Below, one piece after another: positions 1-64,000 of a stretch of DNA of 64,000 nt. Position 1 is the first letter of the stretch. The number at the start of each line of letters is the position of its first letter. The stretch is from assembly GCA_018058245.1 (NCBI GenBank), contig JAGPCC010000001.1:1-64000 (forward strand). Direction: 5' to 3'. A program made the translations under genes and the position numbers. A model generated the notes under the pieces. The model was not told the DNA's origin. It saw only the letters and a list, made by a program, of their open reading frames with translations, and made no database searches. This DNA comes from Verrucomicrobiales bacterium (lineage in GTDB: Bacteria > Verrucomicrobiota > Verrucomicrobiia > Verrucomicrobiales > DEV007).

Positions 1-55
1 AGAAAGTCCCTGCCTGACAGCACCAGTATTTTTTCGCTGGCAGCGGCGGGTCAAG

Positions 56-799
56 ATGTTACGCTCAGGGATGCACAGCCCCCTATCTTTCGTGCTATCG
101 GGAGTGATCGCTCTCGTCGCCACCACCCCTCTCACCGCAGAGGACTCCTCGGAATCCTTCCGGGAAGAAGTCACAAAGACGCTTTCCCTCGATTTTCTTC
201 TCTCTTTGCCCCCGGGGTATGAGAAAGAACCGAATCAGAAATGGCCTCTTGTCGTGTTCCTGCATGGCTCCGGCGAGCGGGGTTCGGACCTCGAAAAAGT
301 GGCTCTGCATGGACCGCCCGCTCGCGTCAGAGAAGGGGCCGAGTTTCCGTTTCTGCTCGCGTCTCCCCAATGTCCCGAGAATCAATGGTGGACCGAGCAG
401 CCTGTTCTGGAATTGATCGACTACCTCGAACGAACCTATCGCGTCGATCCCTCTCGCATCTATCTCACTGGCCTGAGTATGGGCGGATATGGAACTTGGC
501 ACTTCGCAACGCTGGCTCCGAACCGCTTTGCCGCGATCGTCCCCATCTGCGGCGGCGGCATTCCTTACAAGATGAGATTTATCCTCGACCTTCCGGTCTG
601 GGCGTTTCATGGCGGCAAAGATACCGTTGTACCGCTGGAGGAATCTTCACGTTTGATCATAGAATTGCAGGAAAAAGGGAATCAGAAGACAAAACTAACC
701 GTCTATCCCGAGGCGGGTCACAATTCATGGACCGAAGCATATCAAAACCCGGAGTTGTATGAATGGCTCCTGAATCAGACTCTGCCCGCGAAAAATTGA
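56..799 (+). CDS. Secreted alpha/beta hydrolase (esterase/prolyl-oligopeptidase-like)
   Basis: A 247-residue predicted exported serine hydrolase. A hydrophobic N-terminal signal segment (about residues 6-28) ends at an Ala-rich cleavage-like site. The body shows an oxyanion-type FLHGSGERG motif, the nucleophile elbow GLSMGG (Ser near 141), an Asp in HGGKDTVVP (about 189) and a His in EAGHNSW (about 222), so a complete Ser-Asp-His triad in the order expected for dienelactone-hydrolase/PHB-depolymerase-like esterases (COG4099 type). It probably hydrolyses an ester in the periplasm; the substrate cannot be told. An ATG five codons downstream (71) is an equally good start because the signal core remains intact. 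It precedes the metallophosphoesterase gene by 12 bases and may share its transcript. Confidence 0.85.
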   Translation: MLRSGMHSPLSFVLSGVIALVATTPLTAEDSSESFREEVTKTLSLDFLLSLPPGYEKEPNQKWPLVVFLHGSGERGSDLEKVALHGPPARVREGAEFPFLLASPQCPENQWWTEQPVLELIDYLERTYRVDPSRIYLTGLSMGGYGTWHFATLAPNRFAAIVPICGGGIPYKMRFILDLPVWAFHGGKDTVVPLEESSRLIIELQEKGNQKTKLTVYPEAGHNSWTEAYQNPELYEWLLNQTLPAKN

Positions 800-811
800 G
801 CCGTCCCAGTC

Positions 812-1624
812 GTGTTGGAAGTCATTCACATCAGCGATACCCATTTTGGTCCGGACCGTTTCCATACCGTTCGAGGGACAAATGTCTATGAGCGCTCCGT
901 CGCCTTAGTCGCGGCGATCAATGCCCTGCCCTTTGAGCCAGATCTCATCATCCACACCGGGGATGTGGTAAATGACCCGGATACGGATGCCTACGCACTC
1001 GCCGCTGAGGTCTTTTCCGAATTGACCATCCCGATCTATTTTGCGACGGGAAATCATGATGATGTTTCGATGATGCGGGAAGCCCTCACTTTTGGTCCGC
1101 ATCAGTCTCTCGTCCCCACTGCGGACGGGCGTCTCTGCTACCGCATCACTGGCGGGAAATGCGACGACGTGGAATTCTTTGTCGTGGATGGGAAAGTCCC
1201 GCCGCAAGACGGGCCTCATGGGCAACTCTCGGACGATCAAATTCAGGCGGTCTTTCGCGAGATCTCCGGTTCCCGCCCCGTCGCGATATTCCTTCATTAC
1301 CCGCTCAGCCCGATCGGTTCCGCCTGGATCGACGAACATCTTCTTTTGAAAAATGGGGCAGCGTTTCGCGTCGCGCTTGCCTCCCAGTGCGGCAACCAAC
1401 TTCGTGGGGTCTTTACCGGCCATCTCCATCGTGGGCTGCAGCTCTATCAGGACGGGGTTTTCCAGTCCGGGGTCTCCAGCCCTGCCTGTGAATTTACCTC
1501 CGGTCCAGAGGATGACTTCTGCGATTTCCTCTCCGGCGTTCCCGTTCCTTTCCATCACATTACCTTCACCACCGATTCGACCATGGTGAAGTCCTACGCC
1601 CTTCCTTTTCCGGGGAAGTCATGA
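812..1624 (+). CDS. Calcineurin-like metallophosphoesterase (CpdA/Icc-like)
   Basis: A 270-residue cytoplasmic metallophosphoesterase. All dimetal motifs are visible: DTH near residues 9-11, GD at 50-51, GNHD at 80-83, a His in FLHYPLSP (about 162) and GHLH near 202. Length and motif spacing match the class III cyclic-nucleotide phosphodiesterase family (CpdA/Icc), which hydrolyses cAMP or related phosphodiesters; the actual substrate is not proven by sequence. The start is GTG at 812, with a TTG one codon later; no ATG is available before the first metal motif. The stop overlaps the ATG of the following HAD phosphatase (ATGA), so the two are probably translationally coupled. Confidence 0.88.
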   Translation: MLEVIHISDTHFGPDRFHTVRGTNVYERSVALVAAINALPFEPDLIIHTGDVVNDPDTDAYALAAEVFSELTIPIYFATGNHDDVSMMREALTFGPHQSLVPTADGRLCYRITGGKCDDVEFFVVDGKVPPQDGPHGQLSDDQIQAVFREISGSRPVAIFLHYPLSPIGSAWIDEHLLLKNGAAFRVALASQCGNQLRGVFTGHLHRGLQLYQDGVFQSGVSSPACEFTSGPEDDFCDFLSGVPVPFHHITFTTDSTMVKSYALPFPGKS

Positions 1625-2163
1625 CAGGATCTCACCCACCAGTCCGAGCCGTGTTTTTTGACCGGGATGGAGTCGTGAATCGCTCCCCAGGAGAGGGATA
1701 CGTGTTAAATCGTGATCAATTTCACCTAAATCCAGGGATCGTCGAGGCACTCGCATTCCTAAAAGAGCGGGGCATCCTCGCGATCATTGTCACGAGCCAA
1801 AAGGGCGTCGGGAAAAGTGAGATGTCGCAGGAAGATCTCGACGGGATCCATGCGTTCCTCGGCGAAACCCTCGCCGCCTCGGGAGTCGGTTTTGATGCGA
1901 TTTATGCATACACCGGTACGCCGAACTGCCCCCACCGGCCCAAACCCGATCCAGAAATGATTTTTACCGCCGCAGAGCGGTTTTCCATCGATTTGCAAAA
2001 GTCGTACCTCATCGGTGATGCAGATCGGGATATCGAGATGGGAAAAGCAGCCGGGCTCGCAGGAACGATTCGGATCCGCGGAGAAAAACCGATCAAAGTC
2101 GAGGCCGATCAAACCATTGATCGCATCACTGAAATCGTTGATTTACTCAAACAAACTTTGTAA
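1621..2163 (+). CDS. HAD-IIIA phosphatase (GmhB/HisB-N-like)
   Basis: A 180-residue HAD-superfamily phosphatase. Motif I FDRDGVVN (nucleophile Asp14, acid/base Asp16), motif II Ser/Thr in IVTSQKG, motif III Lys in RPKPDP and motif IV IGDADRD (Asp near 137) are all present. The family includes D-glycero-D-manno-heptose-1,7-bisphosphate phosphatase (LPS heptose pathway) and histidinol phosphatase. Unlike typical GmhB, only the first part of the zinc loop (CPH) is seen and the later C-x-C pair is absent, so the exact substrate is open. It overlaps the upstream metallophosphoesterase by ATGA. Confidence 0.8.
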   Translation: MTGSHPPVRAVFFDRDGVVNRSPGEGYVLNRDQFHLNPGIVEALAFLKERGILAIIVTSQKGVGKSEMSQEDLDGIHAFLGETLAASGVGFDAIYAYTGTPNCPHRPKPDPEMIFTAAERFSIDLQKSYLIGDADRDIEMGKAAGLAGTIRIRGEKPIKVEADQTIDRITEIVDLLKQTL

Positions 2164-2184
2164 TTGTGAAAATTTAAATTCTGG

Positions 2185-2201
2185 CTCGCTTTTCAAGCGG
2201 G
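2185..2201 (+). terminator. Possible weak terminator hairpin
   Basis: CTCGCTT and AAGCGGG form a 7-bp stem (one G-T pair) around a 3-base loop, followed by only three T residues. It lies just after the HAD gene and before clpX, where a transcript end would make sense, but the poor T-tract makes the call weak. Confidence 0.3.
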
Positions 2202-2267
2202 TTTGGATAGAGTAGATTCTTTGGCGATCCGTTCCGGAGATCCATTGATCCCACTTACTTTTCAGAC

Positions 2268-3569
2268 ATGGCAAGAGCTTCTAATCTCACGATGTGTTCC
2301 TTCTGCGGAAAGAGCCATGCAGAAGTCAAAAAATTGATCGCCGGTCCCGGGGTCTACATTTGTGACGGTTGCATCAACGTGTGTCGCGGTATCCTCGAAA
2401 AGGAGCTGCATGAGGAGGAAGAGGAAATCTCGACCGAACTCAGTGTGCCGAAACCCAAGGACCTGCTTGCAAACTTGAATCAGTACGTGATCGGGCAAGA
2501 GCATGCAAAAAAGGTGCTTGCTGTCGCAGTGCACAATCATTACAAGCGCCTCCAGCAGTTCTCCGCCCCGGCAAAAGTGCGAGCACACAACAAGTTTTCA
2601 AAGTTCGAAGACGTCGAAATTGAGAAGAGCAACATCCTCCTGATCGGGCCGACCGGATCAGGGAAAACGCTCCTCGCGAAGACGCTCGCAAAACTCCTCA
2701 ACGTGCCGTTCTGCATCGCCGATGCGACGACTCTGACCGAGGCCGGCTACGTGGGCGAAGATGTCGAGAATATCATCCTACGCCTCCTCCAATCAGCAGA
2801 TTACGACGTAAAACGCGCCGAGATGGGCATCATCTACATTGATGAAATCGATAAAATCGGCCGGAAGACCGAAAATGTCAGCATCACCCGCGACGTGTCG
2901 GGAGAAGGCGTCCAGCAGGCTCTTTTGAAAATGCTCGAAGGCACCGTTTGTAACGTCCCGCCGCAAGGAGGTCGCAAGCATCCCCAGCAGGAATACATTC
3001 AGGTCAACACTGAGCGCATCCTTTTCATTTGTGGCGGAGCATTTGTCGGCCTCGAAGAAATCGTGGGTCGTCGCCTCGGGAAAAAAGTCCTCGGATTTGG
3101 GGATGAAATCACCAAGATCGCGAGCGAGACGGACATCGAGCGCCAGCTTCGCAATGTTTCGCCCGAAGACTTGCATGGGTTTGGGCTCATCCCCGAATTT
3201 GTCGGTCGTCTCCCGGTGGTCTCGACCCTGCGCCCGCTCAAGCGTGAGGAACTCATCGAAGTCCTCACCGAACCGAAAAATGCGATGGTGAAGCAATACA
3301 GTAAGCTGCTCGCGATGGACGGAGTCAATCTCGAGATCACCACCGACGGACTCGAGGCCCTCGCCGAAGAAGCGATGGGCCGTGGCACCGGAGCTCGTGC
3401 CCTGCGCTCGATTTTCGAAAAATTGATGCTGGAGGTCATGTACGAAGCTCCCAGCAATGAAGGTTACACCCGTGTCATCGTCGATCGCGAAGTCGTCGAA
3501 GGGAAGCGGGAGCCGGAAGTGCTCGAAGACAAAAATCCCGCCGAAGGCGGCGAGAAGGAAGCTGCGTAG
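2268..3569 (+). CDS. clpX: ATP-dependent Clp protease ATP-binding subunit ClpX
   Basis: A 433-residue AAA+ unfoldase that recognises substrates and feeds them to ClpP in the cytoplasm. The N-terminal C4 zinc-binding domain shows Cys10, Cys13, Cys32 and Cys35; Walker A GPTGSGKT is near 126-133, the pore-loop GYVGED near 162, Walker B IIYIDEID near 186-194, and the long conserved block around [17 protein letters not shown] follows. Length is normal for ClpX, with a slightly extended Glu-rich C-terminus. clpP and tig, often adjacent in other bacteria, are not in this window. The start is an ATG with no recognisable Shine-Dalgarno sequence. Confidence 0.98.
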
Positions 3570-3601
3570 TAGGAGCTGCCTTTGGGTCAGTCATTCTGCT
3601 T

Positions 3602-6001
3602 ATGAAAAAACAACCTTTGAAATTACTGCTTCTGGGTCTGCTCTGTTCACTTCTACTCCCCTCTGTCCACGCGCAGACGGTTGCGGAGCCCGCGCGAGTC
3701 ATCATTGTTTTTGATGCTTCCGGGAGTATGGCTGGAGAGGTAGAGGGCCGAGCGAAAATCGACATCGCCAAGGAAGTCGTCTCGGGAATCGTTTCTGGGA
3801 TCGCCCCTGAGGTTGAGTTGGGTCTGATGGCCTATGGACACCGACGGAAAGGCGATTGTGAGGACATTGAACTTCTTGTTCCTCCTGCCGCCGCTACTTC
3901 GGTGAGGATCCTTTCCGCGATCTCGAAATTGAAACCAATCGGAAAAACCCCGCTGACTGCGTCGGTGATCCAAGCAGCTGGTTTTTTGAAATACACCGAA
4001 TCAAAAGCCTCGGTCATCCTCGTCAGCGACGGAGAAGAGACCTGTGACATGGACCCGTGCGCGGCGGCGTTAGAACTGGAGGCGACTGGGATTGATTTCA
4101 CCTGTCATGTCGTCGGATTTGACATCAAGTCCGGTCAGTCCAGTGGTTTGGAGTGTCTCGCCAAGCAGACCGGCGGCCTCTATCTGTCGGCCAACAATGC
4201 AGACAGTCTCACGAATGCACTTCAGGAGGCGGTCAAGCAGGTCATGAAACCGTCCTCCATCCTCGTCGTAGAACCGAAACTCGCCTCAGGGGGAGAGATC
4301 ATCGATGGAGTTTCCTTCCAAGTGCGAACTCCCCAGGGAGCCGAACTTGCCTCGGGTTCCGGCGGGCGCTGGTCCGTGGAACTCGAAGAGGCAGGTCAGT
4401 TCGTTGTTACTGCAGAACGGGACGGCAAAAAGGTGAAAATCGAAGCCGAAGTAGGCAGCGGGAAGACCGCGACCTATGAAGTAATTTTTACCGAGACAGG
4501 CCTCAAAGCGGTCGCTTACGAAAAAGAAGGCGGGGTCGCCTTTGCCTCGGGAGTCGCTTGGACACTTTTGGGGGTAGCGAATTCCTCGGGAGAGCGGACG
4601 CAGGTCGCCTTCAGTTATGACGGTAAACCCTTCCTACGGGTCGATCCGGGAACCTACCTTCTTCGAGCAGAACGTGGCAGTGCCGTGGCCGAGAAGGAAG
4701 TCACCGTGGGCGAAGGCGCTCCCCTCGAAGTGAACCTGATCCTGGGAAGCGGTTCGCTGAAGCTCTCGGCCACTGCAAAAGTCGGCGAACCGGCCTTGAC
4801 CAAAGATCTTGCCTGGGACATCCTCGGCCCACCCGATGCAGAGGGCGATCGCAAGTCCGTCGCCATCAGCTACGATGCCAATCCCACCCTCACGATCCCG
4901 GCTGGGAAATACCTCGTTCGAGTGAGCTTTGGTGATGCCACTGGCCAAGCGGAGGTCGAAGTGAAAGCGGGCGAACAAACCGAAGTCGTGATTTCGCTGG
5001 AGAGCGGAAAAATCAAGGCGGCGGCTTCCATGGAGGCGGGAGGAACTCCGCTGGAAACAGACCTAGCCTGGGAAGTGCTCGGAGAAGCCGACGCGGAGGG
5101 GAATCGCAAGTCCGTCGCAATCAGCTACGATGCACAACCGACCCTGTCTCTACCAGCGGGAACGTATCTGCTCACCGTCGCTCATGGGAGCGCCAGAGCG
5201 AATCGGGAAGTCACCGTGGTTGCCGGGGAAACGATCGATGTTGCGCTTACACTCGGAGCTGGGAGCCTGCGTTTGAGCGCCCGTTCCGCCGCAGGAGCGC
5301 CCACATTATCGGAGGATCTCGCATGGAATGTCTTCGGCGAAACGGATTCAGAAGGAAATCGGGCAGATGTGGCGTTTTCTTACGACGCCAATCCCACCCT
5401 CAGCATTCCCGCAGGGACTTATCTCGTGAGAGTGACCTGGGGAGAGGTGAAAGTGGAGCAGGAAGTCATCATGGAATCCGGAAAATTGAAGGAGTTGGAT
5501 CTGATCCTCTCCGCCGGGACCATCAAAGCAAATGCCATCATGGGAGAGGGCGGTTCTCCCGTCACCGGATCTCTCGCATGGAATTTGCTGACGACCGAGG
5601 ATCCCGAAGGAAATCGCAAAGACGCAGGATTCAGCTACGAGAACGAACCTCGGTTCCGGAACCCCGCAGGGAAATACCTCCTCAAGCTTGTGCGAGGTTC
5701 TGCGATGGCTGAAGTCGAAGTGGCAGTGACCCCGAACAAAGAGACCTCCGTCACCGTGAATCTGAATGCCGGAGTCTTGAAAGTGAAGTCCTCGGGGGAA
5801 GGTCTCTGGACGATTTTCGGTGTGCCAGAGAATGGAGAAGGAGAGTTGAAAGATCTAGGATTCTCCTACGAGAGCGAGGCTACGTTCTACGTACCTGCGG
5901 GAAAGATCATCGTGCGCCGCGAGCAAGGGGAGAAAAAAGTCGAGCAAGAGGTCGAGATCGTGGCCAACAAATTGATCGAAATTACCCTGCAAGCGAAGTG
6001 A
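3602..6001 (+). CDS. Secreted VWA-domain protein with six tandem ~85-residue repeats
   Basis: A 799-residue exported protein: signal peptide (residues 1-24, ending VHA-QT), then a von Willebrand factor A domain (about 30-215) with an intact MIDAS (DASGSM, Thr in GKTPLTAS, Asp in VSDGEE). The remaining ~580 residues hold one divergent unit followed by six repeats of about 84-86 residues, each with the pattern LAW-x-x-x-G, GNRK, SYDA-x-PTL and PAG-x-YL. The DNA period between the two best copies is 255 bases (4851 and 5106). The repeats look like small beta-sandwich units, suggesting a long extracellular stalk carrying a metal-dependent ligand-binding head. Ligand and function are unknown. It starts 32 bases after clpX, but no shared job is evident. 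Confidence 0.85.
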   Translation: MKKQPLKLLLLGLLCSLLLPSVHAQTVAEPARVIIVFDASGSMAGEVEGRAKIDIAKEVVSGIVSGIAPEVELGLMAYGHRRKGDCEDIELLVPPAAATSVRILSAISKLKPIGKTPLTASVIQAAGFLKYTESKASVILVSDGEETCDMDPCAAALELEATGIDFTCHVVGFDIKSGQSSGLECLAKQTGGLYLSANNADSLTNALQEAVKQVMKPSSILVVEPKLASGGEIIDGVSFQVRTPQGAELASGSGGRWSVELEEAGQFVVTAERDGKKVKIEAEVGSGKTATYEVIFTETGLKAVAYEKEGGVAFASGVAWTLLGVANSSGERTQVAFSYDGKPFLRVDPGTYLLRAERGSAVAEKEVTVGEGAPLEVNLILGSGSLKLSATAKVGEPALTKDLAWDILGPPDAEGDRKSVAISYDANPTLTIPAGKYLVRVSFGDATGQAEVEVKAGEQTEVVISLESGKIKAAASMEAGGTPLETDLAWEVLGEADAEGNRKSVAISYDAQPTLSLPAGTYLLTVAHGSARANREVTVVAGETIDVALTLGAGSLRLSARSAAGAPTLSEDLAWNVFGETDSEGNRADVAFSYDANPTLSIPAGTYLVRVTWGEVKVEQEVIMESGKLKELDLILSAGTIKANAIMGEGGSPVTGSLAWNLLTTEDPEGNRKDAGFSYENEPRFRNPAGKYLLKLVRGSAMAEVEVAVTPNKETSVTVNLNAGVLKVKSSGEGLWTIFGVPENGEGELKDLGFSYESEATFYVPAGKIIVRREQGEKKVEQEVEIVANKLIEITLQAK

Positions 6002-6356
6002 ATCATTCCGTCTGATCGAAGGATCGGGTCCCGGAATCGACTCTTCCCCCAGATATTTCCGTCCCACTATTTTCCCGCATTTCCTCGACGGCAACTCGCC
6101 CACGGCATAACCAGCACCCGAAACAACTCCATCAGCTGAATCGGGTAGGAGTGAGGGACGCAAGAGGGTACGATGGGTGAGGAAACAGGGTAGCAACCCG
6201 TCGGCGGGCGAGCGGAATCGGAAAAATACGGACTCGATCAACCCCCAAACCGGGAAAATTGGAGATCACGTTGCGCGGTTCTGGACAAACCATTTGAAAC
6301 CCACCGCTTTTCTGTCATCCTCCGAAGGCCCATTTTCCAGCAGGGCTGACTCAGAT
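6002..6356. other. Intergenic region upstream of carA
   Basis: About 355 bases between the VWA gene and the chosen carA start. An open frame runs into carA from 6177, but the extra 60 residues have no resemblance to CarA and the composition is that of non-coding DNA. I see no tRNA, no clear terminator and no riboswitch-like structure; it presumably holds the carA promoter. Confidence 0.4.
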
Positions 6357-7544
6357 ATGGGGAGGGAAAGGAAAAAAGCAATACTCGCTCTGGAGGACGG
6401 AACCGTTTTCCACGGCATTTCATTTGGGGCGGAGTCTACGCAGACCGGCGAGATCTGTTTTAATACTTCGATGACGGGGTATCAGGAGATCCTGACCGAT
6501 CCTTCCTATCGTGGACAGATCGTCACGATGACTTGTCCGCTCATCGGGAATTACGGGGTCAGCAAAGCCGATGCCGAGAGCGGCTCTGTTCATGTGCGCG
6601 GTTTTGTCATCGAAGAACTCTGTGACATCCCGAGCAACTGGCGGAGCGAAATGCCGCTCCATGAGTATCTAGTGGCTGCGGGAGTTCCCGGAATCGAGGG
6701 GATCGATACCCGTGCTCTCACGAAACGTCTCCGGGTCGCCGGGGCGATGAGGGCGACCCTCTGCACGGATGGGTCGCTCGATGCTGATGCTGCGGTGGCG
6801 GCTGCGCAGCAGTCCGAGTCGATGGAAGGTTCTGATTTTGTAAAAGAAGTGACCACTCTGGAGTCCTATCTCTGGGACCCGCAGGGGGTCGAAAGTCGTC
6901 GCTGGACCATCGTCAATCCTACTCTGGACGATCCGCTGGAAGAGACCGACGGACAGCAATATCATCCGATCTGTGACCCGAAATATCGTATCGTAGCCTA
7001 CGATTTCGGGATCAAGCGGAATATTCTTCGCAGCCTGCGGCAGCAGGGTTTTGAGGTGGAAGTGGTCAACTCCCGGACCCCCGCTTCGGAGGTTCTGGCA
7101 CGGAATCCCGACGGGATCTTCCTCTCCAATGGTCCCGGCGATCCGGCGGCGCTCGATTACATCCATACTGAGATCAAGCAGTTCGTCGGCAAGAAACCCA
7201 TTTTCGGGATCTGCCTGGGGCATCAGATTCTCGCTCACTCTTTCGGCGGAACGACCTTCAAGCTGAAGTTCGGTCATCGCGGGGGAAATCATCCGGTAAA
7301 AGATCTCCGATCGGGGAAGATCGCGATTACTTCGCAAAATCACGGGTTTGCGGCTGACGGAGATACTCTCCCGGCTCATGTCGAGGTCACTCATCTCAAC
7401 CTGAATGACGGGACCGTCGAGGGCATGCGGCATCGCGATTACCCGGTTTTTTCGGTTCAGTATCATCCCGAGGCGGCACCCGGACCGAACGATGCTTCGT
7501 ACTTTTTTGAAGAATTTGCTAATCTCATTGATCAATCCCGCTAA
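6357..7544 (+). CDS. carA: Carbamoyl-phosphate synthase small subunit (glutaminase)
   Basis: A 395-residue CarA, which hydrolyses glutamine and channels ammonia to the large subunit for carbamoyl phosphate used in pyrimidine and arginine synthesis. The N-terminal CPSase small-chain domain begins at AILALEDGTVFHG and includes the conserved TGYQEILTDPSY; the C-terminal class I glutamine amidotransferase domain carries SNGPGDP, the nucleophile Cys in FGICLGHQ, and the His-Glu pair in QYHPEAAPGP. The start is placed at ATG 6357 because homology begins two or three residues later and this gives the usual family length; an upstream in-frame ATG (6177) would add 60 unrelated residues. carB is not in the window. 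Confidence 0.97.
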   Translation: MGRERKKAILALEDGTVFHGISFGAESTQTGEICFNTSMTGYQEILTDPSYRGQIVTMTCPLIGNYGVSKADAESGSVHVRGFVIEELCDIPSNWRSEMPLHEYLVAAGVPGIEGIDTRALTKRLRVAGAMRATLCTDGSLDADAAVAAAQQSESMEGSDFVKEVTTLESYLWDPQGVESRRWTIVNPTLDDPLEETDGQQYHPICDPKYRIVAYDFGIKRNILRSLRQQGFEVEVVNSRTPASEVLARNPDGIFLSNGPGDPAALDYIHTEIKQFVGKKPIFGICLGHQILAHSFGGTTFKLKFGHRGGNHPVKDLRSGKIAITSQNHGFAADGDTLPAHVEVTHLNLNDGTVEGMRHRDYPVFSVQYHPEAAPGPNDASYFFEEFANLIDQSR

Positions 7545-7566
7545 ACCGTAGTAAAAGTAACCCGCT

Positions 7567-8094
7567 ATGGCAACTATCACCATCTACGTCCCCGATCAGG
7601 AACCTCTTGAACTAATGCTCGACGGATACGAGCAAGTCTCGATCGGACGAGGCCCCGACAACGACATCGTGCTCGATCATGTCTCCATGTCTGGGTCTCA
7701 CGCGATCATTTACAACACCGGGGGGACGTATCAGGTGCAAGACCTCGGATCGACCAACGGCACTTTTCTCAACGGGGATGCGATCTCGGAAGGTGTCCTC
7801 AGCAACGGTTCCCGAATTAGCTTCGGTAGTGTGGGGGCAGTCTTTCAAGATGATTCCCAGGCCGATGCCAGTGAAGCCTTCGCCTCCTCCTCTGGCGGTA
7901 GCGGCTACGCGAGTGGTCACATCGCCGATATCGCAGAGGTCTCCAACCGTCCGGTCGATTTCAGAGATCTTTCCCCGATCGAGAAGGTAGTGAAAAAGAA
8001 TACCTTTGGGCAAATCGCAATGATCCTCGGTGTGCTGGCGATCCTCGCGGCCATCGCTCTCGTGGTGCTTTCTGTAATGATGGAAGCGGCCTGA
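7567..8094 (+). CDS. FHA-domain protein with C-terminal membrane anchor
   Basis: A 175-residue protein with an N-terminal forkhead-associated domain (about 20-95) containing the phosphothreonine-binding signature SIGRGPDNDI, a Ser-x-x-His pair (SGSHA) and DLGSTNGTFLNG. A Ser/Gly/Ala-rich linker follows and a single hydrophobic segment (about 150-172) lies at the very C-terminus. Orientation is likely FHA domain in the cytoplasm, anchored at the membrane, where it could recruit a Thr-phosphorylated partner. No Ser/Thr kinase gene is nearby. It follows carA by 22 bases. Confidence 0.85.
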   Translation: MATITIYVPDQEPLELMLDGYEQVSIGRGPDNDIVLDHVSMSGSHAIIYNTGGTYQVQDLGSTNGTFLNGDAISEGVLSNGSRISFGSVGAVFQDDSQADASEAFASSSGGSGYASGHIADIAEVSNRPVDFRDLSPIEKVVKKNTFGQIAMILGVLAILAAIALVVLSVMMEAA

Positions 8095-8156
8095 TTCGCC
8101 TCATTCCAAAACCGGTTCCCTGAACGTATCGCTCCTGTTCCCCTGTTCCCGTCTTT

Positions 8157-8180
8157 CCGCCCCGAAAGTGCGGTTTTCTT
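8157..8180 (+). terminator. Intrinsic terminator after the FHA gene
   Basis: CCGC at 8157-8160 pairs with GCGG at 8170-8173; one mismatch and one further C-G pair extend the stem around the loop CGAAA. The tract TTTTCTT follows directly. Placed 60 bases after the FHA stop and upstream of purA, as expected for a factor-independent terminator. Confidence 0.5.
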
Positions 8181-8230
8181 AAATTTTGAAAGGCCTAAGG
8201 GCCGTCTCCTGGACTGAAACCTGATTTCTC

Positions 8231-9505
8231 ATGTCAAATACCATCGTGATCGGCGCCCAATGGGGCGATGAAGGAAAAGGGAAGATCGTCGATCTTCTCA
8301 CAGAGAAATCCGATGTGGTGGTCCGCCCCCAAGGAGGAAACAATGCCGGACACACTGTCATCAGTGAAGGTGTGCAGTACATTCTGCACCTCATCCCCTC
8401 CGGCATTCTCTGGCCTGGGAAACTTTGTGTAATCGGGAACGGAGTGGTCATGGATCCGATTGCGCTGCTCAAGGAGATCGATGGCCTCATCGGACAAGGG
8501 ATCGCGGTCTCCCCAGAAAATCTCCGCATTTCCAATCGTGCCCATCTCGTGATGCCCTTTCATCGGGAGATGGATGCCTACCGGGAAGCCAGTCGCGGAG
8601 ACGGAAAAATCGGAACAACGAAGAGAGGCATCGGCCCTACCTACGGCGACAAGATCGACCGGATCGGTTTTCGTCTTCACGATCTCGTCGGAGACCCGGT
8701 CTCCTTTATCGAACGCCTCTACGCCCGTGTGGCAGAGTGCAACGTGCTCTTTGAATCTGTCGGCATGGAAAAACTCGATGCCGAGGCCACCGGGGGCGAA
8801 CTCCTCGCCGCCGCCGAGCGTCTCGCGCCGTATTGCGCCGACACCGTGGAGATCCTCCACCGAGAAATGAAGAATGGGAAATCGCTCCTGTTTGAGGGAG
8901 CTCAGGGCACTTATCTCGACATCGATCAAGGCACCTACCCTTACGTCACTTCTTCCAATACCACTTCGGGCGGGGCCTGTACCGGCTCGGGTGTGCCGCC
9001 ACAGAAGATCGACTGTGTCGTCGGAGTGACCAAAGCCTACACCACTCGTGTCGGAGAGGGACCTTTCCCGACCCAGAATGACACGCTCGCGGATCGTTTT
9101 CACAAAATGGGCCGGGAATTTGGAGCGACCACGGGGCGCAAACGACGTTGCGGCTGGCTCGACCTCGTCCTCGTGCGCTACGCCGCGATGGTGAACGGGT
9201 TCGACGAACTCGCGATCACGATCCTCGACGGTCTCGATGATTGCGCCGAGATTCCGATCTGCACGCACTACGAACTCGACGGGAAAACACTTCATCTCCC
9301 TCCCGCTTCCGCAAAAGATTTTCTCCGCGTAAAACCCGTCTATGAAATGATGCCCGGCTGGCAGTGTGACACCACCGCCGTGACCCGCTACGAGGATCTC
9401 CCGGCAAACGCACAGGCCTACCTCGCTCGGATCGAGAAGGAGACGGAAACTCCGGTATCCATGGTCGGGGTCGGTCCTTCGCGGGATCAAACCATCATTC
9501 GCTAA
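8231..9505 (+). CDS. purA: Adenylosuccinate synthetase
   Basis: A 424-residue PurA, which joins IMP and aspartate with GTP hydrolysis in the first committed step of AMP synthesis. The N-terminal GTP-binding P-loop GAQWGDEGKGKIVD, catalytic Asp/His region NNAGHT, the IMP-site motif GTTKRGIGPTY and the C-terminal GVGPSRDQTI are all intact, and the length is typical. The ATG at 8231 gives the correct N-terminus; no Shine-Dalgarno sequence is visible. uppS follows after 23 bases on the same strand. Confidence 0.98.
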   Translation: MSNTIVIGAQWGDEGKGKIVDLLTEKSDVVVRPQGGNNAGHTVISEGVQYILHLIPSGILWPGKLCVIGNGVVMDPIALLKEIDGLIGQGIAVSPENLRISNRAHLVMPFHREMDAYREASRGDGKIGTTKRGIGPTYGDKIDRIGFRLHDLVGDPVSFIERLYARVAECNVLFESVGMEKLDAEATGGELLAAAERLAPYCADTVEILHREMKNGKSLLFEGAQGTYLDIDQGTYPYVTSSNTTSGGACTGSGVPPQKIDCVVGVTKAYTTRVGEGPFPTQNDTLADRFHKMGREFGATTGRKRRCGWLDLVLVRYAAMVNGFDELAITILDGLDDCAEIPICTHYELDGKTLHLPPASAKDFLRVKPVYEMMPGWQCDTTAVTRYEDLPANAQAYLARIEKETETPVSMVGVGPSRDQTIIR

Positions 9506-9528
9506 GGGCCAAGGGCACTATCCACAGA

Positions 9529-10248
9529 ATGCCTGCGCTCGATCCCGAAAAAGCGATCCCGCAGCACATCGCCATCATCATGGATGGCAATGGACGATGG
9601 GCGAAAGCCCGCAGCCTACCGCGACGGGACGGACACCGTGCCGGAGCGGACTCTGTCGAAGAGTGTCTCAAGGCTTGCGGCGACCTTGGGGTGCAGTATC
9701 TGACCCTCTACGCTTTTAGCTCCGAAAACTGGAAGCGCCCCGAAGCGGAAGTAACTGCTCTGATGGGCCTGCTCGCGCATTTTTTGAAGGAAAAGACGCC
9801 CAGCCTGATGAAGAATAACATCCGGCTTCAGGTGATTGGACAGCTCGAGCGTCTTCCGAGGCGGAATCAGAAACAGCTCCACGAATCCATTGCCAAAACA
9901 GCGGCAAACAACGGACTCACCCTCATCGTAGCGCTCAGTTACGGTTCGCGAGAAGAGATCGTCGAAGCGGCGCGGAAGCTGATGGAAGAGGCCAAGGCCG
10001 GGACCTTGCAACCGTCGGATCTGACAAACGAGATTTTTGCGAATCATCTCTACACCGCCGGAACTCCCGACCCCGATCTTCTCATCCGCACGAGCGGAGA
10101 ATGCCGGGTCTCCAACTTTCTCCTTTGGCAGATCAGCTACGCGGAAATGGTCATCAGTCCGACGTTCTGGCCCGACTTCCGCCGCGAACATCTCGAATCG
10201 GCGATCGCCGACTATCAGCAGAGGCAGCGCCGTTTTGGAGGATTGTGA
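9529..10248 (+). CDS. uppS: Isoprenyl transferase (undecaprenyl diphosphate synthase)
   Basis: A 239-residue cis-prenyltransferase that builds undecaprenyl diphosphate, the lipid carrier for peptidoglycan and O-antigen, at the inner membrane face. The diagnostic blocks are present: IIMDGNGRWA (catalytic Asp), the SSENWKRP block, and the C-terminal RTSGE...SNFLLWQ...YAEM stretch ending in the FWPDF motif. Length is normal. It lies directly downstream of purA and converges on the oxidoreductase gene with only 18 bases between stops. Confidence 0.96.
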   Translation: MPALDPEKAIPQHIAIIMDGNGRWAKARSLPRRDGHRAGADSVEECLKACGDLGVQYLTLYAFSSENWKRPEAEVTALMGLLAHFLKEKTPSLMKNNIRLQVIGQLERLPRRNQKQLHESIAKTAANNGLTLIVALSYGSREEIVEAARKLMEEAKAGTLQPSDLTNEIFANHLYTAGTPDPDLLIRTSGECRVSNFLLWQISYAEMVISPTFWPDFRREHLESAIADYQQRQRRFGGL

Positions 10249-10266
10249 TCGGTGGGGGTTCTCGTC

Positions 10267-11412
10267 CTATTCAAGCGGTTCCAGCTCCACCCATTTCCGC
10301 TCCTCCCAACTCCGGATTCCGGCTTCGGCGAGCTGAACACCCTTTGCGCCTTCCATAAGATCAAAATGGTAGGGTTCGTCGAGAACGACGTGACGCAGGA
10401 AGAGTTCCCACTGAATCTTGAACGCATTATCGTAGGTCGTCGCGTCAGGGACCTCCTGCCAGCCTTCGTAAAAATTGATGGGCTGATCGATGTCCGGATT
10501 CCAGACCGGCTTCGGAGTGGCACCGAGTGACTGAACCCAGCATTTACGTAGTCCCACGACAGCGGAGCCGTGAGTTCCATCCACGTTCATCACAAAAAGA
10601 TCATCGCGGCGCACGCGTACATCCCAGGAGCTGTTGAACTGACAGACGATTCCGTTTTCCAGTTGGAAGGTAGCGTAGCAACTGTCGTCGGCGGTGCATT
10701 CGTACGGGTTTCCGCTCTCGTCGATGCGCTCGGGAATGTGAGTAGCCCCGAGGCAGGAAACGCTTTCGATCTTTCCAAAGGTATGATCAACGAGGTAACG
10801 CCAGTGGCAGAGCATATCGATGATGATGCCGCCTCCATCTTCCTTGCGATAGTTCCAACTTGGACGCTGGATCGGCTGGTCGGCATCGTGTCCGGTGAAG
10901 ACCCAGTATCCGAATTCGCCTCGAACCGAGAGAATGCGGCCGAAAAACCCCTGATCGATCAGCATTTTTAGCTTCCGGATTCCAGGGAGCCAAAGCTTGT
11001 CCTGAACGACTCCGTTCTTCACTCCGGCTTCGCGGCAAAGTTCCGCTAATCGCACTGCCTCGGCAGTTTCCACGGCAGTGGGTTTTTCGCAATAGATTGC
11101 TTTCCCGGCTTTGACTGCCATTTCCACAAAACGTGCCCGGTGCAGGGTGCTACTTGCATCGAAAAAGACTTGGTTGTAGTCGTCGGCGAGAGCTGCCTCG
11201 AGATCGGTCGTGAACCGCTCCACACCGTATTTTTCCGCCAGTTCACGGAGCTTGTTTTCACTGCGACCAGTGAGAATGGGATCAACCTGGATGACTTCGT
11301 CCGGAGAAATCCGAATCCCTCCCTGCTCCCGAATCGCAAGGATCGAGCGCACGAGATGCTGATTGGTACCCATGCGTCCAGTGACGCCGTTGAGAATGAT
11401 GCCGATGTTCAT
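10267..11412 (-). CDS. Gfo/Idh/MocA family oxidoreductase
   Basis: About 381 residues from the ATG at 11412. The N-terminal Rossmann domain begins [13 protein letters not shown], followed by the family CEKP motif ([14 protein letters not shown], Lys probably at the catalytic site) and the alpha/beta C-terminal domain with [12 protein letters not shown]. Such enzymes are NAD(P)-dependent dehydrogenases of sugars or cyclitols; the substrate is unknown. An upstream in-frame ATG (11487) would overlap ilvA by 55 bases and adds a non-homologous, basic N-terminus, so the shorter form is preferred. It lies 20 bases downstream of ilvA on the same strand. Confidence 0.87.
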
Positions 11413-11432
11413 ATTGGAATAGAAAACTTGGA

Positions 11433-12983
11433 TTATCGCGCGGCGCTGCTGATCCTTACGGAAGTTTGTGAATCGAGTGCTTTGCACAAGCGGTAGCCTT
11501 CGCCCTGCGGCGGAATCGTCTTCAGAAACGCGTCCCGCTCTTCGAGGGAAGGGAAATCCAGACCGATGAGAGCACGTCCGATCCGCTCTCCGGAATGTCG
11601 GTAATTGAAATATACGAGGTTCGCATTTCCCGAGAGTTGTTTCGCAAGGAAGTCATGGAGGGCACCGGTCCTCTCATAAAAATCCAAGCGCAAAAATGCC
11701 GGATGGGACAGCAGATCTCCCCGAAAAGGGATCGCTCGGAAGGCAATGTCAGTACCTCCAGTGATGTCCTCCCAAGGGAGTCCACTGGCATCGAGTTTGT
11801 CTGTCACCGCCGCGAGCGTTGATGGGTGATCCGACGAGAGTGTAAAAGCCGGCCAAGCGGCGGATTCATCCGTTTTCCCATATTGGAAATCAGTGATATC
11901 GATCCCAGTGAAACTGTTTTCCATGAGTGCAAGCATCGCCCCAGGTATCTCTGGCATGCGGATACGGAGAGTGCGGCTGTGGCGGATCGTGGACCCTTCG
12001 GATTGGGCGATGCGTCCGAGTTGGAGGAAATCGATGTTCGCTCCGCAAAGGACGACGAGAACCCTTTTTCCCGTGAGGGATTCTTTTTCTGCAAGGGCGG
12101 CGGCAAGACCCATGGCTCCCGATGGCTCGGAAACACAGCGCAATCCCTCCCACAAGGTACGGATGGCACGAGTCACCTGGGCGTTGCTGACTGTGACGAT
12201 CCGATCGAGACTGTCCTGACAAATCTCGAAAGGAAGTGCTCCCGCTTGGCGGACGGCTGTGCCGTCGCAAAAGAGATCGACCTCCGAAAGCGGCACCGGT
12301 TTCCCCGCCGCGATCGCTGCCTTCATGGATGCCTGGCCCTCGCCCTCGACACCGACGATTTCGATCTCCGGCCAGTAGGTCTTCAGCCAAGTCGAAACGC
12401 CTGCCGCCATTCCGCCGCCACCGATCTGGAGATAAGCGATATCAAAGGGACCTTCGCCAGAGAGAACGACCTCATCCGCGAGCGTCCCCTGACCGGCCAT
12501 GACTTGGAGATCGTCGTAGGCGTGAATGTAGACAGCTCCACTCTCGACCTCATCGGCGCGGGCCGCCTGCACGGCCTCGTCATAACTGTCTCCGGAAAGG
12601 TGGATGGAAACGTATTCCGCTCCGTGGGTCAGGACGGCGTTCTGCTTCACCTGTGGGGTCGAGCGAGGCATGTAGATGCGGGCCTGAATGCCGAGTTGTT
12701 TCGCAGCGAGCGCGACTCCCTGTGCATGGTTCCCGGCGGATGCAGTGACAACTCCGCGCCCGACTTCCGCTTCAGTGAGAGCTGCCATCCGGTTCGCAGC
12801 TCCACGCCACTTGTAGGCTTTGATCGTGGAGAGATCCTCACGTTTTACCCAAATCTGCTGACCATTGGAGAGAGTGAGTGTTTCCAGCGGCGTAGGTTGC
12901 CCAAAATGATAAACACGCTCGCGCGCAAAAAGGATTTCCTGGCGGAGTTTCCGGGCGAGGGGGAGGGAGTCATCGCGTGTCAT
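11433..12983 (-). CDS. ilvA: Threonine deaminase, biosynthetic type
   Basis: About 516 residues, close to the 514 of E. coli IlvA. It is a PLP-dependent fold-type II enzyme converting threonine to 2-oxobutanoate for isoleucine synthesis. The PLP lysine lies in [11 protein letters not shown] near residue 60, the Gly-rich phosphate loop is GGGGMAAG, and a C-terminal region of about 170 residues (from [12 protein letters not shown]) forms the tandem ACT-like regulatory domains that in the family sense isoleucine and valine. The ATG at 12983 is preferred over 13013 because the extra ten residues are unlike the family. It is followed by a Gfo/Idh gene and preceded by a dksA-like gene on the same strand. 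Confidence 0.95.
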
Positions 12984-13053
12984 GATCTGGGTTCCGGCTC
13001 GAACTGTTGGCATGCCTCTCGCGCCGGGAAAACAAGCAGGGACTGCTCCTCTC

Positions 13054-13404
13054 TCACATTTCTGTCTCGTGGACTTCTTGGCAACTCAGGCAGAGGGAAA
13101 CGCTCGGTTTTGCGTCCAGCCTCGCAGAGGGAATCGCGACACCGCAGGATTCGCAATCACCGTAGGTACCGAGTTCGATTCGCTCGAGGGCATGGGAGAT
13201 TTTCAGCGCCAGCTTATACTCGCTTTGAGCGACAGAGGCATCGACTTCCAGGCTCTCCAGATCCGACGCCCGGTCAGGCCCTACAAAATCCTTGCTGGTA
13301 TAGCTATCACCTAAATCCGATTCGTGCGTCTGAGACGCTTCATTGAGTTTGGCAAGTTGCGTTTCAAGCGCTTTCCGGTAGTGGTCCAGTTGTTCCGTAG
13401 TCAT
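13054..13404 (-). CDS. DksA/TraR-family zinc-finger protein
   Basis: A 116-residue protein with an N-terminal predicted coiled coil (many Leu, Glu and Lys residues, 1-70) and a C-terminal four-cysteine zinc finger, YGDCESCG followed by LCLSCQE. This is the DksA/TraR C4 type signature. Members bind RNA polymerase through the secondary channel and modulate transcription, often with ppGpp. The coiled-coil tip motif D-x-x-D-x-A of classical DksA is present only in a similar form (DRASDLESLEVDASV), so it may be a DksA-like paralogue. It sits 70 bases upstream of ilvA. Confidence 0.88.
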   Translation of the reverse strand: MTTEQLDHYRKALETQLAKLNEASQTHESDLGDSYTSKDFVGPDRASDLESLEVDASVAQSEYKLALKISHALERIELGTYGDCESCGVAIPSARLDAKPSVSLCLSCQEVHETEM

Positions 13405-13689
13405 TGATATGGGGAGGTGATGATCAAGAGACAGTCATTTTGGCCCTAGGTCGAGACCGAAGTTCTGCCGATCTAATTTCCCTGCATATCTGTTGAAAAA
13501 AGAAGCAGAATCGATTCTTTTCGCTACGAGGACGGTGTTTGTGTTTACCTCAGTGAACTCAAGAATTCTAGCACCGCCGTACCTCCCCGATCGTTCCCTC
13601 TTTTCGATCTCCTTGGAAGAAGTAAAATTTCTGCCCTGATCAGGCCATAGCCTCCGGATTCGACTTCTGCTATAACAACCGACTCTTCC

Positions 13690-14511
13690 ATGAAACACCG
13701 CTATCCCACCTTCCTCATTCTCATCCTTGCGGTCTTCGCGACTGGGTTGGTGATGGCGCAGAACCAGAAGGGAAAGAGTAAAAAGAAAGAGAATCCGAAA
13801 AAGGAGTTTTACTCCGGCGATCCGATCAAGGCCCTCATCATCACCGGCGGCTGCTGCCACAATTACCTTTACCAGACCTATGCGCTGGGTTCTGCGGTAC
13901 AGGCAGTCGCGAATGTTGATTTTGAGATCGTAAAAGCGGGTGGAAACGGGACGGATGCTCAGATTTCTCTCTACAATGATCCAGATTGGGCAAAACCGTA
14001 TGACGTGGTCATTCACAACGAATGTTTTGCTGATACGGTGGATCCGGAATACATCCGCCGCATCACTTCGGCTCACCACGGCGGAGTTCCGGCGATCGTG
14101 GTTCACTGTGCGATGCATACCTACCGCTCCGCAGAGATCGATGACTGGCGCGAATTTCTCGGAGTAACGAGCCGTCGGCACGATCATCAGAGCCGCTATC
14201 CGGTAACGGTAATTGAAGGTGCCCATCCCATCATGAAGGGGTTTCCGACCGATTGGGTCACGCCGATGGATGAGCTCTACATCATCGAGAAACTCTGGCC
14301 GAATGCAACGGCGCTCGCCAGTTCCGTCAGCGAGAAGGATGGCCAGGAATACCCAGTGATCTGGGCAAATGATTTCGGCGGAACCCGAGTCGTGGGCACG
14401 ACCTACGGCCACTCGGATGAAACCTTCGGTGATCCTGTTTTCACTCGCATGCTCGCTCGCGCGATCCTCTGGGCTGCCGGAAAAGAGGCGGGCGACCCTC
14501 CGAAAGAGTGA
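13690..14511 (+). CDS. Secreted ThuA-like domain protein
   Basis: A 273-residue exported protein. A signal peptide (about 1-20, ending VMA-QN) is followed by a Lys-rich linker and a ThuA domain, a class I glutamine-amidotransferase-like fold, starting at KALIITGGCCHNY and including VVHCAMHTY, the late EDG-like stretch and PVIWANDFGGTRVVGTTYGH. ThuA proteins occur in sugar-utilisation loci (ThuA is required for trehalose use in rhizobia) but their reaction is not established; in this group of bacteria they are often secreted. It converges on the PDZ gene across a strong hairpin. Confidence 0.85.
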   Translation: MKHRYPTFLILILAVFATGLVMAQNQKGKSKKKENPKKEFYSGDPIKALIITGGCCHNYLYQTYALGSAVQAVANVDFEIVKAGGNGTDAQISLYNDPDWAKPYDVVIHNECFADTVDPEYIRRITSAHHGGVPAIVVHCAMHTYRSAEIDDWREFLGVTSRRHDHQSRYPVTVIEGAHPIMKGFPTDWVTPMDELYIIEKLWPNATALASSVSEKDGQEYPVIWANDFGGTRVVGTTYGHSDETFGDPVFTRMLARAILWAAGKEAGDPPKE

Positions 14512-14535
14512 TTTTTTTGTTTGGTTCAGAGTTGG

Positions 14536-14575
14536 TGAAGAGGCGGAAGAGAAATCTCCGCCTCTTCATTTCTGA
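14536..14575 (+). terminator. Strong intrinsic terminator between convergent genes
   Basis: Bases 14536-14547 pair perfectly with 14557-14568 (12 bp, core GAAGAGGCGGA) around a 9-base loop, with TTTCT after the stem. The element lies 24 bases after the ThuA stop and before the PDZ gene end; the T-rich side favours termination of the + strand transcript, though the stem could serve both. Confidence 0.75.
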
Positions 14576-14584
14576 AGCTGGTTC

Positions 14585-15634
14585 TCAGAGAGGGCCTTCG
14601 CTCTCTTCTGGAGTCACTTTCATTTCCCGGGCAGGAGAACTCGTTTCCTCGGGATCCTTTTCCGGAGTCGGTGGAAGCAGGACGTCAAAATTTTTCAATT
14701 TCATGATGTCCAGCTGGTCTCGTGCTGCTTCTGGAAGCGACTTTGTCCCCTCCGCCGCATCATAGGGGCCGTCGTAGATCACTTTTCCGGCGGCATCCTG
14801 GATTTTGATATGATGTGCGCCTGCCTTTTCCGTCAGAGTGACTTCGCCCTCCTTGTTGTCAATTTTCAGGACTCCTTCCGCTCCAAAAACACGCAAGGGA
14901 AATCCAGGACTCACAGATACAGAGGGAGGGCGACCACTCTGAGGTTGCCGTGGAGATTCCTCACCCGGATTTTGATTTTCGTTCGGATCCCGGTTTCGCA
15001 TGGGATTTCCGCGCCATTCGGGACGATTTTCATTCATCCAGTTTTGCCAGTAGTCCTGCTGCCGCCTCATGGATTCCTGCCAATTCGGATTGTTCTTTTC
15101 AGGTGGAAGACCGGATCGGGAATGGGGGTGCAACACGGCGAGATGCTCAGGATCAGTCTCCGCCAAGGTTATTTTGACCGTTTCTTCAGCACCTTTTCGG
15201 ATGAGTTTCAGGCTCACAACATCACCCGGTGCGCAGGTTCTCACGAGGAGTGAGAGATGCTCGGGTGAGATGAGTCGTTGATCTTCAAAATAGGTGATGA
15301 TGTCACTTCGTTTTAACCCCGCCTTGCCGGCAGGAGAATCCTCTATCACCTCGATCACTTGGATGCCAAACCCATCGTCGAGTTCAAGATGGCTGCGTAG
15401 GGACTCGTCAATCCCGGACGTGGCGACTCCCACCCAGGGCCGCAGGAACGTGTTTCGTGAAGATTCCGACTTGGTGCTCCTCGCTCCCTCATGGTGGGGG
15501 GGGCGGGGCGTGGCCTCACGCTGCTCCACCGGCGGGTCCTCTCGAGGGGCTTTCGGTGTTTCCTCCTGCGCGGTCGCGGGGAGGATCAGGGAGCTGAGAA
15601 GCAGAATCGAACAGGTGGGAATGAAGGCACGCAT
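14585..15634 (-). CDS. Secreted PDZ-domain protein
   Basis: About 349 residues. From the ATG at 15634 a clear signal peptide (MRAFIPTCSILLLSSLILP, ending ATA-QE) leads into a Pro/Glu/Arg-rich linker, then a PDZ domain (roughly residues 60-155) with WVGVAT, DSPAGKAGLKRSDIITY and the GDVVSLKLIRKG strand. The remaining half is Asn/Arg/Pro-rich with a final small domain. There is no protease domain, so it is likely a periplasmic adaptor rather than a DegP-type enzyme. An alternative TTG start at 15664 overlaps the upstream stop (TTGA) and would add ten residues ahead of the signal peptide. Confidence 0.8.
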   Translation of the reverse strand: MRAFIPTCSILLLSSLILPATAQEETPKAPREDPPVEQREATPRPPHHEGARSTKSESSRNTFLRPWVGVATSGIDESLRSHLELDDGFGIQVIEVIEDSPAGKAGLKRSDIITYFEDQRLISPEHLSLLVRTCAPGDVVSLKLIRKGAEETVKITLAETDPEHLAVLHPHSRSGLPPEKNNPNWQESMRRQQDYWQNWMNENRPEWRGNPMRNRDPNENQNPGEESPRQPQSGRPPSVSVSPGFPLRVFGAEGVLKIDNKEGEVTLTEKAGAHHIKIQDAAGKVIYDGPYDAAEGTKSLPEAARDQLDIMKLKNFDVLLPPTPEKDPEETSSPAREMKVTPEESEGPL

Positions 15635-15660
15635 ATGGGAGGAGGGTTGGGGAAAATTAC

Positions 15661-16173
15661 TCAATCTGTCTGCAGGGGGATGATCACCTCCTCACTGCGG
15701 GGCCGAAAAAAACGGATGTTGGTGCCGGTGTCCGGGTCGTGCCAGTGATAGGCATCGCGATACTCAAGATTCAATCGCTCCTGCGGACCATCTTCGGTCT
15801 CGATGACTCCCCCGGAGGAGGCGTTGAGAAGATAACCATGGGCCGAGACGGGAACAAAATTTTCGCCGGAGAGCGTATCGAGAGATCCGTTCGCGGCGAC
15901 TTCTGCTTGTTGTTCTTGCGGAAAAAGGCGGTCCCCGTAACGGAAGTACCCGAAACCGAACATCGCCACGAGGCAGGCCAGTGAGAGTGGGACGAGCCGA
16001 CTCCAAGGGAGGCGGGTGGCGGCAGAGCCTTCGTTCAATTCGACCGTCTCGATCTCATCGAGTGCGTCGTGGAGATTCGCAAGGACGGTGACAGGGAGCT
16101 TTGTCGGCACAAGGCTACGCAAGAGCGCTTCCAGCTCCTTGTCGTCTTTTTCACTGTTCTCGTTTTCGCTCAT
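15661..16173 (-). CDS. Predicted single-span membrane protein, function unknown (anti-sigma-like layout)
   Basis: 170 residues: an acidic cytoplasmic N-terminus (1-55) with a helix resembling the start of anti-sigma factors, one transmembrane segment (about 62-80, PLSLACLVAMFGFGYF), and a periplasmic C-terminal part of about 85 residues containing an AYHWHDPDTGTNIRFFRP stretch. The layout, and the PDZ protein immediately downstream with overlapping or adjacent translation signals, suggest a membrane regulator and periplasmic partner. No ECF sigma factor gene lies next to it; argH is 56 bases upstream. The C-terminal motif looks conserved but I do not recognise the family. Confidence 0.7.
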   Translation of the reverse strand: MSENENSEKDDKELEALLRSLVPTKLPVTVLANLHDALDEIETVELNEGSAATRLPWSRLVPLSLACLVAMFGFGYFRYGDRLFPQEQQAEVAANGSLDTLSGENFVPVSAHGYLLNASSGGVIETEDGPQERLNLEYRDAYHWHDPDTGTNIRFFRPRSEEVIIPLQTD

Positions 16174-16229
16174 CCTTCATTAGGTAGAGCGAATGGCCGG
16201 GAGAATTCTGTCTCACTTTGGGAAAAACT

Positions 16230-17612
16230 TTATGCAAAGGGTGCCGCAGCGTGCAGACGCTTCTGCCAACGGGTAATCTGTGCTCCCACGTTCGCGGGCG
16301 ACGGCGCCCCGATCGCTTTCCGAGCTTTGAGCGCTGTTTTTAAATCGAGGACTTTGAAAAGATCCGGTTCAAAAACAGGGGAAAACTGGCGATATTCTTC
16401 CAGAGAGAGATCAGGGAAACCTCGTTTTTCGGTCAAGCTGAAGGCGGTGAGCTTCCCAATCACTTCGTGAGCATCACGGAAGGGAACGCCCTTCAGGACG
16501 AGATAGTCGGCCAGGTCGGTTGCGAGGAGAAAGGGGTCGCTCGTTGCGGCGAGAGTGCGGTCCTCGCGCACCTTGGCGACAATCATCATTTCGGCGAAGA
16601 CTTCGAGGGCGAGCTTGATCTGATCGATCGAGTCAAAGAGGGGTTCTTTGTCCTCCTGCAAATCGCGATTGTAGGTCATCGGTAATCCTTTGATCGTCGT
16701 GAGAAGACCTACGAGATTTCCGATGAGGCGCCCCGTTTTCCCTCGCGTGAGCTCGGCTACGTCGGGATTTTTTTTCTGCGGCATCAGGCTCGAACCGGTC
16801 GTGTGGGCGTCGCTCAATTCGATGAACCCAAACTCGGCGGTCGCCCAGAGAATGACATCCTCACTGAGTCGCGAGAGATGAACTCCCGCGAGAGAAATCA
16901 CAAAAAGTAGCTCCGCCACAAAATCCCGATCGCTCACCGCATCCATGCTGTTCTGTGTGATCGCAGGGAACCCGAGTTTTTCGGCAACAATTTTCCGATT
17001 GAGCACGATGGTGGAACCCGCGAGAGCGCCGGAACCGAGAGGCATCACATTGATGCGCTGGTAACAATCACGCACCCGCTGTTTGTCCCGCTCGAGCATT
17101 TCCAAGTAGGCAAGAAGATGATGGGCAAAAAGGACGGGTTGGCCTCGCTGCAAGTGCGTGTAGCCGGGAACGACAGCCTCTGGATGATTCACCGCGAGAG
17201 TGAGGAGCGCATTCTGCAGCGTTGTGAGTCGCTGGTAGATCGCTTGGGATTCCGCCCGGCAAAAGAGACGAATGTCGAGTGCGACCTGATCATTGCGGCT
17301 GCGGGCGGTATGGAGTTTTGCTCCAGGGGCTCCGATTTTGTCGGTCAGAGCCCGCTCGATATTCATGTGAATATCTTCAAGGCTAGTCTTAAAGCGGAAT
17401 TCACCCGTTTCGATCTCTCGTTTGATTTCGTTCAGTCCGCGCACAATCGCCTTTTCCTCTGCCTTCGTGAGAATGTTCGCATCGACGAGGGCGGCGGCAT
17501 GCGCGATCGATCCTGCGATGTCGTACGCGTAGAGACGCCAGTCGTAGGAAATCGACTCGCCGTAGCGCTGCACTAGATTTGAAGTCTCTGTCTGAAATCT
17601 ACCTTTCCACAT
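16230..17612 (-). CDS. argH: Argininosuccinate lyase
   Basis: A 460-residue ArgH of the fumarase/aspartase superfamily that splits argininosuccinate to arginine and fumarate, the last step of arginine synthesis. The start reads MWKGRF, as usual for the family, followed by the conserved HMNIERAL, TARSRNDQVA and YTHLQRGQPV blocks, and the superfamily signature GSSLMPQKKNPD with the catalytic serine loop. Length is normal. It is followed on the same strand by the small membrane protein and PDZ genes, which look functionally unrelated. Confidence 0.97.
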   Translation of the reverse strand: MWKGRFQTETSNLVQRYGESISYDWRLYAYDIAGSIAHAAALVDANILTKAEEKAIVRGLNEIKREIETGEFRFKTSLEDIHMNIERALTDKIGAPGAKLHTARSRNDQVALDIRLFCRAESQAIYQRLTTLQNALLTLAVNHPEAVVPGYTHLQRGQPVLFAHHLLAYLEMLERDKQRVRDCYQRINVMPLGSGALAGSTIVLNRKIVAEKLGFPAITQNSMDAVSDRDFVAELLFVISLAGVHLSRLSEDVILWATAEFGFIELSDAHTTGSSLMPQKKNPDVAELTRGKTGRLIGNLVGLLTTIKGLPMTYNRDLQEDKEPLFDSIDQIKLALEVFAEMMIVAKVREDRTLAATSDPFLLATDLADYLVLKGVPFRDAHEVIGKLTAFSLTEKRGFPDLSLEEYRQFSPVFEPDLFKVLDLKTALKARKAIGAPSPANVGAQITRWQKRLHAAAPFA

Positions 17613-17660
17613 GAGTCTGCTTCGCTCGGAGACGCCCTCTTATCAAGCCTGATTTTTGAC

Positions 17661-18143
17661 TCAGACCTGCTTCTCCAGTCTCATCTTGATGAGTGTTTCG
17701 CATCGACCCTCGGTCCTGAGACGGTCGCAACAAGCCTCGATGCGCATGGATTTGGAAGATGGCCGGAAACCGAGACGACGGGTAATGGCATCGATCAGCG
17801 CGGCGGTATTGTCGTCTTCGAATTCGAGGACCTTGCCGCAATCGACACAAATCAAGTGGTTGTGATCGGGGGAATCGAGGAAATTCGGATCGTAAACGCG
17901 CTCATCGCGCCCGAGATCAATTTCTTTAAGGAGCTTACATTCAACGAGCAATGCAATCGTGCGATAGAGCGTCGCTCGCGAGGTCTTCGGGTCGAGGCGG
18001 CGGGCTTTGGCGAACAACTCTTCCGCCGTAAAATGGTCATCGTTCGAAAAGGCGGCTTCAACGATGATGTCTCGCTGACCGGTCCGGCGCATTCCTTTTT
18101 GCTGAATGTAGCGGTCGAGGCGTTCTTTGATTTCCGGGTTCAT
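17661..18143 (-). CDS. Fur-family metalloregulator
   Basis: A 160-residue Fur-family repressor: N-terminal winged helix with MRRTGQRDIIVEAAF and TSRATLYRTIALLVE (recognition helix), then the dimerisation and metal-binding part with the hallmark HNHLICVDCGKVLEF (His-x-His and Cys-x-x-Cys). The second C-terminal CxxC pair of many Fur/Zur proteins is absent; instead single cysteines occur (EACCDRL, GRCETL). Whether it senses iron, zinc, manganese or peroxide cannot be decided. It is divergent from manA with 72 bases between starts, so it could influence that promoter or its own; no clear Fur box was seen. Confidence 0.9.
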   Translation of the reverse strand: MNPEIKERLDRYIQQKGMRRTGQRDIIVEAAFSNDDHFTAEELFAKARRLDPKTSRATLYRTIALLVECKLLKEIDLGRDERVYDPNFLDSPDHNHLICVDCGKVLEFEDDNTAALIDAITRRLGFRPSSKSMRIEACCDRLRTEGRCETLIKMRLEKQV

Positions 18144-18215
18144 CGGTCGATTGATATGAAGTTACGCTAGAAATACCGGCTCCTGCAAAGTATCTTTGCC
18201 TCACTTTACCGCAGT

Positions 18216-19178
18216 ATGTCCAGTTATACGGCTTCATTTATTCGATTTGCACCTATTTATCAAACCCGAGTTTGGGGGGGGCGAATGCTGGAAGAGCGCT
18301 TTCGACGGCCTTTACCGGACTCGTCAAGTCCCTACGGAGAATCCTGGGAGATCTCGGCGCGATCAGAGGCGGACTCAATGGTGATCTCAGGTCCTCTCAC
18401 TGGAATGACCCTCACTCAGCTCTGGGCGGATCTGGAGAGACGACCTCTTCTCTTCGGGGAGAACGCACCAGACGAAGACACCTTCCCTCTGCTTTTCAAA
18501 ATCCTTGATGCTAAAGAGAAGCTCTCGATTCAGGTGCATCCGCCTCTGGCCCAAGCCCGCAAACTGGGAGGCGAACCAAAAACGGAGTGCTGGTACATCG
18601 CCTATGCCGAACCCGGGGCCGAGCTCTACGTGGGGGTTCGCCAGGGTGTTAATGAGGCAGTCCTACGTGCCGCCCTGGAAGACGGAACGGCAGAGGCCTG
18701 CGTCCACTCGATCCCCGTGAAGACAGGGCAGCACATTTTCATCCCGAGCGGTCGGCTTCATGCGATCGGCGGGGGAATCCTCATCTACGAGATCCAGCAA
18801 AACTCTGACACTACCTATCGGGTCTACGACTGGAACCGACTCGGAATCGATGGGGAACCTCGCCAGCTTCACATCAAAGAATCGTTGCAGTGTATCGACT
18901 TCACCGATGTCGAACCGCAGATGGATCCCGAAACAGGGACTCTTCTCGCTGAGTGTGAACATTTCCGGCTCGAAAAGCATCGTATGTCCTCTGGAGAATC
19001 CCTCCAGGCAACAACCATTGGCCGCTTTGCGGTGATCACTGTGATCTCGGGAACGATCAGTGACGGGGAAACCACTTTCACCGAAGGTGACTTTTTCCTC
19101 GTTCCCGCGTTGGCAAAGGCAGATTCCCTAAAAGCCGAACCCAACGGCGCCGAGTTTCTCCTCACAACCTGGGCCTGA
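18216..19178 (+). CDS. manA: Type I mannose-6-phosphate isomerase
   Basis: A 320-residue cupin-fold, zinc-dependent isomerase interconverting mannose-6-phosphate and fructose-6-phosphate for mannose catabolism or GDP-mannose supply. The start resembles the family consensus (P-x-Y-x-x-x-x-WGG), followed by WEIS, the metal-site motif LSIQVHP, and KTECWYI, plus the second-cupin motif SGRLHAIGGGILIYEIQQNSD with a metal His. The short length (about 320) fits the Bacillus-type ManA without the long helical insert. It ends 8 bases before the convergent kdsD gene. Confidence 0.94.
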   Translation: MSSYTASFIRFAPIYQTRVWGGRMLEERFRRPLPDSSSPYGESWEISARSEADSMVISGPLTGMTLTQLWADLERRPLLFGENAPDEDTFPLLFKILDAKEKLSIQVHPPLAQARKLGGEPKTECWYIAYAEPGAELYVGVRQGVNEAVLRAALEDGTAEACVHSIPVKTGQHIFIPSGRLHAIGGGILIYEIQQNSDTTYRVYDWNRLGIDGEPRQLHIKESLQCIDFTDVEPQMDPETGTLLAECEHFRLEKHRMSSGESLQATTIGRFAVITVISGTISDGETTFTEGDFFLVPALAKADSLKAEPNGAEFLLTTWA

Positions 19179-19186
19179 CATAGAGA

Positions 19187-20161
19187 TCACACGATTTGCA
19201 GCCTGGTAAGATCCTGCGTGTCGATGATCCCGAGAGGGACTCGCGCATCGTTCAGGACCACCAGGTCATCGATGCGGCTGTCTTCGAGGATGCGGAGAAC
19301 CTCGCCGACCAACTTGCTTTCGTGAACAGAGATAGGATTGCGCGTCATGAGCCCGCCGACCGCCTCATTGCCGATGTCCGGACGTCCCGACTGAAACGCT
19401 CGTGCAAAGTCACCTTGGGTGAAGATCCCAGCGAGCACACCCGCTTCGTCGACTACGATGGCCGCCCCGGCGCGGGCGGAGGTCATTCGAGAAATCACTG
19501 CCATGACAGACTGATCGGGCTGAACGACGACAAAATCGTCTCCGGTTCGCATGATGTCCCCGGCCCGCATCAACAAGGCCCGACCCAGCGAACCGCCCGG
19601 ATGCAGCTCTGCAAAATGCTCTTTGGTGAATCCGCGTGCTTCGAGGAGGACCATCGCGAGAGCATCCCCGATCACCAATGTATTCGTGGTCGAAGAGGTA
19701 GGGGCGAGATTTAGAGGACATGCTTCTCGACTCACATGAATGTCGATGACGCAGTCCGCCGCCTTTCCCAAGGTAGAAGCGGGTTTTCCGGTAATTGCAA
19801 TGAGCCGAATTTGGCGGCGTTTCAGATGCGGCAGCAGAGCGAGCAACTCCGCCGTCTCGCCGGAATAACTCAGGGCAATGACACTATCGCCCGCATTCAC
19901 GAGGCCGAGATCTCCATGGATGGCATCCTGACAATTCAACACTGTCGCCGGTGCTCCGGTCGAGTTTAAGGTCGCCGCGAGTTTGCTCCCTATATTTCCT
20001 GACTTCCCGACGCCGACGATGATGATCTTTGCCCCCCCGGTCACGGTCGCCTTCAGCATCTCCACCGCAGCGACAAACGATTCGTCGATGCGTGCGACGA
20101 GCCGGTTCAGCTCCTCAATTTCGAGGGAGATGACGCGGCGGGCTTTTTCGAGGGAATCCAT
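19187..20161 (-). CDS. kdsD: Arabinose-5-phosphate isomerase, SIS-CBS type
   Basis: About 324 residues. It interconverts ribulose-5-phosphate and arabinose-5-phosphate, the first step of KDO synthesis for lipopolysaccharide. The SIS domain shows GVGKSGNIGSKLAATL, LSYSGET and the signature EACPLNLAPTSSTT with HPGGSLGR; two CBS domains follow (about 200-324). The ATG at 20161 is preferred to one 18 codons upstream, since the family starts shortly before the first helix of the SIS domain. Its presence supports a Gram-negative envelope with LPS. The gene lies 91 bases downstream of the spermidine-synthase-like gene. Confidence 0.93.
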   Translation of the reverse strand: MDSLEKARRVISLEIEELNRLVARIDESFVAAVEMLKATVTGGAKIIIVGVGKSGNIGSKLAATLNSTGAPATVLNCQDAIHGDLGLVNAGDSVIALSYSGETAELLALLPHLKRRQIRLIAITGKPASTLGKAADCVIDIHVSREACPLNLAPTSSTTNTLVIGDALAMVLLEARGFTKEHFAELHPGGSLGRALLMRAGDIMRTGDDFVVVQPDQSVMAVISRMTSARAGAAIVVDEAGVLAGIFTQGDFARAFQSGRPDIGNEAVGGLMTRNPISVHESKLVGEVLRILEDSRIDDLVVLNDARVPLGIIDTQDLTRLQIV

Positions 20162-20252
20162 GAACTGCAGGAGCGGAAAGAAGTCAGAGGATACGGCGAA
20201 ACGCGTGAGGTTCAAGCGCGGGACCGTCTACCGGGCTTCCGCACCGAATCCG

Positions 20253-21158
20253 TCATTCTCGCAGATTTTCCACGAGCTCGGAAAAATCGAGATCAGCGGG
20301 AGCATTTCGATTTAGAAGAACAGCTGTTTCGGCTAATTCCTCTCTGCTCGGCGCTGGGTCGCGGGTCGTTGCGATGACTGCAAGATTCCCGCTTTGAGGA
20401 ACTCCAAAAAGATACGTTTCCGGAAAAACCGTTCGGATCGCAGCGAGATCGTCCGGAGTTCCCTCCTCCCACTCGATGAGATTAAAAGCAATCACCCCGC
20501 CCGGCAGGAGATGGGATTTCAGCTCGTGCAAAAACGCCTCGGTTTTCAGTCGCTTTGCCTTTTCCTCGAGAGTCACATCCGCTGGAGGTCGCAAAAAGGC
20601 GTCCATGTAGATCGCATCGTAGAGTCCGTGATCGTCGTTGAAGAACGCAAATGCATCTGCAGTGTGCAGGACCGTCTTCGGTCCTGGCACCGTTTGGAAA
20701 TATTCGGCCGCGACCGCCACTACGACCGGGTCGATCTCCACTGCTTCCACCATCATCTCGGGGAAATTGTGATTTAAATACCGCACCATGCCTCCGGCAC
20801 CAAGTCCGACGATCAGGATTCGCTTCTGCGGGTGACGGAAAAGAAACGAGGAGAAGAGGCCCTTTGCGTAACGCAATTGACTCGTCCCAGGTGCGGCGAG
20901 GTCGATCGATGACTGACATTGTTCCACACCATGACGATCCAAAAAGAGAAGGCTGCGAACCGTGCCTTTTTCGCGCACTCGGATCTGCGCGTAATCCGAG
21001 GTCGCCTCGTAGATCACGTTTCCGAATCTGCTTCCTTGTGAGGATCCGAGGGGGAAAACGGTCAGATAAATACTGCTCGAGAGGAACAAAACAATTCCTG
21101 CGACGAGGAGAACATAGTTCGCCCGTGTTGATTCTCGAAAACGACGTGCCATCCCCAT
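20253..21158 (-). CDS. Membrane-anchored spermidine synthase-like methyltransferase-fold protein
   Basis: A 301-residue protein with one N-terminal transmembrane segment (about 15-37) and a spermidine-synthase-type Rossmann domain: ILIVGLGAGGMVRYL (nucleotide or dcSAM site), VEAVEIDP (acidic residue at the strand end), HTADAFAFF and YDAIYMDAF. It resembles the fused membrane/spermidine-synthase-like family; whether it really transfers aminopropyl groups is doubtful, because many members are of unknown function. It shares direction and short spacing with the DUF2339 gene upstream (54 bases). Confidence 0.78.
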   Translation of the reverse strand: MGMARRFRESTRANYVLLVAGIVLFLSSSIYLTVFPLGSSQGSRFGNVIYEATSDYAQIRVREKGTVRSLLFLDRHGVEQCQSSIDLAAPGTSQLRYAKGLFSSFLFRHPQKRILIVGLGAGGMVRYLNHNFPEMMVEAVEIDPVVVAVAAEYFQTVPGPKTVLHTADAFAFFNDDHGLYDAIYMDAFLRPPADVTLEEKAKRLKTEAFLHELKSHLLPGGVIAFNLIEWEEGTPDDLAAIRTVFPETYLFGVPQSGNLAVIATTRDPAPSREELAETAVLLNRNAPADLDFSELVENLRE

Positions 21159-21212
21159 CTTTACTCGTAACCCTGTTTCGTCAAAGTACCAAGAGGGTGC
21201 AGAACTGGGATT

Positions 21213-23687
21213 TCACACCAGTTTTGAATCATCTCGCAAGCTTTCGTGTCCGGTTGCGAAGGTGTGGGAGAACTTGAAGTAGAGAAAAGATCCCACGAGG
21301 ACGACAATCCCGAGGAGGAGGAACGCAACGATGCGATAGAGTTGATCGAGTCCCGCAAGGTCGATCAAAAAGACTTTCAAAATCGTGCCCCCGAGCAGTA
21401 ACAATCCCAATCCGCGGAGGATCGCGCGGCCTTTGAGAATGCCCGTGAGGAGAAGCGCGAGCGCAAAGAGCGACCAGTAGATCGAAAGTCCGCCCATACG
21501 AAAATGCTCCAAAAAATGGCTCAGCCCAGTCCAGACTTCGAGGCTGGAGTATACAAACGCTGCCGCGAGCGCACCATAGGCGAATGTGGTCGCGATCCCG
21601 AGGGAGCGATTGCGATGCACCAACCTACGGGAGGCAAGAAAAAGGAACAGAGCAACCGCACCGTACTCGATGACCCGCATCAGTAGTCCCGAGATCGCTT
21701 CATTCTGACGGAAGACAAGATCGAAACCCGGCTTCCAGACGAAGATGTCATAGAAGAAGGCCTTCACCACGAGCGCACCGGTCAGGACGAGGAGGACGAC
21801 TTTGACGGTGGACTGATCATTCGCCAGCATCTCGCGGAGCAAGAGGGCACCAAGCCCGATCCAGACGAGCGTAAGTGCCGGACGGACCAACGGCAGGTAG
21901 AAGGTCCCGATGCTGTGGAGCACTTCGAGATTTAGATAGAGAAATGTCAGGACGACCACAATCCAGAAACAGACTCGTGACAAGACCGACTGCCCGATCC
22001 ATGGTTTGATGTCGTTTTCCTCCCCGATCTCGAAGGTCTCGTTCGGTCCCTGCTCTTTGGAAAAAAGAAAGCCAGCCGCAAAAAAGGAGACGATGGGAAT
22101 GCCAAAAACGACGAGTCTTTCCAGCAGTCCCATCCAGTAGAGCCCGGTCGGCAGAGTGCGACTGAGCCCGTCGAACTGATCGTGTAGATCGAAAATCGCA
22201 AACCGTGCCAGGACGATGAGATAGAGCAGATAGGCGAGCTGCCGGAGAAACTCGCTTTTCATCTTCGCAGCGATCCAGAGCATGACAAAGGCCTGAAGAG
22301 ACCAACTCACCGTAATCCAGCCCTTTGAGAAGAGGATGGGAAGGGTGATCGCCACAAAGAATACCACGAGGCCAAGAAAACTCATGAGAAGACCTCGATC
22401 CTGTATTTTGCGCCGTAGGAAGATCACGGCGTGGAGGAGATAAAAGATCGCGAGACCGAGCGTAAGCACGGCGACCGCCTCCCGGCTGTATGTGGCAGTG
22501 ATGTAGAACACCCCGTAGCCCACGACAGCAGTAGCGTTGAGGAAAAGGAAGAGCAACTCCAACAGAGTCGATTCGCGGCGATGCAGGAGCTGATAGACAA
22601 ACGTCACCGAGGAAAAGAGCACGAAGAAAGCGAGGAGAAACGGCATGAATTCCCCGAATCGCTCCGGTTGAAATGCCCGATCGCTCGCACGAATCACGTG
22701 GAGGTAGGTCGCGGCAAAACTGAGGTAGTGCAAGAGTCGCCAGTCTTTCCGTGCCGCAAGGAAGAAAACCCCGAGCCCCAGCAGCAGGAGATAACTGAAT
22801 AAAACGACCACCCCGGTATCACCCGACGTGATCATCAGGGGAGTTCCGTACCCTCCCAGCAAACCGAGGACCGCTACGAGGAGCGTGTGGAACCGAACGG
22901 CGACAAACCCCGCCGCGATGGTGACGCAGGCCATGAGCAGAAATGCGGAAAGTGATCCGACGACCCCATATTGATGAGCGGTGAAAAAACTGAAATAAAG
23001 TGTCGCAAACCCTGCCCCGGCAAGGGCCTGCCCGAGCAGCGCATACCGCCCTCGGAAGAGTCGCAAGCCAGATACGATCAATGCACCGCCCGTGAGCGTT
23101 GCGAGAAGGACACGTCCGAGCGGCCCGATCATTCCCTTTGCGATGGAGTATTTCAAAAAGAAACCGATTCCGATCACGAGAATCAGAACACCGACACGGA
23201 GAAGCCAGGTCGTGGCCACGGCAAACTCCATCGTGACACCGCTCGGGCGGTGCTCTTCTCCTACGACGATCCAATTCCAGATACGGTTGAGAGCCTCCCG
23301 AGCAGAAGTTTCAAATCGACCGGGGGCACGCTCCGTAGGTTCCGGGATGGGAGATTCCCTCCGCATCGGAAGAGTGGTTTTGGGGAGCGGTGGCGGTAGC
23401 GTCACCACCGAAGGCAGTGATTCGAGGGCCCGCGCGGGAGCAGCTGTAGACTCGAAATCCGGGGTGGGGACTATCTCGGAGACTGCCGCCTCGGCGAGCG
23501 GCGAGACCGCCTTGGGGGCGATGGCACTACTTTGCTCGTGCCTTCGCAGCATCCGAATCTCCGCAAGGATCTCCCGCAGATCACTCTTTAGAACATCATT
23601 TTTTTGCTCCAGCGAGCCGATACGGGTGAGCAGCGACACCAAAAGAATCAGAGCCACAGCAGCGGTGAGAAGGAGGAGCAGGTCCAT
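21213..23687 (-). CDS. DUF2339 polytopic membrane protein
   Basis: 824 residues. The N-terminus has one membrane span (residues 2-20), a predicted coiled coil (about 24-50) and a Pro-rich linker; from about residue 160 onward there is an almost continuous series of over 20 hydrophobic segments with very short loops. This matches the DUF2339 predicted membrane protein family, whose function is unknown. No catalytic motif was recognised. It is the first gene of a likely three-gene run with the spermidine-synthase-like gene and kdsD. Confidence 0.85.
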
Positions 23688-23752
23688 TTGGGAAGGTAAT
23701 CGGTTCGGCGAGGGTGACCGGAACTGAATCTAATTTCCATAATGGTTGAAAT

Positions 23753-23764
23753 AAACTGCAGTTT
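23753..23764. promoter_or_regulatory. 12-bp perfect palindrome upstream of the DUF2339 gene
   Basis: AAACTGCAGTTT is a perfect palindrome lying 65 bases upstream of the DUF2339 start, inside the presumed promoter region. It could bind a dimeric regulator, but a palindrome of this size can arise by chance. Confidence 0.2.
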
Positions 23765-24041
23765 GGTAACGATTCAGCATCATCTATCCCCCTACGGCTT
23801 GGCAACCAAAGCGTGAGGGGTAGCAAATAGAGAGTGCTTCAGGCTCTTTACTTTCTCAACAAGTGAATCACCGAGAGCGCGTGGATCTGGAAGGATCTTT
23901 GCAAGAGTGGCAAAAAGACGGCGGGACTGCCAGAAACCGATGACAGCGCCTTGCAGCTGGTGAGAGAGTTGCATTCGAATTCGGCAGGTTCCGTTTTTGC
24001 GAGGCCTTAGCCAGCAACCAGCGCGACCGGCGGAGACGCAA

Positions 24042-24069
24042 GAAAGGCGGGACCGAAGCCCCGCCTTTC
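24042..24069 (-). terminator. Hairpin terminator downstream of the porin gene
   Basis: A perfect 10-bp stem (GAAAGGCGGG with CCCGCCTTTC) closes an 8-base loop, 43 bases after the porin stop. Reading on the minus strand the stem ends in CTTTC without a long T-run, so it is terminator-like by position and strength, less so by tail. Confidence 0.6.
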
Positions 24070-24112
24070 CACCAAGGGATTCCCTCCCTGCGGAGGGAAG
24101 ATCAACGAAAAA

Positions 24113-25378
24113 TTAGAAGAAAGTCCTAATCCCTAGCATCCAAGTGCCGGAGTCGATGTCAGTAGTCGTTCCGAAGAGCTGGCCCGAAGCCAATTCGTAA
24201 CCCGCCATGACTTTAAGATTGTCTCCACATAGGTAGTAGTTCAGACCAGCGTAGAGGGTATGATACCCTTCCACGTTCTGACGATTGTTTCCGGTCCCGG
24301 GAGGGGCTCCAAAACGCTGTGTGCGCTGGTTTTGGCCCGAATCCATGTAGCCGTATTTGGCAACAAACTCCAGTTTGTCCGTGACTTCGTAGGTTGGCAT
24401 GATCACCAGCCCCCAAGTGTCATCACCGGCCGGAATCGCCCTTGAACCGAGCGTGGCACCCGATGCCTCGCGATTGATACCAAAGATCATATCCGTAACC
24501 AAATCGAGGCGACCGAAGTCGGAAACCGTTCCCAGAGCTAAGCCATGTTGATAGTTAGAACCCTGGTTGCTGATCGCGCTGCCGGTGGGACTTTTCCTAC
24601 CATCCGAGTTATTGGTATAGGCATAGTCGAAGTGAAGCTTCGTTTGTTCGGTGATCCCGTAAGCCAAACGGTAAGAAAAACCGCCGCGGGAATCTCCTCT
24701 GGGCAATTCGAATCCGCCCTGTGCTGATGTACCGTCAGTGCCATAAACCCAAGCCCCAAGTTCGTGATCGAAATCTCCCGTTTCGAACCCATAGGTCGCA
24801 CCCCAGGGTTTCTGATCTGCCACTTCATTCACGATGTGGGAGCGTTCGATGGTCTTGATCTTTTTGGATGAGGAGCTGAACTCACGGGTGATCAACTGCT
24901 TCTGCTTCCCTACCGTTACGTAGTTGGTCTTGGACGGAGCCCACTGAATGTACATCTCGTCTACATCGTTGAAGAAGTCGCGTCTGATCAGGCCGGTGCC
25001 AGAACCGTCGCCATCAGAAACGTTGAAGGAAGATGCAAATTTGAAGTGATTGGCAAACTCGATGTCAAGTCCAAGACGCGCACGGCGGTGCTGCCACTGG
25101 TTGAATCCGTTGTTATCGATACCATTGATGTCTTCCTCCTGAGAGATTCCCTGACCGTGGTAGCGCCCGTTGAGTGAGATGCCCCGGATGAAACCCGAAT
25201 CGGCTTCATACAGAGTCGAAAGGTCGAAGAAGTCACAGAAAGTCGATGCTTCTTCGACGGGCATCTTGTCGTTGACGACGGCTTTGCCGTAATCCCCCGC
25301 CGTGAGGGAGCTACCAGCGAGGACGGATGCCGCCCCCATTCCAGTGATCAGTTTCCTAAAGCTGTTATCTTGTGTCAT
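24113..25378 (-). CDS. OprP/OprO-like outer-membrane porin
   Basis: A 421-residue predicted outer-membrane beta-barrel. The first 27 residues resemble a signal peptide (ASVLAGSSLTA-GD). Alternating-hydrophobicity strands run to the end, which closes with the aromatic-terminated strand MLGIRTFF typical of barrel assembly. The stretch RRARLGLDIEF, the DEMYIQW strand and the VGKQKQ turn match phosphate-selective porin O/P family proteins (PF07396). The transported ion is unknown; homologues are often called phosphate porins without proof. A strong hairpin follows the gene, and its upstream region carries a GTGACA direct repeat. Confidence 0.82.
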   Translation of the reverse strand: MTQDNSFRKLITGMGAASVLAGSSLTAGDYGKAVVNDKMPVEEASTFCDFFDLSTLYEADSGFIRGISLNGRYHGQGISQEEDINGIDNNGFNQWQHRRARLGLDIEFANHFKFASSFNVSDGDGSGTGLIRRDFFNDVDEMYIQWAPSKTNYVTVGKQKQLITREFSSSSKKIKTIERSHIVNEVADQKPWGATYGFETGDFDHELGAWVYGTDGTSAQGGFELPRGDSRGGFSYRLAYGITEQTKLHFDYAYTNNSDGRKSPTGSAISNQGSNYQHGLALGTVSDFGRLDLVTDMIFGINREASGATLGSRAIPAGDDTWGLVIMPTYEVTDKLEFVAKYGYMDSGQNQRTQRFGAPPGTGNNRQNVEGYHTLYAGLNYYLCGDNLKVMAGYELASGQLFGTTTDIDSGTWMLGIRTFF

Positions 25379-25804
25379 TTAGTATGGTTTGAATTAATCA
25401 GTGGCCATTCTTACGGGGCGATCACGAAATCCTCCATTTGTTCTTGGTGACATTTGTGACACAAAATCTGCGAGCAGGTCGAATTGACTGACTGCGTAAA
25501 ATAGCGGTTTTATGGAGGGATGGCCAGCGGCACTATCTGACGCTTCAGTGGCCTACTTTATTGGTTGAACTATACTTATAAATACTATGCAATTACCTAC
25601 TAAAAGGCTATCTTCGCCAGGCTCGTTGTAGGGATATTCGGGTCCTTTGCCGTCTGCATATTCCTTTCAGAAGTGATCCGGTGGCTTCGTGGTAGTGTCA
25701 TACGGCACGTGCTCCTTTCCCCCCTCCTGAAGACTGGGATACCGCGATGAAGAAGAATTGAGACTTGTCCAACGAGGCGAGACTGTGCTATTTCCAATTC
25801 CACT
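25379..25804. other. Divergent promoter region (porin / M19 peptidase)
   Basis: About 425 bases separating two divergent genes. It is AT-rich around 25540-25600. A possible + strand promoter for the M19 gene has TTGGTT at 25561, a 16-base spacer and TACTAT at 25583; this is only a pattern match. A repeated GTGACA element lies near the porin. No coding region is evident. Confidence 0.35.
25447..25461. promoter_or_regulatory. GTGACA direct repeat upstream of the porin gene
   Basis: GTGACA occurs at 25447 and again at 25456 (9-base period), about 70-85 bases upstream of the porin ATG. On the porin strand it reads TGTCAC-AAA-TGTCAC. It recalls a two-component regulator site such as a Pho box, but the classic Pho period is 11, so the identity is open. 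Confidence 0.25.
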
Positions 25805-27157
25805 ATGGAAAGACGAAATTTTCTCAAAGGAGCAGCCCCCCTCGCCATTGCCAGCGCCAGCGCTGCTTCCCCGATCGTCCTCGCCGATGGGGCCGCAGGA
25901 CCGAACCGGGTTGCGGTGATGACGAAAAACCTCAATCCCGCGATCCAGAAAGCACGAGATGCCGCGATGGCAGTGCTACAACCGACCGAGGCCCAACTAC
26001 AGCGAGGACTGGAGCTTCATGCCGACGCAGTCGTCTTTGATTCCTACGGTTTTTCTCCGCGCTCGGCGATCGATGGGGAAAAGTTCAAAGAAGAAGTGCT
26101 GGCAGGCGCATCGGACCAAGAGCTCGACGACCTGCGCGAAGACATGTCGATGACACGGTGCGTGACCGATGCAGGAGAGCTGACCGAATATCGCGAGGGA
26201 TGGCTTGCCTCGGGAGTTACCTGTGTTTTCCAGAACGCCGGTCAGGAAGGGCAGGACCCTATGCGGCTCATCAAACGCCTCGCGCGATTTACCTACACCA
26301 CCGATATGCTGCGGGAGTTTGTCTCGAAGGCCGTCACGCCCGCCGATGTCGAGGCGGCAAAGGCGGCGAACCGACGCTGCCTCTACATGACTGGAAACGG
26401 CGTCCCCCTCACCCAGGACTGGAATTCCATTCCCGATGAATTGCGATATGTGCGGATCTTTTACCAACTGGGGATTCGCATGATGCACCTGACCTATCAA
26501 CGTCGCAATATGATAGGCGATGGTTGCGGGGAAACCACCAACGCCGGGTTGAGTGATTTCGGGAAAGCGGTCGTCGCCGAGATGAATCGTGTCGGGGTGA
26601 TCGTCGATTGTGCCCATTCGGGCTGGCAGACAAGCCTCGAAGCAGCGCAGACCTCCGCCCGCCCTATGGTCGCGAGCCATTCCGTAGCCGGGGCACTGTA
26701 TCCGCACATCCGCAGCAAACCAGATGAGGTGATCCGGGCCATCGCGGATACCGACGGGCTCATCGGGATCTGCTGTATCTCGCGGTTTCTCCGCGGGAAG
26801 GGAGATCTCAACGCGCTCCTCGATCACATCGATCATGTTGCGAAGAATTTCGGCGTAGATCACGTCGCGATTGGGACCGACATCTCCTACAACTCCCGAA
26901 ACAGCTCTGCGGAGAATAAAAAAGCGGCTGTCGGCGGCCTCCGACGCAAACGTGCAGACTTCCGTTCGCTCTGGCCGAAGGACGACTTTCTTGCAAGCGA
27001 AGAGGCCGACCTCAGCCTATCGTGGACGAACTGGCCGCTCTACACCGTAGGACTGGTTCAGCGAGGATATACCGACGAGGAGATTCGGAAAATCATCGGG
27101 GGAAACGTCATGCGAGTCGCAAAGGCGAATTTCGTGGACTCGGTTCCTGCCGTGTAG
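25805..27157 (+). CDS. Tat-exported M19 (renal dipeptidase-like) hydrolase homologue
   Basis: A 450-residue protein with an N-terminal Tat-like signal (MERRNFLKGAAPLAIASASA). The second half matches peptidase family M19: HLTYQRRN, DGCGETTNAGLSDFGKAVVAEMNR, a metal His in DCAHSG, a second in ASHSVAG, and the Asp in IGTDIS. The expected N-terminal metal motif (Asp-Gly-His-Asn-Asp in family members) aligns with FDSYGF, which lacks both metal ligands His and Asp; the bridging Glu may be the one in AGQEGQ. It may therefore bind one metal, act on another substrate, or be inactive. A cytosolic export role is unlikely; it should act in the periplasm. Confidence 0.82.
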   Translation: MERRNFLKGAAPLAIASASAASPIVLADGAAGPNRVAVMTKNLNPAIQKARDAAMAVLQPTEAQLQRGLELHADAVVFDSYGFSPRSAIDGEKFKEEVLAGASDQELDDLREDMSMTRCVTDAGELTEYREGWLASGVTCVFQNAGQEGQDPMRLIKRLARFTYTTDMLREFVSKAVTPADVEAAKAANRRCLYMTGNGVPLTQDWNSIPDELRYVRIFYQLGIRMMHLTYQRRNMIGDGCGETTNAGLSDFGKAVVAEMNRVGVIVDCAHSGWQTSLEAAQTSARPMVASHSVAGALYPHIRSKPDEVIRAIADTDGLIGICCISRFLRGKGDLNALLDHIDHVAKNFGVDHVAIGTDISYNSRNSSAENKKAAVGGLRRKRADFRSLWPKDDFLASEEADLSLSWTNWPLYTVGLVQRGYTDEEIRKIIGGNVMRVAKANFVDSVPAV

Positions 27158-27191
27158 AGGGGAATCCGGAGTCCCGGAGTCCCGGCGTTCA

Positions 27192-28832
27192 TCACAACGT
27201 ATCGATCGAGAGAGACGGCTCGGCAGGCAGGTGTTTGCTCCAGGCGTTCCGCAGGAATTCCTGTCTTGAAAGAGCGGCCGGACTGCGCGGATTACTGAGA
27301 ATCGGCGGGACCGGAATCGGTCTCGGCAAAACCGGATCCGCCGGGAGGACAGGAACCGTAGAGCGTTCCCGCTGGTTGTAGCGAGCGGCCTCAGCATTGT
27401 AGTGATCGATTGCCGAATTAAATTGCCGGAGTTCCACATTGAAGGCGTCCCTTTGCGCTTCGATTGCCGCGTGGAACTCCCTTTGTGCCGTTTCGTACGA
27501 GTCGAGGTAATGATTGGTGTCCCATTCGAATCGAGCAAAATCGAACAAATAAGCTCTCAGCCTGCCCGACTGACCACTGCTGATGAGCTGATGAACGAGC
27601 GCCATCGAAGAAATGTAACGCTGCAATACAACGGGGCCAGAGGACAAAGACTGTGGCCTTGCGCCCTCCACGGACGGACTCGTGCCCGAATCTTCAGGGG
27701 CGGTGGGGAGGGATGACTTCGCCGGAGCCGCCTTCTGCGGTGCAATCGGAGAGTCCGTCGCCTTTGAAACATAGGTGATTTGAAAAGGTTGCACGCGAGG
27801 GAGCTCGATCGGTTTTTCCTCCACCGCCCCGTCACCCATAAATGAACGGGGATCCATCGCGCGGAATTCCCCGGAAGCGATCAGCGGAAACCGCCTCGGG
27901 TCTCCCCCGAACTTTTTCGACGCCAACTCCATGAGGCCTTCCTTGTGGCGGGAAAGGAAAAACTGCCCATCCGCATAAGGGATCGCGGAAATGTATTCGG
28001 CAAATCCTTCCACAAACCACATCGGTGCCAGGGTCAGCCATTGATGCGTGAGAGCGTGAGTCGTCTCGTGAATGAGCGTGCGAGGATCAAAATCCCGAGT
28101 CTTTTTGTAACCTGAATTCCCCCTCGTGAGACCCAGGGAAGAAAGGGGGACGAGCATGGTGCGGTCTTTGATCCGGTAGACCCCAGCAGCATCACTGCTC
28201 CCGCCGGCCGCGAGATAGTCGGGATCACGGGAAAAAAGCTTCACGTTAAATTTTCCCTCGTCCGGCACCGCTATCGCGAGACCGAGGGGATTTGCCTGAA
28301 TCGCGAGATACGTGACCTCGAAAAGCCTGGAAAAATCCCGCACCACGTCTTGGGTCAGGACCGCATCACATGCAAACCGGAAGTGGCGAGTCTCGTGGAC
28401 TTTGCCCTCCTTCGCAAAAGCACCGTCAAAGATGCCTGCTTCGATGGAGTTGGAAAGGCTCCGCGTAGTTTCGTAACCGGTATCAAAATACACTGATACC
28501 GCGAGCCACTCGCGAATGAATCGCTGGTCGGCCTCGACCAAGCGAGCGAGCGGAAGCACGGTCGTTTTTCCGTTTTCGAGTTGCAGGGAAACCTCGCCCT
28601 CGCGAACCCCGAGGATCTTGGCGCTCACGACCTTTCCTTCCGTAGACGTCCAGCTGCGGCGGGAGTTCCAGTCGATCAGTGGATCACCACTTTGGAGAAA
28701 AGTCAGCTCGCTCACACCCCGGAACGGCATCTCGGGAACGGCGTTCCCCACTTCTGCTCCCCCCGAGAAAGACACACCGATTCCCCAGAAAAAGGGAACA
28801 AGGAGACAAACAGGAGGATAAGGCAATTTCAT
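27192..28832 (-). CDS. Secreted SHD1-domain zinc metallopeptidase (gluzincin-like)
   Basis: About 546 residues from the ATG at 28832, which starts a clear signal peptide (hydrophobic 9-24). Residues about 40-110 resemble an SHD1 domain (RSWTSTEGKVVSAKILG..., LARLVEADQ, FIREWL), a module common in Planctomycetota and Verrucomicrobiota proteins. A zinc site HETTH (near 254) with a downstream Glu in FVEGFAEYIS matches the gluzincin pattern HExxH...E. The C-terminus has an alpha-helical, possibly coiled-coil stretch and a Pro-rich tail. The substrate is unknown, though the location suggests an envelope or extracellular protein substrate. An upstream in-frame start would add a longer, less likely leader. 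Confidence 0.78.
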   Translation of the reverse strand: MKLPYPPVCLLVPFFWGIGVSFSGGAEVGNAVPEMPFRGVSELTFLQSGDPLIDWNSRRSWTSTEGKVVSAKILGVREGEVSLQLENGKTTVLPLARLVEADQRFIREWLAVSVYFDTGYETTRSLSNSIEAGIFDGAFAKEGKVHETRHFRFACDAVLTQDVVRDFSRLFEVTYLAIQANPLGLAIAVPDEGKFNVKLFSRDPDYLAAGGSSDAAGVYRIKDRTMLVPLSSLGLTRGNSGYKKTRDFDPRTLIHETTHALTHQWLTLAPMWFVEGFAEYISAIPYADGQFFLSRHKEGLMELASKKFGGDPRRFPLIASGEFRAMDPRSFMGDGAVEEKPIELPRVQPFQITYVSKATDSPIAPQKAAPAKSSLPTAPEDSGTSPSVEGARPQSLSSGPVVLQRYISSMALVHQLISSGQSGRLRAYLFDFARFEWDTNHYLDSYETAQREFHAAIEAQRDAFNVELRQFNSAIDHYNAEAARYNQRERSTVPVLPADPVLPRPIPVPPILSNPRSPAALSRQEFLRNAWSKHLPAEPSLSIDTL

Positions 28833-29110
28833 GGTCGGCGAGCATCCGCCAAAAACAGGATACCCAAAAAGGAACCCAAAAAGCAAGCTCCGACCGTGCG
28901 CGAGAGCGAAAGCCAATCGTCATCGATCTACGGATCCGACCGAGCGATATCCCCCGCTGCTCTCTATCGACCGACCTTGCTGCCCCGTTTAACCCTCTAG
29001 CCTCCAGTTTCTTTCCACACCCCCGAATCCCGCGGAAACCTTCAACCTCCGACCAAAAGGCACTACAAAATCGTTGCCGGTTTCACCTCGATTCGTGCGC
29101 GACCTGCCCG

Positions 29111-30205
29111 TCACCAGGATAAATCGTCGATTCGCTCCTCGATCTGGCCGACCTTTTCTTCAAGCTCTACGGCATCCATGGGACTTGCTTCTTCGTCCGA
29201 CCTCACGATAAATAGGTCTCTCAATCGAACCTCAACCAACTCACGTATTTTCTCAAAATCGATAGGTTTAGGAAGCCCTTCATTGGGATCTGCGTCGATA
29301 AAGGGAGCGAAGAGAGGGGAACCAATTTCATCAATGTAGGATTTACAGAATTTACGCAGATGGCCTTCGTCCGCCGGACCGCGCTTCAACAAATCGTCTT
29401 CTGCGTCAGTGACTTCGTGCTCGGGGTGGCGGTTCTTTTCGCCCAGTTCCTTGTAGCAATCAATCCAGATATGGGGATATCCCCTTCCATTCAAGACACC
29501 CCGGAGTGGTGATTTTCCTTCATAGTGGAACTTGAGCCCGCCACCCGCACAGGAGAGGATCAAGTAGGCGAGCTCGACCGACACAACAAAACGCCGAGGC
29601 GTTGCCAAGGTGCCGAGGCGAAATCCGATATCGATGGCTGGACCGACGAAATCAAACGAAATGGGAGACTTTTCCCCGTCCGTCGGAATCGCCGCATTCC
29701 CAACGGGAAATCCGGCCAACCAAGCGCTGGCTTTGAAGTGAATTGGTAAGGGCTTTTCTCCATACACATGGTAGGTCACAGCCTTGCTGACAGCTGCCTT
29801 GAATGCGATGAGATGCAATTCGACCTGACTACGATGAGTAATCTCAGCAACAAAAACCAACTCATCACCGAGCGCCTTCCAAAGCAGTGCGGGGGCCAAA
29901 TGCTCTGGACGGTGATTCTTCGAGTGAAGCGTCTCGGCGTGGGCCGTGGACAGAAAATTGGGAAATCCGCTGTAGAATGAAGTGAAAAACTCTAGCCACC
30001 CCTGCGCATCGGTCCTTTCGGCCTGATGTTTGAATGCCGTCGAACCGACCACGTCGACGCTCAGAAACAGACGAAGACGAGGTTCGGCAAGGGCGGTCAG
30101 GGACGACTCAGAAATCTCCAGTTGAAAGGCCAAGGACGTTCGCGCGAATTTTGATCGTTTGCGTGGAGACGTTAAATCGGGCCGCCATGGCTTCGACGTT
30201 GCCAC
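29111..30205 (-). CDS. Class III nucleotide cyclase-like domain protein
   Basis: 364 residues from a GTG at 30205. Residues about 45-215 resemble a class III adenylate/guanylate cyclase: LFLSVDVVGSTAFK (first metal Asp, analogous to DIVGST), KALGDELVFV (second metal Asp), and FVGPAIDIGFRLGTLA, analogous to the GxxVNxAxRL motif, in which the Asn is replaced by Asp and the Arg kept. The C-terminal third is unclassified and acidic. The reading frame overlaps the upstream ImmA/IrrE gene by 98 bases; a TTG at 30133 is an alternative start, still overlapping by 26 bases. Either way translation is probably coupled. It could synthesise a nucleotide signal, but activity is unproven and the Asn change leaves doubt. 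Confidence 0.68.
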   Translation of the reverse strand: MATSKPWRPDLTSPRKRSKFARTSLAFQLEISESSLTALAEPRLRLFLSVDVVGSTAFKHQAERTDAQGWLEFFTSFYSGFPNFLSTAHAETLHSKNHRPEHLAPALLWKALGDELVFVAEITHRSQVELHLIAFKAAVSKAVTYHVYGEKPLPIHFKASAWLAGFPVGNAAIPTDGEKSPISFDFVGPAIDIGFRLGTLATPRRFVVSVELAYLILSCAGGGLKFHYEGKSPLRGVLNGRGYPHIWIDCYKELGEKNRHPEHEVTDAEDDLLKRGPADEGHLRKFCKSYIDEIGSPLFAPFIDADPNEGLPKPIDFEKIRELVEVRLRDLFIVRSDEEASPMDAVELEEKVGQIEERIDDLSW

Positions 30206-30695
30206 CGAAATTATTCCACTCTTCCTGGAAGGAATCCGTGGGCATCAAAAATCCCGCAGCGAACCAATTCGCCTCCCACTCAGTCGGGTCGCTTCCCTCG
30301 CGATTGATTTTGATCTTTTTCTCGCCGAAGAGAGAGTGGAGGAAGTAATGCCCGAGTTCGTGAGCGATCGTGAATCGGTCGCGAAACGGACCGGTGTAGG
30401 GTGACAAGAAGATCGTGAAGTCACCAGGGCCTTCAACGTGGATGGCACCGTCTTCTCGGCCTTCCCTCCAAGACCTGACCTTGATTCGCCCCCCGAGTTT
30501 TTCCACAATCGGACTCAAGTCTTCGCCGGGCGAAAGTTGTAACCGTTTGGCGATTTTTGAAGCCAGGTTTTCAACAGTCTTTCGTGGTAGACCGGTTGGT
30601 TCTGGGCGAGGATCTCCTTTCGCTTCGAGATTCAAGCCCGTGCTCCGGCTATCAATTCCTGAATCTGCGAACATCGGATCTAGGGAAGAACTCAT
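30108..30695 (-). CDS. ImmA/IrrE-family metallo-endopeptidase
   Basis: A 195-residue zinc peptidase. The catalytic HELGH motif lies near residue 114 (TIAHELGHYFLH) and the third ligand Glu in EWEANWFAAGFLMP, the ImmA/IrrE family pattern; C-terminal helix EAMAARFNVSTQTIKIRAN is the usual helix-turn-helix-like tail. There is no separate N-terminal HTH domain. Family members cleave DNA-binding repressors (ImmA cleaves ImmR; IrrE/PprI cleaves DdrO) to switch on transfer or stress genes. No repressor gene is adjacent; instead the next gene, overlapping its 3' end, encodes a cyclase-like protein. The N-terminal 30 residues look unstructured. Confidence 0.9.
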   Translation of the reverse strand: MSSSLDPMFADSGIDSRSTGLNLEAKGDPRPEPTGLPRKTVENLASKIAKRLQLSPGEDLSPIVEKLGGRIKVRSWREGREDGAIHVEGPGDFTIFLSPYTGPFRDRFTIAHELGHYFLHSLFGEKKIKINREGSDPTEWEANWFAAGFLMPTDSFQEEWNNFGGNVEAMAARFNVSTQTIKIRANVLGLSTGDF

Positions 30696-30830
30696 TTTCG
30701 AATAAGCCCGAAAACCGGGGAATCTCTAATCAACCGTCTTTGGGAATCCGTAGCAAGCGAAAACAGTTTGAACCGATCACGCAATCTTACCCACCGTTTC
30801 AGTCAGTTTCCTCAATACCAATAGTTCGAA

Positions 30831-30846
30831 ATTTGCTATTGCAAAT
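30831..30846. promoter_or_regulatory. ATTTGC-TATT-GCAAAT dyad upstream of ImmA/IrrE
   Basis: Perfect 6-base half sites with a 4-base spacer, about 135-150 bases upstream of the ImmA/IrrE start in an AT-rich stretch. The size fits an operator for a dimeric HTH repressor, but none is encoded nearby and the dyad could be chance. Confidence 0.25.
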
Positions 30847-30951
30847 GAAAATCTCGCAAAAGTGAAATCGGTTTACCCATGAAGTCGTTGCTATCAGTCT
30901 GACGAGCGGCATACTGATTCCCCGGTTTGGTGCCTTGCGTGGTCCCTGCGT

Positions 30952-30972
30952 ACTACCGTATTTTGCGGTAGT
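30952..30972 (-). terminator. Hairpin downstream of the Asp-box protein gene
   Basis: ACTACCG and CGGTAGT form a 7-bp stem around a TATTTTG loop, 80 bases beyond the Asp-box gene stop. There is no T-run after it on the minus strand, so it is a possible, not a firm, terminator. Confidence 0.4.
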
Positions 30973-31054
30973 CGCTCGATTTACCCTTTCTTTACCAAAC
31001 CAATGGATCGTGATTCAAAATGGACCTGCGTCTCGTCGCTGAGGAATCGGGCAT

Positions 31055-32317
31055 TCACACTTTCGGCTTGAGGAACAATACCTCTCCGCGCTCGATCCAT
31101 CCTTTCCGCAGATCCATGCGGAACCAACCGTCGCTGTTCCTTGGCTGGATGCGCACTGGCGATCGGGGACCGAATTCAGCGAGGTCATACTCCTTCCACG
31201 TCTTCCCGAGGTCCGGGGAGTAGGCAATGCCCGTTTTAAAGGTGGAGGCGGGGGCGCAGTGACCGGCGACCATGACGCCATTCTCGATGATCATGTTCGC
31301 CATCTCGAACTCTGCGTTGAAGAGCAGGGTATGCTTTTCCGGATGGGTGAATTCCGCTGGATCGCAGCGAAAGATGCCGCGGTCGTGTTTCTGGTTTTCG
31401 AATTTCGGGCCGTTCGCGTCGGCGGCCCAGTAGAGCTGTCCATCGACGAAGTTGATGCCGCCCGATTTGAAGCGCGAATTGGAGTTCACGGAAATGAGTG
31501 TCTTCCAATCCCAGGCGTCCGATTTTGCATCATAAGTGCCGCGCATCCAGTGACATTCGTTCCCGTGACCTCGGTTGATGTCTCCGGTGCAGGCGTAGAA
31601 GGCATCTTCGGCGGGGTGGTAGGTCACGGCGTGGATGTGACGGCAGATGAGTTCATTGGTCGGGTCTCCAAGGAATTCTTCGGGGGTCGCGTCTTTTTGC
31701 TGGAACTTGGGATTCCGACCAAACGAATAGGCGAGCTTGACGGTTTCACCGCTGTCGGTGGAGTAAAAAATGTTCACCGGCACGGGACCGCCGAGGACGT
31801 TGCAGTAGTTTCCCCACACGAGCATTTCTTTCCCCGCAACATCCCAGGTATGCACGCCGTCGAGCGAGTGAAAATACCAACCGGGTTGCTCGGGGTCTTT
31901 CGGTGTGTGAGGGCGGTAGTCGGTTCCGTCGGGTCGCTTGACGACAATCTCGCGATGACTCGCGAGATTGTCTGTGCTGAGGAAAAGTCGCTCACGGGTC
32001 GCAAAGAGAATGTTCCCATTTTTCAGTAGGACGCTGAACGTGATGTTTTCTGCCTCGGGAAAAGATGCCTCGATCGGCCAAGTGTGTCCGTTGTCCTCCG
32101 AAAGGAAGATTTTTTCTCCACGGAATCCGAAGGCGCGGCTCACCCGCTGGGAATCGATGTAGGGGCCATCGGCCGGGGCGAGGCGGTAGTAAAAGTGCTC
32201 TGTCTCGCCCTCGGTGGCGTGCAATCGGAGGATTCCCGCACCAAACGCAGTAGCAGTGGCAGCGGTGAGGGTGGTGCCGAGAAAGCGGCGACGATCGATG
32301 GAGTTGCTGGGGGTCAT
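31055..32317 (-). CDS. Tat-exported Asp-box (sialidase-like) beta-propeller protein
   Basis: About 420 residues from the ATG at 32317; a Tat signal (SIDRRRFLGTTLTAATATA) follows. The mature part shows repeated Asp-box motifs SEDNGHTW, STDSGET and SPDLGKTWKEY, the pattern of sialidase-type six-bladed propellers. The arginine triad and catalytic Glu/Tyr of true sialidases cannot be recognised, so the protein may be a glycan-binding or different hydrolase member. It could act on sugars in the periplasm. A start 12 codons upstream (32353) is possible. Confidence 0.75.
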   Translation of the reverse strand: MTPSNSIDRRRFLGTTLTAATATAFGAGILRLHATEGETEHFYYRLAPADGPYIDSQRVSRAFGFRGEKIFLSEDNGHTWPIEASFPEAENITFSVLLKNGNILFATRERLFLSTDNLASHREIVVKRPDGTDYRPHTPKDPEQPGWYFHSLDGVHTWDVAGKEMLVWGNYCNVLGGPVPVNIFYSTDSGETVKLAYSFGRNPKFQQKDATPEEFLGDPTNELICRHIHAVTYHPAEDAFYACTGDINRGHGNECHWMRGTYDAKSDAWDWKTLISVNSNSRFKSGGINFVDGQLYWAADANGPKFENQKHDRGIFRCDPAEFTHPEKHTLLFNAEFEMANMIIENGVMVAGHCAPASTFKTGIAYSPDLGKTWKEYDLAEFGPRSPVRIQPRNSDGWFRMDLRKGWIERGEVLFLKPKV

Positions 32318-32471
32318 GGGTGTATCGATGGAGTTCCCTCCATTGTAGGACACTGTTCATTCTGCGAGCAAGTAGATTGCGGAGCGGAAACAGGGACGGA
32401 TCTCCGGTGCGTTGTCGCGGCCCGCGTGAAGACGCGGTTTGTGTGTACCCGTTTCTGTGAAACTTTTCCAA

Positions 32472-35400
32472 ATGCAGTTTGTCATCCTCTCTCTCTTGGC
32501 TTCACTGATCCTTCTGCCGGGTCTGTCTGCGGAAGACTGGCCGATGTATCAGCATGATGCGGAACGCAGTGGTTTCACGAAAGAAACGCTGCCCGATGAA
32601 TTAAAATTGCAATGGGTCCACGCCCTTCCCAGTCCACCGCGACCGGCCTGGCCGCGATCCGATCGGATGACGTTCGATCGTGCCGCCCAACCCATCGTGG
32701 CCGGAGGTCTTGTCTTTTTCGGGGACAGCGTCGATGGCTTGGTCCGTGCCATAAATGCAAAAACCGGTGCGGAAGAATGGGGTTTCCCCACTCGTGGGCC
32801 GGTTCGATTTGCGCCGACCTACCTGGAAGGACGGATCTTTGCGACGAGTGATGATGGTTTTCTCTATTGTTTGAAAGCAACGGACGGATCATTGCTCTGG
32901 AAGAAGCGAGGTGGTCCCGGTGATGATTTGATCCTAGGAAATGACCGTTTGGTGTCGCGCTGGCCGGCCCGTGGTGGGGTTGTCATTCGAGACAGGATCG
33001 TGTATTTCGCCGCCGGGATTTGGCCGTCGGAGGGTGTCAGCCTATACGCGCTCGAACCAGCCACGGGAGAAGTCCTCTGGGTGAATGACACGGCGGGATC
33101 AATCTACATGGGGCAACCGCATGGAGGTGCCTTCGCAAAAAGCGGAGTCGCGGCACAGGGATACCTGGTCTCTTCCGAGGACAAGATTTTCATGGCCACA
33201 GGGCGGGCCGTTCCCGCTTCCTTTGATCGTAAGACCGGTGCCTTTCAATATCTGTCACTTCAGGAGAACACGCAGCGAGGCGGTGCCGAAGTGTCGCTCT
33301 CGGAGGAGTTTTTTGTGAACAATGGATCGGCGTTTTTTCAAAAAACCGGCGAGATGCTAGGGCGCGTATCGGCCCCGCCCAATGTGGTGATGAATGACCT
33401 CCTCGGAGGGATCTCAGGAAAGATGTTTGTCGGTCAGCGCTGGGTGAACAAGGAATCGATCGATCGAAAGGGCAAAGCACAGAGCACCCGCAATCTCGAA
33501 ACGGCATTTGAGATCCCGTTCTCAAAGAAGGCGTTCAGCGCAATCGGGGCCGGGGAAAAAGTCATCATCGGAGGGGAAGGCGAGGTCAGTATTTTCCAAA
33601 AAGATCGTAAATCCGAAGAGTGGACTGCCAACGTAAACGGCACGGTCTATGGACTCGCCGCAGCAAGCGGCCAAGTGTTTGTCAGCACAGGGGAGGGAAA
33701 TCTCTATTGCTTTGGAAAGGACGAACCCCACAGGGAACCGGCCAAAACTACCTCCGTGTTCTCGGAGTCCGAACCAAATCCAGAAATCTCCGCAGCCGTC
33801 CTGGAAATCATTCATACCGGCGGCCTCACGACTGGTTATGCGTTGGATCTCGGCTGCGGTGACGGACAATTGGCAATCGAACTGGCAAAGGCGACGGACT
33901 TTTTCGTCTACGGGATCGATCCCGACCCCGCAAACATCGCCGAGGCTCGGACGAGGGCAATCGCGGCAGGGCTCTACGGTTCGCGAGTGATGTTTCTCGA
34001 AGCGGACCTCGAAGAAACGAAGCTGCCGGACTTTTTCGCAAATCTTGTGGTCTCTTCGGCCTCGCTGACGGGAGAACTCTCGGCGGGCACGAGGGGAGAA
34101 GCGCAGCGAGTTCTACGCCCGTGGGGAGGAACGTTCGTCTCAGGGGAGGTAGCCAAGATGGAAATCAGTAGGCGGGGAGAACTGAAGGGCGCGGGACAGT
34201 GGACGCACCAGTATGCAGACCCGGCGAACTCGGTGAACTCCGACGATGAACTGATTCAGGGTCCGCTCGGGATGTTGTGGTTCAGTGATCTGGAGCAATC
34301 CATGACACAGCGCCATGGCCGAGCTCCGGCTCCGCTCTTTAACAAAGGAGTGCTCTACTCCGAGGGGCTCGATACCCTGATCGCCGTAGATGCCTACAAT
34401 GGCCATCTCCTGTGGAAACACGATCTCCCTGGGATTCTCTCTGCTTTCGAGGGCGATCACTTGATGGGCACCAGTGGGACCGGCAGCAACTATTGTCTCT
34501 CGGATGACTCGGTATTCGTACGCCGCGACGACAAATGCTTGCGACTCGACGCACGGACGGGGGAGCTGCTCTCCGAATTCTCCGCCCCGAAATCAAAGGG
34601 CGGCGGGAAATCTGTGTGGGGGTACCTCGCCTATGAGGACGGACTCCTCTTTGGTTCCCTTTCTGATCCCGAACATATTTCCACTTTTCGATACCACCCG
34701 GGAGGCGATATGAACGAACAGCTCACGGAATCAAAGACGTTTTTTGCGCTCCATTCCAAAACGGGAGAACTGATCTGGCGATTCGATGCGGAGCATTCGA
34801 TCCGGCACAATGCAATTGCAATCGGGAATCGTACCGTGGTCGTGATTGATCGGGCGCAGGCGATCTTTGATCGAACAAAGGACGCCAAAGCTAGTGAGAT
34901 AGGGCACCCGACCGGGAGCCTTATTGCGTTTGATGCCGCGACCGGAAAAGAGCTCTGGCGAAATAAGGATGACATCTACGGAACCGTCGCCGCGATTTCT
35001 AAAGAGCATCATGCAGTGATGATGAGCTACCAGCCGACTGCCTTTCGACTGGCGAGCGAAGTGGGAGGTCGCCTCGCGGTGTTTGATCTATCCGACGGGA
35101 AACGAAAGTGGGAAACAAAAGCGAACTACAGCTCACGCCCACTCCTGAATCAGGACACCATCTACGCTCAGGGCGGAGCCTGGGATGTTCTGACGGGTGC
35201 GAAACGTCCCTTTAACTTTGAGCGATCCTATGGCTGCGGGATTCTCGCGGGCTCACGCAACATGATGGTTTTCCGCTCGGCGACACTGGGCTATTTTGAT
35301 CTTACTCGAAACGAGGCGAGCGAGGACTACGGGGGGATCCGGCCCGGCTGCTGGATCAACGCCATCCCTGCGGGCGGACTCGTCTTTGTGCCAGAGGCGA

Positions 35401-36269
35401 CTGCGGGATGCAAATGCAGCTATCTGAATCAGTCGTGGATCGCCCTGCAACCGGGCGGGATTCGAGCCCCGAAATTTCTCGCAGATTCGTTTTCCGATAC
35501 CCATGAAGTCACCGTTGAGATCAAACCGGATTCCTCCAAAACGAAGATGATTCGTTACACCTTGGATGGAACTGCGCCGACGGCGGATTCCACGATTTAC
35601 ACGGCAGCGCTGACGATACGAAAAAACACCTTGTTGCAGGCACGTGCCTTTGAGGGAAACGGACACCCCAGCCCAGTCGCTGAACAAACCATTCAAATTG
35701 ATCCCTTCCTCGTCTCGCTCGATCCGAAAATGTGGCGAGCAGTCGATGCTCCCGGTGCCGGACCCGCGAGTGAGTGGAAATTCCACGCCGGAACCATCGA
35801 GCAGACTTCGAACATCGGGAAGACCGGAGATCGGACCATGGAAGACACGGCGGAAGTGGAGCGTCCCGGCAGTGTATTTCTCTTGGACGAAACCCGCCAT
35901 TTTGGAGACGGGGAAATCACTTTCGAAATACGCTCGACGGACAATGACGCGCTGGGGATCGTTTTGAACCATCAAAGCCCGGATCGATTCTACCTGTGGT
36001 CGATGTGCGCCGAGCGCCCCTACCGGACCTTGGCAGTAAAGAACGGCGAAGACTACCGCGTCCTCGGCGGCGTAAAGGAAGGGTTCGAACTCCGCAAATG
36101 GCACACCGTCCGCTTCGTTTTGGATGGCACCAAGATCACCGGATATTTCGACGGCCACGAGGATTTTTCCATCGACGACGGGACTCTGACAAGTGGAGCC
36201 TTCGGATTCTATAGCTGGGGGAACAGCGGCTCCTACTTCCGCAATCTGCGTTTTATTCCCGCCGGGTAG
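32472..36269 (+). CDS. Secreted PQQ-type propeller with embedded SAM-methyltransferase domain, CHB_HEX_C and lectin-like domains
   Basis: About 1265 residues. After a signal peptide (MQFVILSLLASLILLPGLSA) comes a PQQ-type beta-propeller (about 20-420) with repeated W-like blades (TGAEEWGF, DGSLLWKK, TGEVLWVN). Residues about 440-570 resemble a class I methyltransferase: ALDLGCGDGQLAIELA, VYGIDPDPANI, and the motif EADLEETKLPDFFANLVVSSASL. A second propeller follows (about 610-990, ending with a CKC motif in GCKCSYLNQSW), then a CHB_HEX_C-like domain (about 1010-1075, YTLDGTAPTADSTIYTAAL) and a C-terminal lectin-like jelly roll (about 1085-1265). SAM is not normally available outside the cytoplasm, so either export occurs after folding or the methyltransferase fold is used for something else. 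The start is chosen at the ATG opening the signal peptide; function is unknown. Confidence 0.8.
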   Translation: MQFVILSLLASLILLPGLSAEDWPMYQHDAERSGFTKETLPDELKLQWVHALPSPPRPAWPRSDRMTFDRAAQPIVAGGLVFFGDSVDGLVRAINAKTGAEEWGFPTRGPVRFAPTYLEGRIFATSDDGFLYCLKATDGSLLWKKRGGPGDDLILGNDRLVSRWPARGGVVIRDRIVYFAAGIWPSEGVSLYALEPATGEVLWVNDTAGSIYMGQPHGGAFAKSGVAAQGYLVSSEDKIFMATGRAVPASFDRKTGAFQYLSLQENTQRGGAEVSLSEEFFVNNGSAFFQKTGEMLGRVSAPPNVVMNDLLGGISGKMFVGQRWVNKESIDRKGKAQSTRNLETAFEIPFSKKAFSAIGAGEKVIIGGEGEVSIFQKDRKSEEWTANVNGTVYGLAAASGQVFVSTGEGNLYCFGKDEPHREPAKTTSVFSESEPNPEISAAVLEIIHTGGLTTGYALDLGCGDGQLAIELAKATDFFVYGIDPDPANIAEARTRAIAAGLYGSRVMFLEADLEETKLPDFFANLVVSSASLTGELSAGTRGEAQRVLRPWGGTFVSGEVAKMEISRRGELKGAGQWTHQYADPANSVNSDDELIQGPLGMLWFSDLEQSMTQRHGRAPAPLFNKGVLYSEGLDTLIAVDAYNGHLLWKHDLPGILSAFEGDHLMGTSGTGSNYCLSDDSVFVRRDDKCLRLDARTGELLSEFSAPKSKGGGKSVWGYLAYEDGLLFGSLSDPEHISTFRYHPGGDMNEQLTESKTFFALHSKTGELIWRFDAEHSIRHNAIAIGNRTVVVIDRAQAIFDRTKDAKASEIGHPTGSLIAFDAATGKELWRNKDDIYGTVAAISKEHHAVMMSYQPTAFRLASEVGGRLAVFDLSDGKRKWETKANYSSRPLLNQDTIYAQGGAWDVLTGAKRPFNFERSYGCGILAGSRNMMVFRSATLGYFDLTRNEASEDYGGIRPGCWINAIPAGGLVFVPEATAGCKCSYLNQSWIALQPGGIRAPKFLADSFSDTHEVTVEIKPDSSKTKMIRYTLDGTAPTADSTIYTAALTIRKNTLLQARAFEGNGHPSPVAEQTIQIDPFLVSLDPKMWRAVDAPGAGPASEWKFHAGTIEQTSNIGKTGDRTMEDTAEVERPGSVFLLDETRHFGDGEITFEIRSTDNDALGIVLNHQSPDRFYLWSMCAERPYRTLAVKNGEDYRVLGGVKEGFELRKWHTVRFVLDGTKITGYFDGHEDFSIDDGTLTSGAFGFYSWGNSGSYFRNLRFIPAG

Positions 36270-36311
36270 ATTTCGTCATTACAACGGCGAGGGATAGGAC
36301 GTAGTAGAGAC

Positions 36312-39300
36312 TCATAAAATCCGAGCGAGAGCGCGGTCGAGTTCCTGAATCGAGACCGGTTTGGTCAGGTGCAGTCCGAATCCGGCTTTTCGCGATCGCA
36401 GGAGATCCGCTTCCATGCCATATCCGCTCAAGGCAATCGCCGGAGCGTCAAACCCGTTCTTCCGCAGGATCATCATCAGTTCATCCCCTCTTCCGTCCGG
36501 GAGCCCGATGTCGGACATCAATAAATCGTAGATCCCATCTGCCGCCGCAATTCCCCCTTCGTTGATCGTAGATGCCTCCACCACAGTATGCCCGCGACGA
36601 CGTAAAAGGAGAGCGAGGGTGTCTCGAGTCGCATCATGATCTTCGATCAAAAGAATCCGCATCGATCGAGGGGATTTCACCACCGTTGATTCTGATTTCG
36701 ATTCGGTTGCCGCTGCCTCAGGAGCAATGGTCTCGCACTCAACCGTGGAAGGCACTGCCGCCGAGAGTGGTAGATCGATCTCGATGGTTGACCCGAGTCC
36801 AAGCCCGGGACTTTTTGCTCCGATTGTGCCGCCGTGCTGTTCCACGAGGAGTTTTGAAATGGCGAGCCCCAGACCGAGACCGCCAAATCGTTGTGCATTT
36901 CTTTCCCCAACATGGTCTCCCTGAGAAAAAGGATCAAAGATCCGCTCGATCTCCGATTCAGTCATTCCTAATCCTGTATCAGTGACCGTGATGAGCAATC
37001 GATCCTTGCGGGACTCGGTAGACAGCTCGATTTGCCCTGTGGCAGGCGTGAACTTGATGGCATTGCGAATCACATTGGAGAGGATCTGCTGCAACCGCAC
37101 TTCGTCTCCCTGTAAGAGAAGGCGCTCGGGAGCAAAGTGGGTCAAGAGTTCGATTTCTTTCGCCGCCGCATCGTTCCGCAACACTGCGATGGTCTCGGCA
37201 AGCAGAGAATCAACCGTAACGGTCGTAAGAATAAGCGGCATGCGCCCCCGGAGGATCCGGGTCATGTCGAGAAGATCATCAATCAACCGGGCCTCGGTCT
37301 CGACATTCTTGCGGATGGTTTCAAAATCCTTCCGCACATCCTCCGGAAGATCTTCCCGCTCCACCGCGGCACTGGCGACGAGCAGCACCGGATTCAGCGG
37401 TGTACGCAATTCATGAGAAAGCACCGCAATAAAGTCATCTTTCGCTTGTGACGCCTTCCGCAAGGCGTTCTCCGCTTCGATCTGAGGAGTAATATCGGTA
37501 TTCGTCCCGAACCACTGGATGACTTCACCGGATCCGTCCCGGATGGGGATCGCCTGGGAGAGGAACCATCGATATTCCCCGTCCCGAGATCGGAGCGGGA
37601 ACGTGTCTTCCCAAAGAATTCCGGCGGGGAAACAGCGCTCCACTTTCGCGAGAACTCTGCTGAGATGATCAGGATGATGGACTACCTGCCAGCCCTGTCC
37701 TTTCATCTCCTCCAGGGTGGTTCCGGTATAATCGAACCAGCGTTGATTGTACCAAAAAATATCGCCTTTTGCGTCCGCGATCCACGCAAACTGTGACATG
37801 TGATTTGCCAAAAGGCGGAACTTCTGTTCGCTCTCACGCAGGCGAATCTCCGCTTCTTTGGATTCGGTGATGTCTCGTGAGATCGAAAGGAGATGGGGCG
37901 TTTCCCCTTCATCGCGATTGACCGCTGTGATTGCGACATCCCACCATTTCGGAGTCCCTTTTGCCGTAGGACAAAATCCCTGAAAACGCCCCGTGCGGCC
38001 CCCCATCGCTTCTTCCATGGACCGCACGACAGCTCCCCTCACCTCTTCCGGCCACAGCTCACAGTATGGTTTCCCAAGAACAGTATCCTCCTCTTCTACC
38101 TCCAGCAATCGGAGCCCCGGTTCATTGATCCGAATGAGACGTCCACCGCTATCGATCAACTTGATGCAATCGCTGCTATTTGCCAGAAGACTGGCATTCA
38201 AACGCTCATCCTCGCGGGCACTCCGAAGAGCGTCCGCAAGGCGACGGCGCTTCAGTCGAAGCCGCAGGTCTTTTTGGGCGAGGCGTGCAAATTCCTGAAT
38301 CACTTCTCTCTCTTCGGCGGACCACTCCCGCCTTTCCTCGGTGGCGATACCGAGGCAGCCGATGGGTCCTCCATCGACCCCGGGAAGAGGAATCCCGTAG
38401 AGCGACTGCAAACGCTCCGGCGCACTTTCCGGGCGAATCTCCGAGGCAGGCTCCCCAAGAGAAAGGATGCGGTCAACCAAGCTGGAGAACTGCGTCGGAA
38501 GATCCTCTCGGAGCGGCAAATGATCATCACAGTCAATGATCATTTCCTCCCCCTCGATCGCTACCAGGGCAACCGGGACGTTTAACATCCGTTTGACCAA
38601 TCGCAGGGTCGTTGCAAATTCCTTCTGCGTTGCTGGAAATTCCCCCAGATATGGTTCCGCGATGGCTACGCGAGGTCTTTCTACAGTGCGCGGAGTCGAA
38701 ACGACCATTTCCTCCGGAGGTTGCCCCGGAAGATCTTCGGTCAAAAGAAAGGAAAACTCCGTGTGACCATCCGTCGTCCGCACATACGAAAGCCCGCTGC
38801 CGAGGAGTTCCAAAATTCGGCGACATGTCGGCAGACCAAGGCCTGTGCGAATCGTGACGAGGTGCAGCGTTTCAAAGGCGGGTAGATCCGCATCATTCAT
38901 GGAACGGGGGAGACCGGGACCGTCATCACGCACCCAGCAACGAACACCGCTGGAGTGTTCTTCCCAACCGATCTGAACGTTTTTTCCACCGTGCCGAATC
39001 GCATTGGAAATCAGTTGTGAAAACACACGAATGACCCAGTCTTGGACAGTATAGACGAGTGGCCAATCCTTCGGTTTTTGGATTTCCGCCCCCGCTTCCC
39101 GGCGAGCTCGTTCATTACACCCGAGGGCTGCATCGATACAGATGGCGAGCGGGACAGATTCCCTCTCCGCAGTTTCACCATAGGTGACTCGCAAGAGGGC
39201 GACCACTTTTGCAACGAGATCCATCGCCTGGGCAGAAGAAGTCTCGATGCCTTTTGCGAGAGCGCTCAAGTCTGTATTTTCCTCACTGAGGATGTCGAGA

Positions 39301-39425
39301 ATCACGTCGATCGACGAACTGATCGCCCCCAGAGGCGAGCGAATGTCGTGATTAAACTTCCCTGCGATCGCGAGTGCGTCTCCCTCCCAATATCGGCGGC
39401 GCTCCTCTCTTTCCTTGTCTTCCAT
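36312..39425 (-). CDS. Soluble hybrid histidine kinase with two kinase modules
   Basis: About 1037 residues with no transmembrane segment. Order: a first HisKA/HATPase module with His26 in NHDIRSPLG and DDGPGLP near 167; a GAF-like region (about 250-400); PAS 1 (about 410-530) and PAS 2 (about 535-655, WIADAKGDIFWYNQRWF); a second HisKA with SHELRTPLNP (His near 669) and HATPase with VTDTGLGM, GGLGLGLAISK; then a response-regulator receiver domain (LLIEDHDATRD, Asp in LLMSDIGLPDG). The first module lacks some HATPase boxes and may be a sensor or auxiliary kinase. Cytoplasmic cues via GAF/PAS would drive phosphorelay to the receiver. ATG at 39425 is preferred to GTG 39431. Confidence 0.88.
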   Translation of the reverse strand: MEDKEREERRRYWEGDALAIAGKFNHDIRSPLGAISSSIDVILDILSEENTDLSALAKGIETSSAQAMDLVAKVVALLRVTYGETAERESVPLAICIDAALGCNERARREAGAEIQKPKDWPLVYTVQDWVIRVFSQLISNAIRHGGKNVQIGWEEHSSGVRCWVRDDGPGLPRSMNDADLPAFETLHLVTIRTGLGLPTCRRILELLGSGLSYVRTTDGHTEFSFLLTEDLPGQPPEEMVVSTPRTVERPRVAIAEPYLGEFPATQKEFATTLRLVKRMLNVPVALVAIEGEEMIIDCDDHLPLREDLPTQFSSLVDRILSLGEPASEIRPESAPERLQSLYGIPLPGVDGGPIGCLGIATEERREWSAEEREVIQEFARLAQKDLRLRLKRRRLADALRSAREDERLNASLLANSSDCIKLIDSGGRLIRINEPGLRLLEVEEEDTVLGKPYCELWPEEVRGAVVRSMEEAMGGRTGRFQGFCPTAKGTPKWWDVAITAVNRDEGETPHLLSISRDITESKEAEIRLRESEQKFRLLANHMSQFAWIADAKGDIFWYNQRWFDYTGTTLEEMKGQGWQVVHHPDHLSRVLAKVERCFPAGILWEDTFPLRSRDGEYRWFLSQAIPIRDGSGEVIQWFGTNTDITPQIEAENALRKASQAKDDFIAVLSHELRTPLNPVLLVASAAVEREDLPEDVRKDFETIRKNVETEARLIDDLLDMTRILRGRMPLILTTVTVDSLLAETIAVLRNDAAAKEIELLTHFAPERLLLQGDEVRLQQILSNVIRNAIKFTPATGQIELSTESRKDRLLITVTDTGLGMTESEIERIFDPFSQGDHVGERNAQRFGGLGLGLAISKLLVEQHGGTIGAKSPGLGLGSTIEIDLPLSAAVPSTVECETIAPEAAATESKSESTVVKSPRSMRILLIEDHDATRDTLALLLRRRGHTVVEASTINEGGIAAADGIYDLLMSDIGLPDGRGDELMMILRKNGFDAPAIALSGYGMEADLLRSRKAGFGLHLTKPVSIQELDRALARIL

Positions 39426-39499
39426 AGTCACTCCACACGTTGCTATCTTCCCGAGGAGACTGCCAGCAGGATTTTCCTCGTTTCACGGCACGGCGCAGT

Positions 39500-41359
39500 T
39501 TAACGACTGAGGTAAACCCAGGGGATCTCCCGTCGCTCTTTTGTCTCGGCACCCTGTCGTTCTTTCACCCAGAAAGAGACCGGCTGTCGATTAAAATTGC
39601 GCTCACTCACTCCAAACAAAGATACGGTGCTGTCTTCGATGCGGAACGCAGGTTCGTCGGCATTCCAACCGTTGTCGGAGGAAAGAAAGATCCCGACCGC
39701 TTCCGTGATCCCTCCCTGCACTGTCTCGATCAAGGTACCGGTATTCCCTGCGGTCATCCCCAGGATCCACAGCTTTCCGCCCTCATTGCGACATTTCAGC
39801 CCCTCTCGCTCACTGTTCAACTGGCGGCACCATGCGCTCTGTCCCGCGCTCAATTGATTCAGGTGCCCGTAGACATCTTCGAGAAATAAATCTCCCTTCC
39901 CGAATCCGTCTACATCAAGTCCCGACACGGAACTCAGAACCAGAGTCCGTGCGCTCTCGTGCCGAATCAGCAAGGGGGATTCTCCGCCCTCTTTGCCAAA
40001 ACGTTCCATGAGGACGACCGGAGCGTCTCGCAGGCCCTCTGGATGTTTCCCATCGACGATCTTCCATACGGGATGGCCAACCGTAGTGACCCATCCCTCG
40101 AGACCAATGATGCGCTCTAGTGGGCCGCGGATTTCTACGACGGAGGCAAATTGGAATTTTGCCCCTCCGGGGAGATAGATCGTCTTTGCGCCGGAATCAA
40201 TCGCCCGCTGCAGGAAAGGACTGGCGTCCGTTTTCCCGGTAGGATCGGCCCCGAACTGGAGGAGATTGATCCAGTCCACCGCAGGGTTTCCCCTCGGGAC
40301 TTCAGGGGGATCTTTCACCGGCAAATGAATGATCTCGCCCGCTTCGCTGATCGCCATTTCCGTATTTCCTCGAAACGGACTTACCACGTTTCGGTGCGAA
40401 GTATCCTCCGTGATGAGTCCAGCGGCGACGATATTCCCCTTGTCGCGATCTTTGTCGCTTTGAATGATGGCGGGCTGGTAGCCCACGACGTCCACGGCGC
40501 GCAGGTACATCTGACGTTGATTGTAAATCGCCGGGGTGTTTTTATCCAATCCCCGGGAGTGGAGATGTGCTCCGAAAAGTGTCACCGCACCCCAGGAATC
40601 TTTTTCATTCAGTAACGACGGAACCCGATTGCTACTGATCAAATCATGGACTGAAATCATCTGATGGTAATTCCACCACCCGATCCGTCGCTGGCCACTC
40701 AGGGTGATGCGCTCGAAAGTATTCGAGTTCAATGGGCCTTTTGTGCTGATACCAATCTCGAAGCCTTCGATCGTGACGTCTTGAGCGAGCAGCGGACCGA
40801 TCTCGCTGCAGTGCCCCAAATCTAGTCCGATCCGCCCCGCCCCGTCGAGAGAGCGGATCGTCACCTGACGAATCGATCCCTGACGACTGGTGTTGAACTG
40901 CAGCCCGATCGCACCCGGATTTTTCGCACCGACTTCGATCGTGAGATCGCGAATCGAATTCCGAAATCGTTGAGCGGGAGCACCGCCCGTCCAGAGAACG
41001 GCTTTCGGATTTCCGGCGGATTCAAAACCGGAAGTTGATTCCGGTAGCCGAAGAACCGAAAGTCCCTCACCCGCTCCCTGCATAATCGTTCTCTTTTGCG
41101 CAGCGCTCTCCGTCTCGCCCGCCGGCCAGCGCAAAGTCTCCCGAACCAGAAACACTCCCGGAGGGAGGTAGATGATACGAGAACCATTCGGAAAAGCGTC
41201 CAGTGCAGCCTGGATCGCTGCGGTATCATCCCCATCATCGTCCGCGACGGCTCCGTACTCAGATACATCGACCACTCCTCCGTCTGCTGGAAATGTGATC
41301 GGCAGATCCTCCCCGCAGAGCACTGCCACAAACAGAAAAGGAATCAAAAAACGGATCAT
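39500..41359 (-). CDS. Secreted beta-helix protein (pectate-lyase-3 / GH55-like)
   Basis: A 619-residue exported protein. The N-terminal signal (MIRFLIPFLFVAVLCG) is followed by the Pectate_lyase_3 signature: VDVSEYGAVADDDGDDTAAIQAALDA and IYLPPGVFLVRETL, then many short beta-helix rungs; a second such block (WINLLQFGADPTGKTDASPFLQRAIDSG) begins near 360, giving two right-handed helix regions as in GH55-type enzymes. It probably acts on a polysaccharide. It lies 17 bases downstream of the sialidase-like gene and is likely co-transcribed with it. Confidence 0.8.
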   Translation of the reverse strand: MIRFLIPFLFVAVLCGEDLPITFPADGGVVDVSEYGAVADDDGDDTAAIQAALDAFPNGSRIIYLPPGVFLVRETLRWPAGETESAAQKRTIMQGAGEGLSVLRLPESTSGFESAGNPKAVLWTGGAPAQRFRNSIRDLTIEVGAKNPGAIGLQFNTSRQGSIRQVTIRSLDGAGRIGLDLGHCSEIGPLLAQDVTIEGFEIGISTKGPLNSNTFERITLSGQRRIGWWNYHQMISVHDLISSNRVPSLLNEKDSWGAVTLFGAHLHSRGLDKNTPAIYNQRQMYLRAVDVVGYQPAIIQSDKDRDKGNIVAAGLITEDTSHRNVVSPFRGNTEMAISEAGEIIHLPVKDPPEVPRGNPAVDWINLLQFGADPTGKTDASPFLQRAIDSGAKTIYLPGGAKFQFASVVEIRGPLERIIGLEGWVTTVGHPVWKIVDGKHPEGLRDAPVVLMERFGKEGGESPLLIRHESARTLVLSSVSGLDVDGFGKGDLFLEDVYGHLNQLSAGQSAWCRQLNSEREGLKCRNEGGKLWILGMTAGNTGTLIETVQGGITEAVGIFLSSDNGWNADEPAFRIEDSTVSLFGVSERNFNRQPVSFWVKERQGAETKERREIPWVYLSR

Positions 41360-41376
41360 TCTAGGAGGGATCGACC

Positions 41377-42552
41377 TTACTGTCCTTTCCCAGAAGCCGG
41401 AACGGAAACCGGAACGGAAACCGGAAGTGCTTTCGCCATCGCATCCGTTTCAGCGATTCGAAATCGGGTCGCGACGACGGAATGTTGCTCTGGCCCGGGA
41501 GCATATTTCACATAGGTTGTTGCTAGGATGGTTCCATCCGGGAGAATCTCGAGGCCGGGATATCCACAGTCACTGACCCGCTCTGCATGGTTGTGAAGTA
41601 ACTTGATACGGTATTCTCCGGATTGTCCCGTTTTGATGTCCTCGTAGGTTCCGACCCAGGCGACAAAATGACCCCGTGTCGGACTCTCCGGTGCCATGTC
41701 ACGAAACGCAAAAACCCATCGTCCATCTTCAAGTTTTGCTCCGATATGCCGATCACCGCTCAGCCCCCACGGAGTGTCTACCGGGGTGGACCAAGTGGCA
41801 CCTTCATCCCGCGAAAACATCTGCAGACTTCGGCCTTTGTGGGTATTTTCCCTCATCAAACAGCAGAGTTCCTTCCCATCGGGAGATCGAAAAACAAAAG
41901 GTTCACAAGGATTTTTCCCCTCGACTGCGGCGACCACGACGGGCTCACTCCAGGTGAATCCGCCGTCTGCGGTGATCGTCTGGAATACGGCGAGGGGAGC
42001 CTTGTCAGCACCCTCCGGGCCCTTGTGATAGAGGCCGAGATACCGACCGTCCTGGAGTGGCACGATGCTGCTAAAAGTCATGACACAGGGGAATCCGAGA
42101 GGCGGCATTTCCTTCCAGGTCTTCCCCTCGTCGTCACTCATGATCGATGGCATCCCCGGACCCTGCTTATTCCCGAGTGAGGCGGACCACACCCAGATTC
42201 GCCCCCTGCCTTCGGCATCCACGAGTCGGTAGATGCTCGGGCAATTCTGGTGCGTGCGGAACCCTACGGGAAGCTGATCGTCGAGGCGAGTCCAGCTAGT
42301 CCCCCCATCCGTGCTTTTTGCCATCGGACCAGCGGAACCGCCGTGATTGATACTCCACACCGCGAGGATTGTTTTCTGGTCCGGAAGGAGCAGGGTCGTG
42401 GGATGCCCTTGGTAGGTGTCCTTCGTCCCCGCAGCGATGATGACGTGACGTTCCGCCTGACCCGAAAGATCAAGGAGCGGAAGGTCTGGACCGTCTACGG
42501 CCTGGAGTGACGACACGAGGAGTAACAGCAAGGAAGAAATTTTCCAATTCAT
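41377..42552 (-). CDS. Secreted sialidase-like (Asp-box) exo-hydrolase
   Basis: A 391-residue exported protein: signal peptide ([20 protein letters not shown]), then a six-bladed propeller with at least four Asp-boxes ([32 protein letters not shown]). The family includes sialidases (GH33) and related exo-acting enzymes. The N-terminal stretch [18 protein letters not shown] and an Asn-His-Gly-Gly motif may form part of the active site, but I do not assert true sialidase activity. Next to a beta-helix carbohydrate protein, suggesting degradation of a sugar-containing polymer. Confidence 0.82.
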
Positions 42553-42603
42553 CCGCTCACTATACCACGGGCCGATCTCCCGGCGAGGACGCGTTTCCGA
42601 CCA

Positions 42604-44805
42604 CTACGCCACCTTGGGCTGTCGGCGACGCCGGTCTGGCCGACGGTGACGAACTGGAGCGACGTCCTTTTTGCCGACCGGTTCGCGCCGACTACGGGCG
42701 GATCCAGCGAGACGAAAGTCAACCATCTTCCGTGTGGAATCGACCTTGGCAATTTCGACCTCAACCATATCCCCGATTCGGATCGTGCGGCGTTTGCTAC
42801 GCCCTTGGATTCGTTTCGCAACACTGTCGAACTGATAGTGATCATCCGCCAGCTGGGCGAGCGGGACCATCGCGCTCATGCCGAGTCCCGGAATATCGAC
42901 AAAAAACCCGAACTCTCGCAGGCTCGTGACTTGCGCCGAGTACCCAATCCTCTTTTCGGACCGAATCTGCTCGGTGAGATAGGCATACAATTTGACGTCC
43001 TTGCTATCGCGCTCCGCATCGGCAGAGTTGCGCTCAGAGGAGGACAGGTGATCGGCGACTTGATGCAATTGGGGTTCCATTCCTTCGCCTCTTCCGGAAA
43101 AAAGACTGCGATGCACCACAAGATCGGCGTAACGTCGAATCGGTGAGGTGAAATGCGCGTACTTCTTTTTCGCCAACCCATAATGTCCCAGCGGATCGAC
43201 AGTGTAACGGGCTCGATTGAGCGATTTTAAAAATCCGATTTTTAGAGCCGCGCCGATCGCAAGTTCACTGAGATGGACAAAGAGCTTTTGCACCTCGGCA
43301 GGCTTACTGAGATTCCCACAGGGAATCGAATGCCCGAGTACATCCTCCCGATATCCCGCGAGACGCCCGGGGTCAGGGGCCTCATGCGTCCGGTAAATGG
43401 CCGGCTTTTTGAGTTTCATGAGCCGTGTCGCAACTGCCTCGTTGGCGAGCAACATGAACTCTTCAATGAGCTGATGAGAAGCATCTGTCCCGTGCTGTTC
43501 GATACTGGAGATGCGTCCCTCGCCATCGAGACGAATTTTCGTTTCCGGGAAATCGAGGTCGAGAGATCCCGCCTCAAAGCGACGCTTCCGAATCGCCTGC
43601 GCAAAACGACCGGCCTGGTGGAGTGTCTCCGCCAGTTCTCCCTTCGCGGGGTTCTCCAAGATCTGGAGTGCCTCCGCATAGGTGAGACGCTGTTTCGACT
43701 GAATCACCGCCGGATAAAAGTCCGTCTGCAGCACTTTGCCTTCGTCGTTCAGGAGGAATTCGACACACTTTGTCAATCGGTCGACACGCGGTTTCAAAGA
43801 ACAGAGTTCATTGCTCAACTCTTCGGGCAACATCGGTATGACCCGATCAACGAGGTAGGAGGAATTTCCGCGACGTTTTGCCTCCTGATCGAGAGGGGAA
43901 CCTGCCTTCACGTAATGCGAGACATCGGCGATGTGAACCCACAACTTCCAGCGGCCCGCCCCAGCTCTCTGCAAGCAGATCGCATCATCGAAGTCCCGTG
44001 CATCGTCGGGATCGATCGTAAAAACAAAATGATCACGGCAGTCGCGTCGGCCTTTGAGATCACTCGGTTTGACCACTGCCCCGAAGCGACGGGCCTCCTT
44101 TAAAACCGCTTCCGGAAAATCACCCGTGAGATCGTATTGACGGAGGACACCGAGCATATCAACGCCGGTTTTCCCCACGGCTCCGAGTATCTCAACAATG
44201 CGGCCTTCTGGCGCGGTATGGCGAGAGTCCCATCGCAGCAACTCCACGACGACTTTCTCGCCAGATTTTGCGTAACCGAGTCGCTTTTGGGGGGGGCTCA
44301 CCCGAATCTCACGGGAAAAACGTGGATCATCCGGCAGCACAAAAAGACCTTTGCTGCCTTGTTGAAAGGTTCCCACAAAACGGGTGCGGCGACGTTCCAA
44401 AATGGAAACGACGACCCCGGGCTGCTCCGGTTCCTCCGTCCCGGTCTTTTTCCAAAAAGATCTCGTGACGGTTTCGCAGAGCACGACGACCCGGTCCTCA
44501 TGCAAGGCCGTGCCGGTTGCCGTGGACGGAATCGCGATCTCCGAGCGAGCCGGATCGTCTGGAGTGAGAAATCCTCGACCTCCTTTGGTGATCTGGATTC
44601 GGCCTGAGACAAGCGACGGAGACTCGCTCGAGAGGTAACGACCGCCTTTGAGACGGACAACCAGACCGCGCCGTTCCAAGTCGCGAAGAGCCCGCTGCAG
44701 GGCCGTTTCGTTTTCCGGAGAGAAGTTCAGTTGGCGAAGGAGTTCGCTGAGTGTGGCGGGCGAATATTTTTTGTGCCCGAGAAGTTTCGTAATTTGTTTT
44801 TCCAT
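42604..44805 (-). CDS. rnr: Ribonuclease R
   Basis: A 733-residue 3'-5' exoribonuclease of the RNB/RNase II family, acting on structured RNA. N-terminal winged-helix-like domain (LSELLRQLNFS, ALRDLERRGLVVRLKGGRYL), cold-shock/OB regions, the RNB domain with the metal-site motif IDPDDARDFDDA, and a C-terminal S1 domain (QVTSLREFGFFVDIPGLG) end in a basic tail (SARSRREPVGKKDV...). The length and basic tail agree with RNase R rather than RNase II. The 52-base gap to the sialidase gene suggests independent regulation is possible. Confidence 0.96.
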   Translation of the reverse strand: MEKQITKLLGHKKYSPATLSELLRQLNFSPENETALQRALRDLERRGLVVRLKGGRYLSSESPSLVSGRIQITKGGRGFLTPDDPARSEIAIPSTATGTALHEDRVVVLCETVTRSFWKKTGTEEPEQPGVVVSILERRRTRFVGTFQQGSKGLFVLPDDPRFSREIRVSPPQKRLGYAKSGEKVVVELLRWDSRHTAPEGRIVEILGAVGKTGVDMLGVLRQYDLTGDFPEAVLKEARRFGAVVKPSDLKGRRDCRDHFVFTIDPDDARDFDDAICLQRAGAGRWKLWVHIADVSHYVKAGSPLDQEAKRRGNSSYLVDRVIPMLPEELSNELCSLKPRVDRLTKCVEFLLNDEGKVLQTDFYPAVIQSKQRLTYAEALQILENPAKGELAETLHQAGRFAQAIRKRRFEAGSLDLDFPETKIRLDGEGRISSIEQHGTDASHQLIEEFMLLANEAVATRLMKLKKPAIYRTHEAPDPGRLAGYREDVLGHSIPCGNLSKPAEVQKLFVHLSELAIGAALKIGFLKSLNRARYTVDPLGHYGLAKKKYAHFTSPIRRYADLVVHRSLFSGRGEGMEPQLHQVADHLSSSERNSADAERDSKDVKLYAYLTEQIRSEKRIGYSAQVTSLREFGFFVDIPGLGMSAMVPLAQLADDHYQFDSVAKRIQGRSKRRTIRIGDMVEVEIAKVDSTRKMVDFRLAGSARSRREPVGKKDVAPVRHRRPDRRRRQPKVA

Positions 44806-45010
44806 GGTAGAGGAAAGTCTGGGTAGGGTGTTTCGTTCACTCGATTCCGGGTGCGATGCTCAAAAAAAGCATTCGCTGGTCCTCAGGAAGGACTGACGCG
44901 GGGGAGAGAGAAGGCACGTAGCCCGATCGCCAAAGCGGCAAGAGGCGGGGAAAGAATGATAAGTAGCAACCCGGCCTGGATCCCCTTCCACAGGGGAGTG
45001 ACACCCGATC

Positions 45011-46078
45011 TTAGCTCACGATGGCCTCTTTTGGCAAGGGAAACTTTTGCTTAACAGGTTCCGCGATCAGGCTGCGGGATCCGCAAAAAATAGTCCCGTC
45101 CTCCCCAGGATCATCCGAAAATGGATCTGTGTTGTCGAGATAGGAACGGCAGATTTCACGGAAACCGGTCAGCGTCGTAGCTCGGCGCAGTTCATGATTG
45201 AGCGCTCCGTCCGCGATCCCACAAGCAATATAGTTCGTGAACTTTTTCATCCGATTCACGATCTGCGTTTCCTGATCAAAATTGCCTTCCGAACAAATCT
45301 CGGATGTCAGTTCTAGGAGATACTCGTAGACATCCCGGTGGATTCGAGGCGCTGGATTTGTTTCGTCGAGAGAAGCACGGATCTGCGTAAACAACCAGGG
45401 ATTCCGAATCGCACCCCGCCCGATCATCAAGCCAGCGGCCCCGGTTTTTTCTCGCATCGCCCGCGCAGTCTCGACCGAGACGATGCTCCCATTGGCGAAA
45501 ACGGGAAATGGCAGACTCGCGACCGCTTCCGCGATCTGATCGGTGTGCACATCGGACTGGTATTTTTCTTTCACCGTTCTTCCGTGAATCGTGAGAGCAT
45601 CGATGGGCAGCGTCGCAAACAGCTCCAGCAGTCGCTCAAATTCCCCCGGTGCATCAAACCCGATCCTTGACTTCAAGGTGAGAGTCCCTGTGACTACAGG
45701 ACGCAATCCCTCGGCAATCCGGCGGATGAGATCCGGATTTTTCAAAAGCGCACCACCTGCCTGTTTGCCGCAGACCGTGGGGGCAGGGCATCCCAGGTTC
45801 ACGTCCATGCCCGCACAGGGCGAGAGCGCCTGTATCTCCAGAGCGGATCTCACGAGGTGCTCCGGCTCATTGCCTATCATCTGGGCGAGGACAGGTTTGT
45901 CCGTTTCCAGCCCGGTGATGGATCGTAGGAGAATCTTCGACGGATGAGAATCTCGATGGACTCGAAAATACTCCGTGACATACACGTCCGGACCACCTCG
46001 CCGTTCCAGACAGCGCCAGAGGGGAAGGCCGGAAACGTCCTGCATCGGAGCAAGGAGGAGTTGAGGACGGGAGATCAC
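45011..46078 (-). CDS. tRNA-dihydrouridine synthase
   Basis: A 355-residue FMN-dependent dihydrouridine synthase (DUS family), which reduces uridines in the D-loop of tRNA. Visible are the start APMQDVSGLPLW, VLAQMIGNEPEHLVRSA, the catalytic Cys motif NLGCPAPTVCGKQAGGALL, and LTIHGRTVKEKY with FANGSI. Length is typical. The first motif is slightly atypical (usually APMAGVTD). The Dus subtype (A, B or C) cannot be decided. It is 95 bases downstream of the hybrid kinase on the same strand. Confidence 0.92.
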   Translation of the reverse strand: MISRPQLLLAPMQDVSGLPLWRCLERRGGPDVYVTEYFRVHRDSHPSKILLRSITGLETDKPVLAQMIGNEPEHLVRSALEIQALSPCAGMDVNLGCPAPTVCGKQAGGALLKNPDLIRRIAEGLRPVVTGTLTLKSRIGFDAPGEFERLLELFATLPIDALTIHGRTVKEKYQSDVHTDQIAEAVASLPFPVFANGSIVSVETARAMREKTGAAGLMIGRGAIRNPWLFTQIRASLDETNPAPRIHRDVYEYLLELTSEICSEGNFDQETQIVNRMKKFTNYIACGIADGALNHELRRATTLTGFREICRSYLDNTDPFSDDPGEDGTIFCGSRSLIAEPVKQKFPLPKEAIVS

Positions 46079-46172
46079 CCGATGACCAAACAGGGTCAGA
46101 TCAAAGAGTCAACCCTATCTGGGAGGAGAGCGAGCAGTCTCCTCTCAACCAATCTCCAGAAAAATGACAGGA

Positions 46173-48926
46173 TCACCCCGCGATTCGAGCCGCATCGACC
46201 TGATGATCGAGAGTCTTCCGGACCATATCGGCCATGTCTTCGAAACTATACGGCTTCTGCACAAATCCATCGGGGCAATATCCGCAGTCTCGGGTGAACT
46301 CGTTCAGATCGACGAGATATCCACTGCAAATCAAAACCGGCAGATCGGGGAGGATCTCCCGAATCCCTGCGAAGGTCTCCTTGCCAGTGAGGTTCGGCAT
46401 CGTGAGATCGAGAAGCACGAGACTGATGCCATGCTGCTGTGTACGACAAATTTCGAGAGCTTCGATCCCATCTTTCGCCTCGAGGACCTCGTATCCGAGT
46501 TTGGTCAAAAGCGTTCTACCGATGCGGCGGACGAGCGCCTCGTCATCCACTAGAAGAATCGTCTCCCCTCCTCGAGAAGCGGTCAGATCAAACCCGGTGG
46601 ACGCCATCAGGAGAGCGGAGGAACCTGCGGATTCCGCTGAGAGATTGCGGGGTAAAAAGATATCAAATCGAGTTCCTTCGCCGACCACCGATTTAAAATC
46701 GATCCATCCACCCAACTGGTTTACAATCCCAAAGGAGGTAGCAAGACCGAGACCGGTTCCTTTGCCGGGATCTTTTGTCGTAAAGAAGGGCTCGAATATC
46801 TTCGTCTGGACTTCGATCGGGATACCTTCCCCCTCGTCTTCCACGCTCAGGCAGATGTAATCTCCGGCGGGGATCTCGGGATGGGAGAGAAGGTCGGCCT
46901 CGCTCATGGTGCGATTCTCGGACCGCAAGAGTAGCTTTCCTCCATCGGCCATTGCATCCTTGGCGTTCACTGCCATGTTCATGATGACCTGCCCTAACAT
47001 TCCCACATCTGCGAGTGCTCGCCACGGTGCCTCATCCTGATCCAACTCGATCGAAATGCGGGGATCGATCGTCGAGGAGAGGAGGTCTCGCACTTCCGCC
47101 AACACCAAGTTCACATCGCAGGGTTTCAAATCCATGTGACTACGTCGCGAAAATCCCAGGAGTTTCCGCACCAGTTCTGCGGCGCGCTCGCCGGCTTTGA
47201 CTGCGAAGCCGAGGCTCTCCCGTGTCTCTCCGCTCATACTCGCAGACTCATCCATTTGCACAAGAGCGAGGTTTCCGAGAATCCCCGCAAGGAGATTGTT
47301 AAAGTCATGGGCAACACCACCAGCGAGTTGCCCCACAGCCTCCATTTTCTGCGACTGTCGCAGCCCCTCTTCGAGCAATCTCTGTTCTGTAAAGTCCTGC
47401 GTACACCACACGCGACCGACGAGATTGCCACGCACCCCTTTCACTGCGGCTGAATACACGTGCAGAACCCTCCGTGTTGGGATCGTCAGGATAATCTCAC
47501 AATCAATGATGCCTCCGGACGAGCGAACTGCAGCCCATTCTTCTTCGATCGCCGGCGTGATGCCTCCGAGTTTGGAGAAAGCGGTGAGGATCTCGCTGGC
47601 TTGATTGGTCCCGTTGGCACCCGGGTCCCCTCCAAGAAATTCCAGAAATAAATGGTTCACCGCAGAGACGTGCCCTTTCATATCCTCCACGAGGAATCCG
47701 TTGTTCGTGCTCGCAATGGCCGCGTGGAGACGAGCACTCGTTTGTTCCAGTTCTGATTGGCTCGTTCTGAGGCTCGCGGTCCGTGTTTCTACCAGATTTT
47801 CGAGTTTCTCACGGTGCAAAGCCAGTTCATCAACCATGGTATTGAAGGATCTTGCGAGCACTTGCGCTTCGTAGCAGCCTTCGACTTCCGATGCCTTCAC
47901 AGCCAGATCTCCTCCTGCCACTCTGCGCGCGACTTGCCCGATGTCTTCCAATGGACGGGAGATTCGCCCCGAGAGGTAGACGCCGAGAAGGCACGCAACC
48001 ATGATCATGACGGCACCAGCGATCACTAGACTCTGTATAGTCTGCCGCACCATCGAAGTCACTTCGTCGAGCGGTTTCATGGCGATCACGATCCAGTTTG
48101 TCGACGTTGACAACACTTCACTGGCGTAGAGGTATGATTTTGCATCCGGCTCGATATATTCCCCGACTCTTTTTTCTACCCATTGTGATGGGGAGATTGA
48201 GGAATCAAATTTCTCCATCAATCGAGACGGATCTTTCGAAAAGAGTATATTTCCCAGGGAATCCAAAAGATAGACACAGCCATTCCGACCCACTTTAACT
48301 CCATCGAGGAGACTCAAAACACGAGCAAACGATAGCCGTGCCTTTAGAACTTGACGGACGTTCTTCGAGTTCGCCCCAGAATTGATTTGTACAGGGAGAA
48401 ATACGGTTAGATACAGACCTTCGCGGCCAATAATCCTCTGTGGCGGTGATACGGTGGTTTTTCCCTTGAGTGCCTCATTGAACCAATCACTATATTCTCG
48501 AAAGGGAGGAAGATCTTCCGCAGTGGAGCACAAAAGGAAACCATCGTCATCATAGAGACTAATATCCGAATATACTTCGTAAATTCTTACGAGTCGGTGC
48601 ATCTCTTTGACTTTGATATCAAGGTCCGAGGTTGCCAGTAGGGGATTGGATTGCAGGGAGGAAAGCTCCCGCGCCGTGCGATCACTGACCTCCGCCACGA
48701 GGTTGCCGATCTGACGGGAGGTTTCCGAAAGCTTATCCTCTTCCTCCAAACGCAGGTTTCGTGTAATCACAGTCGCCATCGGAGTGAGGACCGTTAGCAG
48801 CGGAACCAATCCAGTGATCAACATCGAGATCAGAAGTCTACTTCGAATCGTCTTCATTCCATGCAGGGAGAAATCTCGCTTCGCCGGTTGAAGTGGTGAA
48901 TCCACCACCAGTGAATCCCTTCTCAT
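46173..48926 (-). CDS. Membrane hybrid histidine kinase (Cache-HAMP-PAS-HisKA-HATPase-REC)
   Basis: 917 residues: first membrane span about 31-53, a periplasmic double-Cache-like sensor (about 54-290), second span about 298-319, HAMP (about 320-375), PAS (about 398-515), HisKA with phospho-acceptor His540 in VAHDFNN, HATPase (about 645-760, NAKDAMA, GTGLGLA) and a C-terminal receiver domain with Asp840 in LVLLDLTMPN. The chosen ATG (48926) overlaps the stop of the preceding PotD-like gene as ATGA, with an AGAGG upstream; an ATG at 48857 would also give the first span. The coupling strongly suggests that the binding protein reports ligand to this kinase through the Cache domain. Confidence 0.92.
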   Translation of the reverse strand: MRRDSLVVDSPLQPAKRDFSLHGMKTIRSRLLISMLITGLVPLLTVLTPMATVITRNLRLEEEDKLSETSRQIGNLVAEVSDRTARELSSLQSNPLLATSDLDIKVKEMHRLVRIYEVYSDISLYDDDGFLLCSTAEDLPPFREYSDWFNEALKGKTTVSPPQRIIGREGLYLTVFLPVQINSGANSKNVRQVLKARLSFARVLSLLDGVKVGRNGCVYLLDSLGNILFSKDPSRLMEKFDSSISPSQWVEKRVGEYIEPDAKSYLYASEVLSTSTNWIVIAMKPLDEVTSMVRQTIQSLVIAGAVMIMVACLLGVYLSGRISRPLEDIGQVARRVAGGDLAVKASEVEGCYEAQVLARSFNTMVDELALHREKLENLVETRTASLRTSQSELEQTSARLHAAIASTNNGFLVEDMKGHVSAVNHLFLEFLGGDPGANGTNQASEILTAFSKLGGITPAIEEEWAAVRSSGGIIDCEIILTIPTRRVLHVYSAAVKGVRGNLVGRVWCTQDFTEQRLLEEGLRQSQKMEAVGQLAGGVAHDFNNLLAGILGNLALVQMDESASMSGETRESLGFAVKAGERAAELVRKLLGFSRRSHMDLKPCDVNLVLAEVRDLLSSTIDPRISIELDQDEAPWRALADVGMLGQVIMNMAVNAKDAMADGGKLLLRSENRTMSEADLLSHPEIPAGDYICLSVEDEGEGIPIEVQTKIFEPFFTTKDPGKGTGLGLATSFGIVNQLGGWIDFKSVVGEGTRFDIFLPRNLSAESAGSSALLMASTGFDLTASRGGETILLVDDEALVRRIGRTLLTKLGYEVLEAKDGIEALEICRTQQHGISLVLLDLTMPNLTGKETFAGIREILPDLPVLICSGYLVDLNEFTRDCGYCPDGFVQKPYSFEDMADMVRKTLDHQVDAARIAG

Positions 48927-51100
48927 TCGTCGTTGGAATCCTCTCGCTGAGTGGAGCCTTCTAATGTCTGCGCCGCTATCGAGTTCGCGCGACTGCGGCT
49001 GATGATCGTAGAAATCGTCTGATTGATGTAGGCAACAAGGTCATCCGGATAACGAACAAACTGACACTTTTCGAGGACATCTTCTCTGGGATAGCGAATC
49101 GGATTTTCGCGGAGACTCGATTCGATCATCGGGATCGAATCGCGATTCGGGGAGGCGTATTGAAGGTGGTTTGCAGAAGAAGCGGAATTCCCTGCCTCGA
49201 CCATAAATCGAACAAATTGATCCGCCCTCTTCGGGTTTTTTGAATCCCGACTAATCGCGAAGCTATCAACCCAGAGAGGAGCGCCTTCCTGGGGAATGAC
49301 GACCGTGATTCCCGAGGTATCTTCTGCCAATTCGAGGGCATCGCCGCTGTAGGAAACGATCAGATCCAGTTCCCCCGCGCTCAGCTTTTCTAACGCGGTG
49401 GAAAAATCCATCATCGATGACGTGATATCCGGAAAACGAGCCGCCAGCTTAGCTGCGGCGAGATCGACATCGTGCTTCGTCGAGGTTGCGGGATCGACTC
49501 CTTCTGCGAGGAGCGCCAACCAGATCAGATCGGTAGGTTCATCGAGGATCGCAGTCCGCAAATCGTCCCTCCAGAGCAAATCCCAACTTGGTGTTGCTCC
49601 TTGCAATGCCTCGCTATTGCCCGCCAGAACCGTGGTCCCCCAAAGATAGGGAACGGAATATCGAAAGTCCGGATCTACCGGTGAACGAAGAAAAAATGCA
49701 CTAGGATTCACAGGGGAGGTTCCCGTCGAAAAGTGATTTTCCTTGAGAAGCCGCAGATCCATCAACTCCTGTAGGGATGCTTCATCCGTCACGATTACAT
49801 CAAATTTGTCGGGTGTGGACGCCAGCATTTGCTTCAAGGTTTCCGAGTTCTCAGCCTCGGTCACGATGACCCGAGAATTCGTTTCCCTTTCAAACTTCTC
49901 CACCACTTCCGGTGTAAGATAGTTTTTCCATATCAATAACGAGATCTCGTCTTTTTCAGCGTTCGCCCGAACTAGGTCAAAGACCTTTTTCAACCCCTGA
50001 TTCACCTCACTCTGTCGTGCAGGACTGGACTGGGCATCGAGTTGGCAGCGGGAGAGAACTTCTGGATGCAAATAGAGAGTAGGATCCTTGAGGACTTCTT
50101 GCGAAAGAAATGGTTTCGCTGCTTTGTTAACAGAAGCACACAGCAGTGAGTTCGAGTTCAATGCCGCGATCTCGGGTTCACAAAGAAAGTTCAGGAACTG
50201 ATGGGCAGCGTCAAGATGCGGAGACTCACGCGAAATCACAAAACTGTCGACCCAGAGTGGTGCCCCCTCCTCCGGAATAAAATAACCGATATTTTCATTC
50301 TCTTCGGCGAGAACGGCGGCATCGCTGCTGTAGGTCATACTGATCCAGCAATCTCCACTGAGGAGTTTTTCGCGGATTTCCAAAATATCAACGAAGCGAC
50401 TCTGCAACTGGTCCGCCTGAGTGAGTAGAGATTTTGTAGCTTCCTCAATTACCGCCGAGTTCTGCTCGTTGATATCCTGCCCCATCGAGAGCAAGGCAGC
50501 GGCGTAGACGTCAAACCCGTCGTCCACCATGAGTACTTTTCCCCGGTACTTTTCATCCCAAAGCACTTTCCAGCTCTGGGCAGGTTCCTCGATTTTGTCC
50601 GTTCGATAGGCCACCAGGGTTGTTCCCCACATGTAGGGAACGGAATACTTGTTTTCCGGGTCGTGCCTCAATCCAAGAAATTTCCAATCAAGATTGTCGT
50701 ACTGGGGGATCAGATCACGATTCACTGGCTGGAGCAATTGAAGTTCGATCAAATCCGCAAGTGCTCCGCCGTCTGTCACGACAAGATCTATCTCGGCCGG
50801 ATTCGAACGGAGAATTCCCCGCATCTCATCAAGGTTCGAAAACAGTCGGAACTTCACCGGAATTCCAGTGCGTTCCGAAAAAGTGGAAACGACTTCCGGA
50901 GCGAAATACTCATCCCACGTAAGAATAACGAGAGGTTCGACCTCCTTCGAATCTGACGCAGCGTTCTCGGTCGCCTCCGCCTTCTCCGCGATACCGACTC
51001 CGGTCGCATCTTTATCTTCGCAGTTGGAAAAGAAGACTGACACGAATCCGCACAATGCTAGCAATCGGACTGTAACGCTAGACGTAGCGGGATTTTTCAT
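48923..51100 (-). CDS. Tandem PotD-type polyamine-binding lipoprotein
   Basis: A 725-residue exported protein with two periplasmic-binding-protein domains in one chain, about 56-375 and 385-700, each of PotD (spermidine/putrescine) type. Both contain YSVPYxWGTT and the ligand-site hallmark EGAPLWVDSF (Trp283-x-Asp285 and Trp610-x-Asp612, like Trp255-x-Asp257 of E. coli PotD). The N-terminal signal ends VFFSNC with Cys27, a non-consensus lipobox, so membrane anchoring is probable but not certain. No transport permease or ATPase is nearby; instead the stop codon overlaps the start of a hybrid histidine kinase, arguing for a sensory role. A duplicated single-chain arrangement is unusual. Confidence 0.9.
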   Translation of the reverse strand: MKNPATSSVTVRLLALCGFVSVFFSNCEDKDATGVGIAEKAEATENAASDSKEVEPLVILTWDEYFAPEVVSTFSERTGIPVKFRLFSNLDEMRGILRSNPAEIDLVVTDGGALADLIELQLLQPVNRDLIPQYDNLDWKFLGLRHDPENKYSVPYMWGTTLVAYRTDKIEEPAQSWKVLWDEKYRGKVLMVDDGFDVYAAALLSMGQDINEQNSAVIEEATKSLLTQADQLQSRFVDILEIREKLLSGDCWISMTYSSDAAVLAEENENIGYFIPEEGAPLWVDSFVISRESPHLDAAHQFLNFLCEPEIAALNSNSLLCASVNKAAKPFLSQEVLKDPTLYLHPEVLSRCQLDAQSSPARQSEVNQGLKKVFDLVRANAEKDEISLLIWKNYLTPEVVEKFERETNSRVIVTEAENSETLKQMLASTPDKFDVIVTDEASLQELMDLRLLKENHFSTGTSPVNPSAFFLRSPVDPDFRYSVPYLWGTTVLAGNSEALQGATPSWDLLWRDDLRTAILDEPTDLIWLALLAEGVDPATSTKHDVDLAAAKLAARFPDITSSMMDFSTALEKLSAGELDLIVSYSGDALELAEDTSGITVVIPQEGAPLWVDSFAISRDSKNPKRADQFVRFMVEAGNSASSANHLQYASPNRDSIPMIESSLRENPIRYPREDVLEKCQFVRYPDDLVAYINQTISTIISRSRANSIAAQTLEGSTQREDSNDE

Positions 51101-51341
51101 ACAAAGAAAGATTTTAATGAATTACGTAGGATTACGGATACTTAAACATAATTTCAATAAAAATCAAGAATTATCATAAAATTGACGGTTGTTAATTTTG
51201 AAGAGTAGCCACGCAATTCGAAGATTTTTAAAAAATCCTCCATTTTTGCCTTGCAAATATGAGAGAAACTGCAATTCTGCGAGAGATGGAGGAGTAAGTA
51301 ATTCCTCGTACCACAAAAACTCAAAATTCATCGATCAGGCC

Positions 51342-51830
51342 ATGCAGGGAAAAGTAATCATCGCAGATTCAGGACTCGGATTAGGCGTTTTTGCAAAAGT
51401 CGACCTTCATCCGAGAGAATTGATCTTTTATCTCAACGGGAAATTGATCGATTTCGGAGCCTCCATTGAGCACATGGGAGAATACTCCGTTCAAGTCGGT
51501 CCGCGTGACTATGTCGATCCCATCTCACCAGCCCGATTTCTGAATCACTCCTGTCTCCCCAACTCCGGATTCATCGATGATGTCGCACTGATCGCTCTTG
51601 GGCCAATCAAAGCAGGGGAAGAAATTCGCTTTGATTACTCTACCACGATGCTCGAAAGACACTGGGAGCTCGATTGTCTCTGTGGTGCGCCGACCTGTCG
51701 GGAGGTAATCACCGATTTTGATCTCCTCCCCCTCCCCTTGCAGAAGCAATATCTCGGTCTTGGCATCGTTCAAAATTTCATTCTCGATGAAATGGTTGCC
51801 ATCGCTGACCAAGCGCGACAAATCGCCTGA
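51342..51830 (+). CDS. SET-domain protein (putative lysine methyltransferase)
   Basis: A 162-residue protein with a compact SET domain: GLGLGVFAK at the N-terminus, then RFLNHSCLPNSG (pseudoknot motif with NH), GEEIRFDYS and a post-SET cysteine cluster CLCGAPTC. SET domains transfer methyl groups to protein lysines using SAM; bacterial examples such as Chlamydia NUE methylate histone-like proteins. The Cys arrangement suggests a zinc-stabilised post-SET region. The ATG at 51342 is preferred; an upstream in-frame start (51189) would add about 51 residues with no family resemblance. It is divergent from the PotD-like gene across an AT-rich region. Confidence 0.88.
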   Translation: MQGKVIIADSGLGLGVFAKVDLHPRELIFYLNGKLIDFGASIEHMGEYSVQVGPRDYVDPISPARFLNHSCLPNSGFIDDVALIALGPIKAGEEIRFDYSTTMLERHWELDCLCGAPTCREVITDFDLLPLPLQKQYLGLGIVQNFILDEMVAIADQARQIA

Positions 51831-51921
51831 TGAACCTGATCGCTGTGTTCGTGCAGAACCCCAGTTTGTCAAACAGGCCGCCAGTTGCTATCCCGTGGCG
51901 ATCCCTTACCTTTCGCCTTTT

Positions 51922-52260
51922 ATGAGGGGTTCATCCATTGCCATTCTTGTCACTGTATTCCTGGCCCTATTGGTCGCCGTGAGCGATTATTATCTGAAGC
52001 ACGCGAGCACCGCGAGTCATCCGTTTCTCAACCGCAACTTTGTGATTGGATTGATTATCACTGCACTTTGTAGTTTTGGATGGGTTTTGGTGATGCCTCA
52101 CTTGAAGCTCGCTTACATCGGAGTGATTTACAGTCTGACGGTCGTTCTCTCCCTCTGTCTTGTGGGCACCGTTTTTTTCGGCGAGACCTTAAAAGTGAGT
52201 GAATGGGTCGGCGTTGGCCTCGCCGTGACTTCGTTACTGCTCCTCTACCGGGTCGCTTAA
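51922..52260 (+). CDS. Small four-helix DMT/SMR-like membrane protein
   Basis: A 112-residue protein made almost entirely of four hydrophobic segments (about 5-20, 33-54, 58-80 and 88-108), the size and layout of small multidrug resistance or single EamA-half transporters. The sequence SLLLLY at the end and GEWVGV-like stretch before it (SEWVGVGLAVTSLLLL) resemble EmrE TM4. The signature Glu14 of EmrE is not at the expected place; an Asp occurs in TM1 (SDYYLKHAS). Substrate unknown. The start ATG at 51922 lies 91 bases after the SET gene. Confidence 0.75.
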   Translation: MRGSSIAILVTVFLALLVAVSDYYLKHASTASHPFLNRNFVIGLIITALCSFGWVLVMPHLKLAYIGVIYSLTVVLSLCLVGTVFFGETLKVSEWVGVGLAVTSLLLLYRVA

Positions 52261-52417
52261 AGTTCCGATGATGCGTCGTAGATGCCAATGAAGATGGGAC
52301 GAGCAAAAAAGCCCGGAGCCCGATTCTTCACGCATCTGCTGCCGCCGAATTTCCCATCGGACCGTGTCGTCGAGATGATTCCAGTGATCCCGCTAGATCC
52401 GTCTCCCTGCAATCCCT

Positions 52418-55153
52418 TCACCGACCGAGCAAAAATGGACCCGCGAGGTTCACTGCCCAGTAGAATCCGTTCACCGGGAGTGGATCGTCTTGCATCGGCT
52501 CGGTTTTATCGCGTATCGCGACGAGCCATTTCCGCTGGGTTGCAGAGAGGGCACCGCCTACGCCCGCTTGCGGGATTCCCGTATAAAATTCTTTCATGAT
52601 GCCGACCGTCGCAACGTCGCTGATGGGCCACAGCGTCGATACGACATTTTCCGCTCCCGCCATTCGGAATCCGCGTCGAATCCCTAGCACTCCATCCCCG
52701 GAGGTCGCTTCCCCGGTCGCGGTGTCACAGGCGCTCAGAACTATCAGGAGCGTGCCTTCCAGGTCAAACTCGGCGACCTCGTTCGCCATGAGGACTCCGT
52801 CATTCATCGGGTCGGGAACGATCCCACGAGACCAGGCCGCTACGGTATCTCCCGATCCCGCGAGCGCGAGCCAACTTCCGAACATCGGGTTCTGAAAACC
52901 GGCGATTTCCTCCGGGACAAAAGGGGCCGTTTGACGGGCCGCGTCAACTGGTTCGAGCGCAGAGGGTAGGTAGACCCCATGGGTCGCGACGTGGAGCAGA
53001 TAGGGACGATCCACTCCCGAACGCAGATTGGATTCGGATGCGTCCAGCCCTTTCAATGACTTCACGGGACTATGGAGCGTGTCACGGAGGATCGGGCCGA
53101 GCAGGTTGACCTCAAGTTCGGTCCCCTCCAGCGGTTCGATGAATTCCGCGAGGTTTGCCAATCCTGTCGCGCTGAAAGAGGCCAGTAAACCCCGGCGATC
53201 TCCGATTCCGGCATCGGGAAGGGCGGCACCAGTCTTGAAGACAGGATTCCCCACCAGAAATGCGCCCCTCGACGGATCCACCGTGACTGGCTTCCGGATG
53301 ATCTCCCGAGCGGAGGAGAGGTATCGCAGATCGTGCTGCTCGACGAAAAACCGACCATCCTTCCCGACAAGGCAGGCGAAGGGGACAAAACTCAGGGTTG
53401 ATTCCGGACAGATCAAAATCGAAGCATTCGGCGGGAAACTGGATTCGAGCGGCGAGAGTAGATCACGGTGCAAAGTGGCCATCGTTTTCCTCGCCGTCTC
53501 GTTCGCGTTTTCGATCTCTTCTCCCGCCCCAAAAAAGGAAACCATCGCCGAGATCACACCATCGGTTTCTGCGGCTTCACAACAGTCAAAAAATTCCACT
53601 CGCGAGCGTGTCACGAGGACTACTCCGTAGCGAGTCTCAAAATTCGCTTCCCCCGAGTAACGATCGTAACGCAAGTAATCGAGGAGCACCTCGTTCTCTG
53701 CGAGCGAACTTTGGAGACTCGCGAGAGTAGTATTTTGCGTGACTGGGAAGAGATCTTTTGCTCCGGTCGCAGTGAGTAAACCCCGATAGGTATCGCGTAC
53801 GAGAGATTCGAGTTCCGGGATGCTAGTGCCGGTACTCCCGCCACCGAGGTAGGCGGTCCGATATTGCGCCCTCGCCTCAGCCAGGCTTCGCCGCGCCGTT
53901 TCGATCACTGGGTCGGTGGAGTGTTTCGAAAGTTGAGACTCCGCGACGAGGCTATCGCTCACGATCCCTTTCTGTCGGAGAAGAAACTCCTCGATCGCTC
54001 TCGCGTCCCCGAGGTTGGCGAAAAGATGATGCGATTTGAACTTGTCCTGATAGGCGAGTCTCTGCCGCTCATCGGTAAACTGCAGCATCGCGTCGAACTG
54101 ACGGAACTCCACCTCCGCGCAGGTGCGTGCGGCCTCTACTGCGGCATTGGTATCACCGCTGGCTAGAGCGGTGAGGCCGAGACCGTAGAGTCCCTCCTGC
54201 CGATCTGGGTGATCTGCTCGCAACACTCGTTGGTAAATGGCATCAGACTCCAAATAAGCTTCTCGCGCTGCCGGATATTGCCCCAGCTCGCGATGGGAAT
54301 CCCCGATTCGTCGCAGTGCCTCGGCCACTTCCACGTGATCTCGTGTCCCGAGAGAACTGACTCGTCCGTCCAGCGCTTGAGTATAGAGAGCCAACGCCGC
54401 CGCCGGACGCCCTCCTGCTCGTTCGATTTCCCCGAGGAAGAGAATCACTTCGAGGGTATCCGGATGCGTCGGACCAGACTCACGCAAAAACACCTCGACC
54501 GCTGCTTTGACGAGGGTTGTCGCTTCGAGAATCTCCTTTCGATAGTACAACAGTCCTCCCAGGTTCGCTCGGGATCTCGCGGTGTCGAGCGCGTCCGCCC
54601 CCAAATGTTGCGTTCGGATCGCGAGGGCATCCCGGTAGAGGCTCTCTGCTCCCCCGAGGTCCCCGATGCACCAGAGAAGGCCCGCAAGGTTGTTCATCGC
54701 CGGAACGGTCCCGACACTTCCTTTTCCCTCCCGCTGCTCGCGGATGGCGAGTGCATTCCGATTCAGTTCCTCTGCCGCCTGGAAGTCGCCGAGCACTTGA
54801 TGCAGCGCAGCAAGATTATTCTGGATCTGCGCTGCGATGGCGCTGTCGGCACCCTGGAGTTCAGATGCCATCACGAGACACTCCTCATAGGCGGTCAGTG
54901 ATTCCCCGTACTTCCCCAGTCGTTGCTCCAGGTTCGCGAGTTCGTTGGTAAAGGCGAGGCGATGCTGCGAAGGCGCGGCTCCCGAGAAAAAGGAAACCAA
55001 TTCGTGCGCCACCTCACGGGCGGCGAGCCAGTCACCGGTCTCCTGCAGTTTGCGGCATCGGGCAAACGCATCACGATGGGACTGCGTCAGCTCCTGCGTC
55101 TGGCCCTGACACGTGAGCATCAGAATCGCGAAAAAATGAAAAAGCAATTTCAT
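52418..55153 (-). CDS. Secreted TPR-CHAT domain protein
   Basis: About 911 residues from the ATG at 55153, opening a signal peptide (MKLLFHFFAILMLTCQGQTQ). Residues about 30-390 are tetratricopeptide repeats (pattern with NLAxLxxxxGxxxxAexLxxxAL seen at least eight times). The C-terminal CHAT domain (about 570-911) is of caspase-like fold with catalytic His in LLHVATHGVY (about 721) and Cys in LSACDTATGE (about 806), so likely a protease. Export is unusual for CHAT-TPR proteins in defence systems, but common in multicellular or predatory lineages where they may act in the envelope. An upstream start (55273) would bury the signal peptide. Confidence 0.86.
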   Translation of the reverse strand: MKLLFHFFAILMLTCQGQTQELTQSHRDAFARCRKLQETGDWLAAREVAHELVSFFSGAAPSQHRLAFTNELANLEQRLGKYGESLTAYEECLVMASELQGADSAIAAQIQNNLAALHQVLGDFQAAEELNRNALAIREQREGKGSVGTVPAMNNLAGLLWCIGDLGGAESLYRDALAIRTQHLGADALDTARSRANLGGLLYYRKEILEATTLVKAAVEVFLRESGPTHPDTLEVILFLGEIERAGGRPAAALALYTQALDGRVSSLGTRDHVEVAEALRRIGDSHRELGQYPAAREAYLESDAIYQRVLRADHPDRQEGLYGLGLTALASGDTNAAVEAARTCAEVEFRQFDAMLQFTDERQRLAYQDKFKSHHLFANLGDARAIEEFLLRQKGIVSDSLVAESQLSKHSTDPVIETARRSLAEARAQYRTAYLGGGSTGTSIPELESLVRDTYRGLLTATGAKDLFPVTQNTTLASLQSSLAENEVLLDYLRYDRYSGEANFETRYGVVLVTRSRVEFFDCCEAAETDGVISAMVSFFGAGEEIENANETARKTMATLHRDLLSPLESSFPPNASILICPESTLSFVPFACLVGKDGRFFVEQHDLRYLSSAREIIRKPVTVDPSRGAFLVGNPVFKTGAALPDAGIGDRRGLLASFSATGLANLAEFIEPLEGTELEVNLLGPILRDTLHSPVKSLKGLDASESNLRSGVDRPYLLHVATHGVYLPSALEPVDAARQTAPFVPEEIAGFQNPMFGSWLALAGSGDTVAAWSRGIVPDPMNDGVLMANEVAEFDLEGTLLIVLSACDTATGEATSGDGVLGIRRGFRMAGAENVVSTLWPISDVATVGIMKEFYTGIPQAGVGGALSATQRKWLVAIRDKTEPMQDDPLPVNGFYWAVNLAGPFLLGR

Positions 55154-55334
55154 CAACGTTCCATTTCCTCGCCTCTCTTTGATTCTGGAATCCTCCCTCG
55201 TTTTTCGATTCGATTCGACTACTGCTCTCTCGATTCTGGGCGGGGCGTTTCCGGGATTCCCTCTTTTTGGCATCTTCTAGTGCTGATTCACAGGGGCCTC
55301 TTTACACGCACCTCGATCTCTTTAAAGTGCAGCC

Positions 55335-57032
55335 ATGTTGGCCAAAGTAAAGTGGGTGCTCCACCCCCCCCCTGATCCTGAACTCGTTCGCAGGTATGCG
55401 AGCTCCATGGGATTGGCCCCGGTCGTGGTTTCTCTCGCTTTGCAGCGGGGATATCACGAGCGAGAAGCGCTCGAACGTTTTCTCTACCCACGCCTGAGTG
55501 ATCTTCGGGATCCCTTCTCCTTACCCGGCGTCGCCGCCGCAGTGGAACGCATCCTGCAGGCCGTCGATGAAAAACAGTCTGTGGTTCTCTACGGCGATTA
55601 TGACGTCGACGGAGTCAGCTCGATCACTCTCCTCTACGCTGTGCTCAGTGCGTTTGGGTTGGAGCCCCGCACATTCCTCCCGACTCGCTTGGAAGAAGGC
55701 TACGGACTCAGCGTCAAGGGCATCGTCAACAGTCTCGACGGCGATCCCCCGGATTTGCTCATTGCCGCCGACTGCGGGACGAACTCACGGGCCGAAGCGG
55801 AGATGTTACAGGAGATGGGGATCGATCTCATCATTCTGGACCATCACGAACCTGCCGTCGAGGGGACCGCAGTATGCGCGGCCCTCGTCAATCCGAAGCT
55901 CGGCGACGAATTCCACTACCTCTGCACGGCGGGCGTCGTGTTCAAGATCGCCCACGCGTTGATGAAAACGCGACCGCTCACAAACTTTGATCTCAAAAGC
56001 TATCTCGATATCGTGGCGCTCGGGACCATCGCCGACATCGTTCCGCTGGAGGGGGAAAATCGTCTTTTTGCGCGGCGGGGCCTCACGCAACTCGATAGAA
56101 CCATTCACCCCGGCCTCATCGCTTTGAAATCCGTCGCCGGAGTGAGCTCGCCCGCACGCACCCATGATGTAGGATTTAAAATCGGCCCTCGTCTGAATGC
56201 CTCGGGTCGGCTCGATACCGCCCTCGCCTCCCTTCGCCTGTTGCTCTGCCAGGACCCTGCCGAAGCCCGTATCCTCGCGGAATCACTCGATCAGCAAAAT
56301 CGGGATCGGCAGGAATTGGAGCTGGCGACCCGCGAAGAGGCCGAGCAAATGATCCGCAACCTTCCCGCAGACCATCTGAGTCACGCCATCGTCGTGGGAG
56401 CGAGAGGTTGGCACCCCGGAGTCGTGGGGATCGTCGCCTCCCGTATTTCCAAGCAATACCACCGACCTGCGTTTATCATCGGAATTGATGAAAACGGTCT
56501 GGGGAAAGGGAGTGGACGGAGCATTCCCGGAGTCTCACTGGTGCAGGGACTCGACTCCTGCCGCGATCTGATCGAGTCGGGCGGAGGACACGAAATGGCA
56601 GCCGGCGTCAGTGTGCGAGAGGAAAATCTCGACGCCTTCCGGGAGGCCATGATCCGCAATGTCCGTGACCAGGTAGATGGCGACACCCTGATTCCGAAGC
56701 TATATCTCGATGCAGAAATCCGTTTCCCGGAGCTCACTCTCGATCTGCTCGACAGCTACGAACTTCTCCGGCCCTTTGGCCAGGCGAATCCCCAGCCACT
56801 GTTTCTATCGACTCGAGTCCAAGTTCTCGGGGAACCCCGTATCATCAAAGAAAAGCATCTGAAATTTCGCTTCGCGCAGGATGGCGTCGAACACGAAGGC
56901 ATCTATTTCAATGGTGCTGAATCGCCCCTTCCCGACCAACCCTGGGACATTGCGTTCACGATAGACCGAAACGAGTTCCGCGGCCGGGTGAAGGTGAATA
57001 TGGTGATTTCGGCGATCCGCAGATCTTCGTAA
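55335..57032 (+). CDS. recJ: Single-stranded-DNA-specific exonuclease RecJ
   Basis: A 565-residue 5'-3' ssDNA exonuclease of the DHH superfamily used in recombination and mismatch repair. The DHH phosphoesterase motifs are clear: LYGDYDVDGVSSITLLY, AADCGT, ILDHHEP and a DHHA1-type tail GGGHEMAAGVSV. An OB-fold C-terminal region (ELTLDLLDSYELLRPFG, LKFRFAQDG) follows. The length is normal. It starts at ATG 55335 and is convergent with recN, whose stop lies 263 bases away. Confidence 0.96.
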   Translation: MLAKVKWVLHPPPDPELVRRYASSMGLAPVVVSLALQRGYHEREALERFLYPRLSDLRDPFSLPGVAAAVERILQAVDEKQSVVLYGDYDVDGVSSITLLYAVLSAFGLEPRTFLPTRLEEGYGLSVKGIVNSLDGDPPDLLIAADCGTNSRAEAEMLQEMGIDLIILDHHEPAVEGTAVCAALVNPKLGDEFHYLCTAGVVFKIAHALMKTRPLTNFDLKSYLDIVALGTIADIVPLEGENRLFARRGLTQLDRTIHPGLIALKSVAGVSSPARTHDVGFKIGPRLNASGRLDTALASLRLLLCQDPAEARILAESLDQQNRDRQELELATREEAEQMIRNLPADHLSHAIVVGARGWHPGVVGIVASRISKQYHRPAFIIGIDENGLGKGSGRSIPGVSLVQGLDSCRDLIESGGGHEMAAGVSVREENLDAFREAMIRNVRDQVDGDTLIPKLYLDAEIRFPELTLDLLDSYELLRPFGQANPQPLFLSTRVQVLGEPRIIKEKHLKFRFAQDGVEHEGIYFNGAESPLPDQPWDIAFTIDRNEFRGRVKVNMVISAIRRSS

Positions 57033-57148
57033 TCGTGCGCCACCGCAGATTCTGCGTTTCGGAAGCGAAGCAACAGAAAATTTTCTCATCGCATGCACTG
57101 CCTCTTCTGACAATGGCAAGCTAATCATTGTTAATATTGTTAAATTTA

Positions 57149-57163
57149 TGACGCGTCGCGTCA
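57149..57163. promoter_or_regulatory. 15-bp perfect palindrome between recJ and recN
   Basis: TGACGCG-T-CGCGTCA is a perfect inverted repeat in the AT-rich spacer between the convergent recJ and recN genes, flanked by ATTTA on both sides. The position fits a transcription terminator (6-bp stem, 3-base loop, weak AT tail), but the half sites also look like a protein-binding dyad. Confidence 0.35.
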
Positions 57164-57294
57164 ATTTATTACGAAAACACTTACCTTCTCCTCCTTCAGG
57201 ATCTTCCTTGAGAGACACTCTTCATGTGCAATCCTAGGAGTCATCGTCGTGCGGACTTGCCGGAAGCGAAGCAAAAATGCCGAACCCGACGAAC

Positions 57295-58950
57295 CTACTT
57301 TTTGCGAGTCTGGTCTTTCATCATCCGCTCTGCCAGTGCGAGGGTCTCTGGGCTGACTCCTCCGAGCATCCGGGCCAACTCATTGACCCGACTCTTCCCG
57401 GAGACAGACTCTAAGCGAGAATTTGTGGTGTCGTTCTCGACTTCTTTGATCACGAGATAGTGGCGATGCGCGAGGGCGGCGACCTGCGGCATGTGAGTGA
57501 TCGCCACGACCTGGTGCCGGTCCCCGAGGAAAGCCATCTTCCGCCCCACCGCCCCGGCGATCTCCCCGCCGACATTCGCGTCGATCTCGTCGAAGACCAT
57601 CAGAGGGATCTGATCTTGATCCGCGAGCGCACTTTTCACGGCGAGCATCACCCGCGACATTTCCCCGCTCGAGGCGATCACTCGCAAAGGTTTGAGCGGT
57701 TCGCCGGGATTAGGTCCGAAAAGGAAGTCAATGCCTTCGAGTCCCTTTGGTCCGGGCGCGAGGAGAGGTTCGATCTCGATTTCGAAGATGGATTGGTTAA
57801 ATCCGAGATCATCCAAGTGCGCGGCGATTTCTTTCGCGAGAGACGGTGCTGATTTTTCCCGTTTCTCCGTGAGCACTTTCCCCGCTCTGTTCACATCCGC
57901 AGTCGCGGTCTCCACCCCGGCGTTGAGCCGCAGCAGTTCCGCTTCGCGGCCATCGACAGAGTCGAGTCGCTGCCTCGCTTTTGCTTCGTAGGCGATGACA
58001 TCTTCGACGGTCTGGCCGTATTTGCGCTTCAGGGTTTCGATTTCGTCGATTCTGCGCTCCACCAACGCGAGTTCCGTCGGATCAATTTCGAGTGCTTCCG
58101 AGTATTCCCGAAGGTTTCCCTCGAGTTCTTCGATCTCCACCCGAGCCGAGTCAAATCCTGCAACACGGTCGGCGATGGACGGATCAAAGCGCTCCAGTTC
58201 GCGGATGCATCGCTGCGCATTGGCGAGATTTGCGGAGGCGGCACTCAGCAAATCCACGGCCTGGTTGGCGTTCTCGACGAGACGGGAACCGTTCTGCGAC
58301 TGGCGATAGCGTAGCTCCAGCTCCGCTGCCTCTGCCGGATTGAGCGCCGTCGCCGCAATTTCTTCGACTTGAAAACGCAGCAGTTCGATCTCCTGATCGC
58401 TGACTTGACGCAGACTACGAAAATCCTCGAGCGCTTCTTGAGCGGTCATCAGCACTGCAAATGCCTGCCGATAGGCCCGGCGTTCCGGCCCGGCATGGGC
58501 GTAGGCATCCAGCATCGCAAGTTGGCGATCCTGGGAGAGCAGGGATTGGTGCTCGTGCGGACCGTGAAGATCGACGAGGTATCCGCCAATGGATTTCAAA
58601 ACCGACAGCGTGCAGGGGGAGCAGTTCACGAACTGCTTGTTTCCTGTTCCGAAAGACCGCTTCACCACCAACGAATTACCTTCGCAAGGTTCGAGGCCGC
58701 TGCTTTCAAGGAGAGCATTGACTTGATCGAGATTAGAAGTGAGCTCAAAAATCGCCTCGACCGAACAAATGCTCTCGCCCGTGCGAATGAGATCGTGATT
58801 CGCCCGCTCGCCGAGGATGAGTTTCAGCGCCCCCACGATCATTGATTTACCCGCCCCGGTCTGACCGGTGACCCCAATGAGACCGCTGCCGAGTTCCCAG
58901 GTAAGATCGTCAACGAGGGCGAGGTTCTTGATTTTTAAAACCGAGAGCAT
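57295..58950 (-). CDS. recN: DNA repair protein RecN
   Basis: A 551-residue SMC-like ATPase for double-strand break repair. The N-terminus MLSVLKIKNLALVDDL with Walker A TGQTGAGKSMI is followed by the long coiled coil and the C-terminal signature/Walker B part SSGEMSRVMLAVKSALA and VFDEIDANVGGE. Length matches the family's about 550. The open frame continues 208 codons upstream of the true ATG (58950), but those residues are antisense to the PhnP-like gene and unlike RecN. Only about 54 bases separate its start from that of the divergent PhnP-like gene. Confidence 0.97.
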   Translation of the reverse strand: MLSVLKIKNLALVDDLTWELGSGLIGVTGQTGAGKSMIVGALKLILGERANHDLIRTGESICSVEAIFELTSNLDQVNALLESSGLEPCEGNSLVVKRSFGTGNKQFVNCSPCTLSVLKSIGGYLVDLHGPHEHQSLLSQDRQLAMLDAYAHAGPERRAYRQAFAVLMTAQEALEDFRSLRQVSDQEIELLRFQVEEIAATALNPAEAAELELRYRQSQNGSRLVENANQAVDLLSAASANLANAQRCIRELERFDPSIADRVAGFDSARVEIEELEGNLREYSEALEIDPTELALVERRIDEIETLKRKYGQTVEDVIAYEAKARQRLDSVDGREAELLRLNAGVETATADVNRAGKVLTEKREKSAPSLAKEIAAHLDDLGFNQSIFEIEIEPLLAPGPKGLEGIDFLFGPNPGEPLKPLRVIASSGEMSRVMLAVKSALADQDQIPLMVFDEIDANVGGEIAGAVGRKMAFLGDRHQVVAITHMPQVAALAHRHYLVIKEVENDTTNSRLESVSGKSRVNELARMLGGVSPETLALAERMMKDQTRKK

Positions 58951-59004
58951 TACGTGAGTGTTGGAGAATGGTTCGCAGTATCGTACACGCCTCCGCCGCT
59001 TGCA

Positions 59005-59790
59005 ATGGAGACAAAAACAGAAATCATCTTCCTCGGCACGGGAACTTCCATCGGGGTCCCGGTGATCGGGTGTGACTGCGAAGTCTGCCTCTCGGAAGAT
59101 CCGAAAAACAAGAGACTTCGCTCCTCCCTTTTCGTTACGACACCGGAAGTCCGTTTTGTCGTCGATACCGGACCGGACTTCCGGCAGCAGTGCCTCCGCG
59201 AAGGCATTCGCCATCTGGATGCTGCCCTGTTCACCCACGCCCACAGCGATCACGTCATGGGATTCGACGATCTCCGCCGTTTCACGGTGAGGGAGCACGA
59301 AGAACTTCCAATTTTCGCGAACGGCGAGTGCCTCGATCGTCTCGAAGCGGCCTTTCCCTACATTTTTGATGGGGAGAATCGCTATCGTGGGTATTTGAAG
59401 ATCGCCCCGCACCGAATCTCGCGGCCATTCCCTCTCGGCGATCTCCTCGTGACGCCACTTCCCGTGATCCACGGCAAAGTCGAGACAAACGGGTTCCTCT
59501 TTTCGAGGAACGACCAAAAGTTGTTTGCGTATATCCCCGATGCGAAAAAATTGACCGCCGAAACCAAATCGCACCTCGCAGGGATCGATCTCTTAGTTCT
59601 TGATGGTCTCCAGCCAGAGAGGCACCAGACCCATCTCTCGATCAGCGAGTCGCTTGCCTTGATTAAAGAACTGGAGGTCAAGCAAGCCTGGCTCACCCAT
59701 TTTTCCTGCCGGATGAACTATAAAACGCTCGAGCCAACTTTGCCGCAGCGGGTGGGCCTGGCTTGGGACGGCTTGAAAATCTGCCTGTAA
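59005..59790 (+). CDS. PhnP-like metallo-beta-lactamase-fold phosphodiesterase
   Basis: A 261-residue MBL-fold hydrolase. The signature FLGTGTSIGVPVIGC, a Cys motif CDCEVC with DxxxKRLRSS, and the metal motif THAHSDHVMGFDDLR are typical of PhnP (phosphoribosyl cyclic phosphate phosphodiesterase) and close relatives, which hydrolyse cyclic phosphates; C-terminal THFSCRMNY completes the metal set. No other C-P lyase genes are nearby, so a different cyclic phosphate substrate is quite possible. ATG 59005 is used; a GTG at 58954 would add 17 poorly matching residues. Confidence 0.87.
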   Translation: METKTEIIFLGTGTSIGVPVIGCDCEVCLSEDPKNKRLRSSLFVTTPEVRFVVDTGPDFRQQCLREGIRHLDAALFTHAHSDHVMGFDDLRRFTVREHEELPIFANGECLDRLEAAFPYIFDGENRYRGYLKIAPHRISRPFPLGDLLVTPLPVIHGKVETNGFLFSRNDQKLFAYIPDAKKLTAETKSHLAGIDLLVLDGLQPERHQTHLSISESLALIKELEVKQAWLTHFSCRMNYKTLEPTLPQRVGLAWDGLKICL

Positions 59791-59934
59791 ACGATGAAAC
59801 GATTTCCTCGCTCTCTTTCCGCCTCGAAGATCATTCTGCGCTCGTCTCCGACACCTCCGCTGGGGCGAATCCGCTGAGCCTTGTCTTGACGCACCCCCTC
59901 GACGGGCTAGAATCGCTTCCCTGACCGACTTCCC

Positions 59935-61620
59935 ATGAGCGAATTTGAACCAAACCTGAAAGAAGCCGCTGAATTAGCAGAGGTGAACAAGATGCCACTC
60001 GGTAAGCGACTGAGCTATTACACCAAGCGCTCCGGCCCGGGATGGTTGCAGGCGGCGATCACCCTGGGCGGAGGCTCCCTCGCGAGCGCTCTTTTTCTCG
60101 GCGTGATCCTGCAATACGAGCTGATGTGGCTCCAGCCACTCGCCATGGTCCTCGGGGTCATCATGTTGTGCGCGATAGCCTACGTCACTCTTTCGAGTCA
60201 GCGCCGTCCGTTTGAAGCAGTCAAACAATTCGTCAGTCCTGTTCTCGGGTGGGCCTGGCTCATCGGAGCGATGCTCGCGAATATGGTCTGGTGTCTTCCG
60301 CAGTTCGCCCTCGGAACCGGCGCGGTACAACAGAATCTGATCCCCTCCCTTGAAAAATCGAGTTCCGCCCCGTGGTGGATCGGCCTCGTTCTGCTGATTG
60401 CCTCCGCTGTCGTAGTGCGCGCCTACGATTCGAACAGCAAGGGCATCAAACTCTTTGAGATCGTCCTCAAAGCGATGGTCGGGATTGTTGTTATCTCGTT
60501 TTTCCTCGTCGTGGCGAAACTGACGACCTCGGGCCTCCTCGATTGGGGCGCCATTTTGAAGGGATTTCTCCCCAGCCTGAGTTCGCTCTACAGCCCCACC
60601 CCAATCATCGCGGACGCCATTGCCGCCACCGGTGAAAACGCCGCGACCTGGACCGATTTGATCGCCAGAGACCAACGCAACATCGTGATTGCCGCCTTCG
60701 GAACCGCCGTCGGGATCAATATGACCTTTCTGCTGCCGTATTCCATGCTTCGTAAAGGTTGGACAAAAGAGCATCGTCCCCTCGCCGTGGTTGATCTGGG
60801 CATCGGGCTCTTTATTCCCTTTCTCATCGCGACGAGCTGCATCGTCATCGCCGCCGCGAGCCAATTCCACGGAAAGACCGACGACATTCTCAATCTCGAT
60901 GGCTCCGTCATCGCCGGGAAAGAGAGTGGTTTCAACACCACCGCAGAAAAGTTTGTGAGAGTTCGTTTTGCCGGGGATCTCGGGACCAAAGCCACTCCCG
61001 AGAAACTGGGGGAACTCCGTGACAGCCTTCCTCTCGCGGACCGCAAAGTCGTCGCGATGCTTGTTTCACGGAAAGATGGTGACCTCGCAAAATCGCTCTC
61101 GGCCCTGGCTGGGGAAGGCGTCGGGCGCATCGTTTTCGGTGTCGGTGTCCTCGGCATGGCCCTATCGACCATTATCATCCTCATGCTCATCAACGGTTTC
61201 TGCCTTTGTGAAGCACTTGGTCGCCCCGGCGACAAAAAGCTCCACTTTGTCGGCAGTCTCATTCCCGGGTTCATTGGCATTTGTTTCCCCCTCATTTGGA
61301 GCGGCGATTCCCGGGCCGCACTCGCCGTCCCGACCTCCGTCATCTGCGGTTCCCTTCTGCCGATTGCCTATTTCACCTTCCTCCTCCTCATGAACTCCAG
61401 ACGTCTCCTCGGTGACGCGATGCTGACCGGTGGGAAAAGGATCATCGCCAATGTTCTCATGCTCACCGCCACCTCCGTGGCGACTTTCGGCTCCGTGTGG
61501 GCATTAAAAGATCAAGAATTCGGCGGGATCCCCTTCGGGCGGGTTGGGATCGGCCTCCTCATTCTTCTCTTTCTTATTGGCCTTTTCGGCTTTCTTTCTA
61601 AAAACAAAAAATCATCATGA
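59935..61620 (+). CDS. Nramp-related membrane transporter lacking canonical metal-site motifs
   Basis: A 561-residue polytopic protein of the Nramp/APC superfamily, with about 11-12 hydrophobic segments and a 70-residue extramembrane insert near residues 315-385. The family opening GPGWLQAAITLGGGS aligns with GPGF...DPGN of TM1, but DPGN is replaced by LGGGS; the TM6 MPH motif aligns with LLPYS. The three metal ligands Asp, Asn and Met of true Nramp transporters are thus absent, so manganese or iron transport is unlikely or altered; Nramp-related magnesium transporters show similar departures. The stop overlaps the next gene's ATG (ATGA). Confidence 0.78.
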   Translation: MSEFEPNLKEAAELAEVNKMPLGKRLSYYTKRSGPGWLQAAITLGGGSLASALFLGVILQYELMWLQPLAMVLGVIMLCAIAYVTLSSQRRPFEAVKQFVSPVLGWAWLIGAMLANMVWCLPQFALGTGAVQQNLIPSLEKSSSAPWWIGLVLLIASAVVVRAYDSNSKGIKLFEIVLKAMVGIVVISFFLVVAKLTTSGLLDWGAILKGFLPSLSSLYSPTPIIADAIAATGENAATWTDLIARDQRNIVIAAFGTAVGINMTFLLPYSMLRKGWTKEHRPLAVVDLGIGLFIPFLIATSCIVIAAASQFHGKTDDILNLDGSVIAGKESGFNTTAEKFVRVRFAGDLGTKATPEKLGELRDSLPLADRKVVAMLVSRKDGDLAKSLSALAGEGVGRIVFGVGVLGMALSTIIILMLINGFCLCEALGRPGDKKLHFVGSLIPGFIGICFPLIWSGDSRAALAVPTSVICGSLLPIAYFTFLLLMNSRRLLGDAMLTGGKRIIANVLMLTATSVATFGSVWALKDQEFGGIPFGRVGIGLLILLFLIGLFGFLSKNKKSS

Positions 61621-62663
61621 AATTTGGAATTATCGGGGCGGGCATGATCGCCAACTTTCACGCAAAAGCGATTCTCGCTATGGAAGGAGGCGAGTTGCAT
61701 TCCTTTTACGGGCGGCGTCAGGATGCGGTCGATGAGCTCGTCGCAGAAAATGGCGGGATCGGGTACACGGATCTCGAGGCCTTTCTCAACGATCCCGAAC
61801 TGGAGATCGTCACGATCGCGACCCCCAGTGGCGCCCACCTCGAACCCGCCCTCGCCGCAGCCAAAGCGGGAAAACACGTCGTCTGCGAAAAGCCGATCGA
61901 AATCACCCCCGAGCGCATCGACATGATGATCAACGCCTGCGACGAAGCCGGCGTGACCCTCTCCGGGATCTTCAATCGGCGTTTTCACCCAGCCATGGAC
62001 GCCTTCAAAGAGGCCGTGGAACAGGGTCGCTTCGGACAGTTAACCCTGTGTGATGCCTATGTGAAATGGTATCGCACCCAGGCCTACTACGATTCCGGTG
62101 CCTGGCGCGGGACCTGGGCGCTCGACGGGGGCGGTGCCCTCATGAACCAATCGATTCACCTCGTCGACCAGCTCATCTACCTCGCCGGGGACGTGGCCTC
62201 GGTCTGCGCATCGACCGCCTGCCTCGCTCACGAGGGAATCGAAGTAGAAGACACCGCCGTCGCGATCCTGGAGTTCAAAAACGGCGCCCGCGGAGTCATC
62301 CAGGGATCGACCGCCTGCTGGTCATCGACGGGGCATCCGGCCGAGATTCAGATGTCGGGAGATCAGGGGTCCGTCTTCCTCGCAGATGAAAAATTCCGGG
62401 TCTGGGATTTCGCCGAGACAGCTCCCGAAGACGAACTCGTCCATGCCGAGATGATGCAGGGCAGCGTTACCAAAGGGCTCGGAGCGAACGACCCGAAGGC
62501 AATCAACTTCGAAGGACACAAGCGGAATTTCGAGGACGTCGTCACCGCAATCCGCGAGGGACGCACCCCCCGCGTGGACGGGAGAGAAGCGCGCCGTGCG
62601 GTTGCCCTGATCTGTGCGATCTACGAGAGCGCAAAGAACGACGGGGCCAAAGTGACCCTCTGA
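61617..62663 (+). CDS. Gfo/Idh/MocA family oxidoreductase (second copy)
   Basis: A 348-residue dehydrogenase: Rossmann motif IIGAGMIANFHAKAI, the catalytic CEKPIEI motif, FNRRFHPA, and the C-terminal signature GGGALMNQSIHLVDQLIYL with a His near the active site. It resembles sugar or inositol dehydrogenases such as UDP-N-acetyl-D-glucosamine or myo-inositol enzymes, but the substrate is unknown. Its ATG overlaps the stop of the Nramp-like transporter and the epimerase follows 18 bases later, so the three probably form an operon for a sugar-related function. It is clearly different from the copy at 10.3-11.4 kb. Confidence 0.9.
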   Translation: MKFGIIGAGMIANFHAKAILAMEGGELHSFYGRRQDAVDELVAENGGIGYTDLEAFLNDPELEIVTIATPSGAHLEPALAAAKAGKHVVCEKPIEITPERIDMMINACDEAGVTLSGIFNRRFHPAMDAFKEAVEQGRFGQLTLCDAYVKWYRTQAYYDSGAWRGTWALDGGGALMNQSIHLVDQLIYLAGDVASVCASTACLAHEGIEVEDTAVAILEFKNGARGVIQGSTACWSSTGHPAEIQMSGDQGSVFLADEKFRVWDFAETAPEDELVHAEMMQGSVTKGLGANDPKAINFEGHKRNFEDVVTAIREGRTPRVDGREARRAVALICAIYESAKNDGAKVTL

Positions 62664-62681
62664 TTTTTCCTGTCCTGCTTC

Positions 62682-63653
62682 ATGAAAACTGTGCTCGTCA
62701 CCGGAACTGCCGGATTCATCGCCCACCGGGTGACGCGTCTCCTTCTAGAGCAGGGAGTGGAAGTCGTCGGAGTGGACAACCTCAACGACGCCTACGATCT
62801 TCGCATCAAACAGCATCGCCTCGACGATCTCACCGGTCGCGAGGGGTTTCGCTTTTTCCACGCAGGTCTGGAGCATCTCGACTCACTCGTCCCTGTATTT
62901 GCGGCTGGTCCCTTCGATGCGGTTTTTAATCTCGCCGCCCGCGCCGGGGTTCGCTACAGCATCGAGAATCCGCACGTCTACTTGCAGTCCAACGCGCAGG
63001 GTGCCCTGAACATCCTGGAACTGATGCAGCAAAACGGTTGCGAGAAACTCGTCCTCGCCTCGACCTCCTCGCTCTATGCCGGTCAGCCGATGCCCTTTCA
63101 CGAGGATTTGCCGGTAGAGCGCCCGCTTTCTCCCTATGCGGCATCCAAAAAGGCGGCGGAGGTGCTCTCCTACACCTACCACCATCTCTACGGCATCGAT
63201 GTCTCGATCCTCCGTTATTTTACGGTCTACGGGCCAGCCGGCCGCCCCGACATGGCACCCTTCCGTTTCATCAAATGGATACAAGAGGGAACCCCGATCA
63301 CCGTATTTGGCGACGGCAAACAAACCCGGGATTTTACCTACGTCGATGACATCGCTCGCGGGACAATCCTCGCGGCAAAACCACTCGGTCATACCGTGAT
63401 CAATCTCGGAGGAGGAAAAACGCCCATTTCGCTGCTCGATTTCATCCACCTCATCGAAGACCGCCTCGGAAAGAAGGCGGAGATCATCTGGAAACCCATG
63501 AGTGCCTCTGAGATGATGGATACCGCCGCCGATATCCGCAAAGCTAAGAAACTTCTCGACTGGGAACCGCAAGTTGACCTCGAAACCGGCCTCGACGAGA
63601 CCATTTCGTGGTATCTCGAGAATCTGGAGTGGGCGTCGAAAGTGACCCTGTAG
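62682..63653 (+). CDS. NAD-dependent nucleotide-sugar epimerase (UDP-glucuronate epimerase-like)
   Basis: A 323-residue extended short-chain dehydrogenase. The dinucleotide motif VTGTAGFIAHRV, the segment NLAARAGVRYSIENP, the catalytic Ser region STSSLYA and Tyr-Lys in SPYAASKK with ILRYFTVYGPAGRPDM are those of UDP-glucuronate 4-epimerases. It would supply nucleotide sugars for envelope polysaccharide. It follows the Gfo/Idh gene closely. No Shine-Dalgarno sequence is seen. Confidence 0.92.
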   Translation: MKTVLVTGTAGFIAHRVTRLLLEQGVEVVGVDNLNDAYDLRIKQHRLDDLTGREGFRFFHAGLEHLDSLVPVFAAGPFDAVFNLAARAGVRYSIENPHVYLQSNAQGALNILELMQQNGCEKLVLASTSSLYAGQPMPFHEDLPVERPLSPYAASKKAAEVLSYTYHHLYGIDVSILRYFTVYGPAGRPDMAPFRFIKWIQEGTPITVFGDGKQTRDFTYVDDIARGTILAAKPLGHTVINLGGGKTPISLLDFIHLIEDRLGKKAEIIWKPMSASEMMDTAADIRKAKKLLDWEPQVDLETGLDETISWYLENLEWASKVTL

Positions 63654-63765
63654 GAATTGTCTTCTTTGAGGGATCGACACTCTTTCCCCGCCACGATCGC
63701 ACGATGGAAGGGAGCGCAGGGAATCCGCTTGCAATTCGCTTCGCCCTCGTCAGAGTGAGCCTGTT

Positions 63766-64000
63766 GTGAAAACACTTTTCGCCAGAACCCTCGTTCTCCT
63801 TGCCTGCATTCATCTTTTGGGTGGGCACTGGTTCGCGATGCAGGGGGTCGCGTGGGTGACGATGCTAGTGGATCACTCGCGGGAGGATTCATTGGTGGTG
63901 GCCATCGGCAAGACTTTCGACGGGCAACATCCCTGTACGCTCTGTAAGGTGGTGGACGACGGCCAAGACGAGGAACGTAGGCAGAAGGAGGCTCTGACCG
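63766..64000 (+). CDS. Small CxxC protein, 5' part (truncated by window end)
   Basis: An open frame starting at GTG 63766 runs off the end after about 78 codons. The first 20 residues form a hydrophobic signal or membrane segment (LVLLACIHLL), followed by an amphipathic helix, and the motif GQHPCTLCKVV near residue 60 with a Cys-x-x-Cys, then a charged stretch. Such small CxxC secreted proteins occur in Verrucomicrobiota, possibly linked to metal or redox functions. The product is incomplete here and I cannot name its family. Confidence 0.45.
   Translation, partial: MKTLFARTLVLLACIHLLGGHWFAMQGVAWVTMLVDHSREDSLVVAIGKTFDGQHPCTLCKVVDDGQDEERRQKEALT

Follow-up and report, generated by a model that had tools for sequence, protein, structure and literature searches.

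An ImmA/IrrE-type protease gene paired with a gene for a predicted class III cyclase-fold protein: a probable two-gene signaling cassette of bacteria, plasmids, and phages

Proteases of the M78 family normally cut a regulator that is encoded next door, as described for ImmR, DdrO, and CapH (PMC10233336), and ImmA proteases also act as antitoxins in RosmerTA and as a hub of the NetFlax toxin-antitoxin network (PMC10440598). Here we describe a locus in a 64,000-nucleotide stretch of Verrucomicrobiales DNA (the window) where such a protease has a different kind of neighbor. The pair resembles ImmA/ImmR, IrrE(PprI)/DdrO, and CapP/CapH in that an M78 protease adjoins its partner, and the best PADLOC model (capP) and best fold match (PprI/IrrE) of the protease come from these systems. 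Their partner is an HTH repressor, whereas ours is a protein predicted to have the fold of class III nucleotidyl cyclases. Furthermore, the window protease has no equivalent of the C-terminal portion found in CapP and IrrE, and both a CapH-type HTH repressor and the CBASS genes that accompany it in CapP/CapH-regulated CBASS are absent from the window locus. RosmerTA (RmrA/RmrT) is likewise a mobile unit of two genes, one of them for an ImmA-domain protein. However, the RmrA models begin to match only at about position 131, the HTH part being missing here, and the cyclase-like partner matches no RmrT or other PADLOC toxin family.

On the side of the cyclase, the nearest comparison is Pycsar, likewise a small mobile operon that encodes a class III cyclase fold (here a predicted one); in Aureimonas and the phages phiC2/phiCD27, a PycTM gene adjoins the pair. 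Unlike Pycsar, the cyclase-like protein matches no PycC model of PADLOC (E up to 1), and its base-selecting residues, a Lys/Asp pair, differ from those that PycC of clades B, D, and E is reported to have. Moreover, the constant partner is a protease, a cyclic-nucleotide receptor is usually absent, and the window's genome has no PycTM. A preliminary description of this DNA had judged the layout not to be a canonical CBASS or Pycsar one, and in our comparison it fits neither. The tested features exclude membership in Pycsar, in CapP/CapH-regulated CBASS, and in RosmerTA. In its presumed working, the pair most resembles a sensor of CapP type coupled without intermediary to a cyclase of Pycsar type. 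We found no paper naming the pair in the open-licence literature, and a recent description is possible.

The protease gene lies at 30108..30695 on the minus strand (from the open reading frame list) and encodes 195 aa. Its product belongs to Peptidase M78 by domain (PF06114, Pfam E = 1.4e-21), by its HExxH motif with a distal Glu, and by the match of its modeled fold to PprI/IrrE. Two family alignments place the zinc-binding HELGH motif at residues 112-116 (30348..30362, minus strand) and the distal zinc ligand at Glu139 (30279-30281, minus strand). H116 is invariant in them, and H112, E113, and E139 are conserved at 90% or more, which upholds the zinc protease of the preliminary description. 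The capP match (3.6e-26) covers model positions 3-150 of 242, and the RmrA models match more weakly. The AlphaFold model (pLDDT 88.4) has PprI/IrrE 8sln as its top PDB match (E 1.1e-5), over the core only. Pfam and PADLOC revealed neither an HTH nor a C-terminal sensor domain in the 195 aa, and Pfam and the fold match gave no cyclic-nucleotide-binding domain, leaving a bare catalytic domain. Large ImmA fusions at four other loci (L060, L100, L101, and L108) are probably read-through of open reading frame calling, as no extra Pfam domain exceeded the curated cut-off.

The partner gene (29111..30205, minus strand) would encode 364 aa from a GTG at 30205 or 340 aa from a TTG at 30133 (30131..30133, minus strand). 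We prefer the TTG as the probable true start because the initiator Met of a near relative (L019) aligns precisely with Leu25 of the window protein; the conserved part of the family begins only at about residue 42. The two minus-strand genes overlap by 98 bases from the GTG and by 26 from the TTG, and the reading frames, the extent of the overlap, and the motifs SVDVVGSTAF, GDELVF (within WKALGDELVF), and VGPAIDIGFRL are all as the preliminary description had them. Sequence searches up to E = 1 returned no Pfam (Guanylate_cyc included), NCBIfam, or PADLOC match. The only family matches were phrog_18024 and phrog_6174, both PHROGs of unknown function. Nevertheless, an AlphaFold model built from a profile of 87 homologues (pLDDT 88.3, pTM 0.85) had class III cyclases exclusively as its top Foldseek matches in the PDB, with CyaC 1wc4 best (E 4.5e-9), followed by Rv1900c 1ybt, CyaB 3r5g, human soluble guanylate cyclase, and Ma1120, the last at the highest TM by target (up to 0.79). 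The profile also matched Rv1900c by sequence (E 3.4e-5). On the strength of the model, we predict a class III nucleotidyl cyclase fold, and an unrelated fold, the outcome that would have undone the preliminary description, is ruled out by these matches. Beyond the fold, residues 250-364 (29114..29458, minus strand) form a helical C-terminal tail in the model, which we propose as a candidate region of contact or cleavage.

Much of a cyclase active site is retained. The metal-binding Asp51 (Me1) of SVDVVGST (30053..30055, minus strand) is Asp in 86 of the 87 homologues, with one gap. The segment K110-ALG-D114-E115 (29861..29878, minus strand) supplies a base-selecting Lys and the second metal-binding Asp in the family alignments; Lys110 and Asp114 are each found in 87/87, where conservation is biased because WKxxGDE was the scan pattern. 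Among 18 homologues found without that pattern, GDE occurs in all and the Lys in all except phiCD27, which has Arg. The third segment, D185-FVGPAI-D192-IGF-R196 (29618..29653, minus strand), aligns as a base-selecting Asp (Asp in 84 of 87, Glu in the remaining 3), an Asp at the position of the transition-state Asn, and the catalytic Arg (87/87). We take Lys110 and Asp185 to occupy the positions of the base-selecting Lys/Asp pair of adenylyl cyclases, and from this pair the substrate is predicted to be probably ATP. The protein therefore shares with the class III adenylyl cyclases CyaC, Rv1900c, and Ma1120 the predicted fold, two metal Asp (D51 and D114), the catalytic Arg, and the Lys/Asp pair. 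It differs from them in its extra C-terminal helical tail, in its constant protease partner, and in lacking the transition-state Asn.

The change from Asn to Asp, already pointed out in the preliminary description, is real and invariant, with Asp192 in 87/87 homologues. Judged from the alignment, it could mean that the cyclase chemistry is altered or lost, and it poses a clear question about that chemistry. However, the columns of D192 and R196 correspond to N and R in CyaC and to H and R in Rv1900c, which thus also lacks the Asn. Rv1900c is reportedly an active adenylyl cyclase, and since it has His at this position, an enzyme without the Asn need not be dead.

Our analysis reveals a conserved unit. 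Homologues were gathered from genomes, plasmids, phages, and viral contigs, and linkage was counted over 95 non-redundant copies that either had ImmA upstream or offered at least 600 bases to search. In 88 of them, the next gene upstream, read in the same direction, was an ImmA gene (that of L054 recovered by tblastn), so the co-occurrence on which the preliminary description depended is borne out. The gap between the genes has a median of -4 bases; 63% of pairs overlap, and 85% of the gaps fall between -40 and +30. Linkage was also recovered by whole-genome searches made without the peptide pattern, for most matches among relatives and for 5/5 in the Aureimonas set. When a profile of the cyclase-linked ImmAs was run in reverse against 142 relatives, 11 of the 12 top-scoring matches adjoined a cyclase, after which the score dropped from 166 to 81 bits and the two next-best ImmAs adjoined HTH genes instead. 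Together, the 88/95 linkage and this reverse test rule out accidental adjacency. Tree distances of the two genes correlate (r 0.63, against 0.23 for the best of 1000 permutations), a correlation that still includes shared species history. No natural fusion of ImmA and cyclase was found among the homologues. Thus, the protease and cyclase-fold genes stay together in the same order, most often with overlapping or closely abutting ends, and the catalytic residues of both are kept except for the replaced Asn. At two loci (L069:5935-6992 and L103:5209-6294), the cyclase gene appears split into two frames downstream of an intact ImmA, possibly through decay or assembly error.

The cassette is widespread and sporadic. 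By the organism names of scan matches together with plasmid and phage records, its hosts belong to nine or more phyla (Verrucomicrobiota, Pseudomonadota, Actinomycetota, Planctomycetota, Campylobacterota, Cloacimonadota, Fibrobacterota, Bacillota, and Spirochaetota). Inside each group sampled it is rare, being present in 12 of 191 relatives, 3 of 388 genomes of the phylum sample, and 5 of 201 around Aureimonas. The closest homologues reside in Verrucomicrobiales MAGs. The host genome itself (5.0 Mb, 427 contigs) holds a second, diverged pair on another contig (C339, L029:1460-3112), which is not a recent duplicate since the two cyclases are only about 33% identical. A viral scan with the single protein gave no match, but one with the alignment did find viral copies. 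Leptospira phage LE1 carries the cassette, its cyclase-like protein being gp80 and its ImmA (gp81) being annotated "immunity region protein," as do Clostridioides difficile phages phiCD27 and phiC2 and plasmids of Leptospira, Mycolicibacterium, and Tistrella. On one of these, pMYCCH.02 of Mycolicibacterium chubuense, a second and different ImmA/IrrE gene (L034:4617-5192, plus strand) lies just upstream of the cassette. We read the pair as a self-contained, horizontally mobile two-gene signaling cassette.

The surroundings hold no third constant gene. No Pfam family occurs in more than 3 of the 79 or 88 immediate neighbors on either side, and the downstream gene is co-directional with the cassette in only 40 of 101 cases. 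Likewise, only 10 of 118 loci have an HTH-like open reading frame no more than 1 kb away, and no HTH repressor partner was seen at the window locus, where the pair is flanked by SHD1-domain and Vps10-like proteins (weak Pfam matches). A hidden third gene or repressor was sought by comparing neighbors on both sides with Pfam and PADLOC and by searching for small HTH open reading frames; none was common. PADLOC did find scattered defense genes near cassettes, among them Druantia DruA, a type III methyltransferase, mad3, AriA, and AbiLi.

PycTM, the membrane effector of Pycsar, adjoins the cassette in two lineages. It stands divergently upstream of the cassette in Aureimonas ureilytica (L072:4736-5224, minus strand; Pfam 6.4e-9) and convergently downstream in phiCD27 (gp36, L037:7480-7998, minus strand) and phiC2 (p40), with Pfam 3e-12; the two phage genes are annotated only as hypothetical protein. 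These two independent cases of adjacency suggest that the cyclase makes a diffusible nucleotide. Of 50 cassette genomes, 8 have a PycTM that scores above the cut-off; it lay beside the cassette in 0 of 4 cassette-bearing Aureimonas relatives and was absent from the window's own genome, while in the phage search the phiCD27/phiC2 type was confined to those two cassette phages. As a general effector it was rejected, being adjacent in two lineages only (Aureimonas and phiC2/phiCD27).

Several exceptions to the standard arrangement involve other regulators. Five of the seven copies without ImmA form one clade (L033, L090, L096, L113, and L115), in which a STAS gene is directly upstream in two and a SpoIIE-type phosphatase adjoins in one (L090:2984-4154, L096:5635-6804, and L033:6010-8473); this sister clade may have a second signaling role in partner switching. 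Among the members measured, the tail after the YP motif is 50-71 aa long in the ImmA-less clade versus a median of 119.5 aa in ImmA-linked proteins. The copy of strain H5_VER2 (L022/L047, L022:8718-10177) lacks ImmA yet keeps its motifs intact, and a tandem-HTH XRE gene lies divergently at a distance of 18 bases. In Aquabacter sp. P-9, the cyclase (L078:6001-7368, plus strand) is fused C-terminally to an XRE HTH_3 domain (Pfam 4e-13) with ImmA still upstream. Partners that replace or extend ImmA are thus transcriptional or partner-switching regulators of STAS, XRE, or SpoIIE type. A C-terminal NUDIX domain was found in the cyclase of Cohnella fermenti (L114:5923-7260, plus strand; Pfam 2.1e-10), with which a seeded search returned little but NUDIX matches and so gave no information on the family, and the phiCD27 cyclase (L037:5830-7416, plus strand) has a NUDIX-like C terminus by a weak PHROG match. 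Conversely, an orphan ImmA of the cyclase-linked subfamily (L207:1260-3212) sits directly downstream of a YhcG/DUF1016 PDDEXK nuclease in a genome (G107) with no cyclase at E 0.001.

The preliminary description proposed a signaling or defense module in which the cyclase product controls the protease or the protease cleaves a repressor. A signaling role is well supported. For defense there are only suggestive signs, namely, the presence of the cassette on phages and plasmids, PycTM in two lineages, and the scattered defense neighbors. As to direction, we favor, by analogy, a relationship absent from that proposal, namely, that the protease controls the cyclase. Like IrrE and CapP, ImmA may be a stress sensor, which here would act on the adjoining cyclase in place of an HTH repressor, with the C-terminal tail as the most likely site of cutting or binding. 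The cyclase would thereby start to make a cyclic mononucleotide, with ATP as the probable substrate, and the signal, or the drain on nucleotides itself, would set off a response, either protective or abortive, by way of PycTM where it is adjacent and of host targets elsewhere. The likeliest use by phages, plasmids, and chromosomes would be against competing phages or after DNA damage. We arrive at this reading because M78 substrates usually adjoin the protease, tail length tracks partnership with ImmA, the replacing partners are regulators, and PycTM is found next to some copies. Against it count the lack of a nearby cyclic-nucleotide receptor in most copies, that of the window among them, the absence of PycTM from this genome and its adjacency in two cases only, and the invariant Asp, which could mean altered or lost chemistry. 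On balance, a stress-sensing ImmA that acts on the tail and thereby switches nucleotide output is a serious possibility that approaches an even chance.

The roles could be reversed, with the cyclase as sensor and its product binding ImmA, which would then degrade host or phage proteins, much as in Pycsar with a protease in place of PycTM or PycTIR. Two genes would suffice for such a system, in keeping with the lack of any other conserved gene, catalytic residues are conserved in both proteins, and the mobile, sporadic spread is as expected. However, ImmA has no cyclic-nucleotide-binding domain, the M78 proteases established so far cut specific repressors rather than acting as general proteases, and PycTM beside two copies suggests another nucleotide receptor there; we regard a protease effector as unlikely, if still worth serious attention. 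The invariant Asp could instead mean that the cyclase-like protein senses nucleotides without catalysis and regulates ImmA allosterically, replacing the GAF-like sensor domain of IrrE, with ImmA then cleaving an unlinked repressor. The confinement of the match with IrrE/PprI to its core and the correlated gene trees are consistent with this. Yet the metal Asp, catalytic Arg, and base-selecting residues are near invariant, beyond the needs of binding, Rv1900c manages with His for the Asn, and the PycTM neighbors point to a signal being made, so that a purely sensory role seems rather improbable. More doubtful again is a toxin-antitoxin system of RosmerTA type, with the cyclase as a toxin, through an NTP drain or a toxic cyclic nucleotide, that ImmA destroys or restrains. 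It has precedent in the ImmA antitoxins of RosmerTA and NetFlax (PMC10440598) and would suit an overlapping two-gene mobile unit. Nevertheless, RmrA antitoxins have an HTH domain that the window ImmA lacks, and the intact cyclase without ImmA in H5_VER2 and the orphan ImmA of G107 show that neither strictly needs the other.

Whether ImmA acts on the cyclase or the cyclase on ImmA, the pair may represent an unnamed class of nucleotide-signaling immunity that bacteria of many phyla share with plasmids and temperate phages. An ImmA/IrrE protease would there exert direct control over a novel clade of class III cyclases with Asp for Asn, or be under their direct control, and the product of these cyclases is possibly non-standard. 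We consider this a tenable proposal, somewhat short of even. If true, it would link ImmA/IrrE proteolysis, which takes part in the DNA-damage response, the induction of prophages and ICEs, and the activation of CBASS, with the cyclic-nucleotide immunity of Pycsar and CBASS. The cassette is small and widespread, and in well-known phages such as LE1, phiC2, and phiCD27 it has long been annotated as "hypothetical protein" and "metallo-protease." Judging from sequence, these two genes make up an unnamed unit that is probably a compact switch for stress or anti-phage signaling.
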